Assembly (NCBI GenBank): GCA_020832415.1
Contig: JAFIES010000014.1
Span: forward strand, 1-32,911
DNA: 32,911 nucleotides
Direction: 5' to 3'
Origin: Balneolaceae bacterium
GTDB lineage: Bacteria > Bacteroidota > Rhodothermia > Balneolales > Balneolaceae
Made by a program: the position numbers and the translations under genes. The notes beneath the pieces are model-generated. The model saw only the letters and a program-made list of their open reading frames with translations, was not told the DNA's origin and searched no databases. Below, piece by piece: positions 1 to 32,911 of the stretch; the stretch's first letter is position 1; each line of letters opens with the position of its first letter.

Positions 1-49
1 AGTGTTGGATAAAGCTATTTACACACTGTACTGACCGGGGTGGTCAACC
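1..49 (+). other. left edge, 3' end of an unseen upstream reading frame
   Basis: One forward frame is open from the window edge to a TGA at 32-34, giving about ten residues that end in Leu-Tyr. It may be the tail of an upstream gene such as sufB, which normally precedes sufC, but ten residues are too few to recognise SufB. Nothing else is visible in this stretch apart from a weak G-rich segment ahead of the sufC ATG. Confidence 0.2.
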
Positions 50-904
50 ATGAAGAAAGGTTTTGAACAGAGCACTTTCTCCGATTCAAAAACTATTTTA
101 AATACAAAAACTAAACCAAAAGTTAAAAACGTGTTAGAACTAAAAAATTTACATGCAGAAGTAGAGGGTGAGGGAATTGAAATCCTGAAAGGAGTAAACC
201 TCAAAGTTAATAAAGGTGAAATTCATGCCATCATGGGCCCAAACGGGAGTGGCAAGAGTACCCTCGCTAAAGTAATTGCGGGACACCCAGAGTATGAAGT
301 TACCGGAGGAGATATCATTTATAAAGGTGAGAGTATCCTTGAAATGGATCCTGATGAGCGTGCACATGCCGGTGTTTTTCTGGCATTTCAGTATCCGGTA
401 GAAGTTCCGGGTGTTACCAACACCACTCTTCTTCGCGAATCGTACAACACAATTGCTGCATCTCGTGGCCGTGAAGAACTCGATCCTCTTGAGTTTGATG
501 ATTATATCCGTGAAAAACTCGATCTGGTTGAGATGAATCCCGATTTTCTTGAGAGAAGTGTAAATACCGGATTCTCAGGCGGAGAGAAGAAGAGAAATGA
601 AATTTTCCAGATGGCAGTACTTCAGCCAACTCTCTCTCTGCTCGATGAAACCGACTCAGGTCTCGATATTGATGCACTCAGAATTGTTTCTGAAGGAATC
701 AATAAGCTCCACGGAGAAGAGGATGCTGTTGTGTTGATCACTCACTACCAGCGCCTGCTCAATTATATTGTACCGGATCATGTACATGTTATGCTTGGTG
801 GAAAGATTGTGAAATCAGGCGGCAAAGAGCTCGCATTTGAACTTGAAGAGAAAGGGTATGACTGGCTCGAATCCCTTGCAAAAGTAAACGGAGAAGCGAA
901 GTAA
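50..904 (+). CDS. sufC: Fe-S cluster assembly ATPase SufC
   Basis: This is the ABC-type ATPase of the SufBCD scaffold complex, which builds Fe-S clusters in the cytosol. Visible motifs are the Walker A GPNGSGKS at residues 63-70, the signature FSGGEKKR from residue 175, a Walker B segment ending [10 protein letters not shown] and the H-loop ITHYQ. The family is normally about 250 residues, while this reading gives 284. The first 27 residues are polar, Lys/Thr-rich and precede the usual start of the domain ([12 protein letters not shown]). An in-frame GTG at 131 would give a 257-residue protein of normal length, so the true start is uncertain. The stop codon overlaps the sufD start by one base, which implies translational coupling. 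sufB is expected just off the left edge. Confidence 0.95.
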
Positions 905-2226
905 TGGCAAACCTCACAAAGGCAGAACCATCCATTTTGCATAACCTTGCAAAACATGCACCTGAAAATCCTTCATCCTGGAGTGAAATTCGGGGAAAGA
1001 ATCTGAAAGCACTGAATGCCACGGCATTTCCTCACAAGAAAATCGAGGAGTGGAGATTTACCGATCTCAGACCGGTTAGCAGAACAGAGTTTGCACCGCT
1101 TAGTGATGCGGGTGCACTTCCTGCAGTGGATATCGAGAAGTATTTTATTCCGGAATCAGACAGGAGCAGACTGGTTTTCATCAATGGAAGTTTTCATGAA
1201 AAATACTCATCCATTGGCGGACTCGGTAAAGGAGTAACCGTTGGAAATCTGAATGCATTTTCAAAAAACGACTCTGTTGCTCAATATTTTGATAGGCTTG
1301 TGAATTACGAAGATGATGTTTTCACACAGTTCAACGGACTGATGTTTGAAGACGGCGCATTTATTCATCTCGAAAAAGGTGCCAAAGCGGAAGCGCCTAT
1401 TCAGATTTTGAATCTGTATACAGACGCAGCCAAGCCATTTGTGGCGACACCGCGTATGCTCGTGATTGCCGAGGAAGAGTCTGATGTGACGATTATTGAA
1501 GATCATATAGGCCTTTCGGAAAATGAGTACCTCACCATCCCGGTTTGCGAGGTGAAAGTGAAAAAAGGTGCCCATATTCATCATGTGCGGATTCAGCGCG
1601 ACAGCATCAATGCACTGCACATTTCGAGGCCTATAGCCTATGTAGAAAAAAATTCAGAATACCACTCCTACACCATTACACTTGGTGCCAAACTTTCAAG
1701 AAATGAGCCGAGAGTGGTTCAGGAAGATGAAGAGGTGGACTTTACCCTGGATGGACTCGTACTTATTGATGGCGATCAGGTTGCAGATACGCACTCTGTA
1801 ATGGATCACCGGTTTTCACATGCTCACAGCCATCAGTTACATAAGGTGGTAGTGAACGGTAACGCTCACAGCATTTTTAACGGAAAGATTTTTGTTCGCA
1901 GAGATGCTCAGAAAATCGACTCATTCCAGGAGAACAGAAATTTACTCCTTTCGGATGACGGACTGGTTAACACCAAACCACAGCTCGAAATTTTTGCTGA
2001 TGATGTACTTTGTTCGCACGGTGCTACCATTGGGCAGCTGGATCCCGAAGAGGTATTCTACCTGCAGAGTCGTGGTATGACAGAGGAGAAAGCGAAAGAG
2101 GTATTAACCTATGCTTTTGCTCTCGAAACCATTGAAAATGTGAAAGTTGATTCGGTTCACAAGCTTCTCATTGAAGAGGTGTACCGATATACAAAAGCCA
2201 ATACCGAATCGAAGGTAACAGCTTAA
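904..2226 (+). CDS. sufD: Fe-S cluster assembly protein SufD
   Basis: SufD partners SufB and SufC in the SufBC2D scaffold. The 440-residue protein shows the SUF beta-helix core in its second half, including the His-rich HAHSHQLHK segment and the conserved CSHGATIG motif with Cys370 and His372; the equivalent His in SufD is needed for cluster assembly. The C-terminal helical part (MTEEKAKEVLTYAF) fits the family. Its ATG overlaps the sufC TAA by one base. The closely spaced gene order sufC-sufD-sufS is the standard SUF arrangement. Confidence 0.96.
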   Translation: MANLTKAEPSILHNLAKHAPENPSSWSEIRGKNLKALNATAFPHKKIEEWRFTDLRPVSRTEFAPLSDAGALPAVDIEKYFIPESDRSRLVFINGSFHEKYSSIGGLGKGVTVGNLNAFSKNDSVAQYFDRLVNYEDDVFTQFNGLMFEDGAFIHLEKGAKAEAPIQILNLYTDAAKPFVATPRMLVIAEEESDVTIIEDHIGLSENEYLTIPVCEVKVKKGAHIHHVRIQRDSINALHISRPIAYVEKNSEYHSYTITLGAKLSRNEPRVVQEDEEVDFTLDGLVLIDGDQVADTHSVMDHRFSHAHSHQLHKVVVNGNAHSIFNGKIFVRRDAQKIDSFQENRNLLLSDDGLVNTKPQLEIFADDVLCSHGATIGQLDPEEVFYLQSRGMTEEKAKEVLTYAFALETIENVKVDSVHKLLIEEVYRYTKANTESKVTA

Positions 2227-2249
2227 AATAACGCAGATAATTGTATATG

Positions 2250-2276
2250 AGAGTCCTCGCAATAAGTGAGGACTCT
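2250..2276 (+). terminator. intra-operon hairpin between sufD and sufS
   Basis: A perfect 9-bp stem (AGAGTCCTC at 2250-2258 with GAGGACTCT at 2268-2276), extendable by a G-T and a C-G pair, closes a 5-nt AATAA loop. It is followed by GTTT and then A-rich sequence, so the T tract is short. It may act as a partial terminator or an mRNA-stabilising or processing hairpin that sets SufS output relative to SufCD. Full termination seems unlikely because sufS starts 12 nt downstream and no separate promoter is evident. Confidence 0.45.
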
Positions 2277-2288
2277 GTTTAAAAAACT

Positions 2289-3533
2289 ATGGAACAGGCA
2301 GCAGTAAACATATCAAAAGCAGGTTTTGATGAGATCAGGAAAGATTTTCCTGTGCTCAGTCAGCAAGTAAACGGGCACCCGCTGGTTTATCTCGATAATG
2401 CTGCATCCAGCCAAATGCCTGTTCAGGTTGCAGACCGTATCGACAGGTACCATCGTTTTGAACACTCGAATGTTCACCGGGGTATACATACACTCAGCCA
2501 AAAAGCTACCGATTATTATGAAGCTGCCAGAAAGAAAATTCAGGTTTTCATAAATGCGGCAGATGAACATGAAATCATCTATACAACGGGTACTACCGAT
2601 TCCATAAATCTTGTGGCAAATTCATACGGCCTGACCAACTTTTCGGAGGGAGATGAGGTTATTCTTACCGAAATGGAACATCATGCCAATATTGTGCCCT
2701 GGCAGATGGCAGCCCAAAAAACCGGGGCCATTATTAAAGTGATTCCTGTTACCGATTCAGGCGAGCTGGATATTGAAGCGTATAAAAAGCTTTTGAGCCC
2801 CAGAACGAAGATGGTATCTGTGATACACATTTCAAATGCCCTGGGAACAGTGAATCCGGTTAAAGAGATTGTTGACCTGGCCCACGAAGCCGGCGCGGTT
2901 ACGCTTATTGACGGTGCTCAATCCATCCCGCATCAAAACATTGATATACAGGATATAGATACCGATTTCTACGTGTTTTCTGCGCATAAAATGTGCGGCC
3001 CAACAGGTTTTGGAATTCTGTATGGCAAGAAGCATCTGCTTGATGCAATGCCACCATACCGTGGCGGCGGGGATATGATTGACAAAGTTACCTTTGAAGA
3101 GACTACTTACAACGAGGTTCCATTCAGATTTGAAGCCGGTACGCCACCAATTGCGGCATCTATCGGGCTTAGTGAAGCTATAGACTATCTTTCTGCAATT
3201 GGAATGGATGCTATTGAAGCACGTGAGAGTGAGCTTGTAGAATACGCAGAAGCTGAACTCAGAAAAATTGATGGATTGAGATTCATCGGTGAGGCAGAAA
3301 ATCGTGCTTCGGTACTGTCTTTTGTGTTCGACCATATCCATGCGTCAGACCTGGGAACCATTTTAGACAAACAGGGAATTGCGGTACGAACCGGTCATCA
3401 CTGTGCGCAGCCAATCATGCGCAGGTTTAATGTGCCGGCAACAACAAGGGCATCCCTCGCGTTTTATAACAACCGTGACGACATCGACAGATTGATTGAA
3501 GGAATTAACTACACTAAATCGTTTTTTGAATAA
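2289..3533 (+). CDS. sufS: cysteine desulfurase SufS
   Basis: This is a PLP-dependent group II cysteine desulfurase that takes sulfur from L-cysteine as an enzyme-bound persulfide and supplies it to SufBCD. The PLP lysine is Lys234 in FSAHKMCGPTG, and the persulfide cysteine is Cys372 in RTGHHCAQP. The N-terminal YLDNAASSQMP and the TGTTDSINLVA cofactor-binding segments are typical. The length of 414 residues matches the family, which is usually slightly over 400. It lies 62 nt after sufD, separated by a hairpin. No sufE or sufU gene is seen in the window, so the sulfur-transfer partner is either elsewhere or not needed. Confidence 0.96.
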   Translation: MEQAAVNISKAGFDEIRKDFPVLSQQVNGHPLVYLDNAASSQMPVQVADRIDRYHRFEHSNVHRGIHTLSQKATDYYEAARKKIQVFINAADEHEIIYTTGTTDSINLVANSYGLTNFSEGDEVILTEMEHHANIVPWQMAAQKTGAIIKVIPVTDSGELDIEAYKKLLSPRTKMVSVIHISNALGTVNPVKEIVDLAHEAGAVTLIDGAQSIPHQNIDIQDIDTDFYVFSAHKMCGPTGFGILYGKKHLLDAMPPYRGGGDMIDKVTFEETTYNEVPFRFEAGTPPIAASIGLSEAIDYLSAIGMDAIEARESELVEYAEAELRKIDGLRFIGEAENRASVLSFVFDHIHASDLGTILDKQGIAVRTGHHCAQPIMRRFNVPATTRASLAFYNNRDDIDRLIEGINYTKSFFE

Positions 3534-3558
3534 GAATATCAATTGAACCCACACCATT

Positions 3559-4110
3559 ATGCCAAAAATTAAAGAAATAGAACGTACTCCAAACCCCGAT
3601 GCGATGAGGTTTGTACTCGCGGAACCATTAACAAATGGAGTTACCAGGTCATTTGAGAATATTGGTGAAGCCGATCATGACGAGCTTGCAAAAGCGCTCT
3701 TCAGCATCGAGAATGTTATCAACGTTTATTACGTGGATAAATACCTCACTGTAACTCAGGATGGCAAAGCGGTTTGGTCTGAATTGCTGAGAAAACTTGC
3801 ACCGCCAATCAGGCAGGCAGTGCCACAGCTCGATATTGAAGAGGACTCAGAAGTGCATGCTTCAAAAGAGGTCCAGGAAACCGATGATCCGCGCTTGATA
3901 CAGATCAACCAGATGCTGGATGAGCAGGTTAGGCCGTACCTGCTGGCCGATGGCGGCGGGTTGAAGATCGTTGGCCTCGATGGCAACCGATTGAAGGTTC
4001 ACTATCAGGGTGCTTGCGGAACATGCCCAACAGCCTCATCCGGTACTCTCTATGCTATTGAGAGTATGGTTAAGAGAATTGATCCTGAAATCCAGGTGAT
4101 ATCCGTATAG
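3559..4110 (+). CDS. Nfu-type Fe-S cluster scaffold/carrier protein
   Basis: The protein has two domains. An N-terminal Nfu_N-type domain occupies roughly residues 1-90 and opens with the characteristic ERTPNPDAMRF. A C-terminal NifU-like domain (about residues 112-183) carries the cluster-binding CxxC, Cys153 and Cys156, in GACGTCP. Such proteins receive a 4Fe-4S cluster from the SUF scaffold and pass it to target apoproteins. The linker between the domains is acidic (DIEEDSEVHA). It lies 25 nt after sufS in the same operon. This architecture is like eukaryotic NFU1 and differs from E. coli NfuA, whose N-terminal domain is A-type-like, so I give no gene symbol. Confidence 0.9.
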   Translation: MPKIKEIERTPNPDAMRFVLAEPLTNGVTRSFENIGEADHDELAKALFSIENVINVYYVDKYLTVTQDGKAVWSELLRKLAPPIRQAVPQLDIEEDSEVHASKEVQETDDPRLIQINQMLDEQVRPYLLADGGGLKIVGLDGNRLKVHYQGACGTCPTASSGTLYAIESMVKRIDPEIQVISV

Positions 4111-4141
4111 AATTTTGAGAAACTGACAGAGGAGTATAGAA

Positions 4142-4477
4142 ATGTCGTTAGCCATTAGTGAAAGAGCCGCTCAGCGGATACATGAAATCAGAACGGAACA
4201 GAATATTCCACAGGAAACACCGCTGCGGGTGGCTGTTGTAAGCGGTGGATGTTCCGGGCTTACCTATAATCTCGATTTTGACTCTGAACAAAAGATTGAG
4301 GAGAGTGACAAATTCTTTGAAGATCACGGGGTGAAAGTTGTGGTAGATATGAGGAGTTTTCTCTATCTGGCCGGAACCAAACTCGATTTTACGGATGGAT
4401 TAACCGGAAAAGGTTTCCATTTTAATAATCCAAATGCTGCCAGAAGCTGTTCTTGCGGGGAATCGTTTTCTTTATGA
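4142..4477 (+). CDS. A-type Fe-S carrier (IscA/SufA/ErpA family)
   Basis: This 111-residue protein has the three conserved cysteines of A-type carriers: Cys37 in SGGCSGLTY, and Cys103 and Cys105 in the C-terminal CSCGESF motif. The family binds a Fe-S cluster across a dimer and hands it to apoproteins. A clear GAGGAG ribosome-binding site lies about 8 nt upstream of the ATG, which is stronger than for most genes here. Position directly after the Nfu-type gene supports a role in late cluster transfer. SufA and ErpA cannot be told apart from this sequence alone. Confidence 0.92.
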   Translation: MSLAISERAAQRIHEIRTEQNIPQETPLRVAVVSGGCSGLTYNLDFDSEQKIEESDKFFEDHGVKVVVDMRSFLYLAGTKLDFTDGLTGKGFHFNNPNAARSCSCGESFSL

Positions 4478-4556
4478 TAGAGTATCGTCAGTTTGTTCAT
4501 TTTTATACCGAACTCATGTTAAATAGTCACTATTTGATACTCAATACTCAACAACA

Positions 4557-5066
4557 ATGTCTGAAATAGTAAACAAAGTAAAGCAATCCAAACTCGAAAC
4601 TGTTGATCTCGAGAAAGTTGTACAGGGAGTAATCGTTGCAGAGCTGGACTTGAAAGATTTTCTTTTTCATGGATTGATCTTAAAAGAGGCAGAATTCAGA
4701 GAGAAAATGGACGCTCATAACTGGGAGCAATACCGGGGCGCCTTTCTTGCCGTCTATTGTTCTACAGATGCAATTCTGCCAAAATGGGCCTATATGCTGG
4801 TTGTGCAACATGCTGAAAGGTTTGCTGAAAATGTCTTTTTTGGGAATAAGAGTCAGGCGTACAGCCAGATTTTCAAATTAAAGCTCGATGAAAAAGACTG
4901 GACAGAGTACCGGGATCGGTTTGTACTTTTGAAAGGGTGCAGTAAAATGGATGTGCCCGCCGATGTTTATATGTACGCTACAAAAAAACTGCTTCCACAC
5001 GTTAAAAAGCTTATGTATGGTGAAGCTTGTTCGAACGTGCCCGTCTACAGAAAATCACGATCGTAA
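4557..5066 (+). CDS. DUF2480 family protein
   Basis: The 169-residue protein matches my knowledge of the DUF2480 family of Bacteroidota and relatives: an internal PKWAYMLV segment, a C-terminal VPVY motif and no signal peptide. Its function is unknown. It carries three cysteines (in VYCSTDA, LKGCSKM and GEACSN), which could bind a metal or cluster, though nothing here proves it. It sits 79 nt after the A-type carrier, and its placement behind suf genes suggests an accessory role in Fe-S biogenesis. That role is inference from neighbourhood only. Confidence 0.8.
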   Translation: MSEIVNKVKQSKLETVDLEKVVQGVIVAELDLKDFLFHGLILKEAEFREKMDAHNWEQYRGAFLAVYCSTDAILPKWAYMLVVQHAERFAENVFFGNKSQAYSQIFKLKLDEKDWTEYRDRFVLLKGCSKMDVPADVYMYATKKLLPHVKKLMYGEACSNVPVYRKSRS

Positions 5067-5105
5067 AGGCTAAACACCAATGCAATTCTAAATAATCAGG
5101 CCAAT

Positions 5106-5837
5106 ATGAAACATGCTTTTGTAACCGGCGCTTCAAGGGGAATTGGTTTTGAAATAGCCGGTTTGCTTCTGCAGAAAGAATTCAGGGTAACCGGTACAGC
5201 AAGGAAATCAACGTTTGATGATTCACTGAAAAACCATCCAAATTTTACAGGTGTAAGAGTGGATTTGTCAAGTGAGAAAGATCTTCAAACCATTATAAAA
5301 CCTGTAATTGCGAATGAATGTCCCGATATTTTGATCAATAATGCGGGAATATTCAGAGAGGCAGATTTCTCAGTGGATGATGAGAGCTGGCTGAATGTTT
5401 GGGATGAAACGATGCTGGTAAATCTCAGGGCATCATCGCTGATAAGCAAATGGTTTATCAACAGGCATCTTGAGAGGAAGAGTAAAGGAATTATCATTAA
5501 TATTACTTCGCGAGCTGCTTACAGAGGCGACACACAGGAGTACGCTGCCTATGCTGCTTCAAAAGGGGGGATGGTTGCATTCACGAAAAGTATTGCGCGA
5601 GATTTCAGCAGAAAGGGAATTGTAGCTTATTCCATTGCACCGGGTTTTGTAGAGACCGATATGGCAAAAGAGTCTATTTCCGTGTATGGGGAAGAGTATC
5701 TCACGAAAGATTCCGCTTTTGATGTAATGACACAACCTGATGAGGTTGCCAGGCTGGCCCTGTTTTTAGCTGAAGGGAATGTGAAGCATATGAGCGGCTC
5801 CACATTTCATATCAATGGTGGCTCGTATATGATCTAA
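5106..5837 (+). CDS. SDR family oxidoreductase, FabG-like
   Basis: This is a classical short-chain dehydrogenase/reductase of 243 residues. The N-terminal cofactor-binding TGASRGIG covers residues 7-14, NNAG covers residues 78-81, and the catalytic Tyr149-xxx-Lys153 pair lies in YAAYAASKGG with a Ser in NITSRAA. The C-terminus ends GSTFHINGG, as in 3-oxoacyl-ACP reductase-like SDRs. Arg11 after the glycine motif favours NADP(H). The substrate cannot be read from sequence. It follows DUF2480 by 39 nt and may be co-transcribed with the suf genes, although a metabolic link is not evident. Its stop is only 5 nt from the convergent gene. Confidence 0.9.
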   Translation: MKHAFVTGASRGIGFEIAGLLLQKEFRVTGTARKSTFDDSLKNHPNFTGVRVDLSSEKDLQTIIKPVIANECPDILINNAGIFREADFSVDDESWLNVWDETMLVNLRASSLISKWFINRHLERKSKGIIINITSRAAYRGDTQEYAAYAASKGGMVAFTKSIARDFSRKGIVAYSIAPGFVETDMAKESISVYGEEYLTKDSAFDVMTQPDEVARLALFLAEGNVKHMSGSTFHINGGSYMI

Positions 5838-5842
5838 CCCGC

Positions 5843-6346
5843 TCAGCTGACTGCCGGCGTTATTTCATCCATCATTTCGATCTCTATTTCATCATCGCCA
5901 TCTTTTACTTTCCTAAGAGCGTATCGGGATGCAAAAAATGAAATCAGGATGGTTACGATAGTTCCAAAAAGAGTTACTGCCAGATTTACCCTGATTACAT
6001 TCTGCTGCAAATCATAAATTGGCATCATTACGATCGGGCTGAAAGATGATTCTGAGTAGCGAACCGGTATCAGCTCGGAGTTCATTATAACCTGTGCAAA
6101 CTGAACAGGTAGCGCCAGCCTTTCCTCAACAACCTCTCCGTCTGATGTATTAAATTGAATGACCACATAACCATTGGTCTGCGCCGCAATTTGTTTCACG
6201 TCAAAGTCGGTAACGGTTGCTACATAACTATCGCCCTGGTTATAGGTAGATTGTATACCAAAATAGGTTAGAGCCTGGTATCCAAACTGGCCAAAAAAGT
6301 AGATTGGAAGCAGCCAGATAAAAAATATGAAGTAGTATTTGTTCAT
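5843..6346 (-). CDS. two-TM membrane protein, DUF3592-like architecture
   Basis: I do not recognise a firm family. The 167-residue protein has an N-terminal membrane segment (about residues 4-22), an extracytoplasmic region of roughly 95 residues rich in beta-type sequence (AATVTDF-like, VVIQFNTSDGEVVEERL), a second membrane segment (about residues 122-143) and an acidic cytoplasmic tail with RKVKDGDDEIEIE. That layout resembles DUF3592 proteins. It is last in the run downstream of the serine-hydrolase-like gene, with a 42-nt gap, and may be co-expressed with it. It converges with the SDR gene. Confidence 0.7.
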   Translation of the reverse strand: MNKYYFIFFIWLLPIYFFGQFGYQALTYFGIQSTYNQGDSYVATVTDFDVKQIAAQTNGYVVIQFNTSDGEVVEERLALPVQFAQVIMNSELIPVRYSESSFSPIVMMPIYDLQQNVIRVNLAVTLFGTIVTILISFFASRYALRKVKDGDDEIEIEMMDEITPAVS

Positions 6347-6388
6347 TGCTGTAAGCGTGTAAAGAATTTCTTAAAGATATTGTTTTTG

Positions 6389-7582
6389 TTATTGAATAAC
6401 CTGTTTCATCTGCGAGATTAGGGCAGGATCGTAAATTAATCGCTGCATAAAATCCTGATGCATGTGCCCTCCCGATGCGTGAAACCAAAATCCTATTGGA
6501 AGCCGGTCAAGAAACAGTGCCTGCACGGTTGTATCTCCGGTGTAGGAGGAGGTGCCAAAATCGATGCCATTCATCAAACCCATTCGGTTATCATAGATAG
6601 CACCGTAATCCTGAAAATCCCTCTCTATACCGGATTGCTGTTCCATAGGCCATCGCATATAATCCATCAGAGTTTCACTCACATTCTCATTGATCAGTTC
6701 ATGACTGATCAGCCGGTTCAGCATGGTGGTAATCTCTTCAGCTGTGGCTTTTGGGAACAGAATCATGGCATTTCTCTCCTCCATAAATGTGTTGCCAAGG
6801 CGGTTTCTGTTCATGTAGCCGAGAATCTCTTCCCGTCGCTCAGAATCTTCAGCAAAAGCTCTCGATTGTTTGGTAACATGCTCTCTCCACTCAGTTTCCG
6901 GTGCGTTTGTCCACCGCGAAATTAAATCGGGTACAGATTCATTCTGAAATTCCGGTGAAATTGACAGATAGAGCCCGGAGTATGGCAGTGGCATCTCAGT
7001 AAGTTCAAGCTGTAGTTCAGTCTTGAGAGAATACCAGATTTCCGGGCTGATTTTCCACCACAGATAATCGGCAAGTGCAAGGTCGTTACTCTCAGCCAGT
7101 AGCAGGAGAGCATTGTGCAAAGTAATATGATCGTCCGTAATCCAGCTCCGGTTTGTGCCCGTTCGGTAACTTCCGCGATGTACAGATGCATCTACATCAG
7201 GAAGCTGATATCGGCTTACATCACTCCAGCGAATCGTAGTTTCGGGAGAAAAATCACCGCGGTCAATTAGCAGTGAGTATGCCGCAAGAATAAAGATATT
7301 AGCAGTGGTACCCATCACCCGCAGTTCATTTGGGTTGTAATGGATAGATGAATCGGGATGATCCACAACAATGCTCACAACGGATGTATACTGCGGATTT
7401 TCACCCATAAACTCAGAGAGTCCGCGCAGGGAACTGGTTTTGATGATCCACTCATTGCCTTCGGAAAGAGCGTCCCTGTTTTCAATGAAAATGGAAAACG
7501 ATTTCCAATTCCAGCCAATTACAAAACCAAATATCACAATAGCTGTTACCAAAAAAACCGAAAAAAACTTGAGAATTCTCAT
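6389..7582 (-). CDS. serine hydrolase-like (class A beta-lactamase fold), degenerate active site
   Basis: The 397-residue protein begins with a membrane anchor or signal segment (residues 1-24), so it acts outside the cytoplasm. Its fold assignment rests on the arrangement GTTANIFILAA (where beta-lactamase-type enzymes have a SxxK helix), SND at 165-167 (where SDN is expected) and a C-terminal strand region MNGIDFGTSS followed by LPIGFWFHASGG. In the first motif the nucleophile Ser and the Lys are replaced by Thr92 and Asn95. The KTG-like triad is also absent: Met337-Asn338-Gly339 occupies the likely position. It may therefore be a non-catalytic peptidoglycan-binding relative. It lies 6 nt after the plug-protein gene in the same transcript. 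Confidence 0.7.
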   Translation of the reverse strand: MRILKFFSVFLVTAIVIFGFVIGWNWKSFSIFIENRDALSEGNEWIIKTSSLRGLSEFMGENPQYTSVVSIVVDHPDSSIHYNPNELRVMGTTANIFILAAYSLLIDRGDFSPETTIRWSDVSRYQLPDVDASVHRGSYRTGTNRSWITDDHITLHNALLLLAESNDLALADYLWWKISPEIWYSLKTELQLELTEMPLPYSGLYLSISPEFQNESVPDLISRWTNAPETEWREHVTKQSRAFAEDSERREEILGYMNRNRLGNTFMEERNAMILFPKATAEEITTMLNRLISHELINENVSETLMDYMRWPMEQQSGIERDFQDYGAIYDNRMGLMNGIDFGTSSYTGDTTVQALFLDRLPIGFWFHASGGHMHQDFMQRLIYDPALISQMKQVIQ

Positions 7583-7588
7583 AAGGTA

Positions 7589-8890
7589 TTAATCTGAAAA
7601 AAAGTGGTTGAATTGCAGCAATCGATAATAAAATTCACGATTGTCGCGCATGTATACAAACGTGTGGTATTCCTGGCGTGTATTGGTAAAGAGATCATCA
7701 AAAAAGAGGTCATCAACGCGCCCATCCTCCATCAAAACATATTTGTATCTGTAAACGCCTTCTTTGAGGATAACGTTGGTTCCCCAGCGGCTTGTCTCAT
7801 TATCAAATGTAAGTCTGTTCGCTGATTGAATAGACCAGTTATTAAAATCACCGGTCAGGTAAATTTCTGCATCCATCTCAGGAGAAATTCCGGGCTCAAA
7901 TGAAAAGTGTACATCTGCATACTGCGCGTTCAGGCTGCTGTTTGGCCTGCCAAAACCACCGGAACCAACCAGTCGGCCTGATGCTGAAAATCCGCTTATA
8001 TCATCAAACAGAATTACTTTCGGGGGATTTTCGGCAGGGAAATATTCCAGAACTTGCGGGTTGCTTTGGGTAAAGTTATTCAGGTTCAGTTCAAGAAATT
8101 CATAATCACCGATAAATGGCCGGTTTCTGTCCATTTCATAATGAACCTCGGCGGGGCTAGAGAAATCAACTTCTGTGGCTTCAGCGGCCCGCCCCCAAAA
8201 ACGATTTTGAACAAAATAAAACTCCAGATCGAACTGAGGCTGATCAACAAAGTCGGGCAGGCGAAAACGGCTTACGGGCCTGTGCGAACTTCTGAGATTT
8301 TGCCGGGGTGTGATGAGCTGTTCAACAGATGAGGTTATATTACCTTCGTTTTCCGTTACAAAGAAAGGGAGAGCCATTACCAGGTAACCGTTGTCGGCAT
8401 CTTCAATCCGAAGCATATAATTCCCGCTTTTCAGGATACGAAGATCATCATTCGGGAAATCAAACCGGTATTGCCGGTACTGTGGCTGCCTCACAGATGA
8501 AATTCTGCCGCCATCCATGTAGACGGTAAAAAGCCCGTCGATGTACGAATCACGGCCGATGGCAGAGCGTGTCCAGTCGGGATTATGGTGAGAAACATAT
8601 ACACGAAATTGTCGCGAATCAAACTGAAGCAACTCAAACTGCAGGTTTAATCGTTGATTGGTGTTTAGCTCGATGATGGGGGGACTATTCACATTTCCTG
8701 CCCTGTGGAACTGGATTGATCGGATAAGGTTATCGGTAACAATCTGTCCGGGCACATTAAAAAGATTTTCAACGGATTGTACTCTTGGCAAGGGTTCCCT
8801 GTCATTTCCGGCCGATTCAAAGAGGGTGCAGGAATTGAGAGCGAAAAGAGCGGCGATTAAGAACAGAAATAGAGCCTTAATATGAGACAA
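7589..8890 (-). CDS. type IX secretion system plug protein (DUF5103), lipoprotein
   Basis: I place this in the DUF5103 family, known from the Flavobacterium T9SS translocon where a member plugs the SprA channel. The body has repeated beta-sandwich-like blocks and a C-terminal E-set-like domain with GDFNNW and a closing YRYKYVL. I chose the TTG at 8890. It follows the dapF stop by 4 nt and gives a 433-residue protein with a clean lipoprotein signal, SHIKALFLFLIAALFALNSC, with Cys about 21 residues in. The upstream ATG at 8977 would overlap dapF by 83 nt and place 29 polar residues before the signal peptide. No other T9SS gene is in the window. Confidence 0.8.
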   Translation of the reverse strand: MSHIKALFLFLIAALFALNSCTLFESAGNDREPLPRVQSVENLFNVPGQIVTDNLIRSIQFHRAGNVNSPPIIELNTNQRLNLQFELLQFDSRQFRVYVSHHNPDWTRSAIGRDSYIDGLFTVYMDGGRISSVRQPQYRQYRFDFPNDDLRILKSGNYMLRIEDADNGYLVMALPFFVTENEGNITSSVEQLITPRQNLRSSHRPVSRFRLPDFVDQPQFDLEFYFVQNRFWGRAAEATEVDFSSPAEVHYEMDRNRPFIGDYEFLELNLNNFTQSNPQVLEYFPAENPPKVILFDDISGFSASGRLVGSGGFGRPNSSLNAQYADVHFSFEPGISPEMDAEIYLTGDFNNWSIQSANRLTFDNETSRWGTNVILKEGVYRYKYVLMEDGRVDDLFFDDLFTNTRQEYHTFVYMRDNREFYYRLLQFNHFFSD

Positions 8891-8894
8891 TGAA

Positions 8895-9722
8895 TCAGAG
8901 ATAGTATTGCCCTTCAAAAACAAAATCTGCAGGGCCCTCCAGTTTAATGTTATTGTACATTTTTGTCTCTTCTTCAAACGAAAAATGAACCGTTAGAGTG
9001 CCCCCCTTTACCTTTATTTTGTAAACGAACCCTCCGCCGGCAGCCTGCTGAAGATGATGCCAGCCCAGGGCAGAGGCAATGGCACCGGTACCGCATGCCA
9101 ATGTGAGATCTTCAACTCCTCGCTCGTACGTTTGTAAACAGAGACTGGTTTTATCCACACCGGCTACAAAATTTACATTGGTGCCTTTCGGGTTGAATTT
9201 TGGATGATTTCTCAAAAAACGCCCTCGCTGAACAAGGTCCTGCTCATCATCCAGCAGATGAGTTTGGGTTGGGCAAACAATGTGTTCTGTATTTGTGTAG
9301 ATGTTCAGGATAGCTTCGTTTGCCACAGATTGTTCGATAACAGAAGTTTCCAAAGGAAAATGGATAACTACTGAGTTCTTTTTTACTACTGCCCGGTACA
9401 CATTATCGTGCACGCGAAAGGTGAATTTTTTCGGAGAGCCGAGTGTAGCCGCAAATGCAGCAAAACAACGTGCGCCATTTCCGCACATTCCGGCATCACT
9501 TCCATCGGGATTTTTGTAGAGCATCACCAGATCGGCCTCTTTTGTTTCATCAAACTGCAGGGCAATGATGCCGTCTGACCCAATTCCGAATTTCCGATTG
9601 CACAGAGAAGGCGCAAGGTTCGAAAGCTCAGATTCTGTCATCTTCACTCCGCGGTTGTCAAACAGGATAAAATCGTTGCCGGCACCCTGCATTTTGGTGA
9701 ATATAAGTGTTGACCTCTCCAT
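8895..9722 (-). CDS. dapF: diaminopimelate epimerase DapF
   Basis: This cofactor-independent epimerase converts LL- to meso-diaminopimelate for lysine and peptidoglycan synthesis. Both catalytic cysteines are present: Cys80 in GMCGNGARC and Cys209 in LACGTGA. The N-terminal MQGAGNDFILFDN motif and the 275-residue length are typical of the family. Its start codon overlaps the last base of the holB stop, and the plug-protein gene follows 4 nt after its own stop, so all three are likely translated from one mRNA. Confidence 0.97.
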   Translation of the reverse strand: MERSTLIFTKMQGAGNDFILFDNRGVKMTESELSNLAPSLCNRKFGIGSDGIIALQFDETKEADLVMLYKNPDGSDAGMCGNGARCFAAFAATLGSPKKFTFRVHDNVYRAVVKKNSVVIHFPLETSVIEQSVANEAILNIYTNTEHIVCPTQTHLLDDEQDLVQRGRFLRNHPKFNPKGTNVNFVAGVDKTSLCLQTYERGVEDLTLACGTGAIASALGWHHLQQAAGGGFVYKIKVKGGTLTVHFSFEEETKMYNNIKLEGPADFVFEGQYYL

Positions 9723-10927
9723 CAGTTTAACCCCTCATTAAATGCAGGTAGATGCTGCCACGGTTTATCTGAAGGTATAACCGGGTCTGCACCACGCATA
9801 AGATTTGTGAACCGTGTAGAGAGAGCAGTAAAAATGTATTTAAACTGAACATTTTGATAAAGAAGCCTTTTGAGATCCTGCAGGTTTTCGATCATTCCGA
9901 TCACATCTGCCTTCTCCATAGAGTTGCAAAATTTTTGAATCACCCCGGCCTGATCTACGTTAGTAACAAGTTCGATGTTTGAGGTTTCCCTGAAGATGAG
10001 GATATCCCTTAGAAACTGCTCCAGCGTATTGCAGAGAGCGATCTGATTCTCACGGTTCAGGCTGCTGTTCCAGTCTTTTATCAGGGCCAGTACAAGTGCT
10101 GCATCCTGAGTGTAGGAATAGCGTAAAAACTCAACGATTTCACCACGGGTTTTTTGCAGGGTCTCCACATCAAAAAAGCGGGCAAGTGAGTAGTTTCCGC
10201 CGGACATTCGCGCCAGAAATTTAGCATCATCCTCACTTTTTCCATCAAACCGCATCAATCCCCCGGCAACATCATCATAGGATAGTTGCTGCAGTCGAAT
10301 TTGCTGACAACGGGAGATAATTGTAGGCAGAAGCTGTTCTGTTTTGGATGCCGTGAGAATAAACATCACATTGGGTGATGGCTCTTCAAGCAGCTTCAGG
10401 AATGCATTGGCCGACTCTTTCCTCATCGTATCAATTCCGGTGATAATTACCACCGTTTTTTTGCCCTCGTTCGGTTTATACACCGTTCGCGGACGAATTT
10501 CTGAGTGGTAGTATTCGATAGAGTAGAACGCCTGCAGGTTTTTTGTGGAGTCGGGGTTGTTTAAAGCCGGTCTCAGTGAGAAATCGGTGATTTCATAGGG
10601 ATCTTCAGCCAGCAGTTCAAGCCGCTGCTTTATCTCATCACTCGAAACAGTTCTTGGATGCGGAATAAACAGGTGGACATCAGGATGCGTGTACCAGCTC
10701 GATTTTTTTGTAGCGGACTGACCTTTGAAATCTGTGATGTTATCGATGCCATTGATATACTCCGCAAGTGCCAGAGCAAAGGCGGTTTTTCCGGAACCTT
10801 CCGGCCCTGTGAGAAGATAAGCATGCGAGAGCCTGTCTGATTGCAGCACCCGTTCGATCTGTTCTCTTGCCTTGGCCTGGCCAACCAGCCTGCGATCTCC
10901 GAACGTTATATTATTTGATGATGCCAT
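9722..10927 (-). CDS. holB: DNA polymerase III delta' subunit (HolB)
   Basis: This AAA+ clamp-loader subunit has an N-terminal Walker A GPEGSGKT at residues 41-48. LLEEPSPNVMFILTASKTEQLLPTIISRC spans the sensor-1 and SRC arginine-finger region typical of delta'/gamma, here summarised from positions near nt 10310-10400. The zinc-binding cysteine cluster seen in the E. coli proteins after Walker A is missing. That part reads as a polar insert (ITDFKGQSATKK) instead. At 401 residues it is longer than the usual 330 or so. It lies 6 nt downstream of ccmB and overlaps dapF by one base. DnaX and HolB share fold, but length and context favour delta'. Confidence 0.85.
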   Translation of the reverse strand: MASSNNITFGDRRLVGQAKAREQIERVLQSDRLSHAYLLTGPEGSGKTAFALALAEYINGIDNITDFKGQSATKKSSWYTHPDVHLFIPHPRTVSSDEIKQRLELLAEDPYEITDFSLRPALNNPDSTKNLQAFYSIEYYHSEIRPRTVYKPNEGKKTVVIITGIDTMRKESANAFLKLLEEPSPNVMFILTASKTEQLLPTIISRCQQIRLQQLSYDDVAGGLMRFDGKSEDDAKFLARMSGGNYSLARFFDVETLQKTRGEIVEFLRYSYTQDAALVLALIKDWNSSLNRENQIALCNTLEQFLRDILIFRETSNIELVTNVDQAGVIQKFCNSMEKADVIGMIENLQDLKRLLYQNVQFKYIFTALSTRFTNLMRGADPVIPSDKPWQHLPAFNEGLN

Positions 10928-10933
10928 AATGGT

Positions 10934-11596
10934 TTAATCTTCCCAGATAAAATCGAACAGTAAAATACCGGTTGTGATGGTAACCCCGCAAAAGCCAACA
11001 AGTGCTACAAGATCGTTAATTGAGGAGCCGTCTGGCCCGGAAATGAGTGCCGAATTGGTAACCCGCGTTAATATAAGCAGAAGAGGCACTACAAGTGGAA
11101 TGCAAAGCACAGAAAAAAGAGCACCTTTACGGTCGGCCTGGGCAATCATGGCAGAGGTAAGTGTGGTAATGGCTGCAAGGCCGGCAGCACCAAAAAAGAG
11201 TGCGCTTAAAAAATAGGGGAAACTGATGATGCTCATATCCATCATCAGCATATAGAAAAAGAAGGTGAAGAGATGCAGTGCCAGCAGAAAGAAGAAGTTG
11301 TAAATAAGTTTACCCAGAAACACATCCGATGCAGCTGCATGAAGCTGCAGAAGAGCCCACGTTTTTCGCTCAGCTTCCTGCACGAACGAGCGCATCATGC
11401 CCGACATAGCTGCAAACAGAATAATGATCCAGATCAGGCCGCTTTTTGGTGTTGGGTCCATCTGATGAGCCCGCAGCGTAAACAGAATAAGCAGAAGGGA
11501 TGAACCTGTGAATGCAAGAAGGGTATTCAGCGCATACTTTGTACGCAGTTCTTGCATTACTTCTTTCTTAAAAATGGCAACGGACGATCGGATCAT
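10934..11596 (-). CDS. ccmB: heme exporter CcmB (ABC transporter permease)
   Basis: This 220-residue protein has six predicted membrane helices, the CcmB-type N-terminus FKKEVMQELRTKYALN and the EAERKTWALLQLHAAASDVFLGK loop. CcmB is the permease that works with the ATPase CcmA in cytochrome c maturation. I chose the ATG at 11596, which opens with MIRSSVAIFKKE as in the family. An ATG at 11677 would add 27 residues that do not resemble CcmB. No ccmA or ccmC is seen here, so the rest of the system must be elsewhere. It is first in a run that continues into holB. Confidence 0.88.
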   Translation of the reverse strand: MIRSSVAIFKKEVMQELRTKYALNTLLAFTGSSLLLILFTLRAHQMDPTPKSGLIWIIILFAAMSGMMRSFVQEAERKTWALLQLHAAASDVFLGKLIYNFFFLLALHLFTFFFYMLMMDMSIISFPYFLSALFFGAAGLAAITTLTSAMIAQADRKGALFSVLCIPLVVPLLLILTRVTNSALISGPDGSSINDLVALVGFCGVTITTGILLFDFIWED

Positions 11597-11864
11597 TTGC
11601 TCAATAATATAGGGGCAGTAAAAGTACTGAAAATGAAGGCGGTAAGAAACCGGGAGTTTCTTTCGACTGCCAATCAAATAAAGAAATATTCACCATTAAA
11701 AGCGTTTTTGATTGTTTTGATTCTTACATTCAGGCGATTAAAGTCTCCTGAATCGGGTTTTATAAAAATCATTCTGTTTGAGCTGCTAAAAGGCGGTTTT
11801 ACTTAACATTCACTCAATTTCAGGTTATATTAGTACTTATTCAAAAACGAGATTATTTCTATTT
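11597..11864. other. divergent intergenic region, ccmB / ptsN-type gene
   Basis: No credible gene is present in these 268 bases. The sequence is AT-rich with poly-A and poly-T runs typical of promoter regions. It must hold the promoters of both divergent operons. A sigma70-like candidate for the rightward one is listed separately. Confidence 0.6.
11803..11831 (+). promoter_or_regulatory. candidate promoter of the ptsN-dacB-ntrC-type operon
   Basis: TTAACA at 11803-11808 and TATATT at 11826-11831 are separated by 17 nt. A transcript would start near 11838, about 27 nt before the ATG. This is a good match to a housekeeping-type promoter, but Bacteroidota-type sigma factors prefer different boxes and the region is AT-rich, so chance matches are common. 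Confidence 0.35.
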
Positions 11865-12335
11865 ATGAACCTCTATTCGCTGCTTGATAATACCACCATT
11901 CTTTCCAATGTAGATGTGTCTGATAAAGATGAGCTGTTAAATTTGATGATAGACACTTTGAAAGAGAAAGTTGAAGATGACCAGCTCGATGAAATTCGAA
12001 AGTCGGTCTTTGAGAGAGAAAAAATTATGTCGACAGGAGTGGGGAAAAGCCTCGCCATTCCTCACGGGAAAGTCTCTTTCATTGAAGAGAATCTCGCGAG
12101 CTTTGCCATACTAAATGAGCCGATAGATTTTGATTCAATTGATGAGAAGCCCGTAAAGATGGCTTTTCTGCTGGTTGGCCCTGAGAAGAAAAACAGTGTA
12201 CACATCAAACTTCTTAGCCGTATTTCGCGGTTGATGAATAGTACATCATTTCGTGAATCGTTGATTGCCTGTACCACTTCAGAAGAGATTCACAATGTGT
12301 TTGAACAGGAAGAAGTAAAATATTTTGGTAACTAA
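11865..12335 (+). CDS. ptsN: PTS IIA-type phosphotransfer protein (PtsN/IIANtr-like)
   Basis: The 156-residue protein is a fructose/mannitol-type PTS IIA domain with the phosphorylatable His67 in AIPHGKV. It is a stand-alone IIA with no EIIB or EIIC partner nearby, which suggests a regulatory IIANtr-like role rather than sugar uptake. It is first in a tight run with dacB (9 nt later) and an NtrC-type regulator (6 nt after dacB). In Proteobacteria ptsN is linked to rpoN. Here the link is to a sigma54 activator, which is consistent with nitrogen or envelope-stress signalling. That functional reading is inference. Confidence 0.85.
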   Translation: MNLYSLLDNTTILSNVDVSDKDELLNLMIDTLKEKVEDDQLDEIRKSVFEREKIMSTGVGKSLAIPHGKVSFIEENLASFAILNEPIDFDSIDEKPVKMAFLLVGPEKKNSVHIKLLSRISRLMNSTSFRESLIACTTSEEIHNVFEQEEVKYFGN

Positions 12336-12344
12336 AGGTTTGCC

Positions 12345-13805
12345 ATGAAACAGAACCGTGCCGTTCTGATTGCCATTGTACTATTTGGCTCATTCCTTTT
12401 CAGCCACGGCACAACCTATGCCCAATTCTCTTCAAATCTTTCCTCCATAATTGACAACAGCCGAGCATCCAATGCTGTATGGTCGGTACAGGTGAGGGAT
12501 AGTTCAGGTGTTCTGCTGGAAGACCTGAACGGGAGCTACCTGATGCGTCCCGCCTCCAACTTTAAACTGGTTTCTTCAGGCGTTTTTCTGGAGAAACTTG
12601 GGCCTGATTATCGTTTCGAGACAACTTTGTATGGAAGAGGTAAGCAGATTGAGAACAGCTGGGTGGGCGATTTGATTATTAAAGGATCGGGAGATCCAAC
12701 CATAAACGGACTATTTACCCGGGGGAATGCCCTGTTTCTATTTGAAAAGTGGGTGCAAGTACTGCAGGAGAGAGGAATCAGGCAGATTGATGGAAATTTG
12801 ATTGGTTTTGACGGAGTGTTTGATGACGTTCCATACCCCAAAGGGTGGGAGTGGGATGATCTATCCTACTATTACGCCCCGGAAATCAGCGCACTCTCAT
12901 TCAACTCAAATGTAGTTGATCTTGAAGTTACTGCCAATGGACGTGTAGGTACGGTACCCGAGATTCAATGGTTTCCGTTCAATACACCATACGTAGAGTT
13001 TATCAACGAACAGCAGATTACAGCACCGGGTACACGGTTTAATGAATCATACAGACGGGAGCTTGGCACTAACATAATCCTGCTGAGAAGCACACTCCCT
13101 CAGGGTTATTACGAAACGGAACCGCTCACTGTAACGGCTCCCACCCATTATTTCCTGGACACCATGTTCAGATATTTTAATCGGCGGGGTATAGATGTTA
13201 CGGGGCACATTTTTTCCGATAATGATTTTTATCGCTGGAGTGATGACGGCCTGGAGATTTTGGATATACACCGATCAGAACCACTGCACAGAATGGTGAA
13301 TGAGCTAAACAAAGAGAGCAACAATTTTATAGCTGAAATGCTTCTCAAAAAGGTAGGGGCTGAAGAGTATGGCGTACAGGGAACCACCGATCTCGGGCTG
13401 CAGGTTCTGAAATATTACATGGCAGAGATGGGGTTTGATACAACAAATGTAAGCCTTCGGGATGCCTCCGGAATGGCACCGGCCACACTTTTGATGACGG
13501 ACGATCTGAACCGCTTCCTCATTTCTGTTCGGGATAAAGAGTATTACCCCTACTTCTATAACTCACTGGCCCGGAGCGGGGTAAGCGGTACACTGGGCCA
13601 TCGGTTCAGAAACAGTTCCGTACGCGACAACTTTAAAGGGAAAACCGGCTTTGTATCGGGAGTTCGTGCACTATCCGGTTATCTTGATACCGATTCCGGA
13701 AATCAGCTTGCGGTTACGATTATCACAAATAACTATACGGTTCAAACCTCCCACGTCGATTTTATTCATCAGCGAATTCTTGAGTATCTTCAATCAAGAT
13801 ATTGA
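12345..13805 (+). CDS. dacB: D-alanyl-D-alanine carboxypeptidase/endopeptidase, PBP4 family
   Basis: This is a secreted penicillin-binding protein of the S13 family that trims peptidoglycan peptides. A signal peptide covers about residues 1-26 (cleavage near TYAQ). All three active-site motifs are intact: Ser71-xx-Lys74 in ASNFK, Ser325-Asn326-Asn327 in KESNNF and Lys433-Thr434-Gly435 in KGKTGFVSG. The 486-residue length and large insert between the first two motifs are typical of PBP4. It is the middle gene of the ptsN-dacB-ntrC-type run and contrasts with the serine-hydrolase-like gene at 6389-7582, where the same motifs are degraded. Confidence 0.94.
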   Translation: MKQNRAVLIAIVLFGSFLFSHGTTYAQFSSNLSSIIDNSRASNAVWSVQVRDSSGVLLEDLNGSYLMRPASNFKLVSSGVFLEKLGPDYRFETTLYGRGKQIENSWVGDLIIKGSGDPTINGLFTRGNALFLFEKWVQVLQERGIRQIDGNLIGFDGVFDDVPYPKGWEWDDLSYYYAPEISALSFNSNVVDLEVTANGRVGTVPEIQWFPFNTPYVEFINEQQITAPGTRFNESYRRELGTNIILLRSTLPQGYYETEPLTVTAPTHYFLDTMFRYFNRRGIDVTGHIFSDNDFYRWSDDGLEILDIHRSEPLHRMVNELNKESNNFIAEMLLKKVGAEEYGVQGTTDLGLQVLKYYMAEMGFDTTNVSLRDASGMAPATLLMTDDLNRFLISVRDKEYYPYFYNSLARSGVSGTLGHRFRNSSVRDNFKGKTGFVSGVRALSGYLDTDSGNQLAVTIITNNYTVQTSHVDFIHQRILEYLQSRY

Positions 13806-13811
13806 TACCCC

Positions 13812-15182
13812 ATGAGCAAAAAGCCAACCATACTCATAACAGACGACGAAAAAAGCATTCGCAATGCTTTACGCGAAATTCTTGAATTTGAGAACTACAA
13901 TGTTCTTGAAGCCGAAAACGGTGAACAGGCACTTGGCACAATTTCATCAGAGCACATAGACCTTGTGATGCTCGACATCAAGATGAAGGGGATGGATGGG
14001 ATGGAGGTACTTGAAAAAATTAAAGAGATTCGAAAAGAACTTCCCGTAATTATGATATCGGGGCATGGCACCATAAAAATAGCGGTTGAAGCCACGAAAT
14101 CGGGTGCATTTGATTTTCTTGAAAAACCACCGGATTTAAACCGGCTTCTTATCAGCATTCGAAATGCTCTGAACAGCAGCGAGCTGATCCGCGAAAACAG
14201 GCAGATTCGTTCACAGCTGCACGGGCAAACCGAGTTGATTGGAAACAGCCCTGCGATCGGCCAGATCAAAAAACTGATCGAAAAAGTTGCGCCAAGCAAC
14301 AGCCGTGTGCTCATCACCGGTGAGAATGGAACCGGCAAAGAGCTTGTGGCACGTGCCATTCACAACAATAGTAACCGTGCATCAAAGAAGTTTGTGGATG
14401 TAAACTGCGCTGCAATTCCTGCAGAACTATTGGAAAGCGAACTGTTTGGCCATGAAAAAGGAGCGTTTACCGGGGCATCGAGCCGGAGGATTGGCAAATT
14501 TGAACAGGCCGACGGCGGCACGCTTTTCCTCGATGAGATTGGTGATATGACCCTTGAAGCCCAGGCAAAAGTGCTTCGCGCACTGCAGGAAGGGCAGATT
14601 GTACGCGTTGGCAGTAATGAGCGAATCAATGTAGATGTACGGGTGCTCTCTGCCACCAATAAAGATCTGATTGATGAGATAGAAGCCGATCAATTTCGGG
14701 AAGATCTGTTTCATCGGTTAAATGTAATACCGATTCACCTGCCGCCGCTGCGTGAACGAAGGGAAGATATTCCACTGCTGGCATCCTGGTTTTTAGGGCG
14801 GCTGGCAGATAAAGAGATTGTGTTTGCCGGCAAATCTTTTTCTGATGAGGCCCTCGAAGAGATGCAAAAACAGGAGTGGCCCGGAAATATCAGGGAGCTG
14901 CAAAACTCTGTTGAACGGCTTGCACTGCTTTCGCAGGAGGATAGTATCTCAAAGAGCGATGTTCAGAAGCAGATCATCAACCGTAAAAAAAATAAAGACC
15001 TGCTTGAAAACCTGATTGAAGAGACAGACTCATTTCATGAATACAAAGAGGAAGCCGAACGGATATTTCTGCTAAAGAAACTTGAAAAGTTCGACTGGAA
15101 TGTCTCTGCTACTGCCGATGCGATTGATATTCAGCGAAGCCACATCTACAACAAAATGAAAAAATACGATATTGAGCGATAA
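13812..15182 (+). CDS. sigma54-dependent response regulator (NtrC family)
   Basis: The domains are in the usual order. A receiver (residues 1-120) has Asp11-Asp12, phosphoacceptor Asp55 and Lys105. An AAA+ domain has Walker A GENGTGKE (170-177), the sigma54-contacting GAFTGA loop (217-222) and Walker B LFLDEIGDM. A C-terminal Fis-type helix-turn-helix follows (NVSATADAIDIQRSHIYNKMKKY). It would activate RpoN promoters after phosphorylation. No partner histidine kinase is adjacent, so the signal is unknown. Its 6-nt spacing from dacB implies co-expression with the IIA protein and a cell-wall enzyme. Confidence 0.94.
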   Translation: MSKKPTILITDDEKSIRNALREILEFENYNVLEAENGEQALGTISSEHIDLVMLDIKMKGMDGMEVLEKIKEIRKELPVIMISGHGTIKIAVEATKSGAFDFLEKPPDLNRLLISIRNALNSSELIRENRQIRSQLHGQTELIGNSPAIGQIKKLIEKVAPSNSRVLITGENGTGKELVARAIHNNSNRASKKFVDVNCAAIPAELLESELFGHEKGAFTGASSRRIGKFEQADGGTLFLDEIGDMTLEAQAKVLRALQEGQIVRVGSNERINVDVRVLSATNKDLIDEIEADQFREDLFHRLNVIPIHLPPLRERREDIPLLASWFLGRLADKEIVFAGKSFSDEALEEMQKQEWPGNIRELQNSVERLALLSQEDSISKSDVQKQIINRKKNKDLLENLIEETDSFHEYKEEAERIFLLKKLEKFDWNVSATADAIDIQRSHIYNKMKKYDIER

Positions 15183-15272
15183 ACACGGTTTTTCACAATC
15201 TGCTGTTTATTTCAACCGTATTTGGGGTTACCTTTCCCCGCGTCAACAAAAACTCTTTTTTAATACAGTTTC

Positions 15273-16166
15273 ATGTCAGCCAAATTAATCGACGGAAAAA
15301 AAGTAGCAGAAATTACCATGAACCTTCTCAAAGAGGATGTGGAGAACTGGGTGAAAGCCGGGTTTCGCCGTCCGTTTCTGAAAGTGGTTCAGGTGGGGAA
15401 TGATCCCGCATCCACAACCTATATTGGTGCAAAAACGCGTGCCTGCAAGCGGGTTGGAATTGACACAGACACAGCCCATCTGCCCGATACAGTTTCCGCA
15501 AAAGAGCTGAAAGAAGCGATCCGCTCTTTTAATGAAGATAATACCGTTGATGGAATCCTGGTGCAGCTACCGCTCCCATCGCACCTCTCAGCACATGATG
15601 TTATTGAAAGCATTGATCACAAAAAAGATGTGGACGGATTCCATCCGATGAATGTTGGCCGGCTTACGGTTGACCAGCCTACGTTTAAATCGTGCACACC
15701 GGCCGGTATTTTTGAACTCTTTAACTACTACAGCATTCCCGTGAAGAGCAAGCATGCTGTTGTTGTGGGTGCAAGTAACATAGTGGGCTCTCCAATGGCT
15801 ATTATGCTCTCGCGTGAAAATGCATCAGGGAAAGCTACCACAACCATTTGCCATAAATTCACGAAAGATCTTACCTCACACACCATTTCGGCTGATATTC
15901 TGGTGGTTGCCGCCGGACAGCCAAATCTCATTAAAGCAGAAATGATCAAGGAAGGTGCCATTGTAATTGATGTTGGTATCAATCGGGTGGCTGATGAAAC
16001 CAGTGAAAAAGGGTATAAACTTGTTGGTGATTGCGATTTTGATGCGATCAGGGAGAAAGCGAGCTGGGTAACCCCTGTTCCCGGTGGTGTTGGCCCGATG
16101 ACAGTGGCCATGCTGATGAAGAACACACTACTCGCCGCAAAGAAGTCGATCTATCCTCTGGATTGA
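15273..16166 (+). CDS. folD: bifunctional methylenetetrahydrofolate dehydrogenase/cyclohydrolase FolD
   Basis: FolD interconverts 5,10-methylene-, 5,10-methenyl- and 10-formyl-tetrahydrofolate using NADP. The catalytic Tyr50-xxx-Lys54 pair lies in TTYIGAK, with the signatures QLPLP, KDVDGFHPMNVGRL, GASNIVGSPMA and PVPGGVGPMT. The length of 297 residues is normal. It lies 90 nt after the response regulator, so it may have its own promoter in that gap. It converges with the Y-family polymerase gene with 21 nt between the stops. Confidence 0.97.
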   Translation: MSAKLIDGKKVAEITMNLLKEDVENWVKAGFRRPFLKVVQVGNDPASTTYIGAKTRACKRVGIDTDTAHLPDTVSAKELKEAIRSFNEDNTVDGILVQLPLPSHLSAHDVIESIDHKKDVDGFHPMNVGRLTVDQPTFKSCTPAGIFELFNYYSIPVKSKHAVVVGASNIVGSPMAIMLSRENASGKATTTICHKFTKDLTSHTISADILVVAAGQPNLIKAEMIKEGAIVIDVGINRVADETSEKGYKLVGDCDFDAIREKASWVTPVPGGVGPMTVAMLMKNTLLAAKKSIYPLD

Positions 16167-16187
16167 TGATCTCCGGTATTATTTAAT

Positions 16188-17543
16188 TCAGCTTCTGTTC
16201 ACAAAGTGCGTATTACCTTTTACACTTTCGTGGATGGCGGCTTTGGCTACGGTATCGGGTCCGTAGCAGTTATTGAGGCAGTCGGCAGCGCGATATAAGT
16301 GCTGTATGCGCTGCTCTTCAGTAAAAAATATTTCAAGCTGTTCGGTTTGCTGCATCTCAATGGTGTGCAGGCCAATCCCTCTGATTTTGATCCCCTTTCG
16401 CACAGCACTGTTTACGATTTCCATAGCGTTCGGCAGGCAGGCTGTCAGTACGTAGTCATCGAGGTTGGTAAATCCCGGTGTGGTGAAAGCAAAACTAACG
16501 CCCTCCCAGTGCGCTTCCTGGTAACGAATATGGCAGCTCCATCTCCGGGCTTTTCGTTTGTAGCCTCTCATCCGATAGCACACTTTTCGTACGGCTTTTA
16601 CAATTTCGCCCCGCACAAGAGTGGGTTCATCCGTCCAGTCGGAGAATGTATGCATATAGCTTACCTCATCGGGGATGTGTACTTCGTTAGTAAGTACTTT
16701 CGCTCGGTCGCGGCCGGTTACAGTTTCCCAGAAAAGCTGTCCCTGCATCTCACCGAACAGCTTTTTGAAGGGGGCGGGACCTTGTTTGTGTGCATCGGCT
16801 ATGGTCAGAAGGCCGTACCGTTTCAGATGTTCATATCGCCTGCGGCCAATACCCCACACTTCATCCATCGGCAGGGGGTAGATGTATTGTGCAGCGTCAT
16901 CAGGGGTGAGGATGAGTGAGAGGCCCTTCGGTTTTTTGAGATCGGAAGCCAGTTTGGAGTAGGTTTTACTGGTAGCAATCCCCACTGAGCAGACCAGCCC
17001 GAGTTGCCTGAAGATGTCGTTTTTCATTTTATGGGCAAACGCTTCAAGCTGCCTGCGGGAGTTGCCAAGCAAAAATGTGATATCCATGAAATACTCATCC
17101 ATCGAATATTTTTCCACGTCGGGCGAGTAGGTATCCAGAATCGATTTGAGCTGCCGGCTGAGGCCTTTATACTTGTCGTAATCGATCTGCATAAAAACCA
17201 GGTAAGGGCAAATTTGGGAGGCTTCGAATGCACTCATCGCTGTCTTAATACCCAGTGCCCGCGCTTCATAGCTCGCTGTGGCCACAATACCCCGCGCCAC
17301 TCCATTCGGTTTTCGCCATCCGCCCATGGCCAGCGGCAACCCGTACAAATTGTAAGCACGCTGCTCTACCTGTGCGTAAAAGCAGTTCATGTCAAGATGG
17401 AGATAGAGCCGCTTTTTGCCCGATATATGCTGGTGTTCCTTCGCCACAGTGCTGTATAGCGTGATGCGGTGCACATCCTGTTCGAGATCGTACTGGTTGT
17501 AGAGTTCGGGATCCATATCTGAATGATAATAAACATTACACAT
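16188..17543 (-). CDS. Y-family translesion DNA polymerase (DinB/Pol IV-like)
   Basis: This is an error-prone polymerase for damage bypass. The palm carries Asp51 in LHLDMNCFYAQVEQ and Asp149-Glu150 in SMDEYFMDI, the three metal-binding acids. The steric-gate region, the VWGIGRRRYEHLKRYG helix-hairpin-helix (about residue 230) and a little-finger domain follow. Typical DinB starts a few residues before the first motif. Here about 45 extra residues precede it. A second ATG at 17516 would remove nine of them, and I see no ribosome-binding site that decides between the two. No umuD- or lexA-like gene adjoins it. Confidence 0.9.
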   Translation of the reverse strand: MCNVYYHSDMDPELYNQYDLEQDVHRITLYSTVAKEHQHISGKKRLYLHLDMNCFYAQVEQRAYNLYGLPLAMGGWRKPNGVARGIVATASYEARALGIKTAMSAFEASQICPYLVFMQIDYDKYKGLSRQLKSILDTYSPDVEKYSMDEYFMDITFLLGNSRRQLEAFAHKMKNDIFRQLGLVCSVGIATSKTYSKLASDLKKPKGLSLILTPDDAAQYIYPLPMDEVWGIGRRRYEHLKRYGLLTIADAHKQGPAPFKKLFGEMQGQLFWETVTGRDRAKVLTNEVHIPDEVSYMHTFSDWTDEPTLVRGEIVKAVRKVCYRMRGYKRKARRWSCHIRYQEAHWEGVSFAFTTPGFTNLDDYVLTACLPNAMEIVNSAVRKGIKIRGIGLHTIEMQQTEQLEIFFTEEQRIQHLYRAADCLNNCYGPDTVAKAAIHESVKGNTHFVNRS

Positions 17544-17682
17544 ATATTGTACATATTAATAATATCATTACGGGTGAGAAAATTCCTGAAGTTATAAATC
17601 ACTGATATACAGAGTTGATGGAGCTACGTTAGTATGCTAAGTTTATGAACATATCAACCGGAAAAAAGCGTAAGAATAAAGC

Positions 17683-18810
17683 ATGCAAATTATCATCAGA
17701 GCGGTATTAATTTATCTGATTGTACTCATTCAGGCAGAGTTTGGAGTGCAGAAAGATGAAACAGAATACACCTACACGCCGGTAATTGGCACCTGCAGTG
17801 ATTGTGTAAATATTCATGGTATGGAATCCACTTCAACGGGAAATCCGCCACCCTTAACCGGCTGGGAGCTGCTTGAAAAAGATGGATCAATTGATATTGT
17901 ACCCTGGCACGAAACTACGGGAAAACGGAAGATCGATCCGGTGGGGTTTTATCAAACCGAAAATAACCTTGTGCTTTTCTATAATTCGAGTCCGGCGGGA
18001 AATTATGATGACTGGGCCGGCCATCCTCACAGTACAAGCCAGGATGGCAGCCTGATTGCCACAACTGATATGCTGAACTGGGAAAATTACGGGGGAAATC
18101 CTGTGCTGAATGAACCGCAGTACAACTGGCAGGGGCGAAATCGCACCAATCCCTATGCGCTGGTTTGGCATCCGGAAGATGAGCTGTTTTACACGTTTTA
18201 TGGTGACTTTGCTGAGGGCGGTGACAACGACAACTATCCCGGAAGGAGAGCGCTTGGTGTGGCCGCATCGAAAGACATGGTAAATTGGGAATATCTCACG
18301 AAAGATGAGCCGCTTTTTCACATCAATCACATGGCACAGTTTGCACCGGATCTGTTTGAAAATATAGCCAGGCCAACCCGAAACGGAAGAGTGTATGCAT
18401 ATGGAGCAATCTGGCATGAAGGGTACATCTACCTCGCAGTAGGCGGCAGTGCTGATGGAACGGATTATGCAATGATTGTGCGGTCTGAGAATGTTTTGGA
18501 AGGGTGGGAGCGTGTTGAGATAGAGGGGAGAGTACCCCGGCCGATGCCTGTGTATTACGATGGCAAATGGTACAGTATCTATAACATGCGGGCAGAAGGA
18601 AATCCCGACGGGCGAGCCATCGGTCTGGAAGTGGCGGATGAAATTACAGGCCCGTACGAGCAAAAAGGACAGCTGATCGACATTGAACACTGGACCAGTG
18701 CAGGCCACTCACGCCAGCTGTTTATGCATGATGGAACCTGGTATATCGCATTCCGCGTACAGGTAGATGATGAAAACAACCGAACGATGAGAATTGCCAG
18801 GGCGAAGTGA
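17683..18810 (+). CDS. secreted GH43-like five-bladed propeller protein
   Basis: The 375-residue protein has an N-terminal signal peptide (MQIIIRAVLIYLIVLIQA). It is followed by repeated propeller-type blades in which aromatic and Asn/Asp residues recur (DMLNWENYGGNPVL, DMVNWEYL, VLEGWERV, EITGPYEQKG), the hallmark of the GH43/GH32/GH62 superfamily. It would act outside the cytoplasm or in the periplasm on an arabinose-, xylose- or fructose-containing glycan. I cannot assign the catalytic acids or the substrate with confidence. No SusC/SusD or other polysaccharide gene adjoins it, so it is not part of a visible utilisation locus. Confidence 0.72.
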   Translation: MQIIIRAVLIYLIVLIQAEFGVQKDETEYTYTPVIGTCSDCVNIHGMESTSTGNPPPLTGWELLEKDGSIDIVPWHETTGKRKIDPVGFYQTENNLVLFYNSSPAGNYDDWAGHPHSTSQDGSLIATTDMLNWENYGGNPVLNEPQYNWQGRNRTNPYALVWHPEDELFYTFYGDFAEGGDNDNYPGRRALGVAASKDMVNWEYLTKDEPLFHINHMAQFAPDLFENIARPTRNGRVYAYGAIWHEGYIYLAVGGSADGTDYAMIVRSENVLEGWERVEIEGRVPRPMPVYYDGKWYSIYNMRAEGNPDGRAIGLEVADEITGPYEQKGQLIDIEHWTSAGHSRQLFMHDGTWYIAFRVQVDDENNRTMRIARAK

Positions 18811-18853
18811 GTGGATTAAAGAACCCTTTCTTACTCCTCAAAACAAATCACAT

Positions 18854-19120
18854 TTATGGGAAGAGATCATAAATATCTTTTCGATGAGCAACACGAACCA
18901 TTTCAAAAAAATCATCTTTAAAATATAAACCGATTCTGTAATCGCCAACCCGCAGCCGGTATGCACTCTTTTCTCCTTTAATTGCTTTGAGGTTGGTTAT
19001 TTTATCGAAAGATGGAGCAGATTCAATTTTCAGGATAGCTTTTTTAATTTTTTGGCGGGCCGATCTGTCTTTGATTTTAGATAAATCTTTCGTGAATGCT
19101 TTATGGAAGCGGACATTCAT
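18854..19120 (-). CDS. RelE/ParE-superfamily toxin
   Basis: The small basic 88-residue protein has the RelE/ParE fold signature: an early FHKAFTKDLSKIKDR helix, a central YRLRVGDYRIGLYF strand pair and a C-terminal VAHRKDIYDLFP. The Arg in the central strands and the His-Arg-Lys-Asp-Ile-Tyr tail are typical of mRNA-interferase RelE types, whereas ParE targets gyrase. The target here is not certain. The ATG overlaps the antitoxin stop by 4 nt (ATGA), giving translational coupling. Confidence 0.9.
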   Translation of the reverse strand: MNVRFHKAFTKDLSKIKDRSARQKIKKAILKIESAPSFDKITNLKAIKGEKSAYRLRVGDYRIGLYFKDDFFEMVRVAHRKDIYDLFP

Positions 19121-19317
19121 TTTGCGTCCAGTAAACTCATAACCTCTTCTCTGGTAGCATATTCATTACCTTCAATTTCTCTCATTAGCAATACTATACC
19201 AGCGTCTTCAATATCTTCTTTAGTAAGACTTCTATTTTCAATACCCATTTTATCCGCTATTTGCTGAATTAACCGGGTTTCCTTTCGGTTTTTTGTTTTT
19301 AAAATAATTGTATCCAT
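19117..19317 (-). CDS. antitoxin partner of RelE/ParE-type toxin
   Basis: This 66-residue acidic protein is encoded just upstream of the toxin and overlaps it by 4 nt, the usual antitoxin-first order. The N-terminal stretch (TIILKTKNRKETRLIQQIADKMG) resembles the DNA-binding or dimerisation segment of short antitoxins, and the C-terminal part is Glu-rich (EDIEDAGIVLLMREIEG). I cannot name the antitoxin family with certainty; assignment rests on size and arrangement. Confidence 0.8.
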   Translation of the reverse strand: MDTIILKTKNRKETRLIQQIADKMGIENRSLTKEDIEDAGIVLLMREIEGNEYATREEVMSLLDAK

Positions 19318-19964
19318 CTATTTCTAACTGGTACTTAATGGTTTTGTTGTGAAATGAAATATACTTTAGCAGATTATTGTTTCAAAATATATGCTTACGT
19401 CTAAACGAGATTTGGACCTTAAACTCAATTATATTCACACAAATTTTGGAGTCGACCCATGAAAAAAAGACTAAAAAAACCACAGCCCATATAAAGTTAT
19501 AGTAATAAATTGGGTATTCTAGCTCGAATTGCAAACAGTGAACTTTTTAAAGAAACAGCCCACCGTATTTACAATATCAGAGAGAATATTTGAATTCTCG
19601 AAATTGGTAGTGTTTTATGTAAGACTTTGAAAGCATCAGATACCACAACATAGGGCAGCACCCTATGAATGTAAAACGTACGAAAATGATCCCGAGGCAG
19701 AGGGTTTGATCAAAGCGAATGAACTGAATCGAGGTATGATTCATGGAATCAAACAAGGAGTTGGTTGATTCGGAGATTTCCTGAAATCATCGGAAGTGTT
19801 TTATCTCTCCGAATAGTCGATTCTCCAATGGTTTTATCTGTCTACATCAATTTTATAGGGACATCGATCAAGGGCTGAAAAAGAAAAGGTTATAAGCCGA
19901 ATTATTTCAAAAAAATAAAATTTGTGTCAACATATTCCAGGACGGGACTGGATTAAATAAAAAA
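19318..19964. other. gene-poor AT-rich interval with decayed coding sequence
   Basis: No intact gene is present in these roughly 650 bases. The first part (to 19458) presumably holds the promoter of the antitoxin-toxin pair, and the rest is the methyltransferase remnant listed separately. The composition is more AT-rich than the flanking core genes. Confidence 0.6.
19459..19960 (+). pseudogene. decayed class I SAM-dependent methyltransferase
   Basis: An ATG at 19459 sits after a GGAG ribosome-binding site. The frame then carries in-frame stops yet keeps recognisable methyltransferase-like blocks: SYSNKLGILARIANSELF, then NIREN-stop-ILEIGSVLCKTLKA, which looks like motif I (ILEIGxGxGKTLK) with the glycines lost. 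In the shifted frame near 19690-19815 it reads ANELNRGMIHGIKQGVG-stop-FGDFLKSSEVF, resembling the post-I segment and motif II. A third frame has HQFYRDIDQGLKKK. At least two frame changes and several stops are needed to read it as one gene. Family assignment is by eye only. Confidence 0.5.
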
Positions 19965-19995
19965 AAGCTCAAAGAGTTAACTTTGAGCTTTTTTG
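19959..19995 (-). terminator. rho-independent terminator after tRNA-Gly
   Basis: A 9-bp stem (AGCTCAAAG at 19966-19974 with CTTTGAGCT at 19981-19989) closes a 6-nt loop. On the minus strand it is followed by a T run of about eight, just past the tRNA 3' end. On the plus strand a shorter T run follows, so it is probably bidirectional. Confidence 0.8.
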
Positions 19996-19999
19996 AAAG

Positions 20000-20071
20000 A
20001 GCGGGAAACGAGATTTGAACTCGCGACCCCCACCTTGGCAAGGTGGTGCTCTACCACTGAGCTATTCCCGC
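20000..20071 (-). tRNA. tRNA-Gly(GCC)
   Basis: The minus strand folds as a cloverleaf with a 7-bp acceptor stem (GCGGGAA with TTCCCGC), a D-arm containing AGCTCAGTGGTAGAGC, an anticodon loop reading TTGCCAA with anticodon GCC, and a T-arm with GTTCAAATC. No CCA is encoded. It follows the cupin gene by about 100 nt on the same strand and is followed by a terminator. Confidence 0.97.
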
Positions 20072-20099
20072 ATATTTGTAGTAAATCACTATTTCAACC

Positions 20100-20134
20100 G
20101 TCTTGAACAACCATTTTTTTGATTTATTCAAGAC
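20100..20134. repeat. 8-bp inverted repeat downstream of the cupin gene
   Basis: GTCTTGAA at 20100-20107 and TTCAAGAC at 20127-20134 flank a 19-nt loop. It lies between the cupin stop and the tRNA and has no T run after it on the minus strand. It could be a weak 3'-end hairpin of the purA-RLP-cupin mRNA. Confidence 0.3.
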
Positions 20135-20170
20135 TTAAAATATAAGAGCTTTAACCACTCCTTTTCAAGG

Positions 20171-20623
20171 CTATTTTTGAATTTTCTTCAAAACTTTTTC
20201 TGAGGTTATTCGCCTTCGAATGGTCTCATCATCCGGTATGGCAGGGCGGTCCCGGTAACGGTCAACAATACATATAAACCCAAGCGGCTCATTGTTATCT
20301 GCATGGAATTGGTGGATGGTTTCCGGTGCTATAAAAACTACATCATGGTTGTTTAGTTCATGGAGATCATTTTCGAGAACCAGGGTACCCGATCCCCGGA
20401 TAATCACCACGCTATGCGGATGGCGGTGCAACTCGAGTGAAGAGTAACCGCCGGGCTGAATTTCGAAATATCGGGTTTCGGAGTTTAACGCGGAGATATC
20501 ATCAGCAAGAAGTGTGTAACGGTGGATGTCTTTAAAATTTTTGGTATCCGTTTTGTACTGTTTCCGCTCAACTCCATTCCAGGAGTAATTCTCAGCTTTT
20601 ATAACTTTTGATGTGTTACTCAT
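20171..20623 (-). CDS. cupin protein, candidate methylthioxylulose-5-phosphate sulfurylase
   Basis: This single-domain cupin has 150 residues. Metal-binding motif 1 supplies Glu64, His66, His68 and His70 in SSLELHRHPHSVV, and motif 2 supplies His104 in APETIHQFH. The C-terminal segment GFICIVDRYRDRP contains Cys118. Its ATG overlaps the stop of the RuBisCO-like gene by 8 nt, so the pair is translationally coupled. In R. rubrum a cupin paired with an RLP removes methanethiol from 1-methylthioxylulose-5-phosphate to give DXP. I infer that role here from the pairing and overall resemblance. A different sugar-phosphate substrate remains possible. Confidence 0.75.
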   Translation of the reverse strand: MSNTSKVIKAENYSWNGVERKQYKTDTKNFKDIHRYTLLADDISALNSETRYFEIQPGGYSSLELHRHPHSVVIIRGSGTLVLENDLHELNNHDVVFIAPETIHQFHADNNEPLGFICIVDRYRDRPAIPDDETIRRRITSEKVLKKIQK

Positions 20624-21728
20624 AACTCTTCAGAACGTTTTGAAATTTACTCGTGGCGGATTGCAGCCCATCCGGTTGCTTGTAAAGGCTGCCCCCAATC
20701 AGGTAGATCGTATCATTACCATAGTATGAAAGCTCCTCATCGAGGCTGTGAAGGTTAATACCACCGGCTGGAGTGGGGAAGGATGATTTAAATCCAAGAA
20801 ACTCTGTTCTCAGGTTATCATTTATCTCCCCGCAGGTTTTTCTTGTGAATGAGAACCGGCCGCCTGCATTGGGATAAATTACGGCATCAGCTCCCAAAGC
20901 TCTCCATAATGTGCCATAATAGAGTTGTGGTGTAAATCCATGTGTGGGATGGATAACAAAAGAGCCGGAAAAAGCAGGGTGAGCCATTACCGGGATATGA
21001 CCCCGGTTTGAGAGCGTATGCAGCATCTCAATACCTGTTAACTGGGGTGAGATCAAAACACCGTCTGCGCCAAGTTCAACAGCTTCGTGGAATCTGTCTA
21101 ACACGTAAGCGGGAGATGTTGTGATATTCGGGAAGTAGAGTGTTTTTTTTCCTGATACTTGTTCTCCCATTCTAACTGCCTGAATACACGCAGAAACCCT
21201 GGCACGGAAATCAGCCGATTTCTGATTGGCCAGGCCATGATCGTCTTTGATCAAATCGATACCGCCCATTGTAAATTGATAGGCATTCTCTGCAAGTTCG
21301 CCCGGAGATAGCCCGATTGGCTTCAAAGCCGTACAGCTGAGGGCTCTGTTGGGTACATTTAGTTTTTTTCTGATTCCTTTGATACCAAATTCCGGCCCGT
21401 GAAAATGTTCTCTGAATGCCTCCTGCCCAATATCAATCAGCTTGATATTGTGAAGCATGGAGATATTGCCAAAGAGAACATTGATAAGTTGTGTGATGTC
21501 ACCATCAAACAGAGTTTTTGGATAGGAGAGAGTAGTGTCCCAAAGATTTTCTTCTGCCTGCGTGATTTCTATAATATCAGGCAGTGAAGGTTTACCTGAT
21601 TTCGGCACAGCTTCAAGCGGCATCTCTACCGATTGTTCTGTACCGATTTTTTCAGCAAACAGGGCTGCATCATCTTCTGAACCGGCTGAAATCCGGTATG
21701 TGATTATAAAGTGTGCAGCATTTTCCAT
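20616..21728 (-). CDS. RuBisCO-like protein (form IV)
   Basis: The 370-residue protein has the RuBisCO large-subunit fold but is shorter than the 460-480 residues of true RuBisCO. Lys136 in CTALKPIGLSP corresponds to the base Lys175, but the following Lys177 position is Ile. Lys161 in IKDDHGLANQ corresponds to the carbamylated Lys201, with Asp163 kept and the Glu ligand replaced by His164. The loop-6 lysine is absent; the region reads YPNAGGRFSF. AGGI (321-324) and GGS (345-347) look like the phosphate-binding loops. Carboxylation is therefore unlikely. TEQSVEMPLEAV near residue 30 and KDDHGLA recall the R. rubrum methylthioribulose-1-phosphate isomerase group. It starts 7 nt after purA. Confidence 0.88.
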   Translation of the reverse strand: MENAAHFIITYRISAGSEDDAALFAEKIGTEQSVEMPLEAVPKSGKPSLPDIIEITQAEENLWDTTLSYPKTLFDGDITQLINVLFGNISMLHNIKLIDIGQEAFREHFHGPEFGIKGIRKKLNVPNRALSCTALKPIGLSPGELAENAYQFTMGGIDLIKDDHGLANQKSADFRARVSACIQAVRMGEQVSGKKTLYFPNITTSPAYVLDRFHEAVELGADGVLISPQLTGIEMLHTLSNRGHIPVMAHPAFSGSFVIHPTHGFTPQLYYGTLWRALGADAVIYPNAGGRFSFTRKTCGEINDNLRTEFLGFKSSFPTPAGGINLHSLDEELSYYGNDTIYLIGGSLYKQPDGLQSATSKFQNVLKSYE

Positions 21729-21735
21729 TGCCTTA

Positions 21736-23010
21736 TTACAGGATAATGGTTTCAGAGCGTTTTGGCCCTGTGGAAACTATCGTGAATTTAACGCCGGTAT
21801 ACGACTCAATAAAAGAGATGTACTCTTTTGCTTTTGCCGGAAGATCATCAAAATTCGAGATATTTCTGGTGCTGGTATTCCACCCTTCGAATGATTTGTA
21901 AACCGGTTTTACGCGCTCGACATGTTCTGTATCAAGCGGGAAAACAGTGGTTTTTTCTCCATCCAATTTGTAATGAGTACACACTTTGATGGTTTCGAAA
22001 TCATCAAGTACATCGAGCTTGGTTAGGGTAAGTTCATTCATGCCGTTCAGCCTGATGGCATATTTAAGTGCTACCAAATCGAGCCAGCCACAGCGGCGTG
22101 GTCGCCCGGTTGTGGCTCCAAATTCCTGGCCATTTTTTCTGAGCTTTTCACCGGCTGCATCCTCAAGTTCTGTGGGGAAAGGGCCGTTACCAACACGCGT
22201 ACAGTACGCTTTTGTGATACCCATGGAGTGGGTAATGGCCAGTGGCGGAATTCCGCTTCCTGAGCAAGCCCCGCCCGCTGTGGGCGATGATGAGGTAACA
22301 TAGGGATAGGTACCATGATCTACATCCAGCAGGCTGCCCTGGGCACCTTCAAGTAGTATAGACTCCCCGTTCTCGAGGGCATCGTGCAGTACTTCCGTTG
22401 TATTTGTGATATATGGTTTCACAATTTCAACGGCCGGCTTTAGCTGTGCAATCATCTCATCGCCATCGAGTGGTTCTTCTCCGTATACATTTTTCAGCGC
22501 CACGTTGATATCCTTGAGATTTTTTTTGACCTTCTCTTCAAGCGAAGCCATATCAAGCAGATCGAGCATTCGGATACCAATTCTGGACACTTTGCTCACA
22601 TAAGCCGGCCCGATACCACGCCCTGTGGTACCAATGGCATCACTACCGCGGTTCTTTTCTTTTACTTTGTCGAGCACTTTATGATAGGGCAAAATCAGGT
22701 GAGCAGAACTGCTGATGAAAAACCGCTCTTTCAGGTCAACTCCCAGGGATTCGACCTCTTTCAGCTCTTCAACAAGTGCGATAGGATCTACCACCACACC
22801 GTTTCCAATAATGCATTTGGAGTTTCCATTAAACATTCCGGAGGGTATCAGGTGAAGTACAATTGTGGTATCATCGAATTTAAGTGTATGGCCTGCATTG
22901 GCTCCGCCTTGATAGCGAACCACATAATCGGCCTCTGCACTTAAAATGTCTACAACTTTACCTTTTCCTTCATCACCCCACTGGGCACCGATAACTATTC
23001 GTACAGCCAT
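21736..23010 (-). CDS. purA: adenylosuccinate synthetase PurA
   Basis: PurA condenses IMP and aspartate with GTP hydrolysis, the first committed step to AMP. The 424-residue protein starts MAVRIVIGAQWGDEGKGK, with catalytic Asp13 and His41 (GGANAGHT) at the family's usual positions. A farther ATG at 23049 would add 13 residues encoded by the hairpin region and is rejected. Other signatures are GTTGRGIGPAY, EGAQGSLLDVDHGTYPYVT and the GATTGRPRRCGW loop. A terminator-like hairpin ends 18 nt upstream of the ATG. The RuBisCO-like gene follows after 7 nt. Confidence 0.97.
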   Translation of the reverse strand: MAVRIVIGAQWGDEGKGKVVDILSAEADYVVRYQGGANAGHTLKFDDTTIVLHLIPSGMFNGNSKCIIGNGVVVDPIALVEELKEVESLGVDLKERFFISSSAHLILPYHKVLDKVKEKNRGSDAIGTTGRGIGPAYVSKVSRIGIRMLDLLDMASLEEKVKKNLKDINVALKNVYGEEPLDGDEMIAQLKPAVEIVKPYITNTTEVLHDALENGESILLEGAQGSLLDVDHGTYPYVTSSSPTAGGACSGSGIPPLAITHSMGITKAYCTRVGNGPFPTELEDAAGEKLRKNGQEFGATTGRPRRCGWLDLVALKYAIRLNGMNELTLTKLDVLDDFETIKVCTHYKLDGEKTTVFPLDTEHVERVKPVYKSFEGWNTSTRNISNFDDLPAKAKEYISFIESYTGVKFTIVSTGPKRSETIIL

Positions 23011-23019
23011 ATTTTTTTC

Positions 23020-23047
23020 AAAAAAAAGGAGGTGTAAATACACCTCC
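23020..23047 (-). terminator. hairpin plus T run between STAS gene and purA
   Basis: On the minus strand GGAGGTGTA and TACACCTCC (plus-strand span 23028-23047) form a 9-bp GC-rich stem with a 2-nt loop, or an 8-bp stem with a 4-nt loop, directly followed by eight T residues. It is a strong intrinsic terminator for secD-secF-STAS. Because it ends only 18 nt before the purA ATG and a promoter-like sequence lies just upstream, it may also lie within the purA leader. Confidence 0.85.
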
Positions 23048-23055
23048 AAAATTGA

Positions 23056-23085
23056 TCTTTATTTTTTAAATCGAGGATGATTCAA
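23056..23085 (-). promoter_or_regulatory. candidate purA promoter
   Basis: On the minus strand TTGAAT (23085-23080) and TAAAGA (23061-23056) are spaced by 18 nt in the STAS-purA gap. A transcript would begin near 23049, almost exactly at the base of the hairpin. The boxes are only moderate matches, but purA needs a promoter here if the hairpin stops upstream transcription. Confidence 0.3.
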
Positions 23086-23090
23086 ACCAA

Positions 23091-23432
23091 TCACTCTTTA
23101 AAAGATTCGATTGCCTCATCTACTGATTTGAAGTGTTTAAAAACGGTAATGAGTTTTGTGATAATGAGCAAGCTCTCAATTTTGTCGGTGGCATTTGCAA
23201 TTCTCAGATCGCCACCGGCTTTTCTCATGGTTGTGAGGGCGCCGATAAGCATCCCCAGGCCTGATGAGTTCATAAATTTCACTTTGCTGAGATCAACAAC
23301 GAGATTGGTTCTGTTGTTATCGATCAGCTCGTGAATTTTTTCATTGAGGCTAACCGCGTCAGGCCCGCCCATTACATTTCCTTTAAATTCTATGATTACG
23401 CAGTTATAGCGTTCAGAAACATTAAAACTCAT
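23091..23432 (-). CDS. STAS-domain protein (anti-sigma factor antagonist type)
   Basis: This 113-residue protein is a single SpoIIAA/RsbV-like STAS domain. The phosphorylatable serine is in VKFMNSSGLGMLIG (Ser56 or Ser57). Such proteins bind or release an anti-sigma kinase according to phosphorylation. No RsbW-type kinase or PP2C phosphatase is adjacent. It follows secF by 24 nt and ends the secD-secF transcript at a strong terminator. Confidence 0.9.
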   Translation of the reverse strand: MSFNVSERYNCVIIEFKGNVMGGPDAVSLNEKIHELIDNNRTNLVVDLSKVKFMNSSGLGMLIGALTTMRKAGGDLRIANATDKIESLLIITKLITVFKHFKSVDEAIESFKE

Positions 23433-23456
23433 ATTTATCCCGTTTTTAAAGTTAAT

Positions 23457-24377
23457 TTACTTTGCTTTTGCCTTAATGGCTCGTTTCTGAAGTTCTACCA
23501 CCAATGCGCTGGCAACAAAAAGTGAACTGTAAGTACCTAATATTACACCAAGTACCAATGCAAAAGCGAAGCCTTTCAGTACCTCACCGCCAAAGATAAA
23601 CAGCACAGTTACCACAAACAAGGTTGTAACCGAAGTAACTACTGTTCGGCTGAGTGTATCATTAAGGCTTTTGTTAATCATATCTGTGAAGTTCATCGTT
23701 TTGTAGATGATGGAATTTTCACGGATACGGTCAAACACTACCACGGTATCGTTCAGCGAGTAACCTACAATTGTAAGGAAAGCAGCAATCAATGCCTGAT
23801 CAATACTAACATCGAACGGAGCGATTTCTGCCATAATTGTAAATATACCAAGTACAATCAGCACATCATGCGCAAGGGCAGCGATGGCTCCGGCTGAGAA
23901 ATACCATCCCTTAAACCGGATGAAGATGTAGATAAACACAACTGCCAGTGCAAAGATGATGGAGTACATTGCACCCCGTCGCAGGTCTTCAGCAAAACGC
24001 GGCCCAACAAGATCAGTTTTTTGAACCGAAACCTCATTGCCGGGATATAGAGTTGCAAAGTTTGCTAAAATCAACTCACGGGTTGTTGTGATATCATCTT
24101 CAGTGTCAATTCGAAGCAGAATTTCACGATTTGATCCGAAAAGTTTAATTTCGGGTACACTTCCAAGTGGTTCTGTTAATTCTGAACGAATTTCAACTAC
24201 ATCAATGGGTTCCTGAAATTCAAAAACGAACTCTTGTCCGCCCCTGAAATCAATTCCATAATTCAAACCCATTGTAAAAATAGCTACAAGGGAAATCACA
24301 ATCAGCGTACCGGAAAAGAAGTACGCAATGTTGTGTGCCTTTATAAAGTCGAAGTTTGGTGATTCAAACCATCTCAT
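23457..24377 (-). CDS. secF: protein translocase subunit SecF
   Basis: SecF is a six-helix RND-type subunit that works with SecD to drive late steps of Sec export with the proton motive force. An N-terminal membrane segment is followed by GLNYGIDFRGGQEFVFEF, a periplasmic domain and the five-helix block containing LTIVGYSLNDTVVVFDRIREN. The length of 306 residues is standard. The start lies 38 nt downstream of secD. Confidence 0.97.
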   Translation of the reverse strand: MRWFESPNFDFIKAHNIAYFFSGTLIVISLVAIFTMGLNYGIDFRGGQEFVFEFQEPIDVVEIRSELTEPLGSVPEIKLFGSNREILLRIDTEDDITTTRELILANFATLYPGNEVSVQKTDLVGPRFAEDLRRGAMYSIIFALAVVFIYIFIRFKGWYFSAGAIAALAHDVLIVLGIFTIMAEIAPFDVSIDQALIAAFLTIVGYSLNDTVVVFDRIRENSIIYKTMNFTDMINKSLNDTLSRTVVTSVTTLFVVTVLFIFGGEVLKGFAFALVLGVILGTYSSLFVASALVVELQKRAIKAKAK

Positions 24378-24415
24378 AATAATACCTTATTGTTAAAATA
24401 TTCTTTGATTGATAA

Positions 24416-26221
24416 TTAACCGAAGCTAACTGTGGATGTTTTCTCCCGGGTGAGGTAATCAACAATTACCCGTGTGATTACAATGGCACTAAACAGTGAT
24501 GCCACAATACCCGCCATCAGTGTAACAGCAAACCCTTTAATGGGGCCCACACCGAAGCTGTAGAGAATTACCGCTACGAAAAAGGTGGTTACGTTCGCAT
24601 CAATAATGGCGCTCATTGCATTGGCGTATCCGTTATCGATTGCTGCACGTAATGTTTTACCTCCCCGCATCTCTTCCCGTATCCTGTCAAATATCAGTAC
24701 GTTCGCATCTACCGCCATACCAATTGTCAATACAATTCCGGCAATACCGGGCAGAGTTAATGTAGCCTGAAAGCCTGCTAATATTCCCAATATGAAAATG
24801 ATATTGAGCAGCAAGGCAAGGTCGGCAATACCCCCTCCGGTTCGGTAGTACACAATCATAAAAATAGCAACCACACTCAGTCCAAAAATAATGGAGTAGA
24901 GTCCGGCTCGAATGGATGCCTCTCCAAGAGAAGCCCCAACGGTACGCTCTTCAATAATTTCAAGCGGGGCAGGCAGGGCACCGGAAAGAAGAATGTTAAC
25001 CAAATCTTCCGCTTCCTGAACGCCGCCAATTCCTGAGATGGACGATCGGCCGTTGTTTATCTGAGAACGCACGGTTGGATAGGAGTACACATACCCATCC
25101 AGTACAATGGCAACAGGCCGGCCAATGTTGGCACCTGTAATACGCGACCATCTTCGGGCGCCATCAGAGTCCATGGTCATGGATACTTCAGGCCGGTTTG
25201 TGGTAGGGTCGAATGCAACTCGTGCTTCAGAAATTACATCACCTGTGAGCTCAATCTGGCTTCGAACGGCAATCATTTCATACAGAGGTATTCCGCCATC
25301 CTGTGCAAACGAGGTGGCTCCCCAGAGCAGGGACATGTTTCTTGGAATGAGTCTCTGCACATCTTCAGTACGCAGTATTCGGTTTACAGCAGCAGTATCT
25401 CTGCCGGCAGCATATCCGAATGAGTACTGGTTCGAGCCTCTCAGGTCGAAAATTTCAAGCAGATTCTGAACTTCATCACTCTCTTCATCAGCTTCGAAAT
25501 CACTGAAATAATCTGCAATTGCCTGCTTGGCACTGTTAATTTCGTCGGTTTCGGGTGTGAGTCTGAACTCAAGCCTGGCTGTACCTCTCAACAGATCACG
25601 TACCCGCTCTTCATCGTCCACTCCGGGCAGCTCAACTACAATACGGCTGTTTCCCTGCTGAAGAATACCCGGTTCCGTTACACCAAACCGGTCAATTCGT
25701 GATCGGATAATCTCCATTGCACGCTCTACGGCATTGGTTCTTTGATTTTTCAGATAGGCTGAAATCTCAGAGTTTGATGAAGTTCTTGTGATGTTTTGCG
25801 AATCAGACCGATAATATCGACTGAGCATCGCATCAGAATCACGCCGTTCAAATTCGGCTACAAATTCGTCGATGAAATCGGTTCGGCTTTCGAGATAATT
25901 TTCCCGCGCAACGCGAATTACATCTTCAAGGTAATCATCTGCAAAGTCACCTGAGAGTTCAAGTACAAGCTGAGGCGTTCCCACTTCAAGGGTAACGTAC
26001 ATTCCGCCCTGAAGATCAAGGCCGAGAGAAAGTGCGCCTTCGCGTATGCGCTGAAGCTTTGATGCATTTTCACTTTCGTACTGAATGCGTTCTGTCTCGG
26101 TGAGGCTTTCCATATGGCGCTGTTCAAGGTTCCACTGAAGAGTGGGGAACAGGTAATAGAGTGTGAGCCCGAGAAAGAGGGCAATCATACCTAATTTAAA
26201 TCCATTATTCTGTTTTTTCAT
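24416..26221 (-). CDS. secD: protein translocase subunit SecD
   Basis: The 601-residue protein has an N-terminal membrane helix, the LGLDLQGGMYVTLEV signature, a large periplasmic region with IIRSRIDRFGVTEPGI and VVELPGVDDEERVRDLL, and a C-terminal five-helix RND block with TIGMAVDANVLIFDRIREEM. It is a little longer than many SecD proteins because of an acidic insert near residues 85-150 (ESRTDFIDEF, RRDSDAM). SecD and SecF are separate here rather than fused as in typical Bacteroidia. Confidence 0.97.
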   Translation of the reverse strand: MKKQNNGFKLGMIALFLGLTLYYLFPTLQWNLEQRHMESLTETERIQYESENASKLQRIREGALSLGLDLQGGMYVTLEVGTPQLVLELSGDFADDYLEDVIRVARENYLESRTDFIDEFVAEFERRDSDAMLSRYYRSDSQNITRTSSNSEISAYLKNQRTNAVERAMEIIRSRIDRFGVTEPGILQQGNSRIVVELPGVDDEERVRDLLRGTARLEFRLTPETDEINSAKQAIADYFSDFEADEESDEVQNLLEIFDLRGSNQYSFGYAAGRDTAAVNRILRTEDVQRLIPRNMSLLWGATSFAQDGGIPLYEMIAVRSQIELTGDVISEARVAFDPTTNRPEVSMTMDSDGARRWSRITGANIGRPVAIVLDGYVYSYPTVRSQINNGRSSISGIGGVQEAEDLVNILLSGALPAPLEIIEERTVGASLGEASIRAGLYSIIFGLSVVAIFMIVYYRTGGGIADLALLLNIIFILGILAGFQATLTLPGIAGIVLTIGMAVDANVLIFDRIREEMRGGKTLRAAIDNGYANAMSAIIDANVTTFFVAVILYSFGVGPIKGFAVTLMAGIVASLFSAIVITRVIVDYLTREKTSTVSFG

Positions 26222-26270
26222 TGTATTATGTTATTGATTATCAATGTGTTTGGTTAATATTCTGGAAGAT

Positions 26271-26289
26271 CGGCACACAGTTTGTGCCG
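26271..26289. terminator. GC-rich hairpin upstream of secD
   Basis: CGGCACA (26271-26277) and TGTGCCG (26283-26289) form a 7-bp stem with a 5-nt loop, lying in the gap between the unknown signal-peptide gene and secD, both on the minus strand. No long T run follows, so it is a weak terminator or leader hairpin. The rest of the 152-nt gap shows nothing recognisable. Confidence 0.35.
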
Positions 26290-26373
26290 GAACTAAATAA
26301 CTGCTGATATGTTCAGACGTTGACCACGCCTGAGAACAGATTTGAGCAGCGATAATTTTGAGAAAGGGATTTA

Positions 26374-26931
26374 CTAAGGAGCGTTGATACTGGTTCCACC
26401 GGCAAGTGGTATCAAAGCAATAGAGGTGATGTTGCCGATAAATAACGATGTAGCAGAAAATAGAGAGCCATTTTTATGAACATCGGCCGATGGAATGGAT
26501 ACTGAATGAAATGAATTGGCCGAAAGCCACTTGTAAAACGGTTTTGGAAACTCAGGCAATATAGCATTGGTGCCTGTTTTGTGTGTTTCAAACACATTCC
26601 ACTGGCCAATCAGCCAGGATGAAGCAGACCGCTCTTCCGGATCAGAAAATGAGAATTGAATCCTGAAATCATCTTTATGGTCGGCCACAAGCCGTGATGC
26701 CTGCTGCACCAGTACCCAAAAGTCGTTTGACTGTTCGGGCAGTTGGCGGATGGAGTTTCTGAGCTTGGTTTCACTCTCATTCCCCGAGGCAACCACATTG
26801 TGATTGAGCCATTGAGTAAACGCATTTTTCTTGGCCTGGCTGGAGAATGGTTGTGCCAGATGGGCAACAAAACCTGCCATGACCAATGCTATGGTAAGTG
26901 ACCGAAGGATATGTGAAAATCTGCTTTTCAT
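26374..26931 (-). CDS. hypothetical exported protein
   Basis: I do not recognise a family. The ATG at 26931 gives 185 residues starting with a membrane-type segment (MKSRFSHILRSLTIALVMAG), probably a signal peptide or anchor. An ATG at 26970 would add 13 residues with no family support. The body is mixed: a helical part with QWLNHNVVASGN, a strand segment FRIQFSFSDPEERSASSWLIGQW, and a hydrophobic Gly-Ile-rich C-terminus that could be a second membrane helix (SLFIGNITSIALIPLAGG). It is alone between uvrA and secD, same strand as both. Confidence 0.6.
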   Translation of the reverse strand: MKSRFSHILRSLTIALVMAGFVAHLAQPFSSQAKKNAFTQWLNHNVVASGNESETKLRNSIRQLPEQSNDFWVLVQQASRLVADHKDDFRIQFSFSDPEERSASSWLIGQWNVFETHKTGTNAILPEFPKPFYKWLSANSFHSVSIPSADVHKNGSLFSATSLFIGNITSIALIPLAGGTSINAP

Positions 26932-27319
26932 CAGAACGGTAAAAATAGGCAGAAAGCAACCTGTTGACAAACTTTATTTATCACCATGGTTTGTAAACGG
27001 ATGGCCGTTTCAATTAATTATTCTGGTACATAACTATTCAAAACTTTTGAGTTTATTAAATAGATTCGTTTCTGTACAATCAGAATAGATATTTTAACAG
27101 ACTGGAAATGTATCCGTCTACATAATTCTCGCAGAGGTACGCAGAAGGTTGCGCTGAGGTTCGCCAGACTTTGATTTGTGAGTTCACCTTCAGCGTTCGT
27201 CTGCGAGTTCGTCCGTGACCGTCTGCGAGAAACATAAAACCCCTCAGTAATGACAAAACTCTAACGGGTATATACATTAAAATTCAGTTTCCCGTTTTGA
27301 ATAGTCTTGATCCTTATAT
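26932..27319. other. intergenic region between uvrA and the exported protein
   Basis: No gene is seen in these 388 bases. The part next to the exported-protein gene is AT-rich and probably carries its promoter. The part next to uvrA holds the palindromic repeat listed separately at 27126-27231. Confidence 0.6.
27126..27231. repeat. 106-bp imperfect palindromic element with 10-bp terminal inverted repeats
   Basis: TTCTCGCAGA at 27126-27135 is exactly inverted as TCTGCGAGAA at 27222-27231. Within the left half, related units of about 11 nt recur (CGCAGAGGTA, CGCAGAAGGTT, GCGCTGAGGTT, CGCCAGAC), and related units occur in reverse orientation in the right half. It is GC-richer than its surroundings and non-coding. 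It resembles interspersed palindromic or MITE-like repeats. Copy number elsewhere cannot be seen from this window. Confidence 0.6.
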
Positions 27320-30172
27320 TTAAACGGTTGCTTTATCGCTGATTCGGCTTTTTTCTCTGTCGAACTCAAGTTTCAGATATTTGCCTGTATAGCTGCCATC
27401 TTTTTCTGCTACCTCTTCCGGGGTGCCCTCCGCAATAATCTCTCCACCACCATTTCCCCCTTCAGGGCCAAGGTCGATAATCCAGTCGGCCGCTTTGATC
27501 AGATCGAGGTTATGCTCAATCACAATCACGGTATTTCCTTTCTCAACCAGTTTTTGGATTACATCCACAAGCATTCGCACATCCTGAAAGTGGAGCCCGG
27601 TAGTGGGTTCATCCATGATGTAAACTGTGTCGCCCGTCCCGATTTTTGAGAGCTCTCTTGAAAGCTTTATTCGCTGTGCTTCACCGCCGCTAAGCGTGGT
27701 GCTCGACTGGCCCAGTGTAAGATACCCCAGGCCTACAGAGTTCAGCGTTTTAAGTTTTCGTTTGATGGAAGGTACTGAATCAAAAAAATCAGCTGCATCG
27801 CTTACAGGCATTTGTAGTACGTCTGATATATTTTTGCCTTTGTAATGAATTTCGAGTGTTTCTCTATTGTACCGTTTACCATTACAATTTTCACAGTTTA
27901 CGTAGACATCCGGCAGAAAATTCATCTCAATTTTTCGAACGCCATCACCCTGGCAGGTTTCGCAACGCCCGCCTTTTACGTTGAAAGAAAAACGTCCCTG
28001 ATCATACCCTCTGATTTTTGACTCGGGAAGCTCAGCAAAAAGAGAGCGGATATGGTCAAAAACTTTAGTGTAAGTTCCTGGATTGGATCGAGGGGTACGC
28101 CCGATAGGGCTCTGGTCGATCGAAATTACCTTGTCTACATGATTGAGCCCTTCAACTTTTCGGTAGGGAAGGGGCACTGCTTTTGAGTTATAAAACTCAC
28201 TGGAAAGAATGGGTGTTAAGGTTTGGTTGATGAGAGAACTTTTTCCGCTGCCACTCACACCGGTTACAGCAATAAATTTTCCGAGAGGAATCTCCAGGGT
28301 AACATCTTTCAGGTTGTGGCCGGTGGCATTTTTAACCTTAATTTTTTTACCGCTCCCTTTGCGCCTTTTTTCGGGATAGGGAATTACCTCTTCATCCTTC
28401 AGAAATCTTGTGGTCATCGAGGTGGGGTCCAGATCATCGGGTTTTCCCTCTGTGACGATAAATCCACCCTCAGTACCGGCTCCGGGGCCAAGATCAACCA
28501 CATAATCAGCGTGCTCGATAGTTTCGCGATCGTGCTCAACCACAATTACACTGTTCCCCAGATCGCGCAGGGTTTCCAGGGATTGTATCAGTTTGATGTT
28601 ATCCCTCTGATGAAGGCCAATACTCGGCTCGTCCAGTATGTAGAGAACTCCAACCAATTGTGTGCCTATTTGGGTAGCCAGGCGAATTCGCTGTGCCTCG
28701 CCACCGCTCAGAGTCTGTGCTTCGCGATCGAGTGAGAGATAATTGAGACCTACATTCAGCAGGAAATCGATTCGGTCAATTACTTCTTTTAAAACCTGCT
28801 GGCCAATTATTCGCTGCCGTTCGGTCAGTTTTAAATTACCAACCGTTTTTCGGAGCGTACTGATATCCTGCACAACAAGATCACGGATGGTATACCCATC
28901 TATTTTATAAGAGAGCGCCTCTTTGTTGAGGCGGCCGCCATCGCAGGCCGGGCAGGTTATCTTCGATAAAAATGCTTTTGCTTTGTCCCGCTGTTTGTTT
29001 GATTTGCTCTCTTCATACTGCTCCCGGATAATCGCTTTAAGGCCGGTGAAGCGATGTTTATAAGTGACGTTGTTATTTTTAAAATCGTAACTGATGTTAA
29101 ACTTTTTATCCCCGCCACCTTCAAAAAGAAGGTCCATTGCCTCATCAGAGAAGCTGTCGACAGGCATGTTGAAATCGTGATTTACACTATCGAGTACGGC
29201 TTTTAACTGTTTGAAGACAAAAATATCCCTCGGTTCACCCAAAAACCGAATGGCACCTTCATTGATACTCTGCTCCGGGTTTTGAATCACAAGATTACGG
29301 TTTACATCATATCGGTATCCCAATCCATTGCACTTTTTACACGCACCAAATGGGGAGTTGAATGAGAACAGATTTGGAGCTGGATCTTCATAAGACAGTC
29401 CGCTCTCAGGATCATACAGATTTTTAGAAAAGACCTGATCGCGTATCTGGCCGGCTTCCTGTATTCCAAGGATCAGGTTGCCATCAGCCATTTCGAGAGC
29501 AAGATGAACGCTTTCTGAGATTCGATTCTTGCTTTTTTCAGAGATGATAAACCGGTCAACCACAACTTCAATATTGTGTGTTTTATAGCGATCGAGTTTA
29601 ATTTCGCCTTCCAGGTCAATCAGATTGCCATCAACCCGGGCTTTTATATAGCCCTGTTTCTGCATCTGCTCAAAAAGCTCTCTGTAATGCCCTTTTCGCC
29701 CGCGCACAACAGGTGCCAGACAGTAAGCTTTGGTTCCTTCCGGCAGATTCATGATAGTTTGCACAATCTGATCGGAGGTCTGCTTGGCCATCTTGTTACC
29801 CGATATGTAGGAATAAGGAACTCCAATACGGGCATAGAGAAGCCTCAGAAAATCATAAATTTCGGTAACTGTACCAACCGTTGAGCGCGGATTTCGGTTG
29901 GTGGTTTTTTGATCGATGGAAATAACCGGTGAGAGTCCGTCTATAAAATCTACATCGGGGCGTTCCATCATCCCCAAAAACTGCCTGGCGTAGGCAGAGA
30001 GTGATTCCAGAAAACGGCGCTGCCCCTCGGCATAGATGGTATCAAAAGCGAGAGAAGATTTGCCTGAACCCGAAAGGCCGGTAAAAACTACCAGCTGCTC
30101 TCTGGGTATGTTGATGTCGATGTTTTTTAAGTTGTGCTCGCGTGCTCCGCGAATAACGATATGTTCCTGCAA
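27320..30172 (-). CDS. uvrA: excinuclease ABC subunit UvrA
   Basis: UvrA is the damage-sensing ATPase of nucleotide excision repair. The 950-residue protein has two ABC modules. The first Walker A GLSGSGKS lies at 32-39 and the second GVSGSGKS near 640, each paired with an LSGGEAQRI signature and a DEPSIGLH or DEPTTGLH Walker B region. CxxC zinc pairs are visible in [20 protein letters not shown] and [17 protein letters not shown]. The length is normal. It is alone in its transcription unit. I see no SOS-type operator upstream that I could defend. Confidence 0.97.
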
Positions 30173-30284
30173 GGATTTTTTCTTTGAGTTAAACCTTAGA
30201 AAATAACAAACCTTTCAGGCAACAGCACGTTCCGGCAAAACAAAAAAATCAAATATTCACGAATTGTAAAAATTATTACACCAG

Positions 30285-30312
30285 TTGCGAATTTTAAAGT
30301 CTCTACTATATT
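30285..30312 (+). promoter_or_regulatory. candidate promoter of the DUF6152-DUF6644-amidohydrolase run
   Basis: TTGCGA (30285-30290) and TATATT (30307-30312) are 16 nt apart. The downstream box extends to TATATTTA, close to the TAnnTTTG box of Bacteroidota promoters. The start would be near 30319, leaving a leader of about 30 nt with a GGAG ribosome-binding site at 30342. Confidence 0.4.
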
Positions 30313-30350
30313 TAATAGTGTCATATAAGAGCTTAATTAATGGAGAAAAC

Positions 30351-30743
30351 ATGGAATGGATAAAAAGTAAAAATCGCTCGTACTTATTAACTGCAATGCT
30401 GATTTTGGTATTCGCAGCAGGTGCTATGCTTCATCACGGCTGGGCAAATTATCACCAGGACCGTGAACTGGATTATACCGGTATCATTTTAAGTAATGAC
30501 ATCGGCAACCCTCATACCTACATCGACTTTAAAGTAACTGAAGCTGAGGGTGAAGTAGAAGTTGATGAATGGGAAGTGGTTCTTGCACCTGTTACACGAA
30601 TGAGAAACCGGGGTCTTTCGGATGATTCCATGCTGGCCGTGGGCGATACGGTTCGTGTAGTGGGATACCCTCACAGAACCATTAAAAATGAAATGCGTGC
30701 CGAACGGATTATTATCGGTGATGTGACCATCGAATTACGCTAA
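30351..30743 (+). CDS. DUF6152 family exported protein
   Basis: The 130-residue protein has an N-terminal membrane or signal segment (YLLTAMLILVFAAGAM) ending at HHGWANYH, the His-His-Gly-Trp/Phe start that I associate with DUF6152. The body is a small beta-domain with NPHTYIDFKV and VGDTVRVVGYPHR, resembling an OB-like fold. Its function is unknown. I chose the ATG at 30351 because a GGAG lies 5 nt before it; the upstream TTG at 30285 overlaps the putative promoter. DUF6644 begins directly after its stop codon. Confidence 0.82.
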   Translation: MEWIKSKNRSYLLTAMLILVFAAGAMLHHGWANYHQDRELDYTGIILSNDIGNPHTYIDFKVTEAEGEVEVDEWEVVLAPVTRMRNRGLSDDSMLAVGDTVRVVGYPHRTIKNEMRAERIIIGDVTIELR

Positions 30744-31241
30744 ATGATGGGGGTTTTTATTTCGGGTACATTTCTGAACTGGCTCGAAAGTTCAGCTATG
30801 GCAACATTTTTCCGGCAATCGCTCTGGATGTACCCGGCTGTAGAGATTGTACACATAACATCGTTTTCAATTCTGGTGGGTACGGCTGTTTTGTTTGATT
30901 TGCGGCTTCTGGGCTTATCAAGGAAATTACCGGTAACAGATTGCTTGCGATATGTAAACGTTTTAGCACGATCCAGTTTTCTGCTGATTTTACCCAGTGG
31001 CCTGATACTTTTTATGGTGGATGCCACATCAATGGCAACAAACAGTGCATTTTTATTGAAGATGCTGTTGCTTGTTCTTGCTCTGGCGAATGCGTGGATT
31101 TTTCATCGAATCATCCTGAAATCTGCAAACGCCTGGAATGTGGGTGTACACCCGCCATTAAAAGCTAAAGTTGCCGGGGTACTTTCAATTTTATTGTGGG
31201 TGTCTGTAATCTCATGTGGGCGATTAATTGCCTATATCTAA
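30744..31241 (+). CDS. DUF6644 family membrane protein
   Basis: The 165-residue protein has four predicted membrane helices. WMYPAVEIVHITSFSILVGTAVLFDLRLLG near the N-terminus is the pattern I know from DUF6644, with a conserved His in the first helix. A second intramembrane His and an Arg near SKLPVT- and IFHR-type turns suggest heme or metal contact, but this is speculative. The start ATG abuts the DUF6152 TAA (an alternative ATG is the next codon), so the two are coupled and their products may act together in the membrane. Confidence 0.8.
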   Translation: MMGVFISGTFLNWLESSAMATFFRQSLWMYPAVEIVHITSFSILVGTAVLFDLRLLGLSRKLPVTDCLRYVNVLARSSFLLILPSGLILFMVDATSMATNSAFLLKMLLLVLALANAWIFHRIILKSANAWNVGVHPPLKAKVAGVLSILLWVSVISCGRLIAYI

Positions 31242-31275
31242 AACCGGAAAATTCAATCATAATATTCTTACTGTC

Positions 31276-32670
31276 ATGATCAAATCAATGATAAATAACT
31301 TACTTCTGATTTTACTATTTGCAGTATTTACGGCATGCAGCGATCCTGAGCCGCAAACAATCAGCCTGGAAAATGGATCTCTAACTGCATTCACAGGTGC
31401 AAATGTGTTGCCTATGACGGATGAAGTTGTGCTGGAAAATCAAACAGTCATCATTCAGGACGGAAGAATTAGTGTGATTGGTGATACGGGTGAAGTTGAG
31501 ATTCCTGATGGAGCAGAAGTAATTGATGCCACCGGAAAATATCTGATGCCCGGCCTGGCTGAAATGCACGGCCATGTTCCGGGACCGAATAACCGTCAAT
31601 ATGCCAAAGATGTGCTGTTTTTGTACATATCCAATGGAGTAACCACAGTGCGGAATATGGCAGGACATCCGTATCACCTGGAGCTGAGAGACCGGGTAGA
31701 TAATGGTGAACTGGCCGGGCCTATGCTTTTTGCAGCCAGCCCCTGGTTAAGCCCAAATAATATTTCTGAACCTGCCGAAGCTGAGGATGTTGTCAGGGGT
31801 TATAAAGAAGCCGGATTCGATCTGATGAAAATCGGCAGCATCTCGCTTGAATCGTACAGAGCGATGGCTGAGGTTGCGCATGAAATTGACCTTCCCTTTG
31901 CCGGACATATTCCGGAGGAAGTAGGATTGGTAAACGCACTGGAAGCCCGTCAGGCATCTATCGACCATTTAGACCGTTATGTTGAGTTTTTGGTTGCTGA
32001 TAATCCTGAAGCCGAAAGTGTGAGCCCCGGCTTTTTTGGCAGCGGGGTGATTGATTACGTGGATGAAGAAAGAATTGATGAAGCGATACGGTTGACCATT
32101 GAGGCCGGTACCTGGAATGTGCCAACACTGAGTCTTGTGGAGCACCTCGAATCTCCGGAAAGCCCTGAAGATATGATCCGATGGCCCGAGATGAGATATA
32201 TGCCGCAAAGCGTACTCGATGGGTGGGTAGAGTCAAAACACAATTTCCAGGCAAGAGACGATTTCCAGCCCGATGCAGCACGGAAACTGGTTGAGCTTCG
32301 GCAAAAACTCACGAAAGAACTTCACGATGCGGGGGCACTGATCGCACTGGGTTCTGATGCCCCGCAATTTTTTAATGTGCCCGGTTTTTCTATTCATCAC
32401 GAGTTGAGGATGATGGTTGATACAGGCCTCACTCCGTACGAAGTTCTCGTAACAGGAACACGAAACGCAGGCATCTACTTCGATATGGCCGATGAATTTG
32501 GCACCCTGGAAGAAGGCAGGCAAGCCGATATCATTGTACTGAATGCTAATCCATTTAATGACATCGAACATGTTCGCAATCAGTATGGTGTGATGGTTCG
32601 GGGTGTGTGGTGGTCGAGAGATGTTATAACTCAACGCCTTGAAGAAATTGCTGCCAGAAACTCAAGATAA
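31276..32670 (+). CDS. amidohydrolase-superfamily lipoprotein
   Basis: The 464-residue protein starts with a lipoprotein signal (NLLLILLFAVFTAC, Cys about residue 21), so it is expected on the periplasmic or outer face. Metal-binding residues of the amidohydrolase barrel are in order: His98 and His100 in EMHGH, candidate bridging Lys185 in LMKIGS, His211 in AGHIPE, His231 in SIDHLDR and Asp361 in LGSDAPQ. Imidazolonepropionase-like and prolidase-type peptidases share this pattern, and the substrate is unknown. The ATG at 31276 was preferred over 31228 because only it gives a clean signal peptide and avoids overlapping DUF6644. It is 34 nt after that gene. Confidence 0.88.
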   Translation: MIKSMINNLLLILLFAVFTACSDPEPQTISLENGSLTAFTGANVLPMTDEVVLENQTVIIQDGRISVIGDTGEVEIPDGAEVIDATGKYLMPGLAEMHGHVPGPNNRQYAKDVLFLYISNGVTTVRNMAGHPYHLELRDRVDNGELAGPMLFAASPWLSPNNISEPAEAEDVVRGYKEAGFDLMKIGSISLESYRAMAEVAHEIDLPFAGHIPEEVGLVNALEARQASIDHLDRYVEFLVADNPEAESVSPGFFGSGVIDYVDEERIDEAIRLTIEAGTWNVPTLSLVEHLESPESPEDMIRWPEMRYMPQSVLDGWVESKHNFQARDDFQPDAARKLVELRQKLTKELHDAGALIALGSDAPQFFNVPGFSIHHELRMMVDTGLTPYEVLVTGTRNAGIYFDMADEFGTLEEGRQADIIVLNANPFNDIEHVRNQYGVMVRGVWWSRDVITQRLEEIAARNSR

Positions 32671-32866
32671 AAAACTATAATACCGGTCAAACTACACATG
32701 AAACAAGCAGATACCAAGATCTGCAACCTGTCCTTAAGTTTATAATTAAAACTTAATTCTGTGTTGAAAAAGTGTTTGAAGGCAATTTCAGAGAACATTT
32801 TTTATCTATTTGGCAAATGATGCGTATATTTATAGTCTTTTTTAACATTCAATATTTGCACTACAG
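32671..32866. other. intergenic region after the amidohydrolase
   Basis: No gene is visible. Two small inverted repeats occur, GCAGAT/ATCTGC at 32707-32724 and TTAAGTTT/AAACTTAA at 32734-32756, either of which could end the upstream transcript, though neither has a T run. A TATATTTA box at 32825-32832 may be part of the promoter of the next gene, but I see no upstream box at the right distance. Confidence 0.45.
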
Positions 32867-32911
32867 ATGAGCACAACGGCCCCGAAAGTAAATCAAATTG
32901 AAAGCCAGAAT
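32867..32911 (+). CDS. start of a further gene, truncated by the window edge
   Basis: An ATG at 32867 opens a frame that runs 15 codons to the edge (MSTTAPKVNQIESQN). It is too short to identify. It is supported only by the open frame and by the AT-rich, promoter-like sequence in front of it. Confidence 0.45.
   Translation, partial: MSTTAPKVNQIESQN

Follow-up and report, generated by a model that had tools for sequence, protein, structure and literature searches.

The locus raises a simple question: what is a palindrome doing in the gap downstream of a probable uvrA gene in a Balneolaceae bacterium, and how did it get there? The window, by which we mean the whole 32,911-nucleotide stretch of DNA analysed, has a gap at 26971-27319 that contains a core palindrome at 27126..27231 (106 bp, not assigned to a strand). 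It consists of two inverted arms, each with four phased CGCNGA-type units. Units of the 5' arm (27126..27168, forward strand) lie at 27130, 27140, 27152 and 27162, and those of the 3' arm (27189..27231, reverse strand) at 27227, 27217, 27205 and 27195. An initial annotation had described exact 10-bp terminal inverted repeats around two arms of related, degenerate 11-nt CGCAGA-type units. The terminal repeats are indeed exact, with TTCTCGCAGA (27126-27135) the reverse complement of 27222-27231, and the related units are present in both arms, four in each; 11 nt is an average only, because both arms are spaced 10/12/10. The palindrome is GC-rich in an AT-rich gap as annotated (GC 0.55 versus 0.30 in the remainder), and the best 22-nt inverted arms of the gap matched at 19 of 22 positions, compared with at most 16 in 60 shuffles. 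Folding of both strands, which had been proposed as a check, gave z-scores of -2.8 and -3.1. No ORF of at least 80 aa overlaps 27126-27231, in keeping with the annotated absence of a coding role, and a coding function was rejected on this ground.

The palindrome was also suggested to be perhaps one copy of a mobile or structural repeat family, and our searches support this: it belongs to a dispersed family. Searching the same genome with 27100-27260 returned 11 DNA matches including the window; the ten others represent nine other places, one match having been reported on both strands. This self-search had been suggested at the outset, and the outcome that was to speak against a family, the lack of any further copy, did not occur. 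We built a covariance model of the family, R1, from 13 copies; the window palindrome scores 116 bits and was itself among the training sequences. R1 gave 17 matches in the same genome, which reduce to 11 distinct places, window included, because some places match on both strands. Matches were found in 14 of 28 genomes of the genus, which we infer to be Rhodohalobacter, and sequence-related palindromes occur in other genera, especially Hymenobacter. Few genomes carry the exact CTCGCAGAG pattern (6 of 395 sampled from the phylum, five of them in the genus of the window), which counts against the explanation that we favour below. At 37 gene-less palindromes from other genomes with TTCTCGC...GCGAGAA-type edges, the proposed inspection for target duplications detected none (mean flank match 0.22, versus 0.27 in shuffled pairings), and no palindromic target sites were found among them. 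Some copies have unusual surroundings: gene-less palindromes stand in tandem with a period of roughly 220 bp in a Balneolaceae MAG (L171, 5380-6120), and low-complexity runs, for example CCTCACCCTCACTCTC and GTGAAACGTGAGACG-like stretches, adjoin half palindromes in L029 and L035 (both G004).

We then compared the site of the window palindrome with those of relatives. It adjoins an ORF on the reverse strand (27320..30172) that we take from its sequence to be uvrA; the next gene on this strand is a 198-aa ORF (26374..26970). DNA matches to uvrA were present in 30 of 30 genomes, and among 19 uvrA loci (L072-L090) the R1 palindrome was found at its own locus only and in no relative. Among 16 relatives, 10 have a motif of the 198-aa ORF on the downstream side of uvrA; for two of the remaining six, the script found no uvrA stop. 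The distance from uvrA to the next gene is 508 bp in the window's genome, 191-308 bp in nine relatives and 886 bp in one, and the sites in relatives have diverged too far for the junction to be placed to the base. By these sequence comparisons, the palindrome after uvrA is an insertion that is absent there in relatives. Elsewhere in the window, by eye, an ORF at 20616-21728 resembles a RuBisCO-like protein and an 88-aa ORF at 18854-19120 resembles a RelE/ParE-type toxin.

The annotated span of 27126-27231 is right for the core but not for the inserted piece, which is a 281-bp MITE-like composite at 27029..27309 (no strand) with CA...TG ends and a second, outer pair of inverted repeats. The left outer repeat (27029..27044, forward strand), CATAACTATTCAAAAC, is a diverged form of CANNACTGTCCAAAAC, the outer inverted end of better preserved copies in the same genome. 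It pairs with the right outer repeat (27294..27309, reverse strand), 27033-27044 and 27294-27305 matching at 12 of 12 positions in inverted orientation, and the uvrA stop codon lies 10 bp from the right end of the composite. The window composite has flank sequence in common with the copies C12, C18, C41, C10 and C28, and these five together with C124 make a set of six copies in this genome that have sequence next to the palindrome in common. Part of the left side is missing from C41 and C10, and C12 has no recognisable right end. The composite contains no ORF of at least 80 aa, and hence no transposase gene, and by eye no target site duplication was seen beside the aligned copies. In the congener G019, the left end has six exact matches and the right end seven matches with two mismatches; all lie within about 260 bp of contig ends, which suggests recent multiplication. 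G019 also carries an IS4-family element (L062) with a 394-aa transposase that contains DDE_Tnp_1 and DUF4372 (NF033592, 260 bits; cut-off 115). CTGTCCAAAACGTTT is found at both ends of this element and at the left end of the G019 MITE, the right end of which differs by one base; the window outer ends (CTATTCAAAAC) are more diverged than those of G019. Given the similarity to the ends of the G019 IS4-family element, we take the outer layer to be, most likely, an IS4-type MITE, which most likely brought the palindrome to its site beside uvrA. By eye, a comparable arrangement is seen in L167 and L185 (both Hymenobacter sp. IS2118), L237 and L241, where gene-less palindromes lie inside a different shared flank with ends like GACTTACGCA...TGCGTAAGTC and appear wrapped in another MITE-like element, a nesting as in the window.

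The outer ends and the link to a gene that we describe next go beyond the initial annotation, which covered the core only. We scanned one genome per species (84,980 species) with TTCTCGCAGAGKTNCGCAGA and obtained at least 117 matching stretches. By title, 80 of these comprise 24 from Hymenobacter, 13 from Balneolaceae, 41 from other Bacteroidota and, as the remaining two, a Gammaproteobacteria MAG and an archaeon. The 117 listed loci were chosen by palindrome sequence alone, and 15 of them contain a gene for a GxxExxY protein, and 14 of these 15 genes lie within 300 bp of the pattern, compared with a mean of 3.3 and a maximum of 11 for random positions; three of the 15 (L182, L221 and L228) correspond to the Rhodohalobacter genes of L016, L028 and L014. 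Inverted pattern pairs were also collected from the listed loci by spacing, with at most three mismatches allowed; one locus can contribute several pairs. None of 69 pairs less than 150 bp apart encloses a GxxExxY gene, compared with 17 of 22 pairs that are 350-700 bp apart. Other spacings total five: four pairs at 150-350 bp, one with a GxxExxY gene, and one at 1396 bp without a gene. The five pairs with gene-like spacing but no GxxExxY gene, all in L171 and L190, count against the link, and no GxxExxY remnant was found in either locus. Typically, four forward units precede the gene and four reverse units follow it, as in L152 (units at -78, -68, -56 and -46, and at 354, 364, 376 and 386). 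R1 matched on both sides of GxxExxY genes in G002:C3, G004:C229 and G012:C210, in addition to the window palindrome. No other gene emerged as a usual partner among ORFs of 70-190 aa: the 54 within 300 bp of palindromes, from listed loci that lack GxxExxY, matched 26 Pfam families, none of which recurred.

In the window's own genome, an R1 palindrome at 10624-10734 of contig C2 lies 26 bp from a stretch encoding a C-terminal GxxExxY remnant. Its 21 residues, the last of the protein, are identical to the C terminus of the intact GxxExxY protein of G002, whose gene has R1 palindromes on both sides. In the window's genome we found this remnant but no intact GxxExxY gene flanked by CTCGCAGAGG-type arrays, which weighs against the link; its five other GxxExxY genes have other repeats or no clear ones.

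We next reversed the survey and started from the gene. When 247 genomes sampled from the phylum were searched for the Pfam family PF13366, 122 proved to contain it. From the match list we assembled 95 loci, regardless of their flanks: 6 rows from the window's genome, where a single split gene accounts for two, 29 taken from the search and 60 fetched in addition (52 from further genomes and 8 second copies). Inverted repeats were scored between the 250 bp upstream and the 250 bp downstream of each gene. In 76 of 94 usable loci, which are partly non-independent (orthologous pairs, and the split gene counted twice), the score exceeded the 95th percentile of 1200 shifted controls, and in 63 of 94 the 99th; the 18 loci not above the 95th percentile count against the link. 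When 111 neighbouring ORFs from these stretches served as controls, 40 of 59 loci exceeded the 95th percentile and 18 of 59 the 99th. The repeats differ between lineages, and many have a common grammar of units such as CACAGAG, CGCAAAG, CACGGAT and CACGAAG about 10-12 bp apart. Phased CRCNRAK units with at least two good spacings stood on both sides of the gene at 14 of 94 loci when sought in the right orientation, and at 1 of 94 when sought in the wrong one; with at least one good spacing, the numbers were 34 and 9. That the strict test picks out only 14 of 94 loci is again a point against. Around Y1_Tnp genes, phased CRCNRAK units on both sides were absent in either orientation (0 of 29 loci; 30 were taken and one was too short).

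By sequence, gene and arrays behave as a mobile unit, and similarity between units at unrelated sites ends at the repeats in most pairs. From 152 GxxExxY records we obtained 81 pairs with alignments that span the whole gene, unrelated flanks and clear repeats in both members; in 78 of these the alignment ends no more than 10 bp past the repeat edges, and in three it extends further. The L152/L154 alignment, for example, extends 54 and 45 bp and reaches both edges (54 and 45), and that of L353/L359 extends 54 and 30 bp, with edges at 61 and 32. Many of the 78 end short of the repeat edge because identity is only 64-79%. Orthologous sites, such as L353/L366, align over more than 1 kb. Some part of a 2-kb query around L353 matched in 70 of 80 genomes of its family. 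The site is short or empty in the relatives L392, L399, L403 and L407; its flanks are adjacent or nearly so in, among others, G466 (79 bp between them), G482 (83 bp), G447 and G448, and unit-like copies occur elsewhere in G179, G468, G483, G488, G490 and G187. At the L353 site, G179 (L396) has two gene-less palindromes in tandem (score 15.0; shuffles at most 12.5) and G461 (L397) has one (15.0; shuffles at most 10.0), for which no BLAST match to the L353 unit was found. A gene-less palindrome seen by eye at this site in G432 (L414) was dropped, as it scored 7.5 and shuffles reached 9.5. L437 (G465:C87) is a junction of 101 bp from the left end with 98 bp from the right; L439 (G195:C12) is a solo palindrome. 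Two GxxExxY genes stand in tandem in L297 and in L342, with DNA identities of 94% and 92%, respectively.

Arrays also follow the protein that they bracket. Protein identity correlated with arm similarity across 104 records (r = 0.35, 5296 of 5356 pairs after those with homologous flanks or from the same locus were dropped; matched in 0 of 999 permutations), a correlation to which composition and taxonomy could contribute. Within genomes the correlation was r = 0.55 (58 pairs, 19 genomes), and none of 4999 shuffles reached it, the largest being 0.52.

The bracketed gene encodes a clear member of TIGR04256 and PF13366 (PDDEXK_3), scoring 142.9 and 146.3 bits where the cut-off is 35. D67, E77 and K79, which make up the D-X9-ExK pattern of PD-(D/E)XK nucleases, are invariant in 12 GxxExxY proteins. 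An AlphaFold2 model (pLDDT 90.9) looks nuclease-like, with weak fold matches: a fold search found no match at E <=0.001 (best E 1.4e-3), and the best neighbours, at middling scores, were SSO0001 (4ic1, Z 8.7), which we take to be of Cas4 type, and archaeal Hjc (Z 6.7). Eight plasmid records carry GxxExxY genes, with Gemmatimonadota, Spirochaetota and Fusobacteriota among the phyla, and six, none of them among the loci above, were examined for flanking repeats, each against 20 controls. Scores and largest control values were 54 and 21.5 for Gemmatirosa, 22.5 and 12.0 for Bacteroides, 18 and 12.5 for Bernardetia, 12.0 and 11.5 for Fusobacteria, 11.0 and 12.0 for Treponema, and 8.5 and 13.0 for Sphingomonas; three loci are therefore clear, one is marginal and two, which count against the association, are not above control. 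The Sphingomonas gene (L432, 2983-3411), without flanking inverted repeats, sits on an 880-kb plasmid with fabD and fabG as its neighbours and is perhaps a domesticated copy.

We propose, with a probability of roughly 0.7, that the palindrome is a gene-less, REPIN- or MITE-like derivative of a mobile unit composed of a gene for a GxxExxY PD-(D/E)XK nuclease and the phased arrays that bracket it. Comparison of sequences established the bracketing, the unit edges, the different insertion sites, the empty sites, the gene-less derivatives and the co-variation of array and protein; the nuclease itself presumably binds, cuts or moves the arrays. The whole unit would comprise a forward array upstream, the GxxExxY gene and a reverse array downstream, each of phased units of about 11 bp, and upon loss of the gene the two arrays would come together as a palindrome of about 60-120 bp. 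The nuclease may recognise an array by its four units, which recur about once per helical turn, perhaps in DNA extruded as a hairpin or cruciform, and cutting at the ends would spread its own unit as well as gene-less copies without target duplication. That GxxExxY drives this movement is, we believe, the best-supported reading. Tentatively, and at slightly less than even odds, GxxExxY proteins might be what moves a whole class of transposable elements unrelated to the DDE, HUH, serine and tyrosine systems, in which a PD-(D/E)XK nuclease reads phased arrays, inserts without target duplication and seeds gene-less palindromes.

Several other readings have to be set against this one. The palindrome could be nothing but internal filler in a 281-bp non-autonomous element that an IS4-family transposase mobilises in trans; the 12/12 outer ends, the flank common to six copies and the end copies and IS4-family element of G019 that share CTGTCCAAAACGTTT all fit, and the window copy could have moved solely as such cargo. 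This explains how the window copy last moved but does not explain the palindrome, which occurs without these ends in L007-L010 and in other genera and the arms of which bracket GxxExxY genes, so that the reading is already insufficient and, as a full account, unlikely. A structural RNA or terminator, acting as a hairpin downstream of uvrA, would agree with folding better than shuffles and with the position next to the uvrA stop, and the palindrome may have a side effect on the uvrA mRNA. As its origin we consider this very improbable: the palindrome is absent in relatives, an Rfam search with it gave no match, and among the 13 copies the covariation term is +1.4, with two-sided change in only 2 of 25 pairs, so unit sequence rather than pairing appears to be kept.

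Two further readings accept a mobile repeat and assign it to another agent. Dispersal without target duplication is also what a REP or REPIN moved by a RAYT/TIRYT (Y1_Tnp, HUH) transposase would show; the window's genome has four Y1_Tnp matches, one Y1_Tnp gene is among the 54 small ORFs near palindromes, and Y1_Tnp genes are flanked by inverted repeats of their own kind (14 of 29 above 12.75). The four Y1_Tnp genes have no R1 palindrome nearby, however, and the Y1_Tnp loci lack phased units on both sides as noted above; we regard such a transposase as a highly improbable mover. By eye, no GTAG or CGTC tag was visible at the TTCTCGC...GCGAGAA ends. The likeliest of these rivals, which we still hold to be doubtful, makes GxxExxY a passenger or a gene of genome defence and lets the arrays spread by other means, such as host repair or array recombination. 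Its catalysis is putative, arrays vary greatly between lineages, and the tandem gene-less palindromes of L171 suggest recombination or slippage. Against this, array sequence follows protein sequence, within genomes too, and the 54 other ORFs of 70-190 aa offer no Pfam family in more than one member.

A mobile GxxExxY unit with gene-less derivatives would give one explanation for two things that usually go unexplained, the scattered intergenic palindromes of CGCAGAG, CACAGAG or CACGGAT type and the common GxxExxY proteins, and suggests that the gene and its repeats are an overlooked kind of mobile element. If true, it would be a second, independently evolved partnership like that of REP and RAYT, built on a different nuclease fold. 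In the open-access PMC literature we found no bacterial work on the exact unit strings, no description of palindromic repeats with a nuclease in Bacteroidetes and none of a link between GxxExxY and palindromes; we claim no wider novelty.

Each component has known counterparts. IS4-family MITEs (DDE_Tnp_1 with DUF4372) resemble the composite family in its outer ends, which match those of the congener's element, but the inner palindrome is also found without such ends and in other genera. The bracketed gene belongs clearly to the known GxxExxY family (TIGR04256/PF13366, PDDEXK_3), which the excerpts of the literature that we found mention in passing and not as mobile or palindrome-linked. The REP/REPIN-RAYT systems (TnpA_REP), REPtrons and TIRtrons share dispersed intergenic palindromes, gene-less copies and one small, bracketed DNA-processing gene, and the nearest known layout, from the part of the source available to us, is that of TIRtrons (PMC3733652). 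RAYT is an HUH/Y1 enzyme whereas GxxExxY is a PD-(D/E)XK nuclease, and GxxExxY arms consist of four phased units of about 11 bp, in contrast to the Y1_Tnp loci. The layout has precedents in REP/RAYT and TIRtrons, from which the enzyme family and the array grammar differ.
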